In this document: piece after piece, positions 1 to 59,910 of the stretch
Layout: each line of letters begins with the position of its first letter
Position numbering within the stretch: position 1 is the first letter of the stretch
Assembly: GCA_020831765.1 (NCBI GenBank)
Contig: JAFIFY010000052.1
Span: 1 to 59,910, forward strand
Direction: 5' to 3'
DNA: 59,910 bases
Origin: Phycisphaeraceae bacterium
GTDB taxonomy: Bacteria; Planctomycetota; Phycisphaerae; Phycisphaerales; Phycisphaeraceae
Made by a program: the position numbers and the translations under genes
Notes under the pieces: generated by a model
What the model saw: the letters and a program-made list of their open reading frames with translations, nothing else
What the model was told of the DNA's origin: nothing
Database searches by the model: none

Positions 1-1101
1 AATCTCTTCTATTCGCCCTATTCGATCTCCAGCGCCGTCTCGATGGCATGGGTCGGAGCGCGCGGCGAAACGGAGAAACAATTCGCCAAGGCCATGCAGT
101 TGACCGAGGAGCAGGCCAGGGATCACGGCTGGGTCTTTCCCGCCTTCGGCAAGCTGAGCGACCACATCAACGACTACCAGAAGGGTGAGGATCCGCCGTT
201 CGTGCTCAGCACGGCCAATGCGATCTGGGGCCAGAGCAACTACAACTTTCACCAGGCATATCTCGATACGCTGGACAAGGACTATCGCGCGCCGCTTCGG
301 CTGATGAACTTCATCGAAGATCCGGATGGTTCGCGTATCGAGATCAACCAGTGGGTCGAACGCAAGACGCAGGACCGCATCAAGAACCTGCTGCCCGAGG
401 GTTCGATCGATGGAATGACCCGGCTCGTGTTGACCAATGCGATCTACTTCAAGGGCAAGTGGGCCAATGAGTTCAACCCCAGCAGCACCCGGCCGATGCC
501 TTTCCATACGCTTGAATCCGTCGCCAGCGAGCGGGTTCAACCGGCCCGGGCCCAGATGATGCATCGGACCGGCGATTATCGCTTCGTTCAGACACCGGAC
601 TACAAGGCGATCGAACTGCCCTATGTCGGCGGCGACCTGGTGATGAATGTCTTCCTGCCCAAGCCGGGCACCTTCGAGAAATTCGAAGAGGGACTGACCG
701 CGGCGCATCTTAGCGAGCTGATTGGGCGCGTGCATGAAGCGCGGATGGTCGAGGTTCGCGTTCATCTGCCCCGCTTCAAGATGACGGTGACACCGAAACT
801 GGGCGAGACGCTCAAGACTTTGGGGTTGAGCGATGCCTTCGCGCCCAACCGGGCCGATTTCTCCGGCATGACCGATGATGAAAGGCTTTACATCGGCGCG
901 GCGGTTCACAAGGCCTTTGTCGAGGTGAACGAGGAAGGCACGGAAGCCGCCGCCGCCACCGGCCTGGTCATGCGGGCAACCGCCATGCCCATGGACCCGC
1001 CGACGTTTCAGGCCGATCACCCGTTCATCTTCGTCATCCGCGACCGCACCAGCCATGCCATCCTCTTCATGGGCCGCGTGATGGACCCGACGAAGGAGTA
1101 A
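1..1101 (+). CDS. Serpin (serine/cysteine protease inhibitor), 5' partial
   Basis: The reading frame is already open at base 1, and the first codons read NLFYSPYSISSAVSMAWVGA, the conserved N-terminal serpin helix, so the start and any signal peptide lie outside the window. About 366 residues are visible, nearly a full serpin fold. The hinge before the reactive-centre loop is EEGTEAAAATG, the small-residue pattern typical of inhibitory serpins, which allows loop insertion into the central sheet. The loop then runs through LVMRATAMP. The C-terminal signature DHPFIFVIRD is present. Inhibitory serpins trap proteases as covalent complexes. The target cannot be read from sequence: counting from the hinge puts P1 near Ala/Thr, with an Arg two or three residues earlier. 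It is convergent with the flavoprotein gene, 45 bp away. Confidence 0.95.
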   Translation, partial: NLFYSPYSISSAVSMAWVGARGETEKQFAKAMQLTEEQARDHGWVFPAFGKLSDHINDYQKGEDPPFVLSTANAIWGQSNYNFHQAYLDTLDKDYRAPLRLMNFIEDPDGSRIEINQWVERKTQDRIKNLLPEGSIDGMTRLVLTNAIYFKGKWANEFNPSSTRPMPFHTLESVASERVQPARAQMMHRTGDYRFVQTPDYKAIELPYVGGDLVMNVFLPKPGTFEKFEEGLTAAHLSELIGRVHEARMVEVRVHLPRFKMTVTPKLGETLKTLGLSDAFAPNRADFSGMTDDERLYIGAAVHKAFVEVNEEGTEAAAATGLVMRATAMPMDPPTFQADHPFIFVIRDRTSHAILFMGRVMDPTKE

Positions 1102-1146
1102 TCACCCGCGCCCTGGGGCGATTGACTTGTCGCTTGGCGATTCGGA

Positions 1147-2847
1147 TCAGTCCCCTTCCCCGCCCAGGCCGTAGCGGCCGGGGCTGAAGATATGCCGCGG
1201 ATCCATGATCGTCTTGATCTGATCGGCGATCGACCAGAAAACCGGCGAGCCGGCCTCCCGGAGCGCCCCGTAGCCGGTCAGACCGGAGCGATAGGGAATG
1301 AATCCGTGCCGGATCAGTGACTGGATCAGTTCGTGGTAGCAGGCCGTGGCGTGTTGGGCTTCTTCGACCTGGCGCTGATCGAAACTCAGGTTCGTCACGG
1401 CGATCATCGCCCGTTCGTTGATCATCGTGAAGGTGATCAGCGGTTCGAAGCCGTGCCGGGCGTAAATCGGCTCGATCAGGTTGAGCAGGTCCGCCGCGGC
1501 GGCGCGCGTCGAGGGAATCACCGGTGAAGCCCACATGAAGCCCGCATGGCTATCCAGCGGATCGAGGGCTTGCGGTGGCGCATCGGTACGCACGCGCCAA
1601 CCGGTTCCGGCCAGGGGCTCATCGCTGGGGATGCCCTTGAGCAGGCCATAGACCGGCTCGAGTATGTCCAACATTGGACCGAGCCGCCTGTTGATGCCCA
1701 GCACACCAAGCACACGTGCCACCTTCCGAGCCAGTTTCAGCCGCCGATCATCGACAAAGTGAAGGCGGAAGCCCTTGAGCGCCCGTTTGACCTCGCGCCG
1801 GGTGGCCCGGACGGTGCGCGGCGTGCCGTAGATCCCCCCGCAACCATTCCAGGCCCCGATCCCGTGCTCAGCGCGCATCGATGCGCGAATCTCGGCCGGC
1901 AATGGCGTCAGTCCATTGGCCCGAGCCCACGGATAACGCGTCCTGGCCGAGAAAGTGCGGACATCGTTGGCGATATGTATGGCGCTTTGCAGCAGCCCCA
2001 TCATCCTCAAGGGCCGCAGACGTTCGATCAGTTCACCCACATCCGCTTCATCCAGCGCTGAGAAGAAGAAACCGCTGAAGGCTTCCGGCCTGCGCATCAC
2101 CCATACGCCCAGCGCTGTCACGATGCCGAAGTTCGACTGGCTGAAAAGACCATCGAGCATCGGCCCGGTGCCGTAGGGATATACCCGGTCGGCGCGGGCG
2201 TCGGGATACTGACCGAAACCGGTCCGCAGCAGGCGGCCATCACCCAGCACGATCTCCATGCCGCAACTTCCGGCCATGTGGTCGCCACACCTCGTATGTC
2301 CGAAGCCCCGGTCCAGTGCGTTGCCCACCACGCCCGCGCTCAAGCCCGCGCCCGTGCAGTCCATCCACAAATCCGGGGCCTCACGCCGGAGATAATCGTA
2401 CAGCGCCCCCTGCGTCACACCCGGCTCGATCACCACATAGCCCAGCTCACGATTGACCTCACGGATTCGCTCCATCCGCTTCAGATCAACCAGCACCTGT
2501 CCCGAACCGGGCGGACATGCATCGCCATAGCCCCAGTTCTTCCCGGTCGAGACCGGATGCAGGGGGACGGCGAACCGCGCGGCGATACGCACCACGGCCT
2601 GGACCTCCTCCGTGGTGGCCGGGTAGAGCACGGCCAGGGGCGAGCACGGCGTGGCCGATGTGCTTCGGGATGCGGAATCCAGCGCCGCCGGATCGGTGCA
2701 TACCTGATCCGCCCGCAAGGCCGATCGCCACGCATCGAGGGCCGCGTTCAGAGATCGCGCCGGTGATGGGTCATCAGCCGGTCGGTCATCTGACGGGGAG
2801 AACGAAGCAGTTTCCCTGTTCGGAGAAGCTTCCATTTGAGCTTTCAT
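1147..2847 (-). CDS. FAD-linked oxidase of the VAO/4-cresol dehydrogenase family
   Basis: This is a two-domain flavoprotein of the vanillyl-alcohol oxidase/p-cresol methylhydroxylase type. The FAD-binding half has HPVSTGKNWGYG, the VIEPGV segment, then GVVGNALDRGFGHTRCGDH and a GLFSQSNFGIVT stretch. The C-terminal half ends with IMDPRHIFSPGRYG, typical of the family. Members oxidise para-substituted phenols or related alcohols, passing electrons to oxygen or to a cytochrome. No cytochrome subunit is adjacent, so the substrate and acceptor are unknown. The start is uncertain: ATG codons at 2847 and 2835 are both possible and neither has a strong ribosome binding site; a TTG further upstream at 2868 is less likely. 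At about 560 residues the length fits the family. Confidence 0.85.
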   Translation of the reverse strand: MKAQMEASPNRETASFSPSDDRPADDPSPARSLNAALDAWRSALRADQVCTDPAALDSASRSTSATPCSPLAVLYPATTEEVQAVVRIAARFAVPLHPVSTGKNWGYGDACPPGSGQVLVDLKRMERIREVNRELGYVVIEPGVTQGALYDYLRREAPDLWMDCTGAGLSAGVVGNALDRGFGHTRCGDHMAGSCGMEIVLGDGRLLRTGFGQYPDARADRVYPYGTGPMLDGLFSQSNFGIVTALGVWVMRRPEAFSGFFFSALDEADVGELIERLRPLRMMGLLQSAIHIANDVRTFSARTRYPWARANGLTPLPAEIRASMRAEHGIGAWNGCGGIYGTPRTVRATRREVKRALKGFRLHFVDDRRLKLARKVARVLGVLGINRRLGPMLDILEPVYGLLKGIPSDEPLAGTGWRVRTDAPPQALDPLDSHAGFMWASPVIPSTRAAAADLLNLIEPIYARHGFEPLITFTMINERAMIAVTNLSFDQRQVEEAQHATACYHELIQSLIRHGFIPYRSGLTGYGALREAGSPVFWSIADQIKTIMDPRHIFSPGRYGLGGEGD

Positions 2848-2999
2848 GCCGATATGACATCGGATCAAGACCCGTCAATCAGTCAACAGGCGGATGCTCG
2901 AATCAGCAATATCCGCTGATCACCCCCCAAATCGACGATTCACGCCATCGTTATCGGGCTCGCGCCGGGCTTCGAAACAGGCCTTGGCATCTCACGCGA

Positions 3000-3767
3000 C
3001 TAAAGCCCGCTTGCGCCAAGGCTCTGGTTTTCCTCGGGCGTCTGGGGCAGGTGAAGCCCGCACTCGGACTTGAGACCGCCAAACCGCCCGGCTCGTTCAT
3101 CCTCGCCCGCGACGACCGGACGCGTCGAATGCACATCACCGATGGAGACATACCCCAGATCGAAGAGCGGGTGATACGGCAGATCGTGCTCTTTGAGATA
3201 CTCATGAATCCCGCGGGAGGTCCAATTGAGGATCGGGTGGATCTTGTAGGCCGCGCGGTTCGATGAATCGGTGCGTTCCGCGGTCGCCTCGACGATCCTC
3301 AGCGATGCCCGGTTCCGCGTCTGGCCGGCCCGGATGCCCGAGAGCCACGCGGTGACGCCAAGCTCGGCCAGAGCCCGTTGCATCGGCTCGACCTTACGCA
3401 TCTGATCGTATCGATTCAGCCCTTCCAGCCCCTGCTCCCACAACCGGCCATGAAGCGCTTCCATCCGCGCCGGGCTGACCGGCGACTGGAACACATGCAG
3501 ATTCAGGTCCAGCCGCTTCTGAAGTTCATCGGCAAAGCGGTAGGTCTCGGGGAACAGGTAGCCGGTATCGATCAGGATGACCGGAATCCGGGGAACCCGG
3601 CGGGTGACCAGATGAAGCATCACGGCCGCCTGAGCGCCGAAGCTCGAGCTCATCGCCAGGCCATCGCCAAACGTTCGCGCGGCCCAATCGATGATCTCCG
3701 GGGCCTCGCCGCCGCCGAGTTCCTCGTGCAGACGATTAAGATCAAGGGGTGTGGTCAGGGTTGTCAT
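3000..3767 (-). CDS. cysH: Phosphoadenylyl-sulfate (PAPS) reductase
   Basis: The enzyme reduces PAPS to sulfite with thioredoxin or glutaredoxin in assimilatory sulfate reduction. The PP-loop nucleotide region reads [14 protein letters not shown], followed by [10 protein letters not shown]. The catalytic cysteine lies in the C-terminal ECGLH motif. The paired cysteines that bind an iron-sulfur cluster in APS reductases are absent: the position reads [10 protein letters not shown]. This favours the PAPS-specific, cluster-free type. ATG at 3767 is preferred over an in-frame TTG six bases upstream. The gene stands alone; the only other sulfur-related gene in the window is the CbiX/SirB-like chelatase near 50.3 kb, which could serve siroheme for sulfite reductase. 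Confidence 0.93.
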
Positions 3768-3893
3768 CGCCAATCGCTTTCGTGGTAATTATAAGCTTCC
3801 GTAAGGCCGGGCTTCCCCATCGGCCGATGGCCGACCGCCGTCCGCCCGCTTCGCTGTTCGTGGAGCGGCACGCCGAAAAGCCCGTGTAGGTCG

Positions 3894-3927
3894 CCCCCGG
3901 CCCCCCCGGCCCCCCCGCTCCGTCCCC
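3894..3927 (-). repeat. G-quadruplex-type G-run array between cysH and folK
   Basis: Read on the minus strand there are four guanine runs of 4, 7, 7 and 5 bases separated by short loops. The two 7-base runs form a tandem CCCCCCCGG unit on the plus strand. The array lies in the 220 bp between the divergent cysH and folK genes. It meets the simple pattern for a quadruplex; whether it folds is not known. Confidence 0.5.
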
Positions 3928-3973
3928 GGAAGCGCGAAGGGGCGATGGTAGCGGGAACCCGGTGCCGGGGCCA

Positions 3974-3991
3974 GAAGAGGAAACAGGCTTG
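3974..3991 (+). promoter_or_regulatory. Ribosome binding site deciding a TTG start for folK
   Basis: GAAGAGG at 3974-3980 stands eight bases before a TTG at 3989. An upstream in-frame GTG at 3962 has no comparable site, and residues between GTG and TTG do not resemble FolK. TTG is therefore the likely start. Confidence 0.55.
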
Positions 3992-4510
3992 AATTCAAGG
4001 AAACTGGAACGCACCTGGATCGGCCTAGGGAGCAACCTGGGCGACCGGTCGGCCCAGCTCCGGCAGGCGGTCCGCTCGCTGAAGGCGCTGCCAGGCGTTG
4101 AGGCCGTCGCCGTCAGTGCCCTGTACGAGACCGAACCGGTCGGCCCGATCCAGCAGGGCTTGTTTCTCAACGCCGCCGCGCGGCTGCTGGCCCGGATGGA
4201 ACCGCCGAGCCTGATCCGATCCCTGCAGGAGATCGAGAGGCGGGCAGGCCGCGATGAACCGGCGGCTCGACCCCATTGGGGACCGCGCTCGCTTGATCTG
4301 GACATCCTGCTCTGGGAGGAACAGGTGATCGACCTGCCCGGGATTCGCGTGCCGCATCCGAGAATGCACGAGCGGGCGTTCGTGCTCAAGCCCCTGGCCG
4401 ACCTCGACCCCGATGCCGTCCATCCCGTGCTTGGAGAGACCATCGCCCGGTTGCTTGAGCAAGCCGATACCACCGGCGTGAATCGCATCGCCGGTGATGA
4501 TTGGGCGTGA
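3989..4510 (+). CDS. folK: 2-amino-4-hydroxy-6-hydroxymethyldihydropteridine pyrophosphokinase
   Basis: HPPK transfers pyrophosphate from ATP to 6-hydroxymethyl-7,8-dihydropterin in folate synthesis. The N-terminal GLGSNLGDR motif is diagnostic. It is followed by SALYETEPVG, the FLNAAARL strand, and the catalytic region GPRSLDLDILLW, whose paired aspartates bind magnesium. The PHPRMHERAFVL segment completes the signature. About 173 residues from the TTG start is normal for a single-domain HPPK; folP or folB is not fused or adjacent. It is transcribed divergently from cysH and ends 14 bp from the convergent sugar permease gene. Confidence 0.95.
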   Translation: MNSRKLERTWIGLGSNLGDRSAQLRQAVRSLKALPGVEAVAVSALYETEPVGPIQQGLFLNAAARLLARMEPPSLIRSLQEIERRAGRDEPAARPHWGPRSLDLDILLWEEQVIDLPGIRVPHPRMHERAFVLKPLADLDPDAVHPVLGETIARLLEQADTTGVNRIAGDDWA

Positions 4511-4524
4511 GCACTCGGGCCGCG

Positions 4525-6312
4525 TTATTCGTTGACGTACTTGTTGCCGAACTTCCAGTTGAACATCGTCACGGTGAAGACGAAGGCGAAGAGCGTCCAA
4601 GCGACCGCCGAGGCATAGCCCAGGCGACCCATCTCAAAGCCCTGCGTGTAGATGTAATAGGCAAGCGTGGTGGTGGCGCCGTCCGGGCCGCCGCCGGTCA
4701 TGGTGCGGGCCATCTCGAATCCGCCCTGCAAGCCGCCGATCACGCTCATGACCACGATAAAGAACGTGGTCGGGGCAAGCTGCGGCCAGGTGACATGCCA
4801 GAATCGCTGGCCCTTGCTGGCACCGTCGATATCGGCGGCCTCGTAGAGATCCTGGGGCACATTGCTCAGCCCGGCGAGATAGAGCAGCATGTTGTTGGAA
4901 CCGATGCCCGCCCAGAGCCCCATGATCATCAGTGAGGGCTTGGCCCACGCGGCCTGGTCCAGCCAATCCGGCGGCGTCACCATGAATCGGGGCACATCAC
5001 CATCGCCGGTATGCGCCGCCGCGGCCGCGGCCACCGTCACTGCCTCGTCCCACCAGTTGAAGCAGGCGATGGCCAAGCCGATCAGCGTGAACTGGAAGAT
5101 CAGCACGACGCTGCCGAACATGATGCCCGTACCGGTGCCTTCCGAAGGTGCGCACGGGAACGCCGAAGGTTGAACCATCCCCGGCAGATGACACAACAAA
5201 ATCAGCGCGGCCGGAATCATCGGCAGCCACGTCAGAATTTCGCCAACGCCGCCATGGTCGAAGCTCGGAATCCATCCGGCGATCACGGCCACCAGCCAGG
5301 GCAGGAATGCGAGGAACCCCGCCACGCCGACGCCCGCCGCGCCGATATCGCCTTCCCGCTTAAGCCACGCGATGCGGCCCAGCCCCCAATGAAGAACCAG
5401 CAGGCCCAGAACCATGAAGAACCAATACCCGCCCCGCACGATCGTCGCCACAAGAAGCTCGTTGGTCGCGACCACCGGTGTCATGATGCCCACCGCCCCG
5501 GTCGCGAACGAAAACAGGCTCAGCACGGCCCATCCGATTCCCACCAGCGCGGCAAGGGTGAGCATCATTCGGCCCGGGCCATCGCCCCGATTGCGGATGC
5601 CATAAATCAATGCGAACAGAAAGCCGCCGATCGCCAGCCAGACGATGAACTGAAGGGCCGGGTGCGGCGCGGTGTCGATCGCTTCGCTCATGCCCCGAAG
5701 CGGCGGCCGAAGGGCAGCGCTCATCGGTCCTGTCCGCGTATACATCTTGGCCCAGAGCAGGAAGATCGCCACGCCCGAGGTGAACGCGGGAAGATAAAAG
5801 AGCGTGCGGTAAAGCGTTGTGCCGGCGGCGGTGCCCAGGATCATCACCGCGCACGCCACGGCGGCGAACATGATCACCATCGAGGCCACCGGAACCCCGA
5901 CCATGTAGAAGATGACCAGGCAGATCACCATGCCCATCGTGATGAGGACCGAGGTGTAGAAGATGATGAAGCCGTTATTCCGGCTGCCGCCGCGCAGGTC
6001 GCGCGAAAGCAGCATGGCCAGGCCGAGGCTGCCGGCGATGCCGAACGGAATGCCCATCATGAAGAAAAGCGTGTTCCAGAACGACTGCCAGAACCGCGGG
6101 TGCCCGAACATGTAGATGAAGTGGGCAAGGCCGGTGAACTCCAGCGGCTCGTTCTTGAAGATGTTGTGCCGGGTCAGGTCCCAATTGGTGAAGGCCAGGA
6201 TAAGGCTCAGCACCAGGGGGATGACTGTAAACGCCAGGAAACCCAGAATGTTGGGCGAAAGGAACCCGATGCCTGCGACCAGGTTCTTCCAGGTTCGGCG
6301 ACTCATGGCCAT
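4525..6312 (-). CDS. Sugar ABC transporter permease (MalF/UgpA type) with a large membrane insertion
   Basis: The C-terminal part carries the EAA loop that contacts the ATPase (EAADIDGASKGQ, ending in WPQLAP) and then two or three membrane spans. The N-terminal part has the usual first span and periplasmic loop followed by NTLFFMMGIP. A normal permease of this family is about 300 residues; this one is 595. The extra material, roughly residues 110-430, is rich in hydrophobic helices and splits the permease domain. It follows the solute-binding protein by about 100 bp on the same strand. The gene downstream is convergent folK, so no second permease (MalG type) and no ATPase lie here. Start ATG 6312 or 6306 (codon 3); a GGAG lies ten bases before 6312. 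Confidence 0.85.
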   Translation of the reverse strand: MAMSRRTWKNLVAGIGFLSPNILGFLAFTVIPLVLSLILAFTNWDLTRHNIFKNEPLEFTGLAHFIYMFGHPRFWQSFWNTLFFMMGIPFGIAGSLGLAMLLSRDLRGGSRNNGFIIFYTSVLITMGMVICLVIFYMVGVPVASMVIMFAAVACAVMILGTAAGTTLYRTLFYLPAFTSGVAIFLLWAKMYTRTGPMSAALRPPLRGMSEAIDTAPHPALQFIVWLAIGGFLFALIYGIRNRGDGPGRMMLTLAALVGIGWAVLSLFSFATGAVGIMTPVVATNELLVATIVRGGYWFFMVLGLLVLHWGLGRIAWLKREGDIGAAGVGVAGFLAFLPWLVAVIAGWIPSFDHGGVGEILTWLPMIPAALILLCHLPGMVQPSAFPCAPSEGTGTGIMFGSVVLIFQFTLIGLAIACFNWWDEAVTVAAAAAAHTGDGDVPRFMVTPPDWLDQAAWAKPSLMIMGLWAGIGSNNMLLYLAGLSNVPQDLYEAADIDGASKGQRFWHVTWPQLAPTTFFIVVMSVIGGLQGGFEMARTMTGGGPDGATTTLAYYIYTQGFEMGRLGYASAVAWTLFAFVFTVTMFNWKFGNKYVNE

Positions 6313-6413
6313 GCTTCAGAGACTCCAGGCGAGGCTGCCGGTGGCGGCCGGCGGGTGAACCCGATCCACACGGGTCGGCGGCAGAATATCAGACTCGATC
6401 CCGTGGCGGGGGT

Positions 6414-8057
6414 TCACTCCGGATCGGACCAGCCCATGGCCACGTAATACCGACGATAAAACGGATTGGCAATCCACTCCAGGGGAACCTTTTCGCCCCG
6501 GGCGCGGAGTTCCTCGATCCTTCGCTGCGTCTGGGTGAGCTGCGCGTGCAGCTCGCGCAGGGCCGGCTGATCATCGAGCGTCCGCTGGATGGAGGCGTTG
6601 ATCTCGCGCGCCAGGTCGATCGCGATCGATTCGGCGGTCATGCGGGGCAGGGCATTGGCCATGTAGCGGGATTCAGCCCCCGAGTGCAGACGATTGACCT
6701 CGCGGCCATGGATGAACAGGCTGAAACTGGTGCCGATCGACTGGTTCTCGGCGACCCAGGCATGGTCCTCACTGACCGACCAGACCGTGCCGTCTTCAAG
6801 CTCATCCCACTCCAGGCCTCGCCGGCCCTCGGGAGTGCGGAATTCACTGGTTCGCGTGTACCTGGGATTCGGCGGCAGGGCATCGGCGGCGCGAACAATG
6901 TCGCGGTTGTACTCTTCGCTGGCCATGAACTCGACGAAGGCAAGGGCTTCTTTTGGATTCGGCGTGCCCTTGTAGATGGCCGCGGCGCGGGTGGCGATGC
7001 TCTCGACCGGGAACCCGCCATGGGGCGAGCTGGTCACGGCCAGTTCAATGCCCTGGCCCAGTTCCTGGAAATCACGGAACTGGATGATGAAATACAGACC
7101 GCCTTCGATCATCGCGTAATTGCCGCGCCGGAACAGGTCCAACTGCGGCCCGAACTTGACACTCGCCGCCGTGAACGATCGCGCTTCGGCGGAAGTGGGG
7201 ATCAGGTTGAGCTCGTGCATCCAGCGATGCTTGGTCTCCAAAGCACGCACGAAACGCGGCTCGGCCACGGGGTTACGCGGATCGCTGAAATCAGCGACGT
7301 GCGCCGCGGTCATCGTCTCATTGAAAAGGTCCAAGCCCAGGCTGCGATAAAGCGCCGGGAACGAAACACTGTTGGTGAAGAAAAACTGCCGCTCGCTCAA
7401 CCCCTCATTGGCCTTGACCACGAACCGCCTGCCCAGTTCCTCGAACTGCTCGAATGTGAACCCCTCGCGAACGTTCGGAGGCAGGGGCAGATCGAACTTC
7501 CGGAATGTCTCCCGGTTGACCCACTGCAGCGAGTTGACCGTCACATTGGCCGGGAACATCACCTGGCGCCATTCGACCCCGTCTTCGGTCCAGACCTGAA
7601 CCGCGATCTCCTGGCCAAGCGTGGGATACGTCTGCTCGAGGCTGAAGCCCCGCTGGCGGGCGACATCCACCCCGTCCGGACCGTATCGGGTCAGGTCCGT
7701 CAGCATGCCGACCGTGTGATAGAAGACATGATCGCCCAGCGTGGAGAAAACATCCATCACATCGCCGCTCACCCCGCTGACGCCCTGCACCAACTGCTTC
7801 TGCGGGTCGCGACTGGCGGCATCCACGAGAATCACGCTCAGCGGATACTCCTCAGGATTCTCCGCATGCCGGCGGCGGAGCCAGCCGGTCTGTTTTTCCC
7901 AATCATGGAAAAGGGCGATCTGGCGAGGCCGCTCGGGGTTCTTGTCCGTCACCCAGTACACGACCGGGTAGGGATAGACCTGACGAGGCTGAGTCGTGTA
8001 AAGCGCTGCGCTTGCAAGACTTAGAAGAACTAGACCGGTCAGGAACAGGTATTTCAT
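6414..8057 (-). CDS. Extracellular sugar-binding protein of an ABC transporter
   Basis: The first 17 residues, MKYLFLTGLVLLSLASA, form a signal peptide or membrane anchor; there is no lipobox cysteine. Family 1 solute-binding features follow: a VVYWVTDKNPERPRQI strand, GDVMDVFS, FPALYRSLG, a long C-terminal helical region and ALAFVEFMASEEYNR. At 547 residues it is longer than most sugar-binding proteins. A strong AAGGAG seven bases before the ATG fixes the start. It probably delivers a carbohydrate to the permease encoded next on the same strand. The alpha-mannosidase at 9.8-12.8 kb suggests glycan use, but no sequence feature fixes the sugar. Confidence 0.85.
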   Translation of the reverse strand: MKYLFLTGLVLLSLASAALYTTQPRQVYPYPVVYWVTDKNPERPRQIALFHDWEKQTGWLRRRHAENPEEYPLSVILVDAASRDPQKQLVQGVSGVSGDVMDVFSTLGDHVFYHTVGMLTDLTRYGPDGVDVARQRGFSLEQTYPTLGQEIAVQVWTEDGVEWRQVMFPANVTVNSLQWVNRETFRKFDLPLPPNVREGFTFEQFEELGRRFVVKANEGLSERQFFFTNSVSFPALYRSLGLDLFNETMTAAHVADFSDPRNPVAEPRFVRALETKHRWMHELNLIPTSAEARSFTAASVKFGPQLDLFRRGNYAMIEGGLYFIIQFRDFQELGQGIELAVTSSPHGGFPVESIATRAAAIYKGTPNPKEALAFVEFMASEEYNRDIVRAADALPPNPRYTRTSEFRTPEGRRGLEWDELEDGTVWSVSEDHAWVAENQSIGTSFSLFIHGREVNRLHSGAESRYMANALPRMTAESIAIDLAREINASIQRTLDDQPALRELHAQLTQTQRRIEELRARGEKVPLEWIANPFYRRYYVAMGWSDPE

Positions 8058-8504
8058 CGCAAGCTCCTTCTAACCCGGACAGTTTAGCAGATCACTCGAT
8101 CGATTGAGCCACGCCTCGCCACGGCCAACCGAAGGCGAACGCCCGCCGGGCGTGGAATCCGAAACGGGCTTCTCGGTTACGTAATGGTATGAGCAAGACA
8201 CCTCGTGCGGACTCAGAGTCGTCGCGACAGCCGTACCGCCTTCGGAGCGGCGGTTCAGGGACCGTTTGCTGAGTCCGATGGCATGGGCGCGGACGCCACG
8301 CCAATGGTGGCCTCTAACGTTCTGGGGGCTGGCGTGCCACCGCGCTGAGCCGGGGCGTCGCGAGATGCTGCTGGGCGAAGTGTCCTGCACGGTCCTGAGC
8401 GCATTTCCAATGGGAATGGCTGACACCGGATGCCGATCAACATTTCCGCGGCCAGGAAAAAGTGCGCCTATCGCGGGATCTTTGGCATCGCTGAACATCA
8501 TGCT
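8058..8504. other. Intergenic stretch without a recognisable gene
   Basis: The 447 bp upstream of the solute-binding protein gene hold only weak open frames whose translations show no family motif. The promoter of the sugar transporter genes should lie here, but no clear -35/-10 pair was found. An inverted element CGCCCGCCGGGCG lies near 8137-8149. Confidence 0.4.
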
Positions 8505-9116
8505 TTATCGCAGCCATCGCATCACCTTCTGGACAAGCAGATGTGTCGGCAGATACACGAGAACCGGGTAGGCGATCATGATCAGCATGAGATACAGCCA
8601 CGATGGAAGCATGTCCTGCGGCTGTTCGCCGAGGCCGAACGTCCAGTTGATATTGTCATCAGGATTGGTCGAGAAGTAGCAGATCAGGAGGATCATCCAT
8701 GCCAGCAGTGCCTGCGCCCACCACGCCCTGCGGTCATACCCCAATCGCCAGGCAAGCCAGAAGAGAACCCACGGGATGAACAGGTGATACAGCGAGAGCA
8801 AACGCAGATGGAGATTGATCTGTTCATCGAACATGTACTGTGCCAGTCCGATCAGCGAGTCGCCACCGCGAAGCAGGCCGGCGGTGAAATCGATCGTCCA
8901 GATGAGTTCAAGCACGCCAACGGAAACGAGTTGCATCGAAGCCAGCAGCGGCCATCGGAACCAGATCGTCAACACCGTGCTGAGCAGCGCAATATTCGAG
9001 AACCACAAGAAATTGGCCAAGCCGTGCCCGGCCGCATAGAACGGAATGAGAACGATGACGAATCCGGTGTACGTCAGTCTGAACCAGAGCGGAATGGTGC
9101 CGACAGGACGGGCCAC
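8505..9116 (-). CDS. Conserved-looking integral membrane protein, function unknown
   Basis: The 203-residue product has about six hydrophobic segments and many tryptophans. Membrane spans appear near residues 10-30, 35-55, 57-80, 110-128, 132-150 and 172-192. A charged stretch, DEQINLHLRLLSLYHLF, lies between the third and fourth. No catalytic motif was recognised. The start is a GTG at 9116 because no ATG fits the hydrophobic N-terminus; no clear ribosome binding site precedes it. It stands between the sugar transporter and a small coiled-coil gene on the same strand and may be cotranscribed with the latter, 54 bp away. Confidence 0.7.
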   Translation of the reverse strand: MARPVGTIPLWFRLTYTGFVIVLIPFYAAGHGLANFLWFSNIALLSTVLTIWFRWPLLASMQLVSVGVLELIWTIDFTAGLLRGGDSLIGLAQYMFDEQINLHLRLLSLYHLFIPWVLFWLAWRLGYDRRAWWAQALLAWMILLICYFSTNPDDNINWTFGLGEQPQDMLPSWLYLMLIMIAYPVLVYLPTHLLVQKVMRWLR

Positions 9117-9170
9117 GTCGGCAAGTGTACTGAATTACCCAGGCCCCGTGCGACGGCCGCGGTCCACGGG

Positions 9171-9461
9171 TCATTTGAATCGTTCGACGGCCTGCTGAAC
9201 GGAGTCTCGGAACGCGTTCCATGTACGTTCAAACCCGTCCTTGAGATCTTGCCAGGCATCCCCGCTTGCTGATCCCAGTTCATCAAGTCGCCGGCTGACC
9301 GCATCGCGCTTCTCGCGGAGTTGATTGAGTTGCTGTTCATACTTGATTCGCGCATCGGCCTTCGCTTCCTTCGCTTTCGCCTCCAGCGAATCGATCCGCG
9401 CGTTCAATTGATCGATTTGCGCCTTGAACTTTTCGACATACGCATCGCGTTCCTTGGACAT
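9171..9461 (-). CDS. Small coiled-coil protein, Sll1863-like stress family
   Basis: The 96-residue product is almost entirely charged helix with heptad spacing: KFKAQIDQLNARIDSLEAKA, then a second helix ending QLREKRDAVSRRLDEL. The tail GDAWQDLKDGFERTWNAFRD is amphipathic. This layout matches small coiled-coil proteins annotated as Sll1863-type stress proteins. It has no signal peptide and is probably cytoplasmic. GAGGAAACACTT before the ATG is a good ribosome binding site. The specific role is not known; the family assignment rests on overall character and the C-terminal pattern. Confidence 0.75.
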   Translation of the reverse strand: MSKERDAYVEKFKAQIDQLNARIDSLEAKAKEAKADARIKYEQQLNQLREKRDAVSRRLDELGSASGDAWQDLKDGFERTWNAFRDSVQQAVERFK

Positions 9462-9584
9462 AAGTGTTTCCTCATTGTTGATCGCACAACACTTTGCCGA
9501 ATCACTAATCCCTATGCATTGTCACCACACTTCATGCGTGGGTCAAATAGAGTATGGCCTTCCAACCGGAGCCGCCATCATGAT

Positions 9585-9734
9585 TCAGCACAAGAGTGCG
9601 TCCCGCTGCTTGAGATCGCCCGCCGCCGGGGCTTCGTCACCGATGGCCAGCACGCCCAGTTGCTTCTTGACCTCGAAGAGATCGCCAAGATGCTCTCTGG
9701 ACTGATCAATGGTCTGGAGAAGCGGACGACTTGA
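9585..9734 (+). pseudogene. 3' remnant of a four-helix-bundle (23S rRNA intervening-sequence type) protein gene
   Basis: The frame ending at 9734 translates as AQECVPLLEIARRRGFV, then HAQLLLDLEEIAKMLSGLI and NGLEKRTT. This is the last half of the small four-helix-bundle family, whose members end in a LEEIGRMLSGLIRSL-type helix. The first two helices, with the usual RAAVSI-NIAEG region, are missing in all three plus-strand frames between 9462 and 9585. No start codon with a ribosome binding site lies at a suitable place. The fragment is therefore a decayed or truncated copy. The rest of the 376 bp gap (9462-9837) shows nothing else convincing. Confidence 0.6.
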
Positions 9735-9837
9735 TGCGGCTTGCGGTGAACGGAATACCCGGGGCAGGCGTCTGGACATGAAACTTCTGACCCCGTTGAC
9801 GGCTCAGAATCGGCGATCCAAGGCGCGACGAGACGCA

Positions 9838-12800
9838 TCACTTGAGTTTGATGCTGATGATCTTCCACGGCTGGTAGGGGATCGACAGGAGATCGCCATC
9901 CCGCGGAATCGGCTCGCCCTCGTCTTCAAGCCCGTTGCAGAAGACCGCCTGATGGAAAGGCACGTTCACGCGGACCCTGGCCTCTCCCCGGCCGCCGTGC
10001 CGTTCGAAGAATCGCAGCACCAGGCCATCGTCATCCTCGGCCTTCTTGACGGTGTCCAACAGCAGATTCTCATCGTTGACCTCGAACCAGACCACCGGGG
10101 CACCTCCGCCGCGCCCCCAGACCATCGGGTGGTTGAATCGCACGGCCTCGGCCACGACACCACCGATTCGCCAGTCCCCGATATGGGGAAACACCGCATA
10201 GCTGAAGCGATGTTCGCCCTGATCGGCGTCGGGATCGGGATGCGCGGGCGCGCGTAGCAGGCTGATGTGGATTCGATGGCCGCGCGTCGAATAGCCGTAC
10301 TTGCAGTCGGTCAGCAGCGCAACACCAAAGCCGTGCTCGGAGAGATCGGCCCATCGGTGTCCGGGCACTTCGAATCGCGCCAGATCATGGCTGGTGTTGT
10401 AATGGGTCGGCCTCTCGACGGCGTGGAACTGCATTTCATACGTCGCATTCATCGCCAGCACATTGACCGGGAACGCGACCTTCAGGAACTTGTGCGATTC
10501 GTGCCAGTCGGCGCGGCAATGAATCTCAAGGCGTCGGCTCCACGAATCCAACCGCACGGCGAAATCGATGCGGCTGCGCTTGCCCACCGGTCGGCCGAAC
10601 GCGACCTCAGCACGCAGCGATGAAGCAGTCACCACCTCGCACCGATCGGCCGGCGGGCAAGGTGCCGCCGTTTCCAGGTGTGGCGGCTCGACATCCCAGG
10701 CATCCCAGGCCGTGGGACGATCGTCGTAAAGCTCCATGATGTTGCCCGGCTCGGCCATGGCCTGGCGGCCGGAGAACTTCTCGATCAGGGAAACAAGCCG
10801 GCCATCCCTGTCCAGGACGGCCCGCAGGACCTGGTTTTCCAGAGTGATGGTCGCCGCGGCGGCATCCTCCCGCACGATCACCGGGTCATCGGCTTCCACC
10901 ACCCGGCCGATGCCCATGCCCGCCGACTCGGCCACGACCAGGCCACCGTCAGGATGCTCGGCCACCTCACGGCGACACACACTGACGGTGTTGATTGGCA
11001 CCAGACGATTTCCCTTGCCACTGACCGCATCGGCGGCCGATTTGCGCATGGGTTCAGCCTCGGCGAAGAAGGCTTCGAACTGCCGCGCGGCATCTTCATA
11101 GACCTGCCCGATGCTGCTGCCAGGAAGTATGTCGTGAAACTGGTTGAGCAGCAGCGTATGCCAGAGTGCATCCACGGCCGCGTGGTCGTAACCGGTCAGG
11201 CCCAGGCGATGTCCGACCGCACTGAGCAGTTCCAGATCATGGAGCATCACCTCACCATATCGGTTGTTGCGTTTGGTCAAGCCCTGGCTGGTGTAGGTAC
11301 CGCGATGCAGCTCAAAATAAAGCTCGCCCACCACCGAAAGTCGATCCTTCGTCTCCGCTTCCAGCACATCGAAAAACTCATCCGATGAGCGAATCGCCGT
11401 TCGGGGGAGGCCCTGCAAGTCGCGTGCGCGGCGAAGGTATTCGAGCATCTGTCGCGTCGGCCCGCCTCCGCCATCGCCGTGCCCGAAGAGCATGTACGAA
11501 TGGCGGCTGCGATCGAAATCCTTGTGGTTGGCCGCGTTGAAACGAAGCTCCCTGATGCTCACGACCGCGTTGTAGGTATCGGCCGGCGGGAAGTGTGCCA
11601 GGACCGAACTGCCGTCCACCGCCACCCAGTCGAAGGTGTGCGTGTGCGGCTTGTTGAAGTAGTTCCAACTCAGTTTCTGCGTCAGGAATCGGGCGATATC
11701 ACAATGCCGCATGATCTGGGGCAACTGGCCGTTATAGCCGAATACATCCGGATTCCAGAACTCCCGACATCGCCGGCCGAACCGCTTCTGAAAATATCGC
11801 TGCCCATAGAGAAACTGCCGGATGAGCGATTCGCCCGATGGGATGTTGCAGTCCGGCTCGATCCATGTTCCGCCCACCGGCACCCATTGGCCCCTTTTGA
11901 AGGCCGCCTGGATCCGCGCGAACAGGTCGGGATCATGACGCTCGATGGTGTCATACTGATACGCCTGCGAACAGGCGAACTTGTATTCCGGGTACTCTTC
12001 CATGTAGCGCGTGGCCGTGCCGAAGCTTCGCTGGCACTTGCGCGTGGTCTCGGCCAGGGGCCACAGCCAGGCCGTGTCGATGTGGGCGTGGCCGATCGCG
12101 GAAAGCTCATGAACCGACGATGCATTGCCACGCTGGAAGAGCGCCTGAAGAATTCGATGGGCCTCGGGCCAAGTCGCGGCGTCTTCCTCATCGATCTCGT
12201 TGGCGAAGCGGTTCATCTCAAAGAGCAACTCGCCGGCGAACGTTCGGTCGATGCTTCCCTGATCCTCACTGAGTGAGTCTTCCAGGTCGGAAAGGAACTT
12301 CAGATCATGATGGATCGTCCACGCCAGGGAATCGAACACGCCGATCTGGGCACGATCGAGAATAAAAGGGCTCAAGGATGCGAACGCGCCCTTGCCCTGC
12401 TTGCCCACGCCGAAGTTCTTGTTGCAGGCCGTCTCCAACTCGAAGGTCAACTCAGCACCGTCCTCCGCCTCATGGACGAGCGTGGCCTCCGGCCGCGCCT
12501 GGCCTTCGCCGGCGTTGAGGCCCTGCAACGCCCGGCCATGGACCCAGAGCGTGTTCTCACTGTGGGTGCTCCAGAGCAGGTCCACCCGGCGCCCCGCCCA
12601 TTCGGTGGGCACGGTCGCCCGGGCCTTGAACCAGAACGTGTGCCAGGGCGGCCCAAGCTGCATGCCCAGGTTCGCCGGCGCGTAATCCAATTTCATCGCC
12701 TCGGCGTAACCGATGCGCTGTTCGATCGGGCCGGCGACGAGCAGTGAATCCAGCGGCCGCGTCTGGGGGTAGATGCGCTGGGCAAAGCGGTCGGCAAGCT

Positions 12801-12840
12801 GGGCGATGCGCTTACGGGTGTATTGGGGATGGCGAAGCAT
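9838..12840 (-). CDS. Alpha-mannosidase, glycoside hydrolase family 38
   Basis: The 1000-residue protein has the standard GH38 layout: an N-terminal beta domain, a catalytic domain from about residue 240, a helical middle domain, and beta domains to the C-terminus. GHAHIDTAWLWP supplies the zinc-binding His and Asp, FWNPDVFGYNGQ (about residue 360) the nucleophile Asp, and GHGDGGGGP the later zinc His. The family removes terminal alpha-mannosyl residues with retention. No signal peptide is seen, so it is probably cytoplasmic and acts on imported oligosaccharides. That would fit the sugar ABC genes at 4.5-8.1 kb, although they are not in the same operon. The ATG at 12840 has only a weak ribosome binding site. 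Confidence 0.95.
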   Translation of the reverse strand: MLRHPQYTRKRIAQLADRFAQRIYPQTRPLDSLLVAGPIEQRIGYAEAMKLDYAPANLGMQLGPPWHTFWFKARATVPTEWAGRRVDLLWSTHSENTLWVHGRALQGLNAGEGQARPEATLVHEAEDGAELTFELETACNKNFGVGKQGKGAFASLSPFILDRAQIGVFDSLAWTIHHDLKFLSDLEDSLSEDQGSIDRTFAGELLFEMNRFANEIDEEDAATWPEAHRILQALFQRGNASSVHELSAIGHAHIDTAWLWPLAETTRKCQRSFGTATRYMEEYPEYKFACSQAYQYDTIERHDPDLFARIQAAFKRGQWVPVGGTWIEPDCNIPSGESLIRQFLYGQRYFQKRFGRRCREFWNPDVFGYNGQLPQIMRHCDIARFLTQKLSWNYFNKPHTHTFDWVAVDGSSVLAHFPPADTYNAVVSIRELRFNAANHKDFDRSRHSYMLFGHGDGGGGPTRQMLEYLRRARDLQGLPRTAIRSSDEFFDVLEAETKDRLSVVGELYFELHRGTYTSQGLTKRNNRYGEVMLHDLELLSAVGHRLGLTGYDHAAVDALWHTLLLNQFHDILPGSSIGQVYEDAARQFEAFFAEAEPMRKSAADAVSGKGNRLVPINTVSVCRREVAEHPDGGLVVAESAGMGIGRVVEADDPVIVREDAAAATITLENQVLRAVLDRDGRLVSLIEKFSGRQAMAEPGNIMELYDDRPTAWDAWDVEPPHLETAAPCPPADRCEVVTASSLRAEVAFGRPVGKRSRIDFAVRLDSWSRRLEIHCRADWHESHKFLKVAFPVNVLAMNATYEMQFHAVERPTHYNTSHDLARFEVPGHRWADLSEHGFGVALLTDCKYGYSTRGHRIHISLLRAPAHPDPDADQGEHRFSYAVFPHIGDWRIGGVVAEAVRFNHPMVWGRGGGAPVVWFEVNDENLLLDTVKKAEDDDGLVLRFFERHGGRGEARVRVNVPFHQAVFCNGLEDEGEPIPRDGDLLSIPYQPWKIISIKLK

Positions 12841-12927
12841 GGGCGATCTCGGTAACCGGGAGCGTAAATCACGAAAAGCCGGATTCTATCGACCAAACCG
12901 CTTCGTTCGCGCGTTCGCCCAGCGCCG

Positions 12928-13845
12928 TCAATCCTGCAACGAAAGCTCGGGGACGCCCACATCGAATCGCAACTGGGCCTCCTCCAGATCGAGACGGCCG
13001 TCGTAGAGCTCGCCCGCCGCCAGCAGATATTCCACCGCCTTGGCCAGCGCCCGGGCGTAGCGGCTCTGCGATTGATCGCACGCCTTGACCGCCGCGACGA
13101 TCCGTTCCGGCTGGATCACCGAGCCGTGCTGAATGGACCGCGCAATCCGGATCAACTCATCTTCACGATCGTAAAACCGCTTCCCGATCAGGTACTTGTT
13201 GACCTTGGCCTGGTCCCATTGCGCGGCGAGCCGGGCATACTGCTCCAGGCGCTTGGGAAAGGTCTGCATGCCCTTGAAGAAGGCATCCAGCCAGGGCTGG
13301 ATATTGTGGTGGTCCGGCTTGATGGTGTGCATCGCGATCAGCGCTCGGCGCAGCAGCACACGGAAGTATTCCTCCAGCTTCGCCTGACCATCCGAGACTG
13401 GCGTCGCCAGGGTCGCGGCGGTAAAGGGATCGGCATTGGGGCCGCTTCCGCCGCCGTATATCTCGCGAAAGGCCATGATGTCCTGCATGATTTTGGACTC
13501 ATTGGCCTCATCCTCCTGGCGGCCTGAATCATCATCGCCCTGCCAGCACTTGGTGATGGGCTTGGTCAGGCGATCGGCGGATCGATGGGTCAGCGAGCCG
13601 AGCACGAAGGCCAGCTTTCGCATCGTCAGAGGATCGCGCTGACCTTCGGGCAGCCGCGCCTGCTCACCGGCCCACTGGATGACCTGGGCCGACCACAGAT
13701 CGGCGGTTCGCGTGACCGAGCCCATGTGGGCATCGTCGCGAAACTCGGCCATCAGCACCTTGAAGGTCGGGTGAATTTCCGGATGCGGCATGGACAGCCG
13801 GAAGACATCATCACAGATGGCCAGATGGGCGATATGGTCGGACAT
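12928..13845 (-). CDS. Uncharacterised 305-residue helical protein
   Basis: This is probably a cytoplasmic, mainly alpha-helical protein without signal peptide or membrane span. It has several histidines near the start (SDHIAHLAICDDVF) and near residue 85 (GSLTHRSADRLTKPI), which could bind a metal. That arrangement is faintly like zinc-dependent phospholipase C-type helical proteins, but the match is too weak to name. An acidic linker follows near residues 105-120. It lies 87 bp upstream of the alpha-mannosidase gene on the same strand, so the two may share a transcript. The ATG at 13845 lacks a strong ribosome binding site. Confidence 0.65.
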   Translation of the reverse strand: MSDHIAHLAICDDVFRLSMPHPEIHPTFKVLMAEFRDDAHMGSVTRTADLWSAQVIQWAGEQARLPEGQRDPLTMRKLAFVLGSLTHRSADRLTKPITKCWQGDDDSGRQEDEANESKIMQDIMAFREIYGGGSGPNADPFTAATLATPVSDGQAKLEEYFRVLLRRALIAMHTIKPDHHNIQPWLDAFFKGMQTFPKRLEQYARLAAQWDQAKVNKYLIGKRFYDREDELIRIARSIQHGSVIQPERIVAAVKACDQSQSRYARALAKAVEYLLAAGELYDGRLDLEEAQLRFDVGVPELSLQD

Positions 13846-14063
13846 GGGGGCATGTTAGCGGATCGGATCGCGAGGTGGACCCACTCGGGCCGCCAAGAAT
13901 CCCGGCCGCGCTGCGGATACCATGGGGACGGACCCCGGCCAAACCGTAGCGCCGGGAAACGGGGGTTTTCGGCCACAGAATGCGACAGCTTCTGTCCGCC
14001 GCCCCCCGCCCATCATCCAGATTGATCTCCACCCCAGCCCCTTGTCGCCGGTATGCTTACCCG

Positions 14064-15692
14064 ATGCCCGAAACCCGCTCGGTCTATCTCGAAACCTTCG
14101 GCTGCCAGATGAACGTGCTGGACTCGCAGCTTGTGCGCGGCCAGCTTCAGGCTCTGGGCTATCGCTTTACCGATGACTGGAAGCGGGCCGATGTGGTGCT
14201 CTACAACACCTGCTCGGTCCGGGAGCACGCCGAGAGCAAGGTTTACAGCCGCATCGGCCTGGTGGGCAAGCACAAGCGCAGACGGCCCGACCAGGTGCTG
14301 GGGGTGATCGGTTGCATGGCCGAGCGCGATGGCGAGGACATGCTTCGACGCTATCCGCAGGTGGACCTGCTTTGCGGACCCGGTGAGCTGGACAAGGTTC
14401 CGATGCTGATCGACAACGTCCTGCGCACCCGCCTGGGCGAACCGATCCGGGTGCCTGGGCAAGCCACGGCCACGGCAGCGCCGCCGGGTGACGCGACCGG
14501 TGCGGGCAATCGTGCCGTTCAGCCGGCCAGAGTCGCACTTCAAGGCAACACCCATCGGCGAAGCTCAACGCTGGCCGCGGCCGAAGACCAGCTCGAGATG
14601 CTCGATCTGGCGCGGGCGTTCTCGCCGGATGACAACGAGCGATCGGCTTATGTCCGCATCACGCGCGGCTGCAACAAGTTCTGCACCTACTGTGTCGTGC
14701 CCCGCACGCGCGGCCGCGAAATCCATCGACCACCGGCCCACATCATTGATGAATGCAAGCGCCTTGTGGAAGCCGGGGTCGTCGAGATCACCCTCCTGGG
14801 CCAGACGGTCAACCACTACCACTTCGATGAGGCATCGGCCGTGATGCTCAATGGCGTAGTCCAGCCGCAGATCGGCGCTACCGTCGGCGCTGCGGGCCCG
14901 CGACTCGAGCCCGGTCGCGAGGTGACTCGTTTTTCCGATCTGCTCGAGCGGATTCATGACCAGGTGCCGGAACTGGCCAGACTGCGATTCGTCACCAGCT
15001 TCCCGCGCGATTTTGGCGATGACATCCTGGATGTGATCGCCCGGTGCCCGCGCATCTGCCGATACCTGCATCTTCCGGCCCAGTCCGGCTCCAATCGCAT
15101 GCTCAAGGCGATGAACCGGGGTTACACGGTCGAGGAATACCTTGACCTGGTCGATCGCATCCGCGCCAAGCTGCCTGATGCGACGATCGCCGGCGACTTG
15201 ATCTGCGGCTTCTGCGGCGAGACCGAGGAAGACCATCAAGCGACGATTCGCCTGCTGGAGCGAGCGCGTTACAAGAACTGCTTTATTTTCAAGTACAGCC
15301 CCCGGCCCGGCACCGCCGCGCACGAGCGAATGCCCGATGATGTGCCCGATGCGGTCAAGCGGCGTCGCAATCAGGAACTGCTCGAAACGCAGAGCCGGAT
15401 CAGCCGGGAGATTCACGAAGCGCAGGTCGGGCGCGTGCATCGCGTGTTCGTTGAGTCGATCAGTGCCCGTGAGCGTCGATCGGCCAATCGGGCCGACCCC
15501 TCGGTGACGCTCAACTGGGCCGCGCCCAGGGATGTGCTGCAACTCTGCGGCCGCACGGCCGGCGATCTGATCGTGATGTTCGAAGCCGAGGAATCGCTGG
15601 TCGGCTCGATCGTGGATGTGAAGATCCAGCGGGCCGCGCCACTGGCGCTGTTCGGTGAACGGGTTGGCCGACCGGCGACCGTGGCCGGGTGA
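14064..15692 (+). CDS. miaB: tRNA-2-methylthio-N6-dimethylallyladenosine synthase
   Basis: This radical SAM methylthiotransferase adds the 2-methylthio group to i6A37 in tRNAs reading codons that begin with U. The N-terminal domain has the three cluster cysteines in TFGCQMN, NTCSVREHAESK and VIGCMAER. The radical SAM motif CNKFCTYC is at residues about 201-208, and a TRAM-like domain closes the protein. Two insertions are unusual: an Ala/Pro-rich linker of about 60 residues between the first two domains, and about 45 residues after LLGQTVNHYHFD. ATG at 14064 opens directly on the conserved YLETFGCQ strand; a frame extending upstream to 13980 adds only non-homologous residues. It is followed closely by a GNAT gene. 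Confidence 0.95.
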   Translation: MPETRSVYLETFGCQMNVLDSQLVRGQLQALGYRFTDDWKRADVVLYNTCSVREHAESKVYSRIGLVGKHKRRRPDQVLGVIGCMAERDGEDMLRRYPQVDLLCGPGELDKVPMLIDNVLRTRLGEPIRVPGQATATAAPPGDATGAGNRAVQPARVALQGNTHRRSSTLAAAEDQLEMLDLARAFSPDDNERSAYVRITRGCNKFCTYCVVPRTRGREIHRPPAHIIDECKRLVEAGVVEITLLGQTVNHYHFDEASAVMLNGVVQPQIGATVGAAGPRLEPGREVTRFSDLLERIHDQVPELARLRFVTSFPRDFGDDILDVIARCPRICRYLHLPAQSGSNRMLKAMNRGYTVEEYLDLVDRIRAKLPDATIAGDLICGFCGETEEDHQATIRLLERARYKNCFIFKYSPRPGTAAHERMPDDVPDAVKRRRNQELLETQSRISREIHEAQVGRVHRVFVESISARERRSANRADPSVTLNWAAPRDVLQLCGRTAGDLIVMFEAEESLVGSIVDVKIQRAAPLALFGERVGRPATVAG

Positions 15693-15705
15693 AGGGGAAC
15701 GGCGT

Positions 15706-16308
15706 TTGAAGATCGGCGAACTGGTGATTCATCGGTTCCGGGGCCAAGAGGTGGCCGCACACCTGGATGATCTGGCGCGGCTGCGGATCGAAGTCTTCCG
15801 CGAGTTTCCCTATCTCTACGATGGCGACATGGCGTACGAGCGCCGATACCTGGCCACTTACGGCGACTGCCCGGAGAGCTTTTTCGTGTTGGTGGAGGAC
15901 CAGGGCCGGATCGTCGGAGGTTCCAGCGGTCTGCCGCTGACGGTCGAGACTCCGGAAATCCAGGCGCCCTGGATCGAAAAGGGATGGGATCGTCAGGGCA
16001 TCTTCTACTTCGGCGAATCGGTTCTGCTGCCGGCCTATCGCGGCCGGGGGCTGGGCCACGTGTTCTTCGATCAGCGTGAAACGTTCGCCCGCGAACTGGG
16101 CGGCTTCACGCACGCGGCGTTCTGCGCGGTCCAGCGTCCGGAGGATCATCCCCGCCACCCCAACGATTACCGGCCTCTGGATGCGTTCTGGCGGAAGCGA
16201 GGCTACGCGCCGCGACCGGAACTGGTCGCGCATCTGTCATGGAAGGACCTGGATGAGGCTGAATCATCGCCAAAACCGCTGGTCTTCTGGCTCGGATCGT
16301 TGGCGTAG
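15706..16308 (+). CDS. GNAT-family N-acetyltransferase
   Basis: The acetyl-CoA binding region reads LLPAYRGRGLGHVFFDQRE, close to the Q/RxxGxG/A motif A of GNAT enzymes. It is preceded by the beta-strand pair FFVLVEDQGRIVGGSSG and the segment GIFYFGESV. The C-terminal DAFWRKRGYAPRPEL is a typical final helix and strand. GAAGGGG, overlapping the miaB stop codon, lies at the right distance from a TTG at 15706; a GTG at 15655 would overlap miaB by 38 bp and has no site. The gene is thus probably coupled to miaB. The acceptor is unknown. Confidence 0.85.
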   Translation: MKIGELVIHRFRGQEVAAHLDDLARLRIEVFREFPYLYDGDMAYERRYLATYGDCPESFFVLVEDQGRIVGGSSGLPLTVETPEIQAPWIEKGWDRQGIFYFGESVLLPAYRGRGLGHVFFDQRETFARELGGFTHAAFCAVQRPEDHPRHPNDYRPLDAFWRKRGYAPRPELVAHLSWKDLDEAESSPKPLVFWLGSLA

Positions 16309-16443
16309 GGCCGCATCATCACGCCGGATCACGGATCGATGACCCGCTGGGGGTTATCATCAGGCATTAAGCCCGCGCCGGACCTTCCGCGCATCAGAAG
16401 TGACAACAGCCCCTGATCTGAATACCGCCCGGAGCGATCGAAC

Positions 16444-17475
16444 ATGAGTGACGGCATGACCACTGAGACGGAGATGGACACCGATGCGATCATGGAGCGC
16501 GTCGAGGCTTTCCGCGATGCGCACTCAAGGGTCCGCGATCAGCTCAATCGGATCATGGTTGGACAGGAGAACGTCGTCGAGGGCGTCCTGATCAGCCTGT
16601 TCGCCGGCGGGCATGTCCTGCTCGAAGGCATGCCCGGCCTGGGCAAGACGCTGTTGATCCGCAGCCTGTCGCAGGCACTCAGGCTCGACTTCAACCGCGT
16701 GCAGTTCACGCCCGACCTCATGCCGGCCGACGTGACCGGGACCACGATCGTGGCCCAGGATGACGAGGGCCATCGTGAGTTCCGCTTTCAGCGAGGGCCG
16801 ATCTTCAGTCAGATACTCCTGGCCGATGAAATCAACCGCGCCACGCCCAAGACGCAGTCGGCAATGCTCGAAGCCATGCAGGAGCGAAGCGTCACGGTCG
16901 CCGGCACCACGCACATGCTGGACAAGCCGTTCTTCGTGATGGCCACGCAGAACCCGATCGAACAGGAAGGCACCTACCCCCTGCCCGAGGCCCAGCTCGA
17001 TCGCTTTTTCTTCAAGCTGCTGGTGGGCCTGGCCTCGCGTGAGCAGATGCACGAGATACTCAATCGGACGACGACGCGAATGGAGATCAAGCTCGAGCCC
17101 GTGCTGGATGGCCCGGGCATCGTCGAGTTCCAGAAGCTGGTGCGCCAGGTGCTGATCGCGCCGCATGTGCAGGACTACGCCATCCGCGCGGTACTGGGCA
17201 CCCATAACTCCAGCGAGTTCGCCACGCCCATGGTTCGTCGCTTCGTCCGCCATGGCGCTTCGCCCCGCGCGGCCCAGACGCTGGTGCTGGCCGGAAAGGT
17301 CCGGGCATTGCTCGATCACCGGGTGCATGTGAGCGTGGACGATCTGAAGCGGATCATGCAGCCGGCCATTCGCCATCGCATCCTGCTCAACTTCGAAGCC
17401 CAGGCCGAAGGCATCACGCCCGACATGATCATCGATGAAATGCTTGATATCCTGCCGGTCGAATCGATCGACTGA
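16444..17475 (+). CDS. MoxR-family AAA+ ATPase
   Basis: Walker A is GMPGLGKT (about residue 65) and Walker B is ILLADEINR. The MoxR hallmark region ATPKTQSAMLEAMQE and sensor ATQNPIEQEGTYPLPEAQLDRF follow. The lid domain runs to residue 343. MoxR ATPases are chaperone-like and usually sit beside DUF58 and von Willebrand factor A-domain genes. Here the next gene, 49 bp downstream, is a hot-dog thioesterase, so the usual partners are missing from the immediate neighbourhood. The start ATG follows a GGAG at 10-base spacing. Confidence 0.93.
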   Translation: MSDGMTTETEMDTDAIMERVEAFRDAHSRVRDQLNRIMVGQENVVEGVLISLFAGGHVLLEGMPGLGKTLLIRSLSQALRLDFNRVQFTPDLMPADVTGTTIVAQDDEGHREFRFQRGPIFSQILLADEINRATPKTQSAMLEAMQERSVTVAGTTHMLDKPFFVMATQNPIEQEGTYPLPEAQLDRFFFKLLVGLASREQMHEILNRTTTRMEIKLEPVLDGPGIVEFQKLVRQVLIAPHVQDYAIRAVLGTHNSSEFATPMVRRFVRHGASPRAAQTLVLAGKVRALLDHRVHVSVDDLKRIMQPAIRHRILLNFEAQAEGITPDMIIDEMLDILPVESID

Positions 17476-17524
17476 CCGATCCGGTCGGACAACATCCCAG
17501 AGGCTTCATCGCAAGGACAAACCC

Positions 17525-17923
17525 ATGTTCCTTTACCAGACCAGCATTCGACTGCAACACACCGACGCCGCCGGGGTCATGTATTTCGCCGCGGCGTTCA
17601 ACCTCGCCCACGATGCGTTCGAGGCGTTCATGGACCAGCACCTGCCCCTGGTTTCCATCATCCGCCAGGGTGACCACATCGTGCCCATCGTTCATGCCGA
17701 GGTGGATTTTCTCGCCCCATTGACCCTCGGTGACCGCATCGAGATTCAGATCACGCTCGCCCATCGTGGCGACAGTTCCTTCAAGCTGGCTTACGTGTTC
17801 CAGACACAGGATGGACGACCATGCGCCAAACTCGCGACCACGCACACCGTGGTGGGACGGGCCGACGGCCAATCCGCGCCGATCTTCGATGACCTTGCCC
17901 GCGCGCTGAGCCATCTTGAGTGA
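17525..17923 (+). CDS. menI: Hot-dog thioesterase, probable 1,4-dihydroxy-2-naphthoyl-CoA hydrolase
   Basis: The 132-residue product is a single 4HBT domain. The motif LQHTDAAGVMYFAAAFNLAHDAFE has the Asp and the VMYFA pattern of the cyanobacterial and plant DHNA-CoA thioesterases. It continues with HAEVDFLAPLTLGDRIEI and ends with TTHTVVGRA. It would release DHNA from its CoA ester before prenylation. The assignment combines the motif with location: it converges on menE, 12 bp apart, in a menaquinone locus otherwise lacking this step. AAGGA before the ATG sets the start. A generic YbgC/FadM-type acyl-CoA thioesterase is the alternative. Confidence 0.75.
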   Translation: MFLYQTSIRLQHTDAAGVMYFAAAFNLAHDAFEAFMDQHLPLVSIIRQGDHIVPIVHAEVDFLAPLTLGDRIEIQITLAHRGDSSFKLAYVFQTQDGRPCAKLATTHTVVGRADGQSAPIFDDLARALSHLE

Positions 17924-17935
17924 GCCCGCCTCGCT

Positions 17936-19297
17936 TCAGTCGCGTTGTCCCAGCAGCGCTTGGGCGCGCTCTGCGGCTTCCCGCCGGTTCACCTTGACCG
18001 CCTCATTCCATGCCTCCGGCCAAGGCAGGAAGGCGATGGGAACCTTGAATCGCTCCAACCGGCCTTCCAGGGCTTCGATCGCCGACGCGCTCGACCACGC
18101 AGCGCCGATGCGCGATCGTACCCAGGCGACTGGACGACGGCCCATCTCGCCCCGCGCCACGCCCACCACCAGCGATCGCTCGACATCAGGCAGTTCATCA
18201 AGACATCGCTCGATCTCCTCGGGATGAATGTTCTCACCGCCGGAGATGAACATCGCATCTCGACGGCCCAACACCGTCAGATGTCCGTGCTCATCGACCC
18301 GGCCGATATCCCCGGTCTCCAGCCATCCCTCACCATTCACCGCCCCGGCAAGCCGCCCGTCGAGAAGATAGCCATCAAGCATCGTCGATCCGGCCAGTAG
18401 AATCCGACCCTCGGCATCGATCTTCAGCCGCCGTCCCGACAGCAGGCGTCCGCTGGTGTGTTCTCTGCCTGACAATTCACCCGCGCGGCTGGTGGTGACC
18501 TGTGAAGCGGCCTCGGTGGAGCCGTAAGTCGTATGGATCGGCAGATCATGCTCCAGTGCATCACGGATCAGTCGCGGCGAAGCCGCCGCGCCACCCACCA
18601 GGATTGCCTTGAACCGTCGAAGCCGGGCAAGCGCGTTTGGCGATTCCATCAGGCGGGCCAGTTGCACGGGAACCAGCGAGAGGTGCGTGACATCGTCATG
18701 GGTCAGCGCTTCTTCAAGCTTCTCGTTCGCTGATGGGAATCGAACCGCCGCGCCGGTGTCCCATGCCCGGATGAGAATGGAAAACCCACTGATGTGATAC
18801 ATCGGAAGACTCATCAGCCAGCAATCGCCGGGCTGAAAGGGAATGACCCGGCCGGCGCCACGGGCGTTTTCAACATGCGCGGCGAGTCGATGCATCACGC
18901 CGCGCGGCGTTCCCCCACTGCCAGAGGTCATGATGATGCTGCAAGGATGATCGATCGCAACGCCCAATGAGTCCAAGGTGACCTGGCCAATCAGGTCGCC
19001 GACGGGCTCGACCAGGTCCGGCCATGCCAGCGTTCTGATGAACTCGCTCGGGTTCGACATGCCCATCGCATCGATCAGCACTTCAGCGCCAGCCGTTCGA
19101 ACCGCCGATCGCACCCCCGCCGAGGTGTAACGCGTGCTGATCGGCGCTGCCACAGCGCCAAGCCTCAGACACGCGGCGATCAACAGCGCATATTCAGCGC
19201 TGTTCGGGACGAGAACCGCGACACGCGTTCCGGCCCGAACGTCACCGGCCTTCAGGCGGCTGACCACGCCATCGATCCGACCAAGTAAACCGCTCAC
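17936..19297 (-). CDS. menE: O-succinylbenzoate-CoA ligase
   Basis: This acyl-adenylate-forming enzyme converts o-succinylbenzoate to its CoA thioester. The phosphate loop reads TSGSGGTPRGV, the A5 motif YGSTEAASQ, and the hinge region TGDIGRVDEHGHLTVLGRRD, then ISGGENIHPEEIE. The catalytic lysine region is EAVKVNRRE near the end. The frame stays open far upstream, but that part lies inside menC and does not resemble an adenylation domain. A GTG at 19297 overlaps the menC stop as GTGA and is preceded by GGGAGG, so it is the likely start, giving 453 residues. It is the last gene of the minus-strand men operon. Confidence 0.92.
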   Translation of the reverse strand: MSGLLGRIDGVVSRLKAGDVRAGTRVAVLVPNSAEYALLIAACLRLGAVAAPISTRYTSAGVRSAVRTAGAEVLIDAMGMSNPSEFIRTLAWPDLVEPVGDLIGQVTLDSLGVAIDHPCSIIMTSGSGGTPRGVMHRLAAHVENARGAGRVIPFQPGDCWLMSLPMYHISGFSILIRAWDTGAAVRFPSANEKLEEALTHDDVTHLSLVPVQLARLMESPNALARLRRFKAILVGGAAASPRLIRDALEHDLPIHTTYGSTEAASQVTTSRAGELSGREHTSGRLLSGRRLKIDAEGRILLAGSTMLDGYLLDGRLAGAVNGEGWLETGDIGRVDEHGHLTVLGRRDAMFISGGENIHPEEIERCLDELPDVERSLVVGVARGEMGRRPVAWVRSRIGAAWSSASAIEALEGRLERFKVPIAFLPWPEAWNEAVKVNRREAAERAQALLGQRD

Positions 19298-20382
19298 CAG
19301 CAAAACACCTCCCGCAGGACATCGAGATTCAACGCAACGTGCCGATGGACCCGCAACATGCCACGCTCGACCACCATCGTGGGGCGCACGGTATCCGCGG
19401 CCAGAAACTTGAGCGTATCCAGCCCCTGCGCGGACCCGGCAAGCTGATCGCAAGCCAGCGCCGCATAGAAGCGCGCCGCCACGCCGCTTTCGTAGCAACT
19501 GCTCAGCGATGCCACGATCCCATTCTGGCGGGCGTACCGAATCCAGTCCATGACCACCCCAAAACCGCCAAGGACCGCGGGCTTGAGCACCAGCGCCGTT
19601 GCCCGGCCGATCGGGGGATCGGAGTTGGGGTTCAGATCGACAAGCGTCTCGTCCAGCGCGATCCTCAGCCCGGTCTTTTGCACAAACACATCGTGGTCTT
19701 GCGGGCATCGAAGGGGTTCTTCGAGATATTCGATTCGATCGCCATTCAAACCGTCGAAGAATCTCAGGGCATCATCCAGACTCCATGCACGGTTGCCATC
19801 CAGCCGCAGCCGAAACGATCGGTTCTCGATGCCGGGAACGGCCGGAGCTTCCAGCTCAAGCAGTTGGTCGATCAGTTCGCGTTCCTCCGATGGGTCTTTC
19901 CGCCCGACCTTCACCTTCAGTGTCGTGAACCCGGACTGAAGCAGCCCCACGGCCTCCTGGAGCGGGTCATGCCGGGCCGTCACAAGACCGGCGACGGGCA
20001 CGACCATCTCCCGGTTCGAAAGCATTGAATCGAGCTTCGCGCCCGCCTCGGCACAGGCCATGCCAAGACCGTTGCGGACACTGGGGTACAGCGAATCATC
20101 ATCCCAGGCCGGATCGCGCCGATGGCTGACCGCCGATGGATCGTTCAACGCATCACGGGTGGCGGTCGGCAGGTCGGCAAGCTGGCGGATGCAGTCATCC
20201 AGGCTTTCCCCGTGCAGCCCTGGCAACGGAGCGATCTCGCCAAGCCCGACGGTGCCCGACTCATCGATCAATTGGACAATCAAACCACAGCGCGATTCCA
20301 TCAACCCGCGACCGACCTTGATGATCCGCCGTCGTGGAAGCTCATACCGCCAGAATCGAATATTGCGCGGCTGTCGGTTCAT
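19294..20382 (-). CDS. menC: o-Succinylbenzoate synthase
   Basis: This enolase-superfamily enzyme dehydrates SHCHC to o-succinylbenzoate. The barrel carries the expected residues: TLKVKVG with the catalytic lysine, RLDGNRAW with the first metal aspartate, YLEEPL with a metal glutamate, ALDETL, and LVLKPAVLGG with the second catalytic lysine. The N-terminal capping domain has EIAPLPGLHGESL. The length of 362 residues is normal. It follows menB by 39 bp and overlaps menE by four bases. Confidence 0.93.
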   Translation of the reverse strand: MNRQPRNIRFWRYELPRRRIIKVGRGLMESRCGLIVQLIDESGTVGLGEIAPLPGLHGESLDDCIRQLADLPTATRDALNDPSAVSHRRDPAWDDDSLYPSVRNGLGMACAEAGAKLDSMLSNREMVVPVAGLVTARHDPLQEAVGLLQSGFTTLKVKVGRKDPSEERELIDQLLELEAPAVPGIENRSFRLRLDGNRAWSLDDALRFFDGLNGDRIEYLEEPLRCPQDHDVFVQKTGLRIALDETLVDLNPNSDPPIGRATALVLKPAVLGGFGVVMDWIRYARQNGIVASLSSCYESGVAARFYAALACDQLAGSAQGLDTLKFLAADTVRPTMVVERGMLRVHRHVALNLDVLREVFCW

Positions 20383-20421
20383 GGTCCGGTCAACCTTCGC
20401 GGCCCCAATGCGTCCGGGCGC

Positions 20422-21234
20422 TCATCGAAACCGGGAAAAATCCGGCTTGCGCTTCTGGACAAAGGCATCGCGGCCCTCCTGGGCCTCCTCGGTCTGATAG
20501 AACATCATCGTCGCCAGTCCGGCCAACTCCTGCAGCCCGGCCTGGCCATCACAATCGGCATTAAACGCGGCCTTCAGACATCGAAGCGCAACCGGCGATT
20601 TGGCCAGAATCTCCCGGCACCACCGCACCGTCTCTTTTTCAAGCTCGGCCAGCGGCACCACGGTGTTGACCAACCCCATCTCCAGCGCCTGGGCGGCATC
20701 GTACTGGCGGCACAGATACCAGATCTCGCGGGCCTTCTTCTGGCCGACGATCCGCGCCATGTAGCTTGCGCCGAAACCGCCATCGAACGAGCCGACGATC
20801 GGCCCGGTCTGCCCGAACCGCGCGTTGTCCGCGGCGATGGTCAGGTCGCAGATCAGATGCAGCACATGCCCGCCGCCGATGGCGTACCCGGCGACCATGG
20901 CGATGATCGGCTTGGGACAACGGCGTATCTGACGCTGAAACTCCAGCACGTTCAGGCTCTCCTCGCCCCCCGCATCGCGGTAGCCGGTGTGGCCTCGCAC
21001 CTTCTGATCGCCCCCCGAGCAGAAAGCCTTGTCCCCTTCACCGGTCAGGATGACCACGCCGATCTCCCGATCACGCTCGGCCAGGCGAAGGGCATCGATC
21101 ATCTGCCGCACCGTCTCCGGCCGAAACGCATTGCGGACTTCCGGCCGGTTGATCGTGATCTTGGCGATGCCTTCCATCGTCTCGTATCGAATGTCGGAAT
21201 AGTCCCCGGCACGCTGCCATGCGAACCCGCTCAT
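20422..21234 (-). CDS. menB: 1,4-Dihydroxy-2-naphthoyl-CoA synthase
   Basis: This crotonase-fold enzyme cyclises o-succinylbenzoyl-CoA. The oxyanion-hole region is [13 protein letters not shown], followed by [20 protein letters not shown] and the family-specific [17 protein letters not shown] with the catalytic aspartate. The C-terminus [16 protein letters not shown] is characteristic of MenB. The ATG at 21234 follows AAGGAG at suitable spacing and opens with the MSGFAW sequence; an upstream start at 21252 is unlikely. It lies 14 bp after menD. Confidence 0.96.
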
Positions 21235-21248
21235 GGTCCATCTCCTTA

Positions 21249-23021
21249 TCAACTCAGGATTGCTTGAAGAATCCGTTGCTTCATCAGCTTACGAATTTCA
21301 AAGTTCAACGCTCGCTCGGTGACCACTTCGATGATCGACGAACGCCCCCCATCGGCGGTGATCGATCGCGTGACCCGGTCGTAGGCGTCGGCGAACTCCG
21401 CCTTCCCGTCCGCGCGGAAGTACCGCATGTTGAACATCTCCGCCACACCGGCAAAGTGTTGTTCATGCGGTGTGATGAAGTATGGCTCAAAAACATCCCG
21501 CTGGCTGGAGATGGGCAGAAAATCGAAGATGCTGCCGCCACGGTTGTTGATGATGACCATGATCACCGGCGGCGAACTGGCGGCCGCCAGACCCATCGAA
21601 GACAGATCGTGCAACGCCGCGATGTCGCCTATGACCAGCGTCACCGGCCGGCCCAGCCCCCGGGCATAGCCGCAGGATGTGGCGATGATGCCATCGACGC
21701 CGCTGACGCCCCGGTTGGTCCCCACCGGGATGGCCGGGCCATCGACCACGCTGTAAAGATCGGCATCGCGGATCGGCATGCTGTTGGAGACGAACAACGC
21801 ATGACCCGGATCGATCACGCGCGAAAGATGCCGGATCAGCCAGGGTTCGGTCAGGCGAGCTTCCGCTTCGGTGACGTCTTCGATGATCCGCTGGGCCGCT
21901 TCGGCCTTGAGGCGATGAAATGCCGCCAGCTCGCCCGCACGCATCTGGCCCAATCGCTGAACCACGCGCTGGGCGAACATCGCAATATCGGCCTGGACCT
22001 GCCAGGTGACCGTCTGGACCGGGTCGTATCGGGCCGTTCCCGGCTTGATCACGATGTGCCGCCTGGGTCGCACTCGGCTCAGGAACTGACCCAATCGTTT
22101 CGATGTCGTCGCGCTGCCGAAGTGAATCACCACCTCAGGCGATGCGTTTCGATAGAACGTCTCATTCATCGATTCCGGATCGAAATGCCGGATCAGATTC
22201 GTACCCGGCCCGCCAAACCGTAGGCCGGAGTTGATGTCCACGTAAGTCGCCCAGCCCGATCGCTCGATCAACCGCCTGACGGCGGCACGTTCGCTTTCAT
22301 GGTGCAACGAGCCGGCGATGATCATTCCCCGGTCGCCATCGTTGATCAATGCAGCGACCTCATCGGCCGCGTCGGGGGCCGCATTCAGCTTCGGACGTTC
22401 ATAAACGGAAAAGCATCGATCGCTCCTCGCCCACGCCTCGACCGGAGCCATGTACGCCTGGTGCGCTTCGCTCCGCTCGAGGTCAACCGGCTCCAGCGGC
22501 TCGCGAAACCGGCAATTGAGGTGGACCGGCCCCGGATCGACACCCAGAGCGCGGCCGATGGCATGATCCACGGTGCTCAGCACCGCGCCAGCGCCCATAC
22601 CCGGGCTCGGGCATGGCAGATCAAATTGCCAGCGGACATACTGGCCATACAGCCCGGGCTGGATCATCGTCTGATTGGCGCCGGTGTCGGTCAGCTCCTC
22701 GGGCCGGTCGGCGGTCAGGATCAGCATGGGCAGGCGGCTCATCGAGGCTTCACAAACCGCCGGCAGGAGGTTGGCCGCCGCGGTGCCGCTGGTCGTGATG
22801 ATCACCGCCGGTCGGCCGGTGGCCCGGGCGTAACCCAGCGCCAGGAATCCCGAGCCGCGCTCATCATGGCAGACCTGAACACGCACGCGACCCTGCCGCG
22901 CGGCCGCGACGACCAGCGGCGTCGATCGCGAGCCGGGGCTGATACAGAAAAGCTCAACCCCCGCGCGAGCCAGTTCGGTCACAATCAATCGGGCCTGGGA
23001 AGTATTGAGGTTGTCGGTCAT
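21249..23021 (-). CDS. menD: SEPHCHC synthase (2-succinyl-5-enolpyruvyl-6-hydroxy-3-cyclohexene-1-carboxylate synthase)
   Basis: This thiamine diphosphate enzyme adds a succinyl semialdehyde unit from 2-oxoglutarate to isochorismate. The N-terminal domain has the [13 protein letters not shown] motif, [21 protein letters not shown] with the catalytic glutamate, and [13 protein letters not shown]. The cofactor motif GDIAALHDL is followed about 25 residues later by [12 protein letters not shown]. The length of 590 residues is standard. It starts 33 bp after the menF stop, in the same orientation, and its ATG has only a weak ribosome binding site, so coupling to menF is possible. Confidence 0.96.
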
Positions 23022-23054
23022 GGATCGGCCAGGGCGAGCACGCGGGAGACGGCA

Positions 23055-24527
23055 TCATCGCAGGGCATCGAGAAACTGCCGCATCTTAACTTCAGTCTCG
23101 GCCCACTCGGCCTCGGGGTCCGAAGCGCGGACGATCCCAGCCCCGGCAACCAGAGCCAGCCGATCGCCTTCGATGTGGCACGACCGGATGCCAACGGCGA
23201 ACTCCTCGGTATCGCGGCCAAGCCAACCCACCGGTCCGGCGTACCAGCCGCGGACATGGGGCTCCAGCTCGCGAATCCGCTCCATCGCCGCCTGCTTGGG
23301 GAAACCGCCCACCGCAGCGGTCGGGTGGAGCGCTTCGATGATGGCACCCGCCGTCAGGTCCGGCTTCAGCACTCCGGCGAACCGGCTCACCATATGCTGA
23401 ACATGCCGCAGCCGAAGAACTTCCCGGCGGCTGAGAACCTCGAACCGCGCGCAGATCCGGCCCAGTTCCTGGTGCAGGTGATCGAAAACAAAACCGTGCT
23501 CCTCGGCCTCCTTGGCCGAAGCCAACAGCTTGTCCAGAAGGTCGCGTGTCTCACGGTCCGCTTCACTGACCGCACACGTCCCGGCGATCGCCTCGGTGAA
23601 TATCCGCCGACCTTCGCGCCGGTAAAGGCACTCGGGGCTGTTGCCCAGGAACGCGTGGCCGCCGAACTGGAAGCAGAAGCCATAGGCCCGCTGACCGCCC
23701 GCCCGAAGCCGGGCCAGCAATTCGCCGACATCGACCGCGCCACCCAGTCTCAATCGACGTTGCCGCGACAGTACGATCTTGCCCATCGCCCCGGCTCGAA
23801 TCGACTCCTGCGCATCCTCGACCATCGAACACCAGCCCGCCCGATCCGGGACATCGCTGCTTTCCACCACGCGGCCCAGCGCAACGCGATCGCCGGAAAC
23901 ATCCCCCGCCCAATCCTTCTGGAGGCTTGACCGAACCCCCTTCAGCCATTGATTCAAGCGGGAAGCGATCTCCGCCGGATCACCGCCGCAAGCCACCTGG
24001 CCGACCGCCGCCAGCTCGATGGCCTCTCCCCGGCGTCGAATCTCAAGCCGGGGCGCGAAGAAGCGGAACCGCCCGAACGACGATCGAGATGCGCGCCGAT
24101 CGCCCGGATCGAAGCATAGCCCGCCGTAAAAGCGAAGATCATCGGTCGATCGGGACAGATGTGATCCGATCCACGCCAGCGCTTCGCCGACACCGGAGTG
24201 GGTGTTTTCGTCCACCGCCGCCGCCTGGCCCAGTCCGGCGGCCTCCTCCTGACCGTCGCGACTGGACCAGTAAAACGCGGCTTGCCGCCGCCCGGCGGCC
24301 CAATCCGGCTCATCGTCGGGAGCCACCCGCAGAATTTTCACCAGCCAATCAAGCACCCCCAGACCCTTGAGCGGCAATACCGTGCGAACCAGGTGGACCC
24401 GGGCAATGTCGGGTGCCCCCGGAACGTGATCCCCCGGAACGCGATCCCCCGGGCCGTGATCCTCCGGAACGCGATCCGCCGGGCCGGGGCCGCCTTGGAT
24501 TGAAGTGGTCGGAGCGATGGACTTCAT
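23055..24527 (-). CDS. menF: Isochorismate synthase
   Basis: This chorismate-binding enzyme makes isochorismate, the first step toward menaquinone. Motifs include AGAMGKIVLSRQRRL, FLGNSPECLYRREG, EAIAGTCAV, HMVSRFAGVL, LHPTAAVGGFPK and GWYAGPVGWL. All lie in the C-terminal catalytic domain (residues about 210-490). The N-terminal 40 residues contain a degenerate pentapeptide repeat, DRVPE/DHGPG/DRVPG/DHVPG, encoded by 15 bp tandem units. The ATG at 24527 has no strong ribosome binding site, so an internal start past the repeat cannot be excluded. It is the first gene of menF-menD-menB-menC-menE. Confidence 0.93.
   Translation of the reverse strand: MKSIAPTTSIQGGPGPADRVPEDHGPGDRVPGDHVPGAPDIARVHLVRTVLPLKGLGVLDWLVKILRVAPDDEPDWAAGRRQAAFYWSSRDGQEEAAGLGQAAAVDENTHSGVGEALAWIGSHLSRSTDDLRFYGGLCFDPGDRRASRSSFGRFRFFAPRLEIRRRGEAIELAAVGQVACGGDPAEIASRLNQWLKGVRSSLQKDWAGDVSGDRVALGRVVESSDVPDRAGWCSMVEDAQESIRAGAMGKIVLSRQRRLRLGGAVDVGELLARLRAGGQRAYGFCFQFGGHAFLGNSPECLYRREGRRIFTEAIAGTCAVSEADRETRDLLDKLLASAKEAEEHGFVFDHLHQELGRICARFEVLSRREVLRLRHVQHMVSRFAGVLKPDLTAGAIIEALHPTAAVGGFPKQAAMERIRELEPHVRGWYAGPVGWLGRDTEEFAVGIRSCHIEGDRLALVAGAGIVRASDPEAEWAETEVKMRQFLDALR
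24421..24495. repeat. 15 bp tandem repeat in the 5' end of menF
   Basis: Five consecutive 15-base units start at 24421, 24436, 24451, 24466 and 24481. The plus-strand consensus is GGAACGCGATCCCCC. Units alternate between GGAACG and GGGCCG starts, and the last is degenerate. The repeat is in frame and encodes the DRVPx/DHGPx pentapeptides. Confidence 0.85.
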
Positions 24528-24662
24528 CGGGGACAGATCGTAGGCGACCGGCGATCGCGCTTCAATCCGCCGGACTCACTCGCCACCGACCGGTCCGGGA
24601 ACGGATCGCCCAAGGCCCTGTTTTCCGGCCCCGTTCATCCTTGCCAGCGCCCGGGGTCCGGC

Positions 24663-27194
24663 GTGCGGTTAAACTTCAACGAGATGTTTTCCCGGCTTAT
24701 TGATCAACCTGAACCACGGCGATTGGGCGGTTTGCGCATTGGGGCGCCTGGCCGGGGTTTCTCACACTTGCCCCGGGGGTGGCTGCCAGGCTGGAGCCAA
24801 CGCGTCGGAGCGGTCGTCGTTCTGGCTCTGCTGGGCGTCCTGGGCGGACCGCTGATCACCCACGCCGAAGAATCCGACCGAATCGCGGCAACCGCCACCC
24901 GGACTGACACGGACCAGGCTCATCGCCGGTTCACCGTCGCCGGCATGGATATCCGTCTGGCCCACGTCGGACTGGCCAATCACGTGCGGCCGGGATGCTG
25001 GTTTCCCGTGCGGCTGGTTCTGGAGAATCCCGGCCTGGTCAGCCGTCGCGTTCACATCGCGCTGGTGGTCCGCGATGCCGATGGGGATGAAGTTTACCTC
25101 TCTCGGGGCGCGATCAGTCTCGCGGCCGGGGAAGAACAGCGGGAACTGTGGCTCTACGGCAAGCTGCCCCCCTTTGATCGGCTCGATCAGCCGGTCGGTC
25201 GGCTCAGGATCAGCGATGCCGATACCGGCGAAGTGCTGGGGGTCGTCCCCGTCCTGGCACAGCGGACGGTCCCGGTCTTTGACCGGGTGATGGCGGTTTC
25301 CGGGAGTCGGCCACTGGGCTTGCAGTCTTATCGATCGGTCAACACCCAGCACGAGGCATCGGTCCTGCTGGAGGAATTCGACCTGCGGACTTCCGCCGAC
25401 CGTTGGCAGGGACTGACCATGCTGGAGACGGTCGTCTGGCTACCCGGCGGCACGGACCCGATGGCGCTGTCATCCGACACCGCCGATGCGATCGTGGAGT
25501 GGGTCCGCCGCGGTGGCCATCTGGTGGTCAGCGTCGGCTCGACGGTTGATCGACTGTGGGAGGGCCTGAATCAGCGATCCGCGCTGCGTCCGCTGGTCGA
25601 GGGCATCACGCTTGAGGAACTCGACCAGCCGGAGCCGATTCCGGCGTGGTTGGGACCATATGAAGGCGAGGCGAAGATCGACTTCCTGGCCCTGACCATG
25701 GATGAATCAATCGGCGGATCGGCCGGCATGGCGGTGGCGGTCAACGGCGCTGGTCGCCCCATAGTCGGCACACGCTCGCTGGGGATCGGTCGCGTGACGG
25801 TGATCGGAGTCAATCTCGAAGATCGCCGGCTGGCCGAGCGCGGTCTACCGAACGCCGAAACGTTCTGGAATCGACTGTTCGCATGGCGCAGCCCGCTGAT
25901 CGGCGAACAGGATTTCGAGGCGGGCATCACCCAGGGTCGATATTTCGGGCCCGAGGATCGAAGAGTCGCCGAGCGCGGCACCTTCGTGGCCGATCTGATC
26001 AACATGCGGGGCTCGGTCAGCACACAGGTGGGCCTGGCGATCCTGCTGTTTGTCATCTACGGCGCTGTCGCCGGACCGCTGGGCTTTACGCTGCTGCGCA
26101 GGCGGGGCCTGAAGCATCTGGCATGGCCTGGTTTCGCGGTGTTGGTGGTCGTGTTCTCGGGATTGCTCTGGGGCTGGGCGTCCCTGAACCGTCTCTCCGA
26201 GATGCGGGTATCCCATTTTTCGATTCTGACCATCGATGCCGCCGGCGGGGATGTCCATGTCCGAGGCTGGGCATCCCTGTTCGCTCCATCGCATGAGCCG
26301 GTCCAACTCAGGCTAGGTGAGGATGCGGCGGAGGCCGGCCACATCCTCTGGAACAACACGCACACCTCATCGACAGGCAGAACCACTCCGTTCGTCGATT
26401 CAAGAATCTATCAGGCCGATGCCCGGTCGCTTCACCGGCTGGAGCTTCCGATGCGATCGACCGCGCGCGGCCTGGAGATCGATTACCGCGCCTCGTCGGA
26501 TGGCGATGCGTTCGCCAGACGATGGGGGACGGTTGAAGGCGAGGTTCGCCGCGCCGGTGATCATCTGTCCGGAACGATCCGCCATCATCTTCCGGTCGCC
26601 CTGAAGGACGTCATCCTGATCCACAGCCGCGGATTGACCGAAGATGGGGAGTGGATCGAGCCGCGGGTCTGGCCGCTTTACGATTTCACCTGGTCGTGGC
26701 AGCCGGGGGAGGAACTTGATCTGGATCGATTGACGCGGTCGCGTTCGGTTCCGCTGGTCAGCAAGCCGTTCGTCCGAGCCGGTCGGCGTTCGGAGTGGGA
26801 CGATGCCTCGGATCGGCGTTCGACCCGACTTCAGCCGATCGGCTTCCTCGATGCCCTGACCAGCGACTCAGGCGGTGAATCGAATCTCGCCATGGCGGCG
26901 ATCACCAAGCGGATCGAGATGCTGAGCCTGTTCAGCACCCTGCCGCCGCCGGACATCCACCGCAGCCGGGAGACGTACGTTCAAGCGGCCGAACGTTCAG
27001 TCGGTTTCCGTCGGACGACGCTGCGCCACATCGACCTGACGCCCCATCTGGCGATGAATCGCCTGGTCATCATCGGCCATGCACGGACCATGCCGCCCCT
27101 GCCGGCACCGCTGAAGGTCGATGGCCGTGAAGTGGAACGTGTTGATGAAAATAGCTGGATCGTGGTGCGCATGCTCATTCCCGTGCGGGAATGA
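24663..27194 (+). CDS. Large membrane-anchored protein with a GATase-like domain, probably an ABC exporter accessory
   Basis: The 843-residue product has an N-terminal hydrophobic segment (residues about 47-67, ending THAEE) like a signal peptide or anchor. A beta-sandwich region with VRPGCWFPVRLVLEN follows. Residues about 200-390 have a DUF4350/GATase-like Rossmann layout: TVVWLPGGTDPMALSSD, then IVEWVRRGGHLVVSVG and GIGRVTVIG. Two membrane spans lie near residues 456-476 and 486-506, and a long, probably periplasmic beta-rich C-terminus follows. No catalytic triad is evident. The ABC ATPase gene starts 57 bp downstream, recalling GldG-type accessory proteins. GTG at 24663 and ATG at 24684 are both possible starts. 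Confidence 0.75.
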   Translation: MRLNFNEMFSRLIDQPEPRRLGGLRIGAPGRGFSHLPRGWLPGWSQRVGAVVVLALLGVLGGPLITHAEESDRIAATATRTDTDQAHRRFTVAGMDIRLAHVGLANHVRPGCWFPVRLVLENPGLVSRRVHIALVVRDADGDEVYLSRGAISLAAGEEQRELWLYGKLPPFDRLDQPVGRLRISDADTGEVLGVVPVLAQRTVPVFDRVMAVSGSRPLGLQSYRSVNTQHEASVLLEEFDLRTSADRWQGLTMLETVVWLPGGTDPMALSSDTADAIVEWVRRGGHLVVSVGSTVDRLWEGLNQRSALRPLVEGITLEELDQPEPIPAWLGPYEGEAKIDFLALTMDESIGGSAGMAVAVNGAGRPIVGTRSLGIGRVTVIGVNLEDRRLAERGLPNAETFWNRLFAWRSPLIGEQDFEAGITQGRYFGPEDRRVAERGTFVADLINMRGSVSTQVGLAILLFVIYGAVAGPLGFTLLRRRGLKHLAWPGFAVLVVVFSGLLWGWASLNRLSEMRVSHFSILTIDAAGGDVHVRGWASLFAPSHEPVQLRLGEDAAEAGHILWNNTHTSSTGRTTPFVDSRIYQADARSLHRLELPMRSTARGLEIDYRASSDGDAFARRWGTVEGEVRRAGDHLSGTIRHHLPVALKDVILIHSRGLTEDGEWIEPRVWPLYDFTWSWQPGEELDLDRLTRSRSVPLVSKPFVRAGRRSEWDDASDRRSTRLQPIGFLDALTSDSGGESNLAMAAITKRIEMLSLFSTLPPPDIHRSRETYVQAAERSVGFRRTTLRHIDLTPHLAMNRLVIIGHARTMPPLPAPLKVDGREVERVDENSWIVVRMLIPVRE

Positions 27195-27251
27195 TCCTCC
27201 ATGCTCGATGGTGTCCGATGCGCGACGGACCCCTGAAGGAGTCAACGACCC

Positions 27252-28187
27252 ATGGCCATGATCGAGATGATCAACCTGACCCGGACGTACGGCGATCTGG
27301 TCGCGCTGGACAATTTGAATCTTCGGATCGATGAAGGCGACTGCTTCGGTTTCATTGGCCCCAACGGCGCCGGCAAGACGACCACGATCAGGATTCTGGC
27401 GACACTCTTGAGGCCGACCCGCGGCGAAGCGCGCATCGACGGCCTGAGCGTCGGCCCGGTCCATGCCCGTCAGGTGCGACGGATCATCGGATACGTGCCC
27501 GATTACTTTGGCAATTATCCGGAGATGCTGGTGCGGGAGTATCTGGAGTTTTTCGCCGCCGCCTACGGCATCACCGGACAAGCGCGCGAACAGGCCGTGG
27601 ATGATGTACTCAGCCTCACCGATCTGACCTCCAAGGCGGACAGCGAGGTCAACGGCCTGTCGCGGGGCATGCAGCAGCGGCTTTCCCTGGCCCGGGTGTT
27701 GATCCATGATCCCAAGCTCCTGCTGCTGGATGAGCCTTCCTCGGGCCTGGACCCGCGCGCCCGCGTGGAAATCCGTGAACTGCTCAAGGAACTGCATCGG
27801 ATGGGCAAGACCATTCTGATCAGTTCCCACATCCTGATGGAGCTTGGCGAACTGTGCGACAAGATCGGCATCATCGAGCAGGGAAAGATGCGCTTCGTCG
27901 GCACCCCGCGGCAATTGATGCAGCGGGCCAACGTCGGTGCCGCCCTGATGGTGGGTGTCGGCGATCGTCACGAAGCGGCCGCCAAGCTGATCGAACAGGT
28001 ACCCGGCGTTGTGGGTGTGCGCCTCGATGAAAACCTGATCCGCGTGGAACTGGACACCAGCCTGACCGAGCCTTCGCGCATCGCGGCCAAGCTGATCAAC
28101 AGCGGCTTCGCCCTCGAGCATCTGGTTGAGGAGCAGGTCAGCCTGGAAACGGCCTTCATGCGCATGACCCGGGGATTGGTCAACTGA
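27252..28187 (+). CDS. ABC transporter ATP-binding protein (ABC-2 exporter type)
   Basis: Walker A is GPNGAGKTT, the signature is GLSRGMQQR, Walker B is LLLLDEPSSGLDP, and the switch histidine is in LISSHILMELG. A C-terminal extension of about 90 residues, with GVGDRHEAAAKLI and TSLTEPSRIAAKLI, is typical of ABC-2 ATPases such as GldA-like proteins. The start at 27252 follows GAAGGAG at ten bases; a second ATG lies two codons further on. No ABC-2 permease gene follows, since uvrC starts 35 bp later. Its membrane partner may be the upstream 843-residue protein plus a permease encoded elsewhere. Confidence 0.93.
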   Translation: MAMIEMINLTRTYGDLVALDNLNLRIDEGDCFGFIGPNGAGKTTTIRILATLLRPTRGEARIDGLSVGPVHARQVRRIIGYVPDYFGNYPEMLVREYLEFFAAAYGITGQAREQAVDDVLSLTDLTSKADSEVNGLSRGMQQRLSLARVLIHDPKLLLLDEPSSGLDPRARVEIRELLKELHRMGKTILISSHILMELGELCDKIGIIEQGKMRFVGTPRQLMQRANVGAALMVGVGDRHEAAAKLIEQVPGVVGVRLDENLIRVELDTSLTEPSRIAAKLINSGFALEHLVEEQVSLETAFMRMTRGLVN

Positions 28188-28222
28188 CCGGCGGCATCGA
28201 TCAACGAAATCGGCACGAAGTC

Positions 28223-29725
28223 ATGACGGAACGTGATCGCAAGTCAAGTGAACTGCTGGCCAAAGCGCGGTCACTGCCGCGCGCGCCGGGCGTTTATCTG
28301 ATGAAGGACCAGCGCGGCGTCATCGTCTACGTGGGCAAGGCGCTGGCGCTGTGCGATCGCGTCAGCAGCTACTTCATCCCCTCGACCCGCCGAAGCGGCG
28401 CCCTGGGCCTCAAGAAGCAGCCCATGCTGGACATCATCGATGATTTCGACATCATCGAGTGCGAGGGTGAGTGGGAGGCGCTGCTGACCGAGAACCGCCT
28501 GATCAAGGACATCAAGCCCCGATTCAACGCCCGCCTGAGCGATGACAAGACGTTTCCCTACCTGGTCATCACCCTGCGCGATGATTATCCGGGCGTCTTC
28601 ATCAGCCGGGATCCGAACCATCCCGAATTCCGCGGGGCCAGGGTGTTCGGGCCGTTCACCAGTGTGCATGCGCTTCGCGAGGCGATTCAGTTGCTGCAGC
28701 GCGTCTTCCGCTTCCGCACCTGTCATCTGGATATCCGCGAGGATGATCAGAAGCGACGTTTCTTCCGGCCCTGCCTCCTCTATCCCATCCGCCAATGCAC
28801 CGCGCCGTGCGCCGACCGCATCAGCAAGGAGGATTACCGGGCGGATATCGCCCGCTTCATCCGGTGCCTGGAAAGCAAGCGGTCGGTCATGCTCCGCGAG
28901 ATGCGCCAGGAGATGAAACAGATGGCGGCGGAGTTGAATTTCGAGCGCGCCGCGTCCCTTCGTGACCAGATCAAGGCGCTCGAGCGGCTGGAAGAGCGGG
29001 GCAGCGCGCGTGATCGGTGGCAACCGGAGACGGAAATATCCACCATCGATTCCCGCAAGGGTCTGGAAAGCCTTCGCAAAACCCTCGAGCTTGAGGAGCC
29101 GATCCGTTGCATGGAGGCGATCGACATCGCCCACCTTCAGGGTGGTGAAACCGTCGGCTCCAAAGTCTGTTTCGTTGATGGTCGGCCTTTCAAGAACGAA
29201 TACCGCCGATACCGCATTCAAACAGCCGGAAACGATGATTACATGGCGATTCGCGAAGTGGTCTCACGACGCTATCGCGACGCCGGGGAGGGCCAGGAAC
29301 TCTACCCGGATGTCATCCTCATCGACGGCGGACTCGGACAACTCCACGCCGCGATGCAGGCGTTCGAGGAGCTTTCGGTCAAGCCGCCAATGGTCATCTC
29401 GCTGGCCAAGAAAGAAGAGCTGATTTACACCCAGGCCCGCAAGGAGCCCATTCGCCTCAGTCGCAATCACCTCGGGCTTCGACTCTGCCAGACCATCCGA
29501 GATGAAGCGCACCGCTTCGCCCAGCACTATCACCACCTGCTTCGCCGCAAGAAGACGGTGACCGACAAGTTGCCCGGCCGAGGTTCCAGGCCCAGGAACG
29601 CCTCTGGAGCATCACCCGATTCCCGAACCGTCGCCCTGAGAATCCATGATGCCCCAAGCGCAGGCAAGCCCGTTCCTCCCGACCGGCCCGATGCATCCGA
29701 TACCGCCGGTGAAAGCATTTCATGA
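28223..29725 (+). CDS. uvrC: Excinuclease ABC subunit C, lacking the C-terminal HhH domain
   Basis: UvrC makes both incisions in nucleotide excision repair. The GIY-YIG nuclease is at residues about 15-100 (APGVYLMKDQ, VIVYVGKA). The UVR helix pair is at about 228-262 (MAAELNFERAASLRDQIKAL). The RNase H-like 5' nuclease domain is at about 290-445, with AIDIAHLQGGE, DDYMAIREVV, ILIDGGLGQLHAA and RDEAHRFA. After residue 450 the protein ends in a low-complexity Pro/Ser/Arg tail instead of tandem helix-hairpin-helix motifs, so it is about 100 residues shorter than the E. coli type. DNA binding must rely on other parts or partners. Confidence 0.95.
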   Translation: MTERDRKSSELLAKARSLPRAPGVYLMKDQRGVIVYVGKALALCDRVSSYFIPSTRRSGALGLKKQPMLDIIDDFDIIECEGEWEALLTENRLIKDIKPRFNARLSDDKTFPYLVITLRDDYPGVFISRDPNHPEFRGARVFGPFTSVHALREAIQLLQRVFRFRTCHLDIREDDQKRRFFRPCLLYPIRQCTAPCADRISKEDYRADIARFIRCLESKRSVMLREMRQEMKQMAAELNFERAASLRDQIKALERLEERGSARDRWQPETEISTIDSRKGLESLRKTLELEEPIRCMEAIDIAHLQGGETVGSKVCFVDGRPFKNEYRRYRIQTAGNDDYMAIREVVSRRYRDAGEGQELYPDVILIDGGLGQLHAAMQAFEELSVKPPMVISLAKKEELIYTQARKEPIRLSRNHLGLRLCQTIRDEAHRFAQHYHHLLRRKKTVTDKLPGRGSRPRNASGASPDSRTVALRIHDAPSAGKPVPPDRPDASDTAGESIS

Positions 29726-29761
29726 GCCACGGGACGGTACAGGTCGGTTGCGAAGAGGTGA

Positions 29762-31372
29762 CTACGCAGCCGACTCATCCGCGGCACGCGCCAGCCGATC
29801 CCCCACCTGCTTGACGATCTGCTCGGCAACCTGATTGGGACCATATCCGGCGGGCAGGCGAACCAGCGGTTTGTCGTGTCGATCACAGAAAGTCCGGATG
29901 TTGCTGAAACTATGGCTGCTCCAGCGGATCGCCAGAATCACCAGGGCGGTATCCGGGCGGGCGATTGGCGGTTCAAACGGAGCGATGGACTGATGCTCAC
30001 GGGTGGCGACCCAATCCAGTTCCGCCAGCCCGAAGGCGCTGCAAAGCGCCTTGGCGGCATGATCGCGGCGATCCCCGCCGATGAGCACAATGCGTCGATC
30101 CCGCAACCAGGACATCACCTGTCTGACGGCTTCGGTCGGTTCCTCGGTACGTACCGGAGTCTGCGGGGGATTCCGCGTCGCCATGTAGCGGTCCAACTGG
30201 CCCAGGACCAGCGAAAAATTCGCCGGAAGCGGATCGATATCCGGCATCTGATCGATGATCGGCAACAGTAGATCGCGAATCTCGGGATTGCTGGCCGCAA
30301 CACCCCGTGCGATCATCTGATCGATCTGATCCACAATGGTTCGCCAATGATGTTCCCTGGAATCGGCCGACGGTTTGCCCATGGCCGTGATGTGATACCG
30401 AACCTTCCGAAGTGCCCTTTCGTTGAGCTTTCCGGTCTCGATCGACTCGCTCAGGAGCTGGTCCAACGACTCGATGCGCTCGGCGACGTCGCTGATGTGC
30501 TCCGGGTCGGCGGTTTCATGCGCCTTCATGTACTTTTCGATGTAGACATGGTGTCGATGGCAGACGTGTCGAAGCCAGTGGTGAACCATGACCTGATCCG
30601 GGTCATCGCGGTGATACCCGAGGGCCGATACGGCGAACCGCAATGCCGACTGCGCCTCGGCCAGCAGGGCCAGGGCGTCGCTGAGCGGGCAATTGGGCCG
30701 GCCCGCTTCCCGGATCGCCCGCCGCGCCAATCCGACCCCTGCCGCCGTTGTCTCAAAGCAAAGCGCCACATCCTCGAATCGTGTCAGATCATCCGGACAG
30801 GGAGCCGAGTGATGGATCATCCACAGGAAACATTCAGGCAGGTCCTTGGCTCGGGAGATGATTTCGCTATCCAGCGGTTCGATATCGCGATAGAAATCAA
30901 CCCCCTCAACCATCAGGCGGTGCCGCCGCGCCGCCCAGCGCGATGCCTCGGCCTTCAATCGGCAGCGCGAGACCAGGGCCGAAAGCTGCTCGTCCGATGG
31001 CGGTTCTCCGATCGCGCCCGCCGCACCGTCCTCCGCGGCTTTCGCCCGAGCAAGCCGCTCACCGGCCAGCGCCGCCAGATCAGGTTCGCCGGAGCCCTCC
31101 CCCGCAGTCGGCTTTCGCCCAACCGGACCCACCGCATGGCCGCCCAGGCCATCACGCAGGCTAACGAGCAACTCGTCGGTTAGCTCCGTATCCGCCTCCG
31201 GAATCGAAGCAGATTCAGCGGAATCGGCTTCCTCATAAGCTTCGGCTTCCAGTGCATTTAACCGGTCGGACAGCACCGAACAGAACTGCCTGAGCAACTG
31301 ACGCAGCTCAAGGTCGGTCGAGGCAATATCCATCAGCTTTTCGATGAGTCGATCACCCGGGTGCTCGTCCAT
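29762..31372 (-). CDS. Unknown protein with a DUF2325-like C-terminal domain
   Basis: The 536-residue product has an N-terminal helical region, an acidic low-complexity linker (residues about 50-135), a long helical middle rich in His and Trp (KYMKAHETADPEHISDVAER), and a C-terminal Rossmann-like domain. That last part, RRIVLIGGDRRDHAAKAL then ALVILAIRWSSHSFSNIRTF and RHDKPLVRLPAGYGPNQVA, fits DUF2325, a family of unknown function with a conserved VGG start and SH pair. ATG at 31372 follows GGAG at six bases and is preferred over a TTG twelve bases upstream. It is convergent with uvrC. Confidence 0.75.
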   Translation of the reverse strand: MDEHPGDRLIEKLMDIASTDLELRQLLRQFCSVLSDRLNALEAEAYEEADSAESASIPEADTELTDELLVSLRDGLGGHAVGPVGRKPTAGEGSGEPDLAALAGERLARAKAAEDGAAGAIGEPPSDEQLSALVSRCRLKAEASRWAARRHRLMVEGVDFYRDIEPLDSEIISRAKDLPECFLWMIHHSAPCPDDLTRFEDVALCFETTAAGVGLARRAIREAGRPNCPLSDALALLAEAQSALRFAVSALGYHRDDPDQVMVHHWLRHVCHRHHVYIEKYMKAHETADPEHISDVAERIESLDQLLSESIETGKLNERALRKVRYHITAMGKPSADSREHHWRTIVDQIDQMIARGVAASNPEIRDLLLPIIDQMPDIDPLPANFSLVLGQLDRYMATRNPPQTPVRTEEPTEAVRQVMSWLRDRRIVLIGGDRRDHAAKALCSAFGLAELDWVATREHQSIAPFEPPIARPDTALVILAIRWSSHSFSNIRTFCDRHDKPLVRLPAGYGPNQVAEQIVKQVGDRLARAADESAA

Positions 31373-31384
31373 GGGGGTCTCCAA

Positions 31385-31843
31385 AGCATAAGCAGGACTG
31401 GAAAACGTGTACTGAACCTACACGGCGCACTATAGCCCGGCGATTGGCATCACAAGCGACCGGCGACGACAACACCATGTCACAACCAGCCAAGCCCGTT
31501 CGCAGAGGCGAATGGGTCGCCTCCAACGGCGCGCCATGCGGGCAACGAGGAGCGAGTAAGGAGCAACCAAGATGCCGCCGGTACAGGGCCGACAACATCT
31601 CACTCGCTCACTGTCGTCTTCCACTTACGGGAAGGCGACAGGGCGCGGCATCGCCGATGGCCCGATCGCTGGCACCGCAACAATCAACAGACTTGGTCGA
31701 CCGATTACTGAATGCCCAGCGCCGGGTCGATGCGGCCGGAGGGGTTGCGGCTCCATGGCTGACCTGCTACTTTTTTCTCATGTGAGGTCATTGGGTGTTC
31801 GGCAACGCGTGTTCGCGCACATACCAGAAACAGGGGATTTGAC
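31385..31843. other. 459 bp intergenic region between the divergent DUF2325-like gene and the lipoprotein cluster
   Basis: No open frame here has family features. It holds one perfect small hairpin, GAGGCGA/TCGCCTC with a five-base loop at 31505-31523, and a candidate promoter for the lipoprotein cluster at 31745-31773. Confidence 0.4.
31745..31773 (+). promoter_or_regulatory. Candidate promoter of the lipoprotein cluster
   Basis: TTGCGG at 31745-31750 and TACTTT at 31768-31773 are separated by 17 bases, a sigma-70-like arrangement about 70 bases before the first lipoprotein start. Both hexamers deviate from consensus, so this is only a candidate. Confidence 0.3.
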
Positions 31844-32689
31844 ATGACAGCATCCGCGAGACTTTTGGGTCTGTTCGGGGTGGTATTGTTCATTTTCGTG
31901 ACCGGTTGCCAGAGTTCGGGCGGGGGCGGGGGCGGCACGATCGCGGTGAATCCCGATTCGGACGCCGTACGGGCATGGCGTCAGATGCGTTCCCAGGCCA
32001 GCGCCGCCAGTGTCGGGGCGGGCATCGCCGGCGTCTTCGACCGAACCGCCGGGGCGGGCGTGGGGATCGCGGCCAACTTGCTTCGCGAAGCCCAGTACGA
32101 GGCCGAACGGCAAGCCGACCGGGCGATGGAATCCGATCTCCCAGTCCAGGCCATGAATGAGATGATCGATGAAATGGCCACGTGGCTGGCCCGTGAACTG
32201 GCCGAGCACGAGCGAATCAAGGCCGCGCCGACCCAGGTCGTCCTGGCGTTCGCGGGCAACAAGTTCGAGGGTGGCCGTCCTGCCGGTCGCGATCTGCAGG
32301 AAGTGATGGATGCCATCGAAGGCAGGCTCGCCACCAGTGAGCCGATCACGGACAATTTCGTGATCCTGTCTTCAACCGTCAGCGATGCGGATAAGGCCCT
32401 GCAGAGCATCAACGAGGGCGATTACAGCATGTTCCGCGATCCGCTTCAGCGCGATCTTGTCGACACCACCGCCGCGGTCGCCTACCACCCGGACCTGATC
32501 TACCTGGTCAGCGGCGAACTTTACAGCCGGCAGGATCGAACACAGTACGCCATCTCCATTCGCTTTGTGACCAGCTTCCTCCATGTACGCTCCCGCGAAA
32601 ACCTGCTGACCCGTGAATTCGAGCGGACCTACGTTTGGCATCCCAGGCAGAAAGAATGGCAGGTTCAGCACATTGCCGCAGCGCCGTGA
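31844..32689 (+). CDS. LpoB-like lipoprotein, paralogue 1
   Basis: The signal peptide ends in the lipobox FVTGC followed by QSSGGGGGG, so the 281-residue product is probably a lipoprotein. After a helical region (residues about 40-105) comes an LpoB/YcfM-like domain: KAAPTQVVLAFAGN, DAIEGRLATSEPITDNFVIL, SDADKAL, MFRDPLQ and DTTAAVAYHPDLIYLVSGEL. LpoB in E. coli is an outer-membrane lipoprotein that activates a penicillin-binding protein; whether this relative does so is unknown. The next gene encodes a clear paralogue. GGGGA before the ATG supports the start. It is first in a five-gene set on the same strand. Confidence 0.85.
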   Translation: MTASARLLGLFGVVLFIFVTGCQSSGGGGGGTIAVNPDSDAVRAWRQMRSQASAASVGAGIAGVFDRTAGAGVGIAANLLREAQYEAERQADRAMESDLPVQAMNEMIDEMATWLARELAEHERIKAAPTQVVLAFAGNKFEGGRPAGRDLQEVMDAIEGRLATSEPITDNFVILSSTVSDADKALQSINEGDYSMFRDPLQRDLVDTTAAVAYHPDLIYLVSGELYSRQDRTQYAISIRFVTSFLHVRSRENLLTREFERTYVWHPRQKEWQVQHIAAAP

Positions 32690-32779
32690 TGCGCTTCAGC
32701 AACATGAACCGGCCGAGTCTCCCCGGTGCGCCCGCCGGCTCGACTCGATCCTCAAACAAAGAATAAGGAGCTGAGTCCC

Positions 32780-33451
32780 ATGCTCAATCGAACTTCCCGA
32801 ATCGTCATGACCCCCATGCTCGCCGCTGTCTTCGCCCTCGTGGCGGTGGGATGCGGGTCAAGCCCCACGCCCCCGCCCGGTCCCGTGCAGCAGCGTTCGG
32901 ACACGGGTCGAATGCAGCCGGTTCCGGTCGCTTATCTGAATGAACTGGTCGAAGATGCCGCCCAGACGATCGTGCGGCAGTTGCCGGAGAATCCGCGTAT
33001 CCGCCAAGCGCCGACGCAACAGGTTCTCATGGTCCATCCCCGGATGGTCAATGAAGCCAACTGGCCGGACGGCGCGGTCAGCGAAGCGCTCTCGACGCTC
33101 GTCGGCCGCCTGACCAACGCCGAACCCATCACCGACAATTTCGTCATCCTCGTCGGAACCGCCGCCGATGCCGACCGCACCATCCGGCAGACCGAGGGCG
33201 ACACCGCTCAATTCAGGGATCCGCTGCAGGGCGGCGGCGAGGACACCACCGCCGCGCGGCAATACCACCCGGACCTGATCTACACCCTCACCGGCCGCTT
33301 CTGGCTCACCGATGCCGGTGATGGCCTTCGATCCTACCGCATGAGCATCCGGGTTCAGCATGAGCGGACTCGACAGCTTGTCCTGGATCGAACGGTGCAG
33401 AAGCTGCTTCGCTGGGACGGCCGGCGGAATCGCTGGGTGCCCACCGACTGA
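32780..33451 (+). CDS. LpoB-like lipoprotein, paralogue 2
   Basis: The lipobox is VAVGC after a typical signal peptide. A Pro-rich linker leads to a domain that matches the upstream protein in order: RQAPTQQVLMVHP, VGRLTNAEPITDNFVIL, ADADRTI, QFRDPLQ, DTTAARQYHPDLIYTLTGRF. The identical EPITDNFVIL and YHPDLIY blocks show a tandem duplication. The product has 223 residues and lacks the extra N-terminal helical region of paralogue 1. AAGGAG ten bases before ATG 32780 marks the start. The predicted fold is the alternating strand-helix layout of LpoB/CsgG-like domains. Confidence 0.85.
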   Translation: MLNRTSRIVMTPMLAAVFALVAVGCGSSPTPPPGPVQQRSDTGRMQPVPVAYLNELVEDAAQTIVRQLPENPRIRQAPTQQVLMVHPRMVNEANWPDGAVSEALSTLVGRLTNAEPITDNFVILVGTAADADRTIRQTEGDTAQFRDPLQGGGEDTTAARQYHPDLIYTLTGRFWLTDAGDGLRSYRMSIRVQHERTRQLVLDRTVQKLLRWDGRRNRWVPTD

Positions 33452-33566
33452 CCGCCGAGCCGATAACGGCCGCGCCCCGCCCTGCCCGGCATCGGCCGTC
33501 GAGTGGTGCCCGGCCGGGCAAACCCTGTTCGAACCATGGTCCAACTTGAACCAGGAGTGGAACTCG

Positions 33567-33989
33567 ATGAAACACACCACATGGCCAGTCGCCATTCTCA
33601 TGCTGATCGCCCTGGGGCTGTTCAGCCCCGGCTGCCGCAGGGACAACATCATGGCGCCCAATGTGCCGCCACCGGATCCGGTCGCTCCGGGTGCTTACCC
33701 GCAGGTCGTTCTCCTGGGCGGCCTTGAGCGGCAACTGGTGATTCACGAATCGCCCCATGTCACCCGCACCGGCCAGGACCTTCTGCGGGCACGGGTCACG
33801 CTGCGTTCGGTGGTGGACCGCAATCTGGTCATTCACTACCGCTTCATCTTTGAATCCGAAGATGGTGAGCAGATCGGTGCTGCCCCGACCTGGCGCCAGA
33901 CCACGGTCAACGCCCGGACGCTGGTTCGGATGGATGGCAATGCTCTGAGCCGACGGGCGACACGCTGGCGCCTGGAGGTTCGCCCTTGA
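33567..33989 (+). CDS. YcfL-like (DUF1425) lipoprotein
   Basis: The 140-residue product has a signal peptide with lipobox FSPGC. The mature part is a beta-sandwich like the YcfL/DUF1425 family: LERQLVIHESPHVTRT, DLLRARVTLRSVVDRNLVIHYRF, then FESEDGEQIGAAPTWR. The pattern of added strands around a YRF motif and a polar E/D-G turn is characteristic. In E. coli, ycfL lies directly next to lpoB (ycfM); here the YcfL-like gene follows two LpoB-like genes. AGGAG before ATG 33567 supports the start. Confidence 0.75.
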   Translation: MKHTTWPVAILMLIALGLFSPGCRRDNIMAPNVPPPDPVAPGAYPQVVLLGGLERQLVIHESPHVTRTGQDLLRARVTLRSVVDRNLVIHYRFIFESEDGEQIGAAPTWRQTTVNARTLVRMDGNALSRRATRWRLEVRP

Positions 33990-34063
33990 TCCATTCGGGC
34001 CGCCGGCTCGATCCGATGCCGCAACCACTGAACCAAGCCCCACCTGAAAGCAAAGGGGATGTC

Positions 34064-36109
34064 ATGAAGCTCAAACCGACCGATTCCACGTTCCATTGGA
34101 CGACCATCTGGACTTTCCTGGCCGTTCTGATGATCAGTGCCGCCGCACATGGCCAACCGAAGCCGCCACCCGGCTCGGTCGTTCCGGCCGGCGATGGCCC
34201 CAAGCCACCTCCAACCGCGACGGTCGCCACCGAGCCGCAACTGAGCGGCGATCAGCGCCAGCAGTTCACCCGCTGGTACAACGATCGGGGCCAACCCCGG
34301 ATCCTGATCCTCGTGGGCATGGATTCCCGGCCCTCGGAGGCATCGCCCCAGGGCAGGGTCGGCGACATCGGTGGAGCGCGGGTCGGGGCGCGCGGCGTTG
34401 GAGGCAAGATCGCGCTCTGGGATCCCTCCGGCGTGACCGAACAACTTCAGACCGCCATCGGCGTCGAACTGACCAAGCTGCAGCCGGGTATCCGACTCAT
34501 CGACATGGACAGCATGGCCGAACTCGATCGCCGCAAGCTCGCGATCATTGAAGCCAACGACGAGGAGACGGTTCTTCTGGGTCTGGCCACCTCGATGCGC
34601 GCCGATTACATCCTCTATGTGAAACTGCAGCCGTACCCGCCCGATGAGCCGGTTCCCGCCGGCCGACGCTATCCGTACAAGGGGGTGGCGATGTGGAAGG
34701 ATTACCAGTGGGCGGGCAATATCCCGATCGCCAGCTTCGACTGGGACGGCAGCCGGGATAATCGCGTCGTCCGCCGCTACGCCATCGCGCTGGCCGAGGA
34801 AGCGGCCAAGTCCATCGGCCGTCACCACGCGGGCAGTCCGGGCGGGGCGTTCTACAACGTCGAGATCGTTGGGATCACCGAGGATCAGGCATTCGACATG
34901 ATGGATGCGATCACCGACATCCGGAATGTCGTGCGCGAACCTCGTATGGATATGGTCCGCAACGAGGGCGAAATGATCGCCAAGTTCGAGGTTCTTTATC
35001 CCGGTCAGCTCAACCGCCTGGTGCGCGATATCCGCCGCGCTTCGGATCGTGAGTTCAACACCCCCCTGACGATCATCGATCTTCAACAGGCTGAAGCGGT
35101 GCTTCGCTTCGGGGAACGAAAGCCCGAGGATCGGCCGGACTGGTGGCGCATCACGGCCGGCGAGGGTGACCAGGCCGATGCGTTCAAGACGTTCTACGGA
35201 CAGGCCAACCGTCCCAAGGTCGGGGTCATGATCCATCACATGATCCGGCCTGAGCAGGCCAGTTGGCCCCTGGAATACATCCTGGCCTACAACTTCCGCG
35301 GCCGGCTTTCGAATCTGACGATCAAGGATGTGCCCGACGGCATCTACAAAGTCCAGACCGGCCAGCCCGACACCCGAAGCACAACGGTTTCGGCCAACAT
35401 CGGCATTGGCATGGTGCAGATGGAAGGCCACCTGGCCAACTGGCTGGCGAGCTCGGGCGCGACGGTGGTGCGTGGCGATATGGCCAGCCGCGCCATGAAC
35501 CAGCATCTTGAAGAGGCCGCGGGGCGCGGCGATGCGCGGATGAGCGATATTCTCCGGCACCAGGACGGCTTCGACCTGATGCTGCATGTCTGGGCGTACG
35601 CCCAGGGCCGCGATGATGCCGCGGCGCAGAACATTCAGTATGTCTTCCGCCTCGATGATGTCCGGACGGGAACGTTCATCGCCTCGGCCAACTGGCCGGA
35701 CATGAGCTTCAACACCGACGGCTTGGAGCGGGATGATTTCGATGCACGCAAACCCGAGGATATCGCCCGATACGCGGTGGGCCGCCTACTCTCCCGATGG
35801 GCGGCACAGAGCGCTTCCCGGCAGGATGTGGTGGTTTCGGTTCAGAATGCCGGTAGCCTGGATCAGGTTCAGGCCATCGCCGATGCGATGCGCACGCTGC
35901 CCGGCGTATCCATCACCCGCGCGCCGACCTATCAGGATGGACTTGGCGAGATGACCCTGTCCCATGCCGGCACCTATCACGACCTGCTGGTGCCGGCCAC
36001 GAACCAGGCCGCGCGATTCCCATTCAGCGTGCAGACCGTCGGCGCCAATGCCAGCCGAATCGTCCTTCGCGTCGAGCCGGCCCACGAGCCGGCGGAAGAG
36101 CCGGAATAG
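34064..36109 (+). CDS. Large secreted protein with two LpoB/CsgG-like repeats
   Basis: The 681-residue product has a signal peptide ending SAAAHG and a Pro-rich linker, then two similar halves. Half 1 (residues about 77-310) has QPRILILVG, GIRLIDMDSMAELDRRKL, RADYILYVKLQ, IPIASFDW, RRYAIALAEEA and YNVEIVGITEDQA. Half 2 (residues about 383-640) has RPKVGVMIH, GATVVRGDMASRAMNQHL, GFDLMLHVWAY, TFIASANW, ARYAVGRLLSRWA and QDVVVSVQNAGSLDQ. The order and spacing match, so the gene arose by internal duplication. The strand-helix pattern resembles LpoB/CsgG-like domains. There is no lipobox and no membrane span after the signal. ATG 34064 has AAGGGG just upstream. Confidence 0.8.
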   Translation: MKLKPTDSTFHWTTIWTFLAVLMISAAAHGQPKPPPGSVVPAGDGPKPPPTATVATEPQLSGDQRQQFTRWYNDRGQPRILILVGMDSRPSEASPQGRVGDIGGARVGARGVGGKIALWDPSGVTEQLQTAIGVELTKLQPGIRLIDMDSMAELDRRKLAIIEANDEETVLLGLATSMRADYILYVKLQPYPPDEPVPAGRRYPYKGVAMWKDYQWAGNIPIASFDWDGSRDNRVVRRYAIALAEEAAKSIGRHHAGSPGGAFYNVEIVGITEDQAFDMMDAITDIRNVVREPRMDMVRNEGEMIAKFEVLYPGQLNRLVRDIRRASDREFNTPLTIIDLQQAEAVLRFGERKPEDRPDWWRITAGEGDQADAFKTFYGQANRPKVGVMIHHMIRPEQASWPLEYILAYNFRGRLSNLTIKDVPDGIYKVQTGQPDTRSTTVSANIGIGMVQMEGHLANWLASSGATVVRGDMASRAMNQHLEEAAGRGDARMSDILRHQDGFDLMLHVWAYAQGRDDAAAQNIQYVFRLDDVRTGTFIASANWPDMSFNTDGLERDDFDARKPEDIARYAVGRLLSRWAAQSASRQDVVVSVQNAGSLDQVQAIADAMRTLPGVSITRAPTYQDGLGEMTLSHAGTYHDLLVPATNQAARFPFSVQTVGANASRIVLRVEPAHEPAEEPE

Positions 36110-36168
36110 CCGCTCAACATCCTGGAAAAACTCGGTTTGCCTCGTGTCGCATCCCAAGGAGAACCGGC

Positions 36169-36570
36169 ATGAACACTCGACCCACGGCCATCAACACCAT
36201 GCTCGCCGCAACGGCCATCCTGTTCCTCCTCGTCGGAACGATGAGCTGCTCCTCGCGGCCGGGCGTGAACACGCGCTTCGGCGAACGCGTGCAGTATTTC
36301 AACCATCCCGCCGATGATGTCTACCACGCCGCCCAGCGCGCCGCGGCCCGTGTCGAGTTGATGCCCATCAGCCAGTCGCCGGGCTCCCAAGGCGGCGGAA
36401 CGTTGCGGTATCGCGACTTCCAGGACACGCGTGTGACGTTCCGGGTCAACCCGGAGGCGGGAACAACCTCGCGGGTCAACATCAGGATCACCGGCCGGAG
36501 TGAAGGGTTCGCCACGCGGCTCCTGTCGCTGATCACCGAAGAGCTGGGCGCGACGCATCCCGCTTCCTGA
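36169..36570 (+). CDS. Small lipoprotein, DUF3568-like
   Basis: The 133-residue product has a signal peptide and a lipobox-like GTMSC near residue 27. The mature part reads VNTRFGERVQYFNHPADDVYHAAQRAA, a strand-helix opening seen in DUF3568-type lipoproteins in which a helix with DDVYxAA precedes beta strands. Later strands (TLRYRDFQDTRVTFRV, SRVNIRITGRSEGF) and a final helix complete a small alpha/beta domain. AAGGAG seven bases before the ATG is a strong ribosome binding site. It closes the lipoprotein cluster, 59 bp after the duplicated secreted protein. Function unknown. Confidence 0.7.
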   Translation: MNTRPTAINTMLAATAILFLLVGTMSCSSRPGVNTRFGERVQYFNHPADDVYHAAQRAAARVELMPISQSPGSQGGGTLRYRDFQDTRVTFRVNPEAGTTSRVNIRITGRSEGFATRLLSLITEELGATHPAS

Positions 36571-37387
36571 ACCGCCCCACCCGCAGGCTCAACAACGAAC
36601 GTGCTCCCGAAGGACCGGTACACGCGGCGATTGTGCACAGTTTTTTCTCATCGCTTCAGTTCTGCCGCGCTTCTGAGCAGCCTCGTTCAGGTCCGTCCAG
36701 TTTCGAACCAGAGACGCAAAACCCTCCCGGGGAGCATAAACTTCTCGTTAAGTCAACAATCACAACGTTTTACGCCAGTGTCGGCGCCCAGTCACCGGCG
36801 GTTTTCAGTTCGCGATGCCCAACGGCCACCAATTGGCACAAGCTTTGCAACTCCCTATCCCATCTCCGGCGTGGTGAGTAGGAACGACCCACAAGGCCGT
36901 GAGGACTGGGGCAGCGAAGGCGAGTACACCAACCCACGGGGGGTTGATGGAAAGCTGAGCAGATGCTGGCAACGGTAACTCGCACCTTGCAACGGACTCC
37001 GTGCGGGGAGCGCCGGATTGAAGTTCAGGTGCTGGAGGGATGGATGCCACGACAAGGCATTCGACGGCATGGACAGCCGGATGAAAGCGCTGGCAGGGTT
37101 GGGGCGAAGCTTCGCGGAGGGGCGAAGCCGGTATTGGGGCTCCGAATAGCGCTGCGGAGTCTGGGAGTCAGCGATTCGCGAGGCGTGGAGGTCCGGGGGT
37201 CGGAGGGTCTGGAGGTTTGGGTGTTCCGGGGGGCCGTCTTGGCTTGGCAACCCACGTGCGGTTCAGGCTTGGGGCGGTTCGGCGGATTCGGTTGTTTCGG
37301 GGAGAAAGCGTTTGGGATGATGCCACCATCCCGATAGGCCCGCCGCAAGGCAGGGCAACCTGAGGCGGCCTTTCCGCAGGATAACTT

Positions 37388-37418
37388 GGAGACAGTCCGC
37401 TCAACGGCGACTGTCTCC
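37388..37418 (+). terminator. Perfect 10 bp stem-loop
   Basis: GGAGACAGTC and GACTGTCTCC pair perfectly around an 11-base loop. The stem is followed by a mixed sequence rather than a T run, so it may be a processing or attenuator structure instead of a simple terminator. Confidence 0.4.
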
Positions 37419-37460
37419 CTTGAAGTTTGCGTTTTGCAGTCAGGTCAGGCGATGGCGAGG

Positions 37461-37499
37461 CACGCTCCGGCTACGTGGTCGGAGCGTGTCTTTTGATTT
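37461..37499 (+). terminator. Stem-loop with T-rich tail, probable rho-independent terminator
   Basis: CACGCTCCG (37461-37469) pairs with CGGAGCGTG (37480-37488) across a ten-base loop and is followed by TCTTTTGATTT. It lies about 180 bp before lepA and would stop transcripts arriving from the left. Confidence 0.5.
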
Positions 37500-37635
37500 G
37501 TTTCGGCCCGGAAGCGTGCCATTTACCCATCGGCGGAGTGGCGAATCTCCCCCCGCCCAAGCGCTGAATCCAGTCGGGATAGGCCCAGAAAGCCACAGCG
37601 AACACTCAATCCGCGGTCCCAAGGGATCGCCCCGC

Positions 37636-37641
37636 TATAAT
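37636..37641 (+). promoter_or_regulatory. Candidate -10 element of lepA
   Basis: A consensus TATAAT lies 30 bases before the lepA start. No good -35 is found 16-18 bases upstream. Transcription from here would give a leader of about 24 bases. Confidence 0.4.
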
Positions 37642-37671
37642 TCGAGCTTCCCCGCGAGAACGCCCACCCCC

Positions 37672-39468
37672 ATGAATATCCGTAACTTCTGTATTATCGC
37701 ACACATCGACCACGGCAAGAGCACGCTGGCCGACCGCATGCTCCAATGCACCGGGGCCATCAGCGAGCGGGACATGCGCAACCAGGTGCTCGATGCCATG
37801 GACCTCGAGCGCGAGCGGGGCATCACGATCAAGGCCTCGGCGGTGAGCGTGAACTACGTCCACTCATCGACAAAGGACAAGTTCGAGCTCAACTTCATCG
37901 ATACGCCGGGGCATGTGGATTTTCACTACGAAGTCAGCCGCGCCTTGACCGCCTGCGAAGGGGCGGTGCTCGTGGTCGATGCCACGCAGGGCGTCGAGGC
38001 CCAGACCGTGGCCAATGCCTACATGGCCGTCGAGGCGGGGCTTGAGCTGATCCCGGTGGTGAACAAGATCGATCTGCCTTCGGCCCAGCCCGAGGCCGTG
38101 GCCATGGAGATCGAGCAGGTTCTGGGCATCGATGCCCAGGAGTGCATTTACTGTTCGGCGAAGACCGGCCAGGGCATTCCGGAGCTGCTCGATGCGATCT
38201 GCGACCGGCTTCCACCGCCGCGCGGCAAGGCCGATGCCCTTACCCAGGCACTCATTTTCGACAGCGAGTACGACGACTATCGTGGCGTGATCATCTACAC
38301 CCGTATCGTCAATGGCAAGCTCAAGGCCGGCGACCGCATCCGCATGATGGGCGCTGGACGAAGCTGGCAGATCGGCGAGATGGGCAAGTTCACCCCGCAG
38401 ATGACGCCTTTCAAGGAGCCGCTGGAGGCCGGCGAGGTGGGCTATCTCGTGGCATCGATCAAATCGCTGGAGGAAGTGAACATCGGCGATACCATCACGC
38501 TCGATGCCCATCCGGCCGCCGAACCGCTGGCCGGATATCGCGAGCCGCAGCGCATGGTCTTCTGCGACTTCTACCCCGCCGGGGAGACGCAATTCGAGAC
38601 GCTGCGCGATGCCATCGAGCGCCTCCGTCTCAACGATGCCAGCTTCACCTTCCAGCCGCACCATTCCGAGGCCCTGGGCTTCGGCTTCCGGTGCGGGTTC
38701 CTGGGCATGCTCCATATGGACATCATCCAGGAGCGACTGGAGCGCGAAAGCAAGGTGAACCTCGTACAGACCGCACCGACGGTGACCTTCGAAGTGCTGC
38801 TGAACACCAACGAGGTGATACAGATCACCAATCCGGCCGACCTGCCGGACCTTTCACGGGTGCGCGAAATCCGCGAGCCGATCGTCAAGGTGGAGATCAT
38901 CACGCCCACCGAGAACATCGGCGATCTGATGAAACTCTGCGACAACCGCCGGGGCGTCTACAAGAGCCAGCAGTTCCTTTCCGAAAGCCGGCAGATTCTG
39001 GATTACGAACTGCCGCTCTCCGAGATCATCTACGACTTTTACGACAAGCTCAAATCGATCACGCGCGGCTACGGCACGATGGATTACTCGATGATCGGCT
39101 TCCGGACGGACAAGCTGGCCAAGATGGACATCCTGGTCAACGGCATGCCCGTCGATGCCCTGAGTGTGATTGTCCACCGGGACAAGGCGCCCACGCGAGG
39201 GCGTGCGCTGTTAGCCAAACTCAAGAAGGAAATCGACCCGCACATGTTCGAGATTCCGCTACAGGCGGCCATCGGCGGCAAGGTCATCGCCCGCGAAAAC
39301 ATCCGGGCCATGCGCAAGAACGTGACCGCCAAGTGCTACGGCGGCGATGTGACGCGCAAGCGCAAGCTGCTGGAGAAGCAGAAGGAAGGCAAACGCCGGA
39401 TGAAGCGCATCGGCACGGTCGATATACCCCAGGAAGCATTCATGGCCGTGCTGGATTTCGGCGAATGA
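37672..39468 (+). CDS. lepA: Elongation factor 4, ribosome back-translocation GTPase
   Basis: LepA binds stalled or mistranslocated ribosomes and acts in translation fidelity and initiation. GTPase motifs are AHIDHGKSTL (P-loop), RGITIKA, DTPGHVDF and NKIDL. The elongation-factor G-like domains are followed by the LepA-specific C-terminal region with NVTAKCYGGDVTRKRKLLEKQ. The length of 598 residues is standard. The frame is open further upstream, but conservation begins with MNIRNFCIIAHIDHG at 37672. There is no clear ribosome binding site. A small DUF3634-like gene starts 25 bp downstream. Confidence 0.98.
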   Translation: MNIRNFCIIAHIDHGKSTLADRMLQCTGAISERDMRNQVLDAMDLERERGITIKASAVSVNYVHSSTKDKFELNFIDTPGHVDFHYEVSRALTACEGAVLVVDATQGVEAQTVANAYMAVEAGLELIPVVNKIDLPSAQPEAVAMEIEQVLGIDAQECIYCSAKTGQGIPELLDAICDRLPPPRGKADALTQALIFDSEYDDYRGVIIYTRIVNGKLKAGDRIRMMGAGRSWQIGEMGKFTPQMTPFKEPLEAGEVGYLVASIKSLEEVNIGDTITLDAHPAAEPLAGYREPQRMVFCDFYPAGETQFETLRDAIERLRLNDASFTFQPHHSEALGFGFRCGFLGMLHMDIIQERLERESKVNLVQTAPTVTFEVLLNTNEVIQITNPADLPDLSRVREIREPIVKVEIITPTENIGDLMKLCDNRRGVYKSQQFLSESRQILDYELPLSEIIYDFYDKLKSITRGYGTMDYSMIGFRTDKLAKMDILVNGMPVDALSVIVHRDKAPTRGRALLAKLKKEIDPHMFEIPLQAAIGGKVIARENIRAMRKNVTAKCYGGDVTRKRKLLEKQKEGKRRMKRIGTVDIPQEAFMAVLDFGE

Positions 39469-39493
39469 TTCGGACCCGGCGCGATGCGCGGCC

Positions 39494-39817
39494 ATGGGCG
39501 AGGACATGATGTCGAGTTGGTTCTGGTTGGTGCTTGCTCTGTTCGCCGCGGGCCTGGTGCTGGGTATCTGGCGGGCCAACCGGCCGCGCCTGGTGGTGAA
39601 GATTCAGATCGATCGCGGAGAAGCTCGGGTCGTGGCCGGAAAGCCACCGGACGCCTACCTCAAGGACGTGGCCAACATCTGCCGGCTCTGGAACATCCAG
39701 GACGGCTCGATCACCATTTATCGAGGTCCGCACGGCAGTCGCGTTGAATGCCGGGGCGCACAGATCGAGCCTCACAGCCAGGCGTTCGCCAACGCATGGG
39801 AACATCCGATCGAATGA
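39494..39817 (+). CDS. Small membrane-anchored protein, DUF3634-like
   Basis: The 107-residue product has a single N-terminal span (WFWLVLALFAAGLVLGIWRA) followed by a compact soluble part: VVKIQIDRGEARVVAGKPP, then FL-type helix AYLKDVANICRLWNI and SITIYRG. The end SQAFANAWE resembles the QxFRNxW close of DUF3634. The function of the family is unknown. ATG at 39494 and at 39506 are both possible. It probably shares a transcript with lepA. Confidence 0.6.
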   Translation: MGEDMMSSWFWLVLALFAAGLVLGIWRANRPRLVVKIQIDRGEARVVAGKPPDAYLKDVANICRLWNIQDGSITIYRGPHGSRVECRGAQIEPHSQAFANAWEHPIE

Positions 39818-39881
39818 TCACACCGGCGGACAGGTTGGGCGTGGCCGATTACAGACGAGCCGGCGCTCACGGGCGGATGAT

Positions 39882-41387
39882 TCAGGATGCCGCCGGCGGC
39901 GTTTGGAGGCTGGATTCGCACACGCGACGAAGATGGTGACCGGAAATCGCCAGCGTCACCGCATGGGAGAACAGGCGCGGACGGCGCAGCAGTGTCCACG
40001 CCAGCGTGTACCAGTAATCCACCCGTTCGCGGCCAAGGACTCCAAGCACCAGCGCAGCGCGGCAGAACGCGTAAAAACCGTTGAAGCTGATCCCGCCGTG
40101 AAGCTTGGGCAGACGGTATTCGCGAAGGAACGTTCGGACCCGCCGGTAATACGACCGGGGTGAGTAGATCGATTCGAGCACGCGGCGGTAGCCCTCATGA
40201 AGCTGCGTCATGCCCATCAGAGGGAGAATGTTGGTGGTGCCATCAACGTTGTTGCCGCTGGATGACGGCTCGACCAGCCGTCCCGCCCGCTTCATGCGGT
40301 CGCTCAATCGCGTGCCGGGCAGGGCCTGAAGCATTCCGACCATCGCCGTGGCGATCCCGCTGGACTGGATGAACTCAACCTGCCGGTTGAATATCGTCTC
40401 ATCGTCGCTGTCAAAGCCAACGATGAACCCTCCCTGCACCTGAATGCCCGCGCGCTGGATCGTTTTGACATCCGCAACCATGTCGCGTCGGCGATTCTGC
40501 ACCTTGCCGCACTCGATCAGGCCCTGGTTGTCCGGTGTCTCGATCCCGACAAACACCATGTCAAAGCCCGCTTCCGAAAGCAGCTTCAGCAGTTTCGGAT
40601 CATCCGCGATATTGATGGTCGCCTGCGTGTTGAACGTATTGTGAGGCGGCTTCTGCCTGCTCTGCCATGCCGCCAGCGCCGGCAACAATTCGGTGCCGAC
40701 CAGCTTCCGGTTGCCCACGAGATTGTCATCCACGAAGAAAACCCCGCTTCGCCAGCCCAGGCGACGAAGGCTGTCCAACTCGGCGACGACCTGCCCCGCC
40801 GTCTTGGTGCGGGGCCGGCGGCCGAACAGGGAGGTCACCTGGCAGAAATCACAGTTGTACGGACAGCCCCGTGAGTACTGAATCTCCATCGTAAAGTAGT
40901 GCTTCAGTTCCAGCAGATCCCAGCGGGGCACGGGCGTCTTCTGTATGTCGGCGAAGCTTGGCGATGTATACAAATGTCGAGCCCGGCCACGGGTGAAATC
41001 TTCCAGGAACTCCGGCAGTGTCACCTCCGCTTCATTGAGCACGAGGTGATCGACATCCTCAAACTCCTCCGGCTCGGCGCTGAACATCGGCCCACCGGCG
41101 ATGATCGGCACTTGCCTGGCCCGACATCGCGCGATGAGTTCCCGGGCCGAAGGCTTCTGAACGCTCATGGCGCTGATCATGGCGACATCGGCCCAGGCCA
41201 GGTCGGCCTCGGTCAGCTTGCGAATGTTCAGGTCGATGAGTCGAAGTGTCCAGTCCGCCGGCAGCATGGCCGCGACGGTGATCAGGCCCAGCGGCGGCAT
41301 GGCCGAACGCTTGCGAACGAAGCGCAACGCGTGCTGCATGCTCCAGAAGGTGCTGGGAAATCGGGGGTAGAGAAGAAGTACGTTCAT
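39882..41387 (-). CDS. B12-binding radical SAM protein with DUF4070-type C-terminus
   Basis: A cobalamin-binding Rossmann domain opens the protein (NVLLLYPRFPSTFW, PPLGLITVAAML, IIAGGPMFSAEPEE). The radical SAM motif CPYNCDFC lies near residue 174, then FFVDDNLVGN, FVGIETPDNQGL and GGFIVGFDSDD. The C-terminal region with MGMTQLHEGYRRVLESIYSP is like DUF4070, found in methylases such as the hopanoid C-3 methylase HpnR. It is therefore likely to methylate or otherwise alter an unactivated carbon; the substrate is not identified. ATG 41387 fits the start of the B12 domain better than codon 1 of the longer frame. The acyl-ACP desaturase gene is its upstream neighbour on the same strand. Confidence 0.88.
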   Translation of the reverse strand: MNVLLLYPRFPSTFWSMQHALRFVRKRSAMPPLGLITVAAMLPADWTLRLIDLNIRKLTEADLAWADVAMISAMSVQKPSARELIARCRARQVPIIAGGPMFSAEPEEFEDVDHLVLNEAEVTLPEFLEDFTRGRARHLYTSPSFADIQKTPVPRWDLLELKHYFTMEIQYSRGCPYNCDFCQVTSLFGRRPRTKTAGQVVAELDSLRRLGWRSGVFFVDDNLVGNRKLVGTELLPALAAWQSRQKPPHNTFNTQATINIADDPKLLKLLSEAGFDMVFVGIETPDNQGLIECGKVQNRRRDMVADVKTIQRAGIQVQGGFIVGFDSDDETIFNRQVEFIQSSGIATAMVGMLQALPGTRLSDRMKRAGRLVEPSSSGNNVDGTTNILPLMGMTQLHEGYRRVLESIYSPRSYYRRVRTFLREYRLPKLHGGISFNGFYAFCRAALVLGVLGRERVDYWYTLAWTLLRRPRLFSHAVTLAISGHHLRRVCESSLQTPPAAS

Positions 41388-41533
41388 TAAGGGATGGTAG
41401 CAGCACTCGCGGCATCGTGGGGCGCGATGTGGCACTGAAAGTTAAATAATTCAAGAGCACAAAACTGGATAATTCGATGAAGATATGAAGTTGCACTTTC
41501 GCCCGGCGACGGTTCCCGCATGCCATCGAGCGA

Positions 41534-42532
41534 TCAGGCCAGGCGATCTTGAATCCAACTGAATCGAACCTTGGGCATGCGCTCGATGCGCTCACTGACG
41601 CGATCGGCCAGCATTTCGAGCCGTTCGGCGTGACGACAGAGAAACTCCTGCGCCTTGGCCGCGTGGTCGCTGAGCGACTGCTCGGCGATGCGCCAGGTGG
41701 CGACAAGATGGCGCACGATCGCGGAGTAGTCCAGCACCGTGTAGACCCCCAGGCGCTGGGCCACGGCGGCGAAGTGGTCGAACAGGTCCGGATCACGGCC
41801 ATCAAACATCATCTGTCCGGGCATAGCGATGGCGCGCTGCAACATGCCCGCGGTCGCCAGCGTGCCTCCGGCCGGATCCTGTTCCATCACCGCGCCCATG
41901 ATCGTCGTGTAGAACTTCTCATGCCGCGCTTCATCGCCGGCGATCCTGCGGCAAATGTTGCCCAGCGCCGCATTGCCTTCATGGGCAGCCATCGCCCCGA
42001 TATTGTTGTGGGAGATCCGGGTCGCCCGCTCCTGAAAGGACGTGTAGACCAGCGCGGCATACAAATCGGGATATACCCGGGGATTGAACCCGGAATTGAG
42101 CAGGTGGTGGATCGTCGTCTCAATGGCCCTCATCTCAACTCGCCCGGTCAGGCGAAGAAAGGCGTTGAGCAGATCACCGTGTCGGTTCTCTTCGGCCGTC
42201 CAGCCCCGAAGCCATTTGGCCCAAGGCCGCTGACTGGTACCCTCCGTATCCTCAGCGATGATGTTGAGCGATATTGAGTACGTCGGTAGTGCTTCCTCGG
42301 TCACCATACCGCCGACCAGCACCACCAGCACCTCATCGGACAAGCCCTTGGCCGGCTCCCGGAATTCAGCCAATTGCTCGTACCAATCGGGCGCGGCCAT
42401 ATCCGGCAGAAAATCGCTGGGCTGCCAGGACTTGGCCGGGTCGACCAGCAGCGAAATGTTTTCCTGAACCGTGCCATCGAGGCCGCAAAGCACCTCGCGC
42501 TGCGATTCAGTTGAGATGGATTGGAATTTCAT
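41534..42532 (-). CDS. Acyl-ACP desaturase (soluble di-iron type)
   Basis: The ligand pattern of stearoyl-ACP 9-desaturases is present: VTEEALPTYS, WTAEENRHGDLL, a glutamate in FQERATRISH, and IAGDEARHEKFY. These two ExxH pairs and single glutamates hold the di-iron centre, which uses oxygen to introduce a double bond into an acyl chain on ACP. The product has 332 residues from ATG 42532, which is preceded by GAGG at nine bases. An extension to 42610 has no homology. The host must be able to use oxygen. It is followed by the B12-radical SAM gene 146 bp downstream. Confidence 0.93.
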   Translation of the reverse strand: MKFQSISTESQREVLCGLDGTVQENISLLVDPAKSWQPSDFLPDMAAPDWYEQLAEFREPAKGLSDEVLVVLVGGMVTEEALPTYSISLNIIAEDTEGTSQRPWAKWLRGWTAEENRHGDLLNAFLRLTGRVEMRAIETTIHHLLNSGFNPRVYPDLYAALVYTSFQERATRISHNNIGAMAAHEGNAALGNICRRIAGDEARHEKFYTTIMGAVMEQDPAGGTLATAGMLQRAIAMPGQMMFDGRDPDLFDHFAAVAQRLGVYTVLDYSAIVRHLVATWRIAEQSLSDHAAKAQEFLCRHAERLEMLADRVSERIERMPKVRFSWIQDRLA

Positions 42533-42864
42533 GTTTGTGGCCTCACTCCTGGCGTCGGTGATGTTTGAGCGAGCCCTGGCGACGGTTTCGACACCGATGC
42601 GAAGGTTCAAGGCTCCAGACCACAGGCCCTGCGTTCAGAGAAGCGCGATGGCTGAAGGGGCCCGGATCGGCGGCCGGATTCGCCCCCATTCCGGCGTTGC
42701 CTCATTTTAGGCACCACAAACCAAGGATAGTTAAGCGTCAGGTGAACCGGTATCCGAATCATCATTCGTTGAGCCGGCGCCCCAACGTAACATCCCGCGC
42801 ATGGCGGCTTTCGGCCCGTCGCAGCGGCTTTTGACCGGACCGGCCGGGTGATGACGGCCGGCGC
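42533..42864. other. 332 bp gap upstream of the desaturase gene
   Basis: No open frame with family features is seen. An AT-richer stretch around 42700-42750 probably holds the desaturase promoter, but no clear -35/-10 pair at normal spacing was found. Confidence 0.35.
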
Positions 42865-43791
42865 TTAGCCCTCGGTAAAGAGCGCTTCGACGAAGGCATC
42901 GGGATCGAAGGGCTCGACATCATCGGGCGTTTCGCCCACACCGATGAACTTGACGGGGATGCTCAGTTGTTCGCGAATGGCGATGACCATGCCGCCGCGC
43001 GCGGTGCCATCGAGCTTGGCCAGGAACAGGCCGGTCACCTGCGTGGCCTGGGCGAACGTGGTGGCCTGGTTGATGGCGTTCTGGCCTGTGGTGGCATCGA
43101 GCACGAGGATGGTTTCGTGTGGCGCGCCGGGAATCTTGCGCTCGATCACGCGATGAATCTTGGCAAGCTGTTCCATCAGGTGCTTCTGGGTGTGCAGGCG
43201 TCCGGCGGTATCGACGATCAGCACATCCACATCGCGGGCGATCGCGCGCTCGGCGGCATCGTAAGCCACGGCGGCCGGGTCACCGCCCTGCTGGCCTCGC
43301 ACCACCTCGACACCCAAACGTTCAGACCAGATCGTCAACTGCTCGACAGCCGCGGCGCGGAAGGTGTCGCACGCGGCCAGCAGCACGCTTCGTCCCTCAT
43401 CGCGAAGGCTCTTGGCGATCTTGGCGATGCTGGTGGTCTTGCCCGCACCGTTGATGCCCACCACGAGAATCACCGTCGGGCCCTGGGGGTTGAACTTCAG
43501 CGAGCGATCCTCGGCCGGCCAGAGCGACTGGATGTGGCTCTTGAGATGCGCCAGTGCCTGTTCACCATCGCGAACCTCGCCGCGCTCCCAAGCCTCTTGA
43601 AGGCTCTGCCGCAGTGCCCGGGCGGTCTTGACGCCGACATCCGCCTGGATCAGCTTCACCTCCAGCTCATCCATCAACTCCCGGCTGAGCGACCGGCCCA
43701 GCAGCAGGCTCCTGAGCCCGCCGACCAGGGTATTGCGGGTGCGGGTCAGACCGCTCTTGACTTTACTGATCAGGGTTTTGAATAGTCCCAT
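42865..43791 (-). CDS. ftsY: Signal recognition particle receptor
   Basis: FtsY is the SRP GTPase receptor at the inner membrane. The N domain opens MGLFKTLISKVKSGL. The G domain has VVGINGAGKTTSIAK, DTFRAAAVEQL, VDTAGRLHT, LDATTGQNA and AKLDGTARGG. The C-terminus KFIGVGETPDDVEPFD is diagnostic. At 308 residues it lacks the long acidic A domain of E. coli FtsY, as in many other bacteria. ATG 43791 is chosen because the extension to 43860 is not conserved. nusB and ribH follow upstream on the same strand. Confidence 0.97.
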   Translation of the reverse strand: MGLFKTLISKVKSGLTRTRNTLVGGLRSLLLGRSLSRELMDELEVKLIQADVGVKTARALRQSLQEAWERGEVRDGEQALAHLKSHIQSLWPAEDRSLKFNPQGPTVILVVGINGAGKTTSIAKIAKSLRDEGRSVLLAACDTFRAAAVEQLTIWSERLGVEVVRGQQGGDPAAVAYDAAERAIARDVDVLIVDTAGRLHTQKHLMEQLAKIHRVIERKIPGAPHETILVLDATTGQNAINQATTFAQATQVTGLFLAKLDGTARGGMVIAIREQLSIPVKFIGVGETPDDVEPFDPDAFVEALFTEG

Positions 43792-43948
43792 CCGATCGTC
43801 GGTTCCATTCTGAGTTGCTGTCAACGCCCACGTGATGCCCCGGTCGGCGTGGCGTGGCACCCCGGTGAATCATTCGCCGCCGCGCGGCGATCGGGGAAAA
43901 TGGTAATGAAAGTCTCAAGTCAAGGGCCCGTCCCGCGGGCGAACCCGA

Positions 43949-44500
43949 TCATTTCCGACTGGCGGCCTCATTTCCCTTCGAAGGCGGGTCGGTACGGGGC
44001 GATGCTGCCGGCTTGACCGGCCCGGGCGTCAGGGCGTCGCTGAGCCAATCGCCCTCAGACTCGGCCGCCTTCTGATCAACCTCGGCCATCAGGCCAGAAT
44101 CGCGCAATCTCTGGGCGACTTTATCCAGCACACCGTTAATGAAGCGGGGCGTCTGCTCACCGGCGAACTCATCAGCCAGGCGGATGGCTTCGCTGATCGC
44201 CACCACGGCCGGGGCGAACCCGCGTCGCATCTCGTAATAGGCCAGGCGCATGATGGCCCGATCGACCGGGGGCTGGCGTCCGGTCGGCCATTCCGGAGCG
44301 ATCTCGGCAACCAGTGCATCGGCCTCAGCGTGGTCGGCCCAGGTGGCGCACGCCAGGTTCCACGCCGGCTCGATCAGCTTCGGCTCGATCCGGCTGTCAT
44401 CCAAATTGCGGCGGATGGTGGGCATGTCATCCTCGCCGCGCACATCGATCTGATAGAGAAGCTGCAAGGCCAGGCGGCGGAGTTCGTGACGTTTGGGCAT
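43949..44500 (-). CDS. nusB: Transcription antitermination protein NusB
   Basis: The all-helical NusB fold starts with KRHELRRLALQLLYQIDVR, the arginine-rich helix that binds BoxA RNA with NusE. It continues through RAIMRLAYYEMRRG, AISEAIRLADEFAGEQTPRFINGVLDK, the most conserved segment. A C-terminal tail of about 40 residues, rich in Asp, Pro and Lys, is extra. The length is 183 residues. It is downstream of ribH on the same strand, a common ribH-nusB pairing, with ftsY next. Confidence 0.95.
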   Translation of the reverse strand: MPKRHELRRLALQLLYQIDVRGEDDMPTIRRNLDDSRIEPKLIEPAWNLACATWADHAEADALVAEIAPEWPTGRQPPVDRAIMRLAYYEMRRGFAPAVVAISEAIRLADEFAGEQTPRFINGVLDKVAQRLRDSGLMAEVDQKAAESEGDWLSDALTPGPVKPAASPRTDPPSKGNEAASRK

Positions 44501-44638
44501 CGGGGAAAGTTTACCGGTCGGGGTGGGGAGTCAGTATGCGGCCCGTGGCGCGGCAACAAGGCAATCCAAGTCGTGGGGGCCAGTCAGCCGATCGTGCCAC
44601 AGTCGCGGGTGATTGCAGGGTTTGCTTGCGGGGCTATT

Positions 44639-44684
44639 CCGGGGGTTACGGGGGTTACTTCCGGGGGGTTCCGGGGGTTACGGG
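44639..44684 (+). repeat. G-rich direct repeat spanning the ribH stop codon
   Basis: Units related to CCGGGGGTTAC recur four times between 44639 and 44684, giving plus-strand G runs of 5, 5, 6 and 5 bases with 4-8 base loops. It fits the pattern for a quadruplex on the ribH template strand and covers the last codons and the stop at 44655-44657. Confidence 0.7.
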
Positions 44685-45152
44685 CAGTTTCTTGAAGAGT
44701 CGGGCCATTTCGATGCCGGCCAGCAGGGCCTTTTCACCCTGGTTGCCGAGTTTGACGCCGCAGCGGTTGACTGCTTGCTCGACGGTGTCGGCGGTGACCA
44801 CACCGAAGATGCAGGGCACGCCTGTGGACTGGCTGACCTCGCGAACCCCGCGGGCGGTCTGTTCACAGACATGGTCGTAGTGATCGGTTTCGCCTCGTAT
44901 CACCACGCCCAGGCAGATGATCACATCAAACTGCGCGGATTCGGCCAGCTTCAGGGCCGTGGCGGTGAACTCGAAGCTGCCCGGCACGTGAACCACGGTC
45001 AATTCCGCCGGATCACCTCCGATACGCCGATACGCGGCCACCGCCGCATCCAGCATGTGCTCGGTCAGCAGGCTGTTGAATCGGGCGACCACAATGGCCG
45101 GCCTGATGCCCTCGACGTTCCAATTTCCTTCGTAGGTCCGGGGTTGGGTCAT
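44655..45152 (-). CDS. ribH: 6,7-Dimethyl-8-ribityllumazine synthase
   Basis: This enzyme joins 5-amino-6-ribitylaminouracil and dihydroxybutanone phosphate in riboflavin synthesis. Motifs are VVARFNSLLTEHML, VPGSFEFTATALKLA, CLGVVIRGETDHYDHVCEQTARG with the catalytic histidine, and PCIFGVVTADTVEQA, then NQGEKALLAGIEMA. The product has 165 residues from ATG 45152. The last residues PVTPGTPRK and the stop codon lie inside a G-rich repeat. The frame is open upstream to 45413 but without conserved residues. Confidence 0.96.
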   Translation of the reverse strand: MTQPRTYEGNWNVEGIRPAIVVARFNSLLTEHMLDAAVAAYRRIGGDPAELTVVHVPGSFEFTATALKLAESAQFDVIICLGVVIRGETDHYDHVCEQTARGVREVSQSTGVPCIFGVVTADTVEQAVNRCGVKLGNQGEKALLAGIEMARLFKKLPVTPGTPRK

Positions 45153-45465
45153 GGTCCTGAGGTTGCGGAGCTTGGGGGCCGGGGTCGAAGCCAAGCCGGA
45201 CAGGGTCGGGCGGGCCAAACATGATAACAAGGTTGACGAGGCGGCAGAATCACGCAAGGCAGCCGCCATCCCATGGCTCCCGCACGCCCGCCCCGCCGCG
45301 CACGTCGGCACGCATCGAACGGGAACCAGCTCACCCGGACCGGCCATGCGCGGCGGCTTGAGCGCGGCGAGCGAATCCGTATCATAAGCTAGATTGATCT
45401 GAATGTCGGTCAATCTCCCGCCCTGGTATTCTCCTGCTCAAAACCCAACGGTAAGGAACGGCTCC
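45153..45465. other. 313 bp divergent region between ribH and mdh
   Basis: No gene is seen. A candidate mdh promoter is TTGAGC at 45358-45363 and TATCAT at 45380-45385, spaced 16 bases. No riboswitch such as an FMN element was recognised upstream of ribH. Confidence 0.35.
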
Positions 45466-46419
45466 ATGCTCAAGCGTCCCAAAATTTCGGTCATCGGTGG
45501 TGGCAACGTCGGCTCAAGCTGCGCACTCTGGGCGGCATCGAAGGAACTGGGCGATGTGGTGGTGCTGGACATCCCGCAGGCCGAGGGCATGGTCAAGGGC
45601 AAGATGCTCGACCTGGCCCAGTGCTCACCGATCGAGCGCTTCGACTGCACCATCACCGGCACGGCCGACTACGCCGACATCGCCGATTCGGATGTGGTGG
45701 TGGTGACCGCCGGCATCCCGCGCAAGCCGGGCATGAGCCGGGATGACCTGGTCGAGACCAATGTCAAGATCGTCAAATCGGTCAGCCAGAACATCCGCCA
45801 GCATGCGCCTGAGTCCATCGTCATCGTGGTAAGCAACCCGCTGGATGCGATGGTCTACACGGCATGGAAGGCGACCGGGTTCCCGACCCACCGCATCATC
45901 GGCCAGGCCGGCTGCCTGGATGTGGCACGCTTCAAGACCTTCATCGCGATGGAAACCGGCTTCAGCGTCGAAGATGTCAACGCATTGCTGCTGGGCGGCC
46001 ACGGCGATGACATGGTCCCGCTGCCGCGCTACACCAACATCTGCGGCATTCCCATCACCCAGTTCATCAGCGAGCAGCGGCTTCAGGAGCTGGTCGACCG
46101 CGCCAAGGTCGGCGGCGGCGAGATCGTCAAGCTCATGGGCACCAGCGCCTACTACGCCCCGGCCAGCGGCGTCATCCAGATGGTCGAAGCCATCGTCAAG
46201 GACAAGAAGCGCATCCTCCCCTGCGCCAGCTATTGCCAGGGTGAATTCGGCATCAACGGCCTCTTTGTCGGCGTACCCACACTGCTGGGCGCTTCGGGCG
46301 TTGAGAAGGTCATCCAGATCGACCTCGATGCCCAGGAAAAGAAGCTGATGGATGAATCGGCCGCGCACGTGCAGGAGCTGGTCAACCTCGTCCAGAAACT
46401 CGATCCGGAGTTGAAATAA
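45466..46419 (+). CDS. mdh: Malate dehydrogenase
   Basis: This NAD-dependent enzyme interconverts malate and oxaloacetate. The nucleotide fold opens KISVIGGGNVGSSCALW with the dinucleotide-binding glycines. The substrate loop reads TAGIPRKPGMSRDDL, where the arginine indicates malate rather than lactate specificity. VSNPLDAMVYTAWK, then LLGGHGDDMVPLPR with the catalytic histidine, follow. The 317-residue length fits the LDH-like MDH group. ATG 45466 follows AAGGA at eight bases. Confidence 0.97.
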   Translation: MLKRPKISVIGGGNVGSSCALWAASKELGDVVVLDIPQAEGMVKGKMLDLAQCSPIERFDCTITGTADYADIADSDVVVVTAGIPRKPGMSRDDLVETNVKIVKSVSQNIRQHAPESIVIVVSNPLDAMVYTAWKATGFPTHRIIGQAGCLDVARFKTFIAMETGFSVEDVNALLLGGHGDDMVPLPRYTNICGIPITQFISEQRLQELVDRAKVGGGEIVKLMGTSAYYAPASGVIQMVEAIVKDKKRILPCASYCQGEFGINGLFVGVPTLLGASGVEKVIQIDLDAQEKKLMDESAAHVQELVNLVQKLDPELK

Positions 46420-46423
46420 CCCC

Positions 46424-46440
46424 GGCGCCGCCACGGCGCC
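46424..46440 (+). terminator. Hairpin just after mdh
   Basis: Two GGCGCC blocks separated by GCCAC begin five bases after the mdh stop codon. No T run follows, so termination is only suggested. Confidence 0.35.
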
Positions 46441-46602
46441 ATGACCGCATCCTTCAGGACAGGTTACAGGCACTGCCCGGCCGTCCCCGAGCCAGGGCAG
46501 GAGCCCTGAACGGGGGTGCGGTACCGTCGAAGTGGGCGACATGGACGATCAACCGGTGCGATGTGTTCGCCCGCCCTGTGTCCAAACGGCCCTTCGTGGA
46601 GC

Positions 46603-48021
46603 CTAGACCAGGTCGATGCGCATCCACCTCCGGCCAGCCAACCCCGCCACCAGCCCCGCCAGGGCCAAACAGGTGATCAAGAACCCCGCCAGTGCCCCCG
46701 CAAGATCGAACAATGGCGGTCGATCCCAGCCCGGCCGCTCCGCACCAATCATTACCATGATAAACACAAGCAATTGCGGCACGACCATCCCCAATGCGCT
46801 GAACAACGTACGCGACGCCCTGGAACGCGACAGCAGCATAAACCACGCGTCCAGGAGCAGCCCCAGGATCATGGCGGCCGGCATCATGAGCGCCAAGGCC
46901 ACATACACCCATATTTCTTCGCCCAACTGTGCATTCCACCACCACACCGGCAGGATGCACACCGCCAGAAGCAACCAGATGCCACAGGTGTGAAGGCAGA
47001 CATATAGAAACCGATCGCGGCCGTACGCCCACCGCTCCACGGGCCGGAGCATCTCCAACTCCATGAAGTCCCAAGTACCGAGCAGACGAGAATAGGCAAA
47101 AAGCATCGGCCCCAGAATGAGCAGCATGAACGAAACGATTGTCGCCTGGGTGAGGTCGGTAAGCAGAACGGGAGCCAGCAGACCGCCGATCGCTGCGATC
47201 AAGGCAAATGCCAGCGTTCTCACCCATGCCACCACCACAGGCTCGTGCGCTGCGCCATGCATGGACATGCGCCACCACCGTGCGCTTGGCGAACGATTCA
47301 GCAAACGTGTTAACGCACGATCTCTCAGCCACATGAAGAACCCATCATCATCCATGCTTGGCTTGGAAGGGCTGATACTCGAACTGGCTGGTTGATCCTT
47401 GAACATGGGATGCACGTCAATCTCCGGCGACTCGGCGGACAGAATCCGCGCCCGCCACACGATGATCGCGATGCCCGCCAGACCCCAAGTGACGGCCATC
47501 GACGCCCCATCCGGATGCTCGCCCAACAGCAGGATGTGGAAATGCCACTCCCTCGTCACTGGTACAATTGTGGACATGAATGTGATCAAGACTACGCCGA
47601 CCGACCAGTAACCGGCTCCATACATCCACGCCGCGATGCCATAGCACGCACTGAAGAACAGCCCGAAAGCCAACACACCGGGCAACCACAGCGACATCAT
47701 TCCACCCAAAAAGAGAAGATAACTCTGCATGAGGACCAGGATCAGACCCACGACGACGATGTGCGGCCAGAAGTGTCCGGGCAGAAGACGGACACGCTCG
47801 GATGCCAACTGCGCTTTTAACAGAGACACCACGAGCAGGGGCCACATACAGAGCAGATTCAGCCCCCAGACTAACCATTGCGCATCCTGAACCTCTCCAT
47901 CATATTTTGATATCACATCGGCTGCAATGACCAGCCAGAAGATGATCGCGGCGGATACCCGCCATCGCGGGATGTATGTCAACAGCACGGCATGGCAGCG
48001 CCGGATAAAACCATTATGCAT
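46603..48021 (-). CDS. ABC-2 type permease of a YtrA-regulated transporter
   Basis: The 472-residue product has roughly twelve hydrophobic segments in two groups of six, separated by a hydrophilic loop at about residues 195-270. No periplasmic or enzymatic motif is seen. Its start overlaps the end of the ATPase gene by eight bases, so they are translationally coupled. With the GntR regulator upstream it forms a regulator-ATPase-permease operon. The exported substrate is unknown; relatives such as the Bacillus ytr and bcr-type systems respond to cell-envelope agents. Confidence 0.8.
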   Translation of the reverse strand: MHNGFIRRCHAVLLTYIPRWRVSAAIIFWLVIAADVISKYDGEVQDAQWLVWGLNLLCMWPLLVVSLLKAQLASERVRLLPGHFWPHIVVVGLILVLMQSYLLFLGGMMSLWLPGVLAFGLFFSACYGIAAWMYGAGYWSVGVVLITFMSTIVPVTREWHFHILLLGEHPDGASMAVTWGLAGIAIIVWRARILSAESPEIDVHPMFKDQPASSSISPSKPSMDDDGFFMWLRDRALTRLLNRSPSARWWRMSMHGAAHEPVVVAWVRTLAFALIAAIGGLLAPVLLTDLTQATIVSFMLLILGPMLFAYSRLLGTWDFMELEMLRPVERWAYGRDRFLYVCLHTCGIWLLLAVCILPVWWWNAQLGEEIWVYVALALMMPAAMILGLLLDAWFMLLSRSRASRTLFSALGMVVPQLLVFIMVMIGAERPGWDRPPLFDLAGALAGFLITCLALAGLVAGLAGRRWMRIDLV

Positions 48022-48892
48022 CGTGAAGCTCCAGGAAGATGTCCTCCAGATTCAGGTCCACAACCTCCACATTCACTTCCCAACGCTGGCGCAGCATCGG
48101 CAGGATCGAAGGATCTTTCAGATCGATGGTGAGGTCGGCATGATTGGCGTGGCGACGGATGCGCAGCAGGCCGGGCACATCGAACGGCTCCGGAAGCGCG
48201 CCGCCGGTGATGACCAGTCGCTTGATCCGATCCTTGAGCGTGTCAAGTTCTTCGTGCAGTTCGATACGCCCGTCCTTGAGCAAGGCGACGCGATCGCACA
48301 CGCGTTCGACATCCGCGGTGATGTGCGTGGAGAACAGCACTGTGTGGCCTGGCTGATCCAGGATGTCGATGATCGCCTGCAGAAAGCCGCGACGCGCGGC
48401 CGGGTCCAGGGCCGCGACCGGTTCATCCAGAATCAGCAGCTCCGGCTCATGGCCCATCGCCAGGACGATCGCAAGCTGCTGTAACTGGCCCACACTCATC
48501 CCCTTCACCCGCTGATTCATGGGCAATTCCCACATCCGCACCAACCGATCGACCAGGGCCTGGTTCCAATGCGGATAAAACGCCGAGTGGTACTGAATCA
48601 GGTGTCGCACCCGCATCCATCCATACAGACTGACCGTCTGGGGGACATAGCCGATGCGCGCCTTGGCCTTCGCCGAGAGCCGCCACGGGTCTTCGCCGAG
48701 CGTATCGATGCGGCCCGCATCCAGCTTGAGCAATCCCAGGGCGCAGCGCAGCAGGGTGGTCTTGCCCGAGCCGTTGCGTCCCAGAAGGCCGACCACCGAT
48801 CCGGCCGGCAGGGTGAAGTCCAGATCCTTGAATACGGTGTGAACGCCGAACGTTCGCATCACACCCGCCATGGAAATCGGAGGTGTACTCAT
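48014..48892 (-). CDS. ABC transporter ATP-binding protein
   Basis: Walker A is GRNGSGKTT, the Q-loop VPQTVSLYG, the signature is degenerate (GMSVGQLQQ in place of LSGGQ), Walker B is LLILDEPVAALDP, and the switch histidine is in LFSTHITADVE. A C-terminal domain of about 70 residues follows. The product has 292 residues. Its ATG at 48892 overlaps the regulator's stop as ATGA, and a frame extending to 49033 is not conserved. Confidence 0.93.
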   Translation of the reverse strand: MSTPPISMAGVMRTFGVHTVFKDLDFTLPAGSVVGLLGRNGSGKTTLLRCALGLLKLDAGRIDTLGEDPWRLSAKAKARIGYVPQTVSLYGWMRVRHLIQYHSAFYPHWNQALVDRLVRMWELPMNQRVKGMSVGQLQQLAIVLAMGHEPELLILDEPVAALDPAARRGFLQAIIDILDQPGHTVLFSTHITADVERVCDRVALLKDGRIELHEELDTLKDRIKRLVITGGALPEPFDVPGLLRIRRHANHADLTIDLKDPSILPMLRQRWEVNVEVVDLNLEDIFLELHDA

Positions 48893-49284
48893 GTGTGTTT
48901 CTCCTTGAGGATTCGCTGTAGTTGCGAGGTGATCTGAACATCGGTGAGGCCCAACTGTCTTGCATGCACGACCGCCTGCATGAGCAAAGGGCGGAGCATC
49001 GCCTGCCGGTCGATAACCGAGGATTCGCCGCACGCCACCCGCATGCCGCGCCCCCGCACCCGCTCGAGCAGACCTTCGTTTTCGAGCCAGCTATACGCCT
49101 TGCTGACGGTCATCGGGTTGACCTGCAAAGCCTGGGCGACCTGGCGCACACTGGGCAACATGTCGCCGGGCGCCAGTTGCCCCCCCGCCACCAGGGCCTG
49201 CACCTGCTCGACGATCTGGCGATAGATCGGCGTGCCGGAACTGACGCTGACATGAAAGGGCAGGTTGCACGGCCCATCGTCCAT
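48889..49284 (-). CDS. GntR-family (YtrA subfamily) transcriptional regulator
   Basis: The 131-residue product has the winged helix of GntR regulators: PIYRQIVEQVQALVAGGQL, PGDMLPSVRQVAQALQVNPMTV and KAYSWLENEGLLERVRGRGM. The short C-terminal helical tail in place of a ligand domain marks the YtrA subfamily, whose genes head ABC transporter operons and repress them. The start ATG at 49284 lies just three bases from a perfect inverted repeat and seven bases downstream of the -10 element, with no ribosome binding site, so the mRNA appears leaderless. It is coupled by ATGA to the ATPase gene. Confidence 0.92.
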   Translation of the reverse strand: MDDGPCNLPFHVSVSSGTPIYRQIVEQVQALVAGGQLAPGDMLPSVRQVAQALQVNPMTVSKAYSWLENEGLLERVRGRGMRVACGESSVIDRQAMLRPLLMQAVVHARQLGLTDVQITSQLQRILKEKHT

Positions 49285-49286
49285 TA

Positions 49287-49308
49287 GTGTATTATGATAC
49301 CAATACAC
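49287..49308. promoter_or_regulatory. Operator-like inverted repeat for the GntR regulator
   Basis: GTGTATT and AATACAC form a perfect 7+7 inverted repeat with an eight-base spacer. It covers the -10 element and part of the promoter spacer, an ideal position for autorepression by the regulator encoded immediately downstream. Confidence 0.75.
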
Positions 49309-49319
49309 CAGGCGGTCAA
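49291..49319 (-). promoter_or_regulatory. Promoter of the GntR-ABC operon
   Basis: On the minus strand TTGACC (49314-49319) and CATAAT (49291-49296) are exactly 17 bases apart, near consensus for the housekeeping sigma factor. The start codon lies six bases after the -10, so transcription would begin at or next to the ATG. Confidence 0.75.
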
Positions 49320-49459
49320 GTGCCCGTTTTGGCAGGGGAAGGCGACTGGGCTTGAAAACGCGCGGCCGCTGCCCTTTCCGCTGCCGCCTGCTGTAGGTAG
49401 ACTGCCGTAGCCGCAGACGGCATTTCTTTGCCGACGGTCACCAACGGAGCACAAAAGCC

Positions 49460-49906
49460 ATGCGCAACCTCGCTCTAGCCCTCGTGCTCTTGTTCACCAC
49501 CATCATTGGATGTGATGATCCTGTTGGGTTCGGACCTGGTGTCCATGATTTCTCCGCGCCACTGTCCAACGGCTACTTGATCCACCGCACGTCGGCACAT
49601 CAAATCATGGTCGCTCCCTCTGGTTGGAACTCATCAACCCCGATCATCCCGGCAAAGGTCTTCGAACTCGGCCACGATGCGCCGTGGGTCATTGCCAGGC
49701 AGCAACAACTTCGCCGCAGAAGCCCGAACGATCCCAATGACACATACCAGGAACCAGAACCGGGGGCGTTCAGTTTCTGGATTCTCAATACATCAACTCC
49801 AGGGGTATGGGGACCGCTTACAGAACAGCAGTTCGCAGCGAAGCGGGTGGAGTTGCGGATCGACCCAGCACTCCAACTTCGCGATGTGTACGACTATCGA
49901 CCGTAA
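49460..49906 (+). CDS. Small lipoprotein, DUF3997-like
   Basis: The 148-residue product has a signal peptide with lipobox TIIGC followed by DD. The mature sequence FSAPLSNGYLIHRTSAHQIMVAP, then IPAKVFELGHDAPWVIARQQ, FSFWILNTST and GPLTEQQFAAKRVEL resembles DUF3997, a family best known from Firmicutes. A GGAG stands before the ATG. Base composition looks less GC-rich than the neighbours, which hints at transfer. It is divergent from the GntR operon and may be unrelated to it. Confidence 0.7.
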   Translation: MRNLALALVLLFTTIIGCDDPVGFGPGVHDFSAPLSNGYLIHRTSAHQIMVAPSGWNSSTPIIPAKVFELGHDAPWVIARQQQLRRRSPNDPNDTYQEPEPGAFSFWILNTSTPGVWGPLTEQQFAAKRVELRIDPALQLRDVYDYRP

Positions 49907-50055
49907 AGCGGGATAACTAACGGCTATAGATGGCCGTAGATGCCCCATTGGGTTTGTGACCGCGCAAATCGTGGGACATCACTCACTATTTACACGGCCA
50001 TTGAGCCGCCGCCGCCGGAGGGTTTCGATACGATGACAGCCGCCCCGATCAGCGT

Positions 50056-50571
50056 TCAATCTCGGGCGGGGGGATCAGCGCTTCGGAAGCCACAGAGTCC
50101 CTTGCCGGCGCAGGCCTCGCATTCCTCTGCGCGGCCGCCGGCCTTGAGCAGGCAGTACTCGATGCGCTGCTCGATCACATCCAGCATCATCGGGTGGAGC
50201 CCGATCGGGGCGGTGACCATGAACTCGACGCCCGGGTGCCGGGCCGCGGCGGCCGCCGTCAGGCCGGGGATATCCTCGTGCCAGTGCCGACCGGGCAGCA
50301 GGAAGTACGGGCAGACCACCACCCGGTCGGCCCCCGCCGCGACGCAGCGATCGAATGCCGTCGCGATCGATGGCTCGGCCAGTTCCATGTGCGCGGACTC
50401 GACGATAGGCCAGGGTGAGCGATCTCGGAACAATCCCACGAAATGCTCGAGCATGCGGTTGGATTCCTCCCGCCGCGAACCGTGGTCCACGATGATGATG
50501 CCCGTCCGCTCCTTCCGCGCAAGCGGATTGAGCCGGTCGTCGGGGGATGAAGCGGGCTGATCCTCGGCCAT
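50056..50571 (-). CDS. CbiX/SirB-like sirohydrochlorin chelatase
   Basis: The 171-residue single-domain protein has the CbiX start IIIVDHGSRREESNRML with the metal-binding histidine, and later PYFLLPGRHWHEDIPGL with further histidines. It would insert cobalt or iron into sirohydrochlorin. The C-terminal ECEACAGKGLCGF adds three cysteines, possibly a metal or Fe-S site. Siroheme for sulfite reductase would connect it with cysH at 3 kb. The ATG at 50571 fits. Confidence 0.85.
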   Translation of the reverse strand: MAEDQPASSPDDRLNPLARKERTGIIIVDHGSRREESNRMLEHFVGLFRDRSPWPIVESAHMELAEPSIATAFDRCVAAGADRVVVCPYFLLPGRHWHEDIPGLTAAAAARHPGVEFMVTAPIGLHPMMLDVIEQRIEYCLLKAGGRAEECEACAGKGLCGFRSADPPARD

Positions 50572-50640
50572 GCAGAGACTTTAGCCTCGTCCCGGAGGCC
50601 TTGCGACCGTCGGCGTCGAGGCGCGGGCGGGCATCGTGTA

Positions 50641-50652
50641 GAATCCGGATTC
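50641..50652. promoter_or_regulatory. Perfect palindrome upstream of the ferritin gene
   Basis: GAATCCGGATTC is a perfect 12-base palindrome. It overlaps a TAGAAT (50639-50644) that could be a -10 element, 37 bases before the ferritin start. It may be an operator; no -35 was found. Confidence 0.35.
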
Positions 50653-50688
50653 CAGGAAAGCTCCTCGAACCCTGGCCGGAGTCCGATC

Positions 50689-51189
50689 ATGCTCAAACCC
50701 AACATCGAAGCGGCATTGAACAAGCAGGTCAACCACGAGATGGCCGCAGCGTACAACTACTTCGCCATGGAGGCGTGGTTTGAACGCGAGAATCTGGCCG
50801 GGTTCGCCCGGTGGATGCGTATTCAGCGTGAGGAGGAGCTGGTCCATGCCCGCAAGCTGTTCCAGTACATCCTCGATCGCGGCGGCAAGGTCGAGCTGGA
50901 AGCGGTGGCCAAGCCGAATGCCGATTTCAAAGCCGCCAAGGATGTCTTCACCCGCGCGTTCGAGCAGGAGCGGGCCAACACCAGGAGCATTCACGCCGTC
51001 TATGAGTTGGCCGTCAACGAAAAGGATTACGCCACCCAGCAGATGCTTCAGTGGTTCATCGAGGAGCAGGTGGAGGAAGAGAAGATCACGTCCGAGACCG
51101 AGGCGCTGCTGGAGATGGCCGGGGATAACCCCTCCGCCCTGCTGCTGCTCAATGAGAAGTTCGGCAATCGGCAGCCGGATGCTGATTGA
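50689..51189 (+). CDS. Ferritin
   Basis: The 166-residue four-helix protein stores iron as a 24-mer. It opens LNKQVNHEMAAAYNYFAMEAWF with the first ferroxidase glutamate. QREEELVHARKLFQYI supplies Glu and His, and later glutamates lie in FEQERAN and WFIEEQVEEEK. The lack of a heme-binding methionine pattern and of the Dps length argues for the non-heme ferritin (FtnA type). A GGAG precedes the ATG. Confidence 0.95.
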   Translation: MLKPNIEAALNKQVNHEMAAAYNYFAMEAWFERENLAGFARWMRIQREEELVHARKLFQYILDRGGKVELEAVAKPNADFKAAKDVFTRAFEQERANTRSIHAVYELAVNEKDYATQQMLQWFIEEQVEEEKITSETEALLEMAGDNPSALLLLNEKFGNRQPDAD

Positions 51190-51234
51190 TCGGCCGCCGT
51201 ACCGTGCCGAAGCCGGCACGCGGGGTCTGGGCGG

Positions 51235-52302
51235 TCACGTGCTGACGGAAACGCCCAGCAGGCGCTGGACGGTTTGTTCGACCAGGGCCTGCTGGCCAGC
51301 GGTGACGATGGTCCAGCAGCCGCCGGAAGTTCGAGTCCGGCCGGAGCCGATCTTCAAACCCGGCTCGTGATACTCCATCTCGGTAAAGCCCTGGGTGCCC
51401 TGGTCGCTGCAGAACGCCTGAAGGGCATCGCCGCCGAGCAGGGCATCGAAGCTGCGCGGCACATCGATATAAGGCTGGCCGGGCTGGGGCAGAAAGCCGC
51501 GCAGGATCGCCGATGACCGACCATCGCCCAGCGAACGGATATACGCCATCCGCCCGGTGACATCCTCGGCCCGCAGGCCCATCTTGATGATCGAATCGCC
51601 CCGCGCGTGAAAGTGGACCGCCTCGGGCTTGACGGTCACATCCTCGGGCCGGAACGGGCTGTAGTAATCGGTCGGTGGGAAGGACGTCGGCGCGACGGTG
51701 GGACAGACCAGCGTGCCGCCGACGGGCATCTGCAAGAGATGCCAGATGCCGACCCAGGCGCTGGCGTCGCCTCGCAATACCGATAGCTGGTGACCGCAGG
51801 TGAACGCCAGGGCGGGAAGCGCTTCGGGCCAGTCGTCGGGAAGCCCGCCCAGGGCGATGGTGCGCATCGCGCGAAGCGAGACCTTGGCGCTGGAGCGGTG
51901 ATCGACGAGGTCCATCGCGGCCGTCAGCTCGATCCAGTCGCGTCCTGAGGCCTCGACTTCCCAATGGCCGGGGTCCATCTTCGCGGGCAGGTCGTAGGTG
52001 CCAAAGGGGTCTATTCGCGCCCCGGCGAGGTCCGGCCACATGAAGGCCACTTCCGGCGCGATCCAGAGCCGGTCGCCGCCGATATCGGCCCCGGCCTTCT
52101 TCAGGAACCCGGGCGCCTGCTCGGGGTTCTCCAGACCTCGCTGGTGATAGAAAAGGTTCTCATCGACGCCCTGGATCGCGCATCCCACGATCCTGGCCCC
52201 ATGCACGCACACGGCCAGCTCGCCCGGCCCATTCTTGAAACGCACCAGCGGACGATCGGCCTGTGTCAGGGAACCGTCGAGTCGATCCAGCCAGTCGGCC
52301 AT
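51235..52302 (-). CDS. Mutarotase-like protein, DUF6786/DUF4380 type
   Basis: The 355-residue product is beta-rich with GGDRLWIAPEVAFMWP, a hallmark of the DUF6786/DUF4380 group, which share an aldose-epimerase-like fold. Other conserved-looking parts are LVCPTVAPTSFPPTDYYSPF and GSGRTRTSGGCWTIVTAG. No signal peptide. The role is unknown; carbohydrate binding or epimerisation is only suggested by the fold. ATG 52302 follows GGAG at nine bases. bamA lies 31 bp upstream on the same strand. Confidence 0.7.
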   Translation of the reverse strand: MADWLDRLDGSLTQADRPLVRFKNGPGELAVCVHGARIVGCAIQGVDENLFYHQRGLENPEQAPGFLKKAGADIGGDRLWIAPEVAFMWPDLAGARIDPFGTYDLPAKMDPGHWEVEASGRDWIELTAAMDLVDHRSSAKVSLRAMRTIALGGLPDDWPEALPALAFTCGHQLSVLRGDASAWVGIWHLLQMPVGGTLVCPTVAPTSFPPTDYYSPFRPEDVTVKPEAVHFHARGDSIIKMGLRAEDVTGRMAYIRSLGDGRSSAILRGFLPQPGQPYIDVPRSFDALLGGDALQAFCSDQGTQGFTEMEYHEPGLKIGSGRTRTSGGCWTIVTAGQQALVEQTVQRLLGVSVST

Positions 52303-52333
52303 CGGTGGGAACTCCACAAAGCGTACTGCGCGA

Positions 52334-54811
52334 TCAAAACGGAAAGTCGGCGCTGATGCTGAACACCTGGGTCTGGTCGGTCGATTGCTTGATCAGCGGA
52401 AAGCCCAGGTCCACCGCGATCGGCGCCTGAATGAACGGCACCAGCACGCGAAGGCCGAATCCCACCGAAACGCGGTACTCATCGAACCCGAAGCCGCTCT
52501 GCACCGTGCCGGTATCGGTGAACACCGCGCCGCGAAGGACCTGATCATAAATGGGGAAGGTCAGCTCCAGGCCCGCCAGAAACAGGAAATCGCCACCGAT
52601 CGAATCCTCCGTAACGCCGCCCGTGTCATCCCGCACGCCTCGCGGTCCCACGCCGCGAAACTGAAAGCCGCGGAACGATTGCTGACCACCGGCGAATCTT
52701 CGCTCGAAGATCGGAGCGTTGCCTTCGGGCAGGATATAGCCGATTTCGCTTCGGAAAACCAGAACCGTCTTGCGATCGAGAAAGTCGGTATCCAGCGTCC
52801 AGTACTTGGCGAAATTGGCCGAGAACGAGGTGAAGCTGAAATCGGAAACGCCAAGCCCGACATGCTCGATCTCCAGGCCGAGGCGACTTCCGGAAACGGC
52901 CAGCATCCGCGCTCCAGGATCAAACTTGACGGTCGATCTCGATACGCCCAGGGACGTTCCCACCAGGAAGTTGCCACCCCTGACATCGAAGATATCCGTT
53001 GCGCCGTCCGGGCTGATGTTACCGACATGGATATGCTCGATTCTTGTCCGCAAACCCGCCGACCAGACATCGCCGAATGCGCGTCCGACGCCCAGGCGGA
53101 AGTTGAACCGATCCTCATCGTAAACCCGCTGATCGCGTTGAAAGAACCCGCCGCCGAGATTCAGCGAGAAGTCGGTGGAGAGGAAGTTGGGCTCCGACCA
53201 GTCCACGGTGTAGCTGCTGTATCGCATGCCCGGGGCCAGATGCAGGCGGAAGAACTGGCCGGCGCCGATGAACGCCTGGCCTCGGAAGAGGGCATCAAAA
53301 CTCTCGGGGAAGTCCTCGATATCGAAGTTTCGTTGCGTCAGCGTGACATGGCCGCCAAAACCCAGGTCCGAGCTGGCCGCGCCGCCGAACGAAAAGTTAC
53401 CCGTCTGTCGCTCCTCCACCTGGAGGATCACATCCAGCACATCAGGCTCGGTCGGGTGGTCCACGAGGGTGACCTCGGGTCGGCCGAACAGCCTGCTCTG
53501 CTGGAATCGCTCGCGTGTGGCTTCGATGCCGGTCCCGTCAAAGACCCGGCCCGGCTCGATCCGGCGAATCTGATGAAGCGCCACATCGGTGCGCGTCCGC
53601 TGGTTGCCGCGGATCGTCACGGTGCCCACGGTATACGAGCGGCCCTCATCGATCTGAACCAGCACATTGACTTTCGGCTCATCCGCCACGAAGACGAACT
53701 CGACGTCCACCGCACAGCGGACGTGCCCCAGCCGGTGGTACATCGCCACGATCGCGTCACGGGCCCGGTTCTGGGCCGTGGTCGAGAAGATATCGCCGGG
53801 CTTGAGTTCCATGCCCACCAGCAGTTGCCGGGCCGTGAAAACCTCGTGGCCCTGGATTTCGATGCGATTGACCGTGAACTGCTCGCCTTCGCTGATGATG
53901 AAGGTGATGATCGCATCCCGCTGGTCCGGCGAGATATCGATTCGAGAACCGACCTCCGCTTCGCGAAAGCCGCGCGAACGGTAGAACTCCCGGATACGCG
54001 CTTCGTCCCCGGTCACCAACTCGCTGTTGAGGTGGCCTTCCCGAATCGGGAACAGCACATCCAGGGCGGTCCGGCTTTCAATGTGTCGCTGGATCAGGTC
54101 GCTCTCCAGCCGCTGGTTGCCCTCGAAGCGAATGCCCCGCACGCGCACGCGAGGCCCCTCGCGCACCTGGAACAGCAGCAGATTGTCACGCGTGAGAAAT
54201 TCCCGGTCGTAATCCACCGAGATGAACTCATGGCCGCGCTGCCGGTACAGACGCTCGATGCGCATCATCGCCTCGCGGATGGTGAACGTATCGGCCGGAT
54301 CGCCGGCCCGCAGACGGGCTTCACGCAACACCGCATTGTCGCTCACGGACCTGTTGCCCACCACCTGCACATCGGTCAAAAGCGGCATCTCCCGGACGAC
54401 GTAAACAACCGTCACATCGCCATCGGCATGCTGCACCACACGTGCCTCGACCCCGGAAAACCGATCCAACTGTGTCAGTCGCGTGATATCGCCACGCACC
54501 ACATCGGCGTTGTAAGCGCCCCCGGCCCGCATCCGAAGGTTGTTCTCCACCAGTCGAAGGGGGACACTGACCAGGCCCTCGACCTCGACGGCACGCACCA
54601 GCCGACCCTCCAGTTCCGGAATCGGCGCCGCCCACGCGCGATCGAGCATCCCCAGAACCACCGCGCAAAGCAGAATCCCGGCCAACCCAACGGCATGCGT
54701 CCAGCGAGCCGACGTGATTTGTAGGGCTGGTATCGACAAACTTTCAGAGTCCCTGACGCCCACCGGGCGATCGATTCGACGTACGCCCACACCCGATTCC
54801 CCGAATCCCAT
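52334..54811 (-). CDS. bamA: Outer membrane protein assembly factor BamA
   Basis: BamA inserts beta-barrel proteins into the outer membrane. After a signal segment (AVGLAGILLCAVVLGML, residues about 40-60) there are five POTRA domains, whose starts include VRAVEVEGLVSV, LTDVQVVGNRSV, VRGIRFEGNQRL, VNRIEIQGHEVF and VGTVTIRGNQRT. The barrel carries the conserved lid motif QSFRGFQFRGVGPR and ends in the outer-membrane targeting sequence VFSISADFPF. The length is about 825 residues. ATG 54811 is chosen, though the signal peptide begins unusually late, so the real start may be internal. Confidence 0.95.
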   Translation of the reverse strand: MGFGESGVGVRRIDRPVGVRDSESLSIPALQITSARWTHAVGLAGILLCAVVLGMLDRAWAAPIPELEGRLVRAVEVEGLVSVPLRLVENNLRMRAGGAYNADVVRGDITRLTQLDRFSGVEARVVQHADGDVTVVYVVREMPLLTDVQVVGNRSVSDNAVLREARLRAGDPADTFTIREAMMRIERLYRQRGHEFISVDYDREFLTRDNLLLFQVREGPRVRVRGIRFEGNQRLESDLIQRHIESRTALDVLFPIREGHLNSELVTGDEARIREFYRSRGFREAEVGSRIDISPDQRDAIITFIISEGEQFTVNRIEIQGHEVFTARQLLVGMELKPGDIFSTTAQNRARDAIVAMYHRLGHVRCAVDVEFVFVADEPKVNVLVQIDEGRSYTVGTVTIRGNQRTRTDVALHQIRRIEPGRVFDGTGIEATRERFQQSRLFGRPEVTLVDHPTEPDVLDVILQVEERQTGNFSFGGAASSDLGFGGHVTLTQRNFDIEDFPESFDALFRGQAFIGAGQFFRLHLAPGMRYSSYTVDWSEPNFLSTDFSLNLGGGFFQRDQRVYDEDRFNFRLGVGRAFGDVWSAGLRTRIEHIHVGNISPDGATDIFDVRGGNFLVGTSLGVSRSTVKFDPGARMLAVSGSRLGLEIEHVGLGVSDFSFTSFSANFAKYWTLDTDFLDRKTVLVFRSEIGYILPEGNAPIFERRFAGGQQSFRGFQFRGVGPRGVRDDTGGVTEDSIGGDFLFLAGLELTFPIYDQVLRGAVFTDTGTVQSGFGFDEYRVSVGFGLRVLVPFIQAPIAVDLGFPLIKQSTDQTQVFSISADFPF

Positions 54812-54948
54812 GGGCGGCAAGTGTAATCCAATCGCACCGGGATTGTCGAGCAGACCAGACCCCGGCGATCCTAGCGCGGCGGGACTCGATCACGCATGGC
54901 CGTGATGGAATCCGCCGGGGCCAGGGAACGCGACTCGGGCGAACCGAC

Positions 54949-56016
54949 TCAATGGGCCAGATGGCGATCCTCGACCGGCTCGCCTTCGAAAATGGCCTGC
55001 TTGACGCAGCGACCGATCAGGTTGGGCAGCATGGCGGCTGATGTGGGGCCGACCGGTCGCCGGCAGACCATATCCGCACGAGTCAGAACGCGGCCGATGG
55101 GCAGATCACAAGCCGCATAGACCCCCCGCCGGACGGTCGAGCGAAGGGCCAGTTCGGCATCGACCGGGCGCTTGGCCGGGCTGCCGAGGCAACGCTCGAC
55201 TTCGCGGATGCGCCGGACAAGCCTGGCCATTTCCACGGGATCGCTGGATGCGGCATGGTCCGGGCCGGGCTGGTTGCGGTCCAGGGTGAAGTGACGCTCG
55301 ATCATGCATGCCCCCAGCGCCACCGCGGCCATGCATGCCGCCAGCCCCTCCGTGTGATCCGAATAACCCGGAACCACATCGAATTGCCCGGCCATCGCCA
55401 CCATCGCCCGCAGGTGGGCATCTTCCTGCGCCGAGGGGTACTGGGTCGTGCATTGAAAGAGCATCAGCGGCGGATTGCCCGAATTGCGAATCACCGCCAC
55501 CGCCCGGCGAACTTCCTCAAGATCGCACATACCCGTCGAAACGAGCATCGGCAGCCCCTTGGCCGCCAGATGCGCCAGAAAGTAAGGCTCCGCCACCTGG
55601 CCACTACCCACCTTAAAAGCTTCGACCCCCAGCGATTCAAGGAAATCCGCATCGTCTTCGCTGTACGGCGTTGACAGGAAAACCAGGCCGCACGAGCGGG
55701 CATGCTCCATCAGCCGGACATGGTCCTCACGGCCCAGCTCGAGGCGGCTGAGCATGCCGTGCTGACACTCGCCACGATCCGTCCGGGCCAGTTGATAGGC
55801 GGCCTTGGGCGCGCCCACCGTGGCGACACTGGACGCCTTGAACGTCTGAAACTTGACCACATCCACGCCGCACTCAGCGGCATAGTCGATCAGCCGGCGG
55901 GCCGTGTCCAACTCGCCGTTGTGGTTAACACCAATTTCCGCAATCACCCGACAAGGCCGTCCATGGCCCACCTCAAGGGGACCGATGGAGATCGTCTGTG
56001 AATCGCCTTCAAGCAT
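54949..56016 (-). CDS. neuB: Sialic acid synthase family protein (N-acetylneuraminate or related nonulosonate synthase)
   Basis: This enzyme condenses an N-acetylhexosamine with phosphoenolpyruvate to form a nonulosonic acid. Motifs are RVIAEIGVNHNGELD, VDVVKFQTFKA, EAFKVGSGQ, LVSTGMCDLEE, QCTTQYPS, VPGYSDHTEG and ERHFTLDRNQPGPDHAAS. A C-terminal antifreeze-like (SAF) domain from about residue 290 closes the protein. The product has 355 residues from ATG 56016; a much longer open frame to 56910 is antisense to the next gene and not real. NeuA, NeuC or Leg/Pse partners are not adjacent, so the exact sugar is open. Confidence 0.92.
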   Translation of the reverse strand: MLEGDSQTISIGPLEVGHGRPCRVIAEIGVNHNGELDTARRLIDYAAECGVDVVKFQTFKASSVATVGAPKAAYQLARTDRGECQHGMLSRLELGREDHVRLMEHARSCGLVFLSTPYSEDDADFLESLGVEAFKVGSGQVAEPYFLAHLAAKGLPMLVSTGMCDLEEVRRAVAVIRNSGNPPLMLFQCTTQYPSAQEDAHLRAMVAMAGQFDVVPGYSDHTEGLAACMAAVALGACMIERHFTLDRNQPGPDHAASSDPVEMARLVRRIREVERCLGSPAKRPVDAELALRSTVRRGVYAACDLPIGRVLTRADMVCRRPVGPTSAAMLPNLIGRCVKQAIFEGEPVEDRHLAH

Positions 56017-56262
56017 GTCTGGAATCCCATTTGGGGTCGCTGTCGCGCCATTATCGGATGACCGGCCGACTATACCTGAGGAAATACAATTCGTCGGTCG
56101 GGATTCCGGCCGCACGGCTGTCGCAAAACATAGATTGTTTCGCCACTTTTCGGCAATTGACTGGCGTTGACACTGCGGAAGCCCAGCGGCAATCGTCCGG
56201 CTGGGAACCTGGCTCGGCAAAGAGCGTCTAAACTTCAAACGGTCCCACACTGGAGGCACCAC

Positions 56263-57372
56263 ATGGGTTTGCTTGGACGCGTCATCGCCCGTTCCACGGT
56301 CCACATCTGGCGGCAGGAAATCCGTTGGCTGCATCGCCTGGGGTTCGTCAAGCCGCCGGTGGCCGTGCAGTGGATTTCCACCTCCGCCTGCGACCTCACC
56401 TGCCCCCACTGCTACTCCCACGCCGGCCGTCGCAGCCAGGGCGAACTGACCACCGACGAAGCGATGCGCCTGGTCATCGATCCGCTCACGGACCTCGGCC
56501 GACCTCTGCTCGTGCTGGCCGGGGGCGAACCGACGTTGCGGCCGGATTTCGGCCGGCTCATCGCCCACGCGCGCAAGCGCGGCATCGGCTGGTCCATGCA
56601 TACCCACGGCGGGCACATCGCCCGCGTCTTCAATGACATCGCGGCGGCACCGCCCGAGATGGTGGCCGTCAGCCTCGACGGCCCGCCCCGGCAGCACGAT
56701 GACTTCCGCGGACGCGCCGGCAGCTTCGACCGGGCGCTGGAAGCCGTCGCCATGCTCAAGACCCTGCCGGGTGTGGAGGTGGTCATCGGCACCAGCCTGC
56801 ATCGTGACAACGCCGATCTGCTGGCCGATATGCTGCCCATCGTCATGGAAAGTGGCGCTGACTCCTGGGGTCTGCACCTGGTCACGCCCGAAGGCCGGGC
56901 ATCGGAACACGGTCGGCTTCTGGCGACACCGGGCCAGCTTCGCCGCGCCGCCGTGTTCGCCCGTCAGTTCCGCTCCCTGTTCCGTATCGAGCTCGATAAC
57001 GAATGGGGCAGCGCCGGCGAAGATGACTGCTTCTACCGCGAGGGCCGATTCTTCTGCGGCGCGGGGCGCATCGCCTGCGTGGTCGCCGCGGATGGCTGCG
57101 TCATGCCCTGCACCACCACCGACTCGGCCGAATCGGCCGGCAATGTGCGTGATACGCCCCTATCCCGCATCTGGGCACAAGGCTTCGCGGCGTTTCGTTC
57201 CGGCGAGGATGCACTGCGAAGCGATGTTCACGATTGCTGGCTGCAGACGCGCCATGGCCACACCTGCCGACGGGCCGCCTTTGACTGGGACCAGCCCCTG
57301 GACCCATGGGCCGACTCGGGCACGCGAACGATCAGTCGATCGATTCCCCTGACCGTGGGAGCCTCATCATGA
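56263..57372 (+). CDS. Radical SAM protein with SPASM/twitch-like C-terminus
   Basis: The radical SAM motif is ACDLTCPHCYSHAG. It is followed by LVLAGGEPTLRPDF and VAVSLDGPPRQHDDFRG, typical of the MoaA/PqqE-like group. The C-terminal half has FCGAGRIACVVAADGCVMPC, which fits a SPASM-type auxiliary cluster, plus other cysteines (DDCFYREG, HDCWLQT, GHTCRRA). Such enzymes often modify peptides or proteins. GGAGG six bases before ATG 56263 is strong. Its stop overlaps the start of a membrane-anchored partner gene as ATGA, so the two are translated together. It is divergent from neuB. Confidence 0.88.
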   Translation: MGLLGRVIARSTVHIWRQEIRWLHRLGFVKPPVAVQWISTSACDLTCPHCYSHAGRRSQGELTTDEAMRLVIDPLTDLGRPLLVLAGGEPTLRPDFGRLIAHARKRGIGWSMHTHGGHIARVFNDIAAAPPEMVAVSLDGPPRQHDDFRGRAGSFDRALEAVAMLKTLPGVEVVIGTSLHRDNADLLADMLPIVMESGADSWGLHLVTPEGRASEHGRLLATPGQLRRAAVFARQFRSLFRIELDNEWGSAGEDDCFYREGRFFCGAGRIACVVAADGCVMPCTTTDSAESAGNVRDTPLSRIWAQGFAAFRSGEDALRSDVHDCWLQTRHGHTCRRAAFDWDQPLDPWADSGTRTISRSIPLTVGASS

Positions 57373-58772
57373 AAACCTCGATCATGGCCGCGCTCTGGGT
57401 TCTGGCGTTCATCGCCGCCCTCTTGATCGCCGCGAGGCTGGTTTCCCGGCAACGATTCATCCTGCGCGGCCACTACGCCCAGGTCTTTGCCCGAATGATT
57501 GTCGTGTCACTCGTGGGCCTGGGGCTGCAAGCGGATAAAGCCTCGGCTGAATTCAGGTCGGTGAGCCCGGGCGGGGAGCGCGGCCGGGCCGATCCAACAA
57601 CCGAAGCGGACAATGCCCGGCAGGCCCGGGAACCCGATCCGGCGGACCCGGTGCCCTACAGAGGCCACGTGTTGCAGCGCATGATCCAAGCCTGGTGCGA
57701 TGCGTTCGCCCCGGCCTACTACGTGGAGGTGCCCGATGCCCCCCTGCCGCGCCATCTCACCGGCCCGGCATCGGACTGGCTGACGGTGGCGGCCAAAGCG
57801 CTGGAAGGTCGAGCGAGCGAAGAAGAACTCAACCAAGTCCGCTCCGGAGCCCAGCGAATCTTTGCCATCCCACCCGTTGTCAACAGAATGATCCTGGCTG
57901 ACCTCGATCGCCTCCAAGGCAGGGCGGCACCGACGCCCGACGTCCAGCAACTGCTCGTAACGCTGGATCAGCTCGAACAGCGGACCGCCTTCAATCACTG
58001 GCTGATCGCGTATCTCTGGCGCAAGACCGCCGAGGTGGAAGCGGCGGACCTGGCCGAAGCCGAGCACCTCGAACCGCTCTATCAGCGGCTGGCCCACCAC
58101 GCCCGCATCACCGATGCGCTGACCCGCGCCCGGTCCACGCAGGGGGTCATCCTGGTCGGGCCCCGTGCCTGGATGAGCAAGGCCGGGCCAAGCGTCGACT
58201 TCCGCCTGACGTGGATCTCCCTGGCCCGCGCCTTCGAAGAAGCTTGGTTAACGGCCAGCCCCGGCACGTGGTATCGACACGGCATGACCGGCTTCACCCT
58301 CGCCGAAGGCTCAGCACCCGTCGAGCTGATTCGCTTGGGCGAAGGCAAGCGAATCGAGCCGGGCGAGCGCCTGGCACTTGGCCGACTCGATCTCCTGGAC
58401 ACCGCCGCGCCGGCCAGGCTCGAACATCCCTGGCTGGGTACCCTGGAGCTGGAAGCACGCCGGAGATACACCGTCTGGCACCTTCCGGGCCTGGTGCGCA
58501 GCCCCGAAGCCCAGGCGAAGCTCGATGAAGCGATTGAGAAAGCCCTGACTGGCGATGAGCCGGCGACGCTTGAACTGGAACAGGCCATCGGCCTGACCCA
58601 TCAGGCGATCAACGCCGTCCTGGAGGATCGGGAATCGGCGGAGCAACCGGGCGCGGCCAAGCTGCGATTGATCCTTTCCAACTTCCAGATGACCCCCAAG
58701 TTGCCCACGGTGGAGCGGGTCGAAGCGGTGCGCCAAAAGGCCCACCAAGAGCCGTCCGAGGAAGCGGATTAG
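57369..58772 (+). CDS. Membrane-anchored protein coupled to the radical SAM gene, function unknown
   Basis: The 467-residue product has two N-terminal hydrophobic segments (residues about 7-25 and 42-58, the second ending KASAEF like a cleaved or anchoring helix). A charged linker leads to a long helical region (residues about 95-250) and a later domain with VGPRAWMSKAGPSVDFRLTW and LARLEHPWLGTLELEARRRYTVWH. One cysteine follows the linker (QAWCDAF). No family was recognised. ATGA overlap with the radical SAM gene implies a shared task, perhaps as substrate, carrier or membrane dock. Confidence 0.75.
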   Translation: MKTSIMAALWVLAFIAALLIAARLVSRQRFILRGHYAQVFARMIVVSLVGLGLQADKASAEFRSVSPGGERGRADPTTEADNARQAREPDPADPVPYRGHVLQRMIQAWCDAFAPAYYVEVPDAPLPRHLTGPASDWLTVAAKALEGRASEEELNQVRSGAQRIFAIPPVVNRMILADLDRLQGRAAPTPDVQQLLVTLDQLEQRTAFNHWLIAYLWRKTAEVEAADLAEAEHLEPLYQRLAHHARITDALTRARSTQGVILVGPRAWMSKAGPSVDFRLTWISLARAFEEAWLTASPGTWYRHGMTGFTLAEGSAPVELIRLGEGKRIEPGERLALGRLDLLDTAAPARLEHPWLGTLELEARRRYTVWHLPGLVRSPEAQAKLDEAIEKALTGDEPATLELEQAIGLTHQAINAVLEDRESAEQPGAAKLRLILSNFQMTPKLPTVERVEAVRQKAHQEPSEEAD

Positions 58773-59001
58773 GTCGGATTCCCGCCTGCGGGCGAATTTC
58801 TGACACGGGCCAGAGTGGCGGGAGCGTCCTTGATGGGGTGCGGAATCGTGTTGTCCAGGAGTATTCGGGCCGACCGGAAAGTAGCCGAATGAGCCCCCCG
58901 AGGCCCGGTCGCGCTCGCGGAACGATCAGCTTCCAGGCAACCGTGATGCGTCCCAACCGGTAGAATTGAAGCCCGTCACACCAAAGTCGAGGAGCCAGAC
59001 C

Positions 59002-59910
59002 ATGCCCGCGAACTTCCGCCTTCGTCATACCGCAACGATCACGGCCGCGATTGCGGGCGCTCTGGTTGCCGGCTCGAGTGTCTCCATGGCCTCGACGCCA
59101 AAGGCTGATGATGTTCTCTTCCAACATGAAGTCGGCCAGATGCTCGCCAACATGGACATCCGAATCGGCAACATCGCTCTTGCCGAAATTGAACATGTCG
59201 CCGCGCGCGAGGCGGAGGCCTTGGATCGAGATGGCCTGTTGGCCCAGGGCACGTTGACCCGAACAAGACCGACATTGAGCAAAATCGCGGTGATCGGGCT
59301 CAAGGATGGACGGCTGGCCATCAATCGAAACGCCTGGGAGGCGGCGGCCAAGGCTGATGAGCCCGAGCAGGCTCAGGGAGCTGCGCAGCAGATTCAATTG
59401 GGCGGGGCCGGTGGCGGTGCGATCCAGATTCGAGGCCGGGTGCAGATCGCCGGGATGGATGTGAATGATCCACTGACTCGGCTCTGGAACGAGCTTCGCA
59501 CGCAGGCAGGGGCGGGCAGTTCGGGAACTTCGATCTCCGGCGATCGACGCACGCTGACTTTCGATGGCCCAGCGCTTTCCGGGCGACTGATTACCACATC
59601 CCAGACGTTCAATCTCCTGCTGATCGAAGATTCCGGCATTGGCAGGACTTTGCAGATCAGCGAGGCATCGCCGAATCGCCTGAGGATCAACGTCCTGGCG
59701 GCCAACGGCGACCTGTTGACGCTCAACCAGAGGGCGGAAGGTGAACTGCATCTGATGATGATCGAAGGCACCAACGTTCGCCAGGCCAGAGGCGAATCTT
59801 TTATCGAGCTTTACCTGACCGACCCCAAATGGTTTGATGAGAAGGTTCTTCCCACGTTCGCCGGCCTGGGCATCACCATGCCCCACGGCCCGTTGAGCGA
59901 GCCCATGCGC
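59002..59910 (+). CDS. Secreted protein of unknown function, 3' partial
   Basis: The frame starts at ATG 59002, after GAGGAG at seven bases, and runs off the window with 303 codons read. Residues 1-30 form a signal peptide (ITAAIAGALVAGSSVSMAS). Two helical stretches follow, then a Gly/Gln-rich spacer (residues about 125-145), then beta-rich sequence: IQIRGRVQIAGMDV, ISGDRRTLTFDG, NLLLIEDSGIGRTL, LRINVLAANGDLLTLN. No family was recognised. It lies 229 bp after the membrane-anchored gene on the same strand, too far to assume an operon. Confidence 0.8.
   Translation, partial: MPANFRLRHTATITAAIAGALVAGSSVSMASTPKADDVLFQHEVGQMLANMDIRIGNIALAEIEHVAAREAEALDRDGLLAQGTLTRTRPTLSKIAVIGLKDGRLAINRNAWEAAAKADEPEQAQGAAQQIQLGGAGGGAIQIRGRVQIAGMDVNDPLTRLWNELRTQAGAGSSGTSISGDRRTLTFDGPALSGRLITTSQTFNLLLIEDSGIGRTLQISEASPNRLRINVLAANGDLLTLNQRAEGELHLMMIEGTNVRQARGESFIELYLTDPKWFDEKVLPTFAGLGITMPHGPLSEPMR

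Follow-up and report, generated by a model that had tools for sequence, protein, structure and literature searches.

A second, divergent copy of a planctomycete gene cluster for LpoB- and YcfL-family lipoproteins

INTRODUCTION

LpoB is the outer-membrane switch of the penicillin-binding protein (PBP) PBP1B. In Escherichia coli K-12 its gene adjoins ycfL (b1104-b1105), so that genes for a DUF1425 lipoprotein and an LpoB-family lipoprotein lie side by side; we checked this adjacency, which an earlier note on the DNA studied here had pointed to in enterobacteria. No TPR or CsgG-fold gene is annotated in that E. coli stretch.

A closer parallel comes from Campylobacter, in which cj0089-cj0091 is reported as a lipoprotein operon, with Cj0091 in the outer membrane and required for adherence and Cj0089 associated with the inner membrane (PMC3100323). 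According to a report on Helicobacter, loss of HP0018 leads to outer-membrane hypervesiculation, the hydrolases MltD and AmiA are candidate partners of HP0018, and HP1457, the orthologue of Cj0091, is considered by its authors to be an LpoB homologue (PMC11394524). A TPR lipoprotein, a small lipoprotein, and an LpoB homologue are encoded in one operon, much as in the cluster described below (PMC3100323, PMC11394524). PVC bacteria, including a Planctomyces, can be without class A PBPs, as stated in another report (PMC8406291). We found no description of the planctomycete cluster, or of experiments on its members, in the literature, subscription papers being outside the scope of the search.

RESULTS

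The window is the whole stretch of DNA analyzed, 59,910 nucleotides of contig JAFIFY010000052.1 from a Phycisphaeraceae bacterium (GCA_020831765.1). Five consecutive plus-strand genes, g1 to g5, all with intact frames, occupy exactly positions 31844 to 36570 (Table 1). Each begins with a segment that by eye resembles a signal peptide (5/5), which confirms the observation in the earlier note of five adjacent genes for exported proteins. The four lipoboxes reported there are also present: those of g1 (VTGC) and g2 (AVGC) are good and those of g3 (SPGC) and g5 (TMSC) are weaker, but in the alignments with relatives (16 rows for g1/g2, 14 for g3, and 3 for g5) the lipobox cysteine never varies. 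The signal peptide of g4 has no lipobox. The genes are separated by gaps of 59 to 115 bp, a spacing from which we infer co-transcription, and every start is preceded by a purine-rich stretch that by eye resembles a ribosome-binding site; a scan for promoters and terminators was empty. To the left lies an unrelated-looking gene of 540 aa on the opposite strand; to the right, from 37420, is a gene that we take from its sequence to be LepA-like.

Table 1 Genes of the cluster, with positions numbered from the first nucleotide of the window
Gene	Position	Strand	Length (aa)	Assigned or predicted product
g1	31844..32689	+	281	Family A lipoprotein (LpoB family), first member of a duplicated pair
g2	32780..33451	+	223	Family A lipoprotein (LpoB family), second member of the pair
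g3	33567..33989	+	140	YcfL/DUF1425 lipoprotein
g4	34064..36109	+	681	Exported protein, two CsgG/TolB/FlgT-fold domains, both with a small ferredoxin-like domain after them
g5	36169..36570	+	133	Small DUF3568-like lipoprotein

Around the relatives of these genes we found a recurring set: two LpoB-type genes (LpoB1, family A, and LpoB2, family B), a gene for a TPR lipoprotein of ∼570 aa (family C), a DUF1425 gene (family D), and, often, a member of the g4 family (family E). Homology links families A and B (98.8% by hhalign), and 8 of the 12 family B proteins match the LpoB family PF13036 at E ≤ 1, the best at 9.4e-7. With C as bait in named genomes, 107 loci were confirmed and 80 kept; these are labeled as planctomycetes, mostly with names in Phycisphaer-, except for one labeled Leptolyngbya. 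The neighborhood survey that the earlier note had proposed revealed conserved clustering, with A-B-C-D in this order on one strand in 62/80 loci. A family E gene occurs in 28/80 and directly follows D in 25/80. As the bait, C is necessarily present in all these counts; some loci were also sources of the profiles, and contig ends truncate several of the 18 loci that do not show the full order. Other gene families, counted without annotation, were each limited to 8 or fewer of 84 loci (the 80, three others, and the window), many of which are cut by contig ends.

Among the window genome and 150 relatives, DUF1425 was found in 105/151 genomes, C in 63/151 (58 once five weak hits were dropped), and family E in 15/151. 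In a sample of the class, C matched 85/298 genomes, often over part of its length. An alternative arrangement appeared among 20 further loci, namely CsgG (with PEGA), a TPR protein, DUF1425, and LpoB; CsgG was confirmed by Pfam in all four loci of this type that were scanned (L174, L178, L182, and L190). In other families of the class, a Pfam CsgG protein is encoded directly beside the DUF1425 gene (loci L191 and L198).

The window cluster is a second, divergent copy of this class-widespread cluster, both reduced and re-duplicated. The same genome carries a canonical A-B-C-D set on another contig (G000:C134), in which no family E gene was detected, and the window copy is without family B and family C genes. 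Another genome, G037, also pairs a canonical cluster (L072) with a second cluster (L034), the latter with the order DUF3568-like, LpoB1, LpoB1, DUF1425, and a protein of 1,750 aa with E-like, subtilase, and caspase parts. In a tree of LpoB1 proteins, built from the 34 best of the 70 family A rows, g1, g2, and the second-copy pair of G037 form one clade (support 100/99), apart from the canonical LpoB1 of both genomes. Within it g1 groups with the long copy of G037, L034_A1 (100/84), and the paired duplication is therefore older than the split. In the DUF1425 tree, made after short D rows were removed, g3 joins second-type D genes from G037 and from a third genome, G066 (95/90), a grouping that carries a long-branch warning. 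A neighboring protein of 266 aa in G066 is marginally LpoB1-like. In this sample of two to three genomes, the window set looks like a distinct subtype lacking LpoB2 and TPR genes and not like random decay. The second LpoB and the TPR lipoprotein of the core, and the second-copy status, were all beyond what the sequence view of the earlier note could reveal.

g3 matched PF07233 (DUF1425) with E = 4.2e-10 and 39.8 bits, above the curated cutoff of 28.3; a profile of g3 and 13 relatives found the solved structure 3o0l ("Uncharacterized protein") with E = 6.8e-7; and the family D profile reached E. coli YcfL with 23.6 bits. On these profile matches g3 is a true DUF1425/YcfL protein, as first proposed. 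The call of g5 as DUF3568-like is weak: it resembles PF12092 (0.045, 14.3 bits), but under the cutoff of 23.2, and its homologue in L035 (phmmer, 2.4e-9) gave 5.8e-4, likewise below the cutoff. The phmmer match of g5 to L034 was 0.0044, and a relative in G066 (L075) sits near DUF1425 and g4-family genes.

Evidence that g1 and g2 belong to the LpoB family comes from their relatives and from predicted structure. Singly, neither matched PF13036 at E ≤ 1, and searches of Pfam and NCBIfam returned nothing meaningful for g1, g2, or g4 as single proteins. The two proteins are homologous (phmmer, 1.4e-34), and both also match family A lipoproteins of related genomes. The family A alignment (A7) has 65 rows, consisting of g1, g2, and 63 of the 70 family A rows found (7 weak or truncated rows were dropped); 51/65 match PF13036 at E ≤ 0.01 and none matches another Pfam family. 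In a first, smaller set, 12/16 matched at E ≤ 1. The family A profile reached E. coli LpoB with 18.2 bits (E = 3.8e-4, the database size set at a nominal 5,000 sequences); when the profile was made from just the four LpoB proteins of the second copies, it did not detect E. coli LpoB. The AlphaFold model of g2 (mean pLDDT, 81.5; 126/223 residues at 90 or more) has E. coli LpoB, 4q6z, as its nearest structure (Z 9.3, rmsd 4.2, 119 aligned residues), the best non-LpoB structures being PelC and XCC0632 (Z 6.9). Thus, g1 and g2 are assigned to the LpoB family through family membership and predicted fold, and the LpoB likeness first ascribed to them stands in this form but not for either sequence on its own.

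Foldseek ranked CsgG (pre-pore) first for g2, followed by GNA1162 and LpoB. Because the g2-type fold is common to many envelope lipoproteins (PelC, PqiC, LptE, and others), the fold does not give the function. Profile searches of solved structures with families A, B, E, and C gave no credible match.

The two halves of g4 align with each other at 99.3% (hhalign, E = 1.3e-20 over 275 columns), and g4 is therefore an internal duplication. It matched no Pfam family at E ≤ 1. The g4 model is of medium confidence (mean pLDDT, 71.7; pTM, 0.45). Its second half is closest to FlgT (Z 10.2) and TolB (Z 9.8), which are tied since matches within Z 1 were counted as equal, and its first half (residues 73 to 254) is close to TolB (Z 9.3); the model scored Z 7.8 against LpoB, and for all these values the caution due to long models applies. 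In the model, by our reading of the strand order, each half has a CsgG/TolB-N/FlgT-middle fold with the ferredoxin-like domain after it. The earlier description of two LpoB/CsgG-like halves thus holds for the duplication and the CsgG/TolB/FlgT-like fold, but in sequence the halves resemble neither the LpoB families (A and B) nor E. coli LpoB, the fold being all that they share with these. The top Foldseek matches of g4 were CinA proteins, which have TM-scores below 0.35 and were set aside.

Relatives of g4 were not found when it alone was the query in a scan of genome contigs. In other, distant families of the class, single-unit relatives adjoin DUF1425 genes at L194 (hhalign, 96 to 97% to both halves) and L196 (95%, second half only). 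Other members of family E are fused to subtilase plus caspase domains or to trypsin domains. One of the 28 family E rows (L103) was dropped before alignment A6.

Class A PBPs, recognized by the Transgly domain (PF00912), were found in 10/151 genomes (9/130 among genomes at least 90% complete), and the FtsW/RodA family was found in 151/151. Class A PBPs showed no association with the cluster, being found in 4/58 genomes that carry the TPR gene (C) and in 6/93 that do not (Fisher's P = 1.0; the genomes are variably incomplete). Counted the other way, C is present in 4/10 Transgly-positive and 54/141 Transgly-negative genomes (P = 1.0). These strict counts leave out the five weak C hits, whose inclusion likewise gives P = 1.0. 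DUF1425 is present in 7/10 and 98/141, respectively (P = 1.0). For the majority of its carriers, dependence of the cluster on a class A PBP is thus unlikely.

The window genome, in which a search for PBP1-type enzymes had been suggested, is itself Transgly-positive. It has two class A PBP fragments, each cut by a contig end, that are 97% identical over 360 residues; they are therefore probably one gene assembled twice, or else two near-copies. The fragment with the intact N terminus has Transgly and Transpeptidase domains and no UB2H, and the other ends in BiPBP_C. No UB2H-bearing PBP was found in this assembly, which is 98% complete. UB2H hits above the cutoff occurred in 25/151 genomes, of which those identified are the window genome's; its two UB2H-like hits, one of them above the cutoff, were considered as docks for LpoB and proved to be Mfd and UvrB.

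DISCUSSION

The Campylobacter and Helicobacter operon data favor a complex linking the outer membrane to peptidoglycan turnover. With gene content, predicted folds, and distribution set aside, what we propose is interpretation, and we put the chances at about even that g1 to g5 encode a periplasmic complex of lipoproteins, anchored in the outer membrane, for envelope upkeep. The LpoB-fold lipoproteins and YcfL would sit in the outer membrane, which we assume to be their destination, and g4 could provide a periplasmic platform built from two CsgG/TolB-like units. The complex would contact the peptidoglycan machinery, that is, SEDS-class B synthases or hydrolases, which we name as candidate clients because most genomes yielded no class A PBP. 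The outcome may be that cell wall and outer membrane are kept in step, as has been proposed for the Campylobacter and Helicobacter lipoproteins. A more specific form of this proposal, which we hold tentatively and think less probable, is that LpoB lipoproteins together with YcfL, the TPR lipoprotein, and the tandem CsgG/TolB-fold protein directly regulate SEDS-class B synthases or peptidoglycan hydrolases and have left class A PBPs entirely, g1 to g5 being a paralogous set with a client of its own.

The parallel with Campylobacter has limits of its own. In the canonical planctomycete cluster LpoB is represented by two genes, the TPR protein is longer, and a relative of g4 is often present. The TPR gene, which carries the parallel, is missing from the window copy, and family C was likened to Cj0089 and HP0018 by description. 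The middle gene, cj0090, presumably encodes a DUF1425 protein. A role in envelope upkeep leaves the inner-membrane location of Cj0089 and the adherence phenotype of Cj0091 unexplained.

Would the cluster work as LpoB does in E. coli, with g1 and g2 activating a class A PBP through a UB2H-type dock? Their family and fold are those of LpoB, and the window genome does possess a class A PBP. However, the client of E. coli LpoB is a UB2H PBP, the enzyme of the window genome lacks UB2H at its intact N terminus, the candidate docks proved to be Mfd and UvrB, and class A PBPs are unassociated with C across the genomes; the classical role is therefore improbable here. Of the interpretation in the earlier note, the cautious link from LpoB to a PBP is thus the part that found no support and DUF3568 the part that is weak, while the other family calls, the envelope complex, and the suggestion that the role may differ in planctomycetes fit the data. 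Still less probable, in our estimate, is that the window copy is a decaying, functionless duplicate of the canonical cluster. The missing LpoB2 and TPR genes and the long branches of its genes would agree with decay, but all five frames are intact, G037 has a similar second cluster in which two LpoB1 genes are paired and DUF1425 and DUF3568-like genes are present, the duplication predates the split from that copy, and the DUF1425 tree, subject to its long-branch warning, unites g3 with the second-type D genes.

Two further readings start from the fold that g2 and both halves of g4 are predicted to share with CsgG (curli secretion), FlgT, and the TolB N domain; g4 differs from these in having no Pfam match to any of them and two units in tandem. 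If the proteins were a flagellar outer-ring accessory like FlgO/FlgP/FlgT, g4 would correspond to FlgT, its top structural match together with TolB, and the lipoproteins would form the outer ring. A FlgT_C domain is present in the CsgG protein of L191 and weakly in that of L198, and in the 151 genomes C was commoner with full-length FlgI (best E below 1e-30, a cutoff of our own): 55/114 versus 3/37, P = 5e-6. This association is confounded by a single family poor in both full-length FlgI and clusters, and within families P was at least 0.087. Among 298 genomes of the class, a sample that overlaps the 151, FlgI was found in 54/85 C-bearing genomes versus 158/213 others (P = 0.09), the opposite direction; these FlgI tallies ignore kinship and genome incompleteness. 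No full FlgI hit was found in 31/85 C-bearing genomes, including 22/25 in family f9. With the order-level P value of 5e-6 gone at the class level, we disfavor a flagellar role and regard it as very improbable. A CsgG-like secretion or assembly system, in which g4 and its partners would make up an export channel in the outer membrane, gated by the lipoproteins, is unlikely, though the likeliest of these alternatives. The Foldseek ranking of g2, the Pfam CsgG proteins near DUF1425 or LpoB genes in other lineages, and the fusions of family E to subtilase plus caspase or to trypsin domains speak for it. Against it, none of the 10 members of the first g4 family alignment, A4 (g4 and nine relatives), matched CsgG (PF03783), the g4 halves have no sequence similarity to the CsgG proteins of L191 and L198, g4 lacks a lipobox, and there was no additional recurrent neighbor that could serve as a substrate.

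An envelope-upkeep complex thus remains our preferred reading of g1 to g5. An LpoB-YcfL module is conserved in bacteria of which most yielded no class A PBP, and this suggests a job more general than PBP activation; the cluster offers a handful of genes with which that job could be tracked down. It is also a concrete entry point to the connection between cell wall and outer membrane in planctomycetes. In six loci from other families (L191, L192, L193, L198, L199, and L200), the C-terminal part of the TPR lipoprotein is a separate gene of ∼150 to 180 aa near the TPR gene; in C it is fused to it, which suggests that the two parts act together.

Domain fusions and the composition of the clusters

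Domain matches in a 1750-aa protein of a relative's locus (L034) identified a subtilase domain (1.6e-42) and a caspase-family domain (7e-21) joined to a part resembling the E family, the relatives of g4. Its gene follows the second-type DUF1425 gene of that locus. The E family was also found fused to a protease in a further case, at locus L103.

A stand-alone gene of ∼150 to 180 aa encodes the TPR lipoprotein's C-terminal domain in other families within the class. No convincing Pfam family was found for the two of six such proteins that were scanned. Directly upstream of the g1-g5 cluster, on the opposite strand, lies a gene for a 540-aa protein whose match to DUF2325 is weak and falls below the cut-off.

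The planctomycete cluster is also present in a record titled Leptolyngbya sp. PLA1 (L168). Because this record carries that cluster, and because its DUF1425 sequence groups tightly with a Phycisphaerales sequence in the DUF1425 tree, it is probably a planctomycete genome under the wrong label.

Class A PBP and FlgI-like frames

The window's own genome (G000) is among the few of its group with a class A PBP. It is represented by two fragments (L086 and L087) that carry Transgly, Transpeptidase, and BiPBP_C domains and whose overlap is 97% identical. Many relatives' genomes contain a long open frame, often of 650 to 820 aa, whose match to FlgI is confined to roughly the first two-thirds of that protein (positions ∼5 to 230); it is found either alongside full-length FlgI or in its place.

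Coordinates of the features described
Feature	Location	Strand	Match
E-like part, subtilase, and caspase-family domain, 1750 aa	L034:7864-13116 (G037:C22)		domain matches
E-family protein, 988 aa, trypsin-like protease domain at its end	L103:5177-8143		5.7e-25
Class A PBP fragment at contig end (L086)	G000:C26:1-1572		
Class A PBP fragment at contig end (L087)	G000:C67:1-1662		
540-aa protein, weak DUF2325 match	29762-31384	−	3.8e-5, below cut-off
Separate C-terminal-domain gene of TPR lipoprotein	L191:1904-2362		
Same	L192:4651-5109		
Same	L193:4396-4860		
Same	L198:4181-4678		
Same	L199:6460-6996		
Same	L200:3695-4168		
Partial-FlgI match, example	G131:C16:35727-36434
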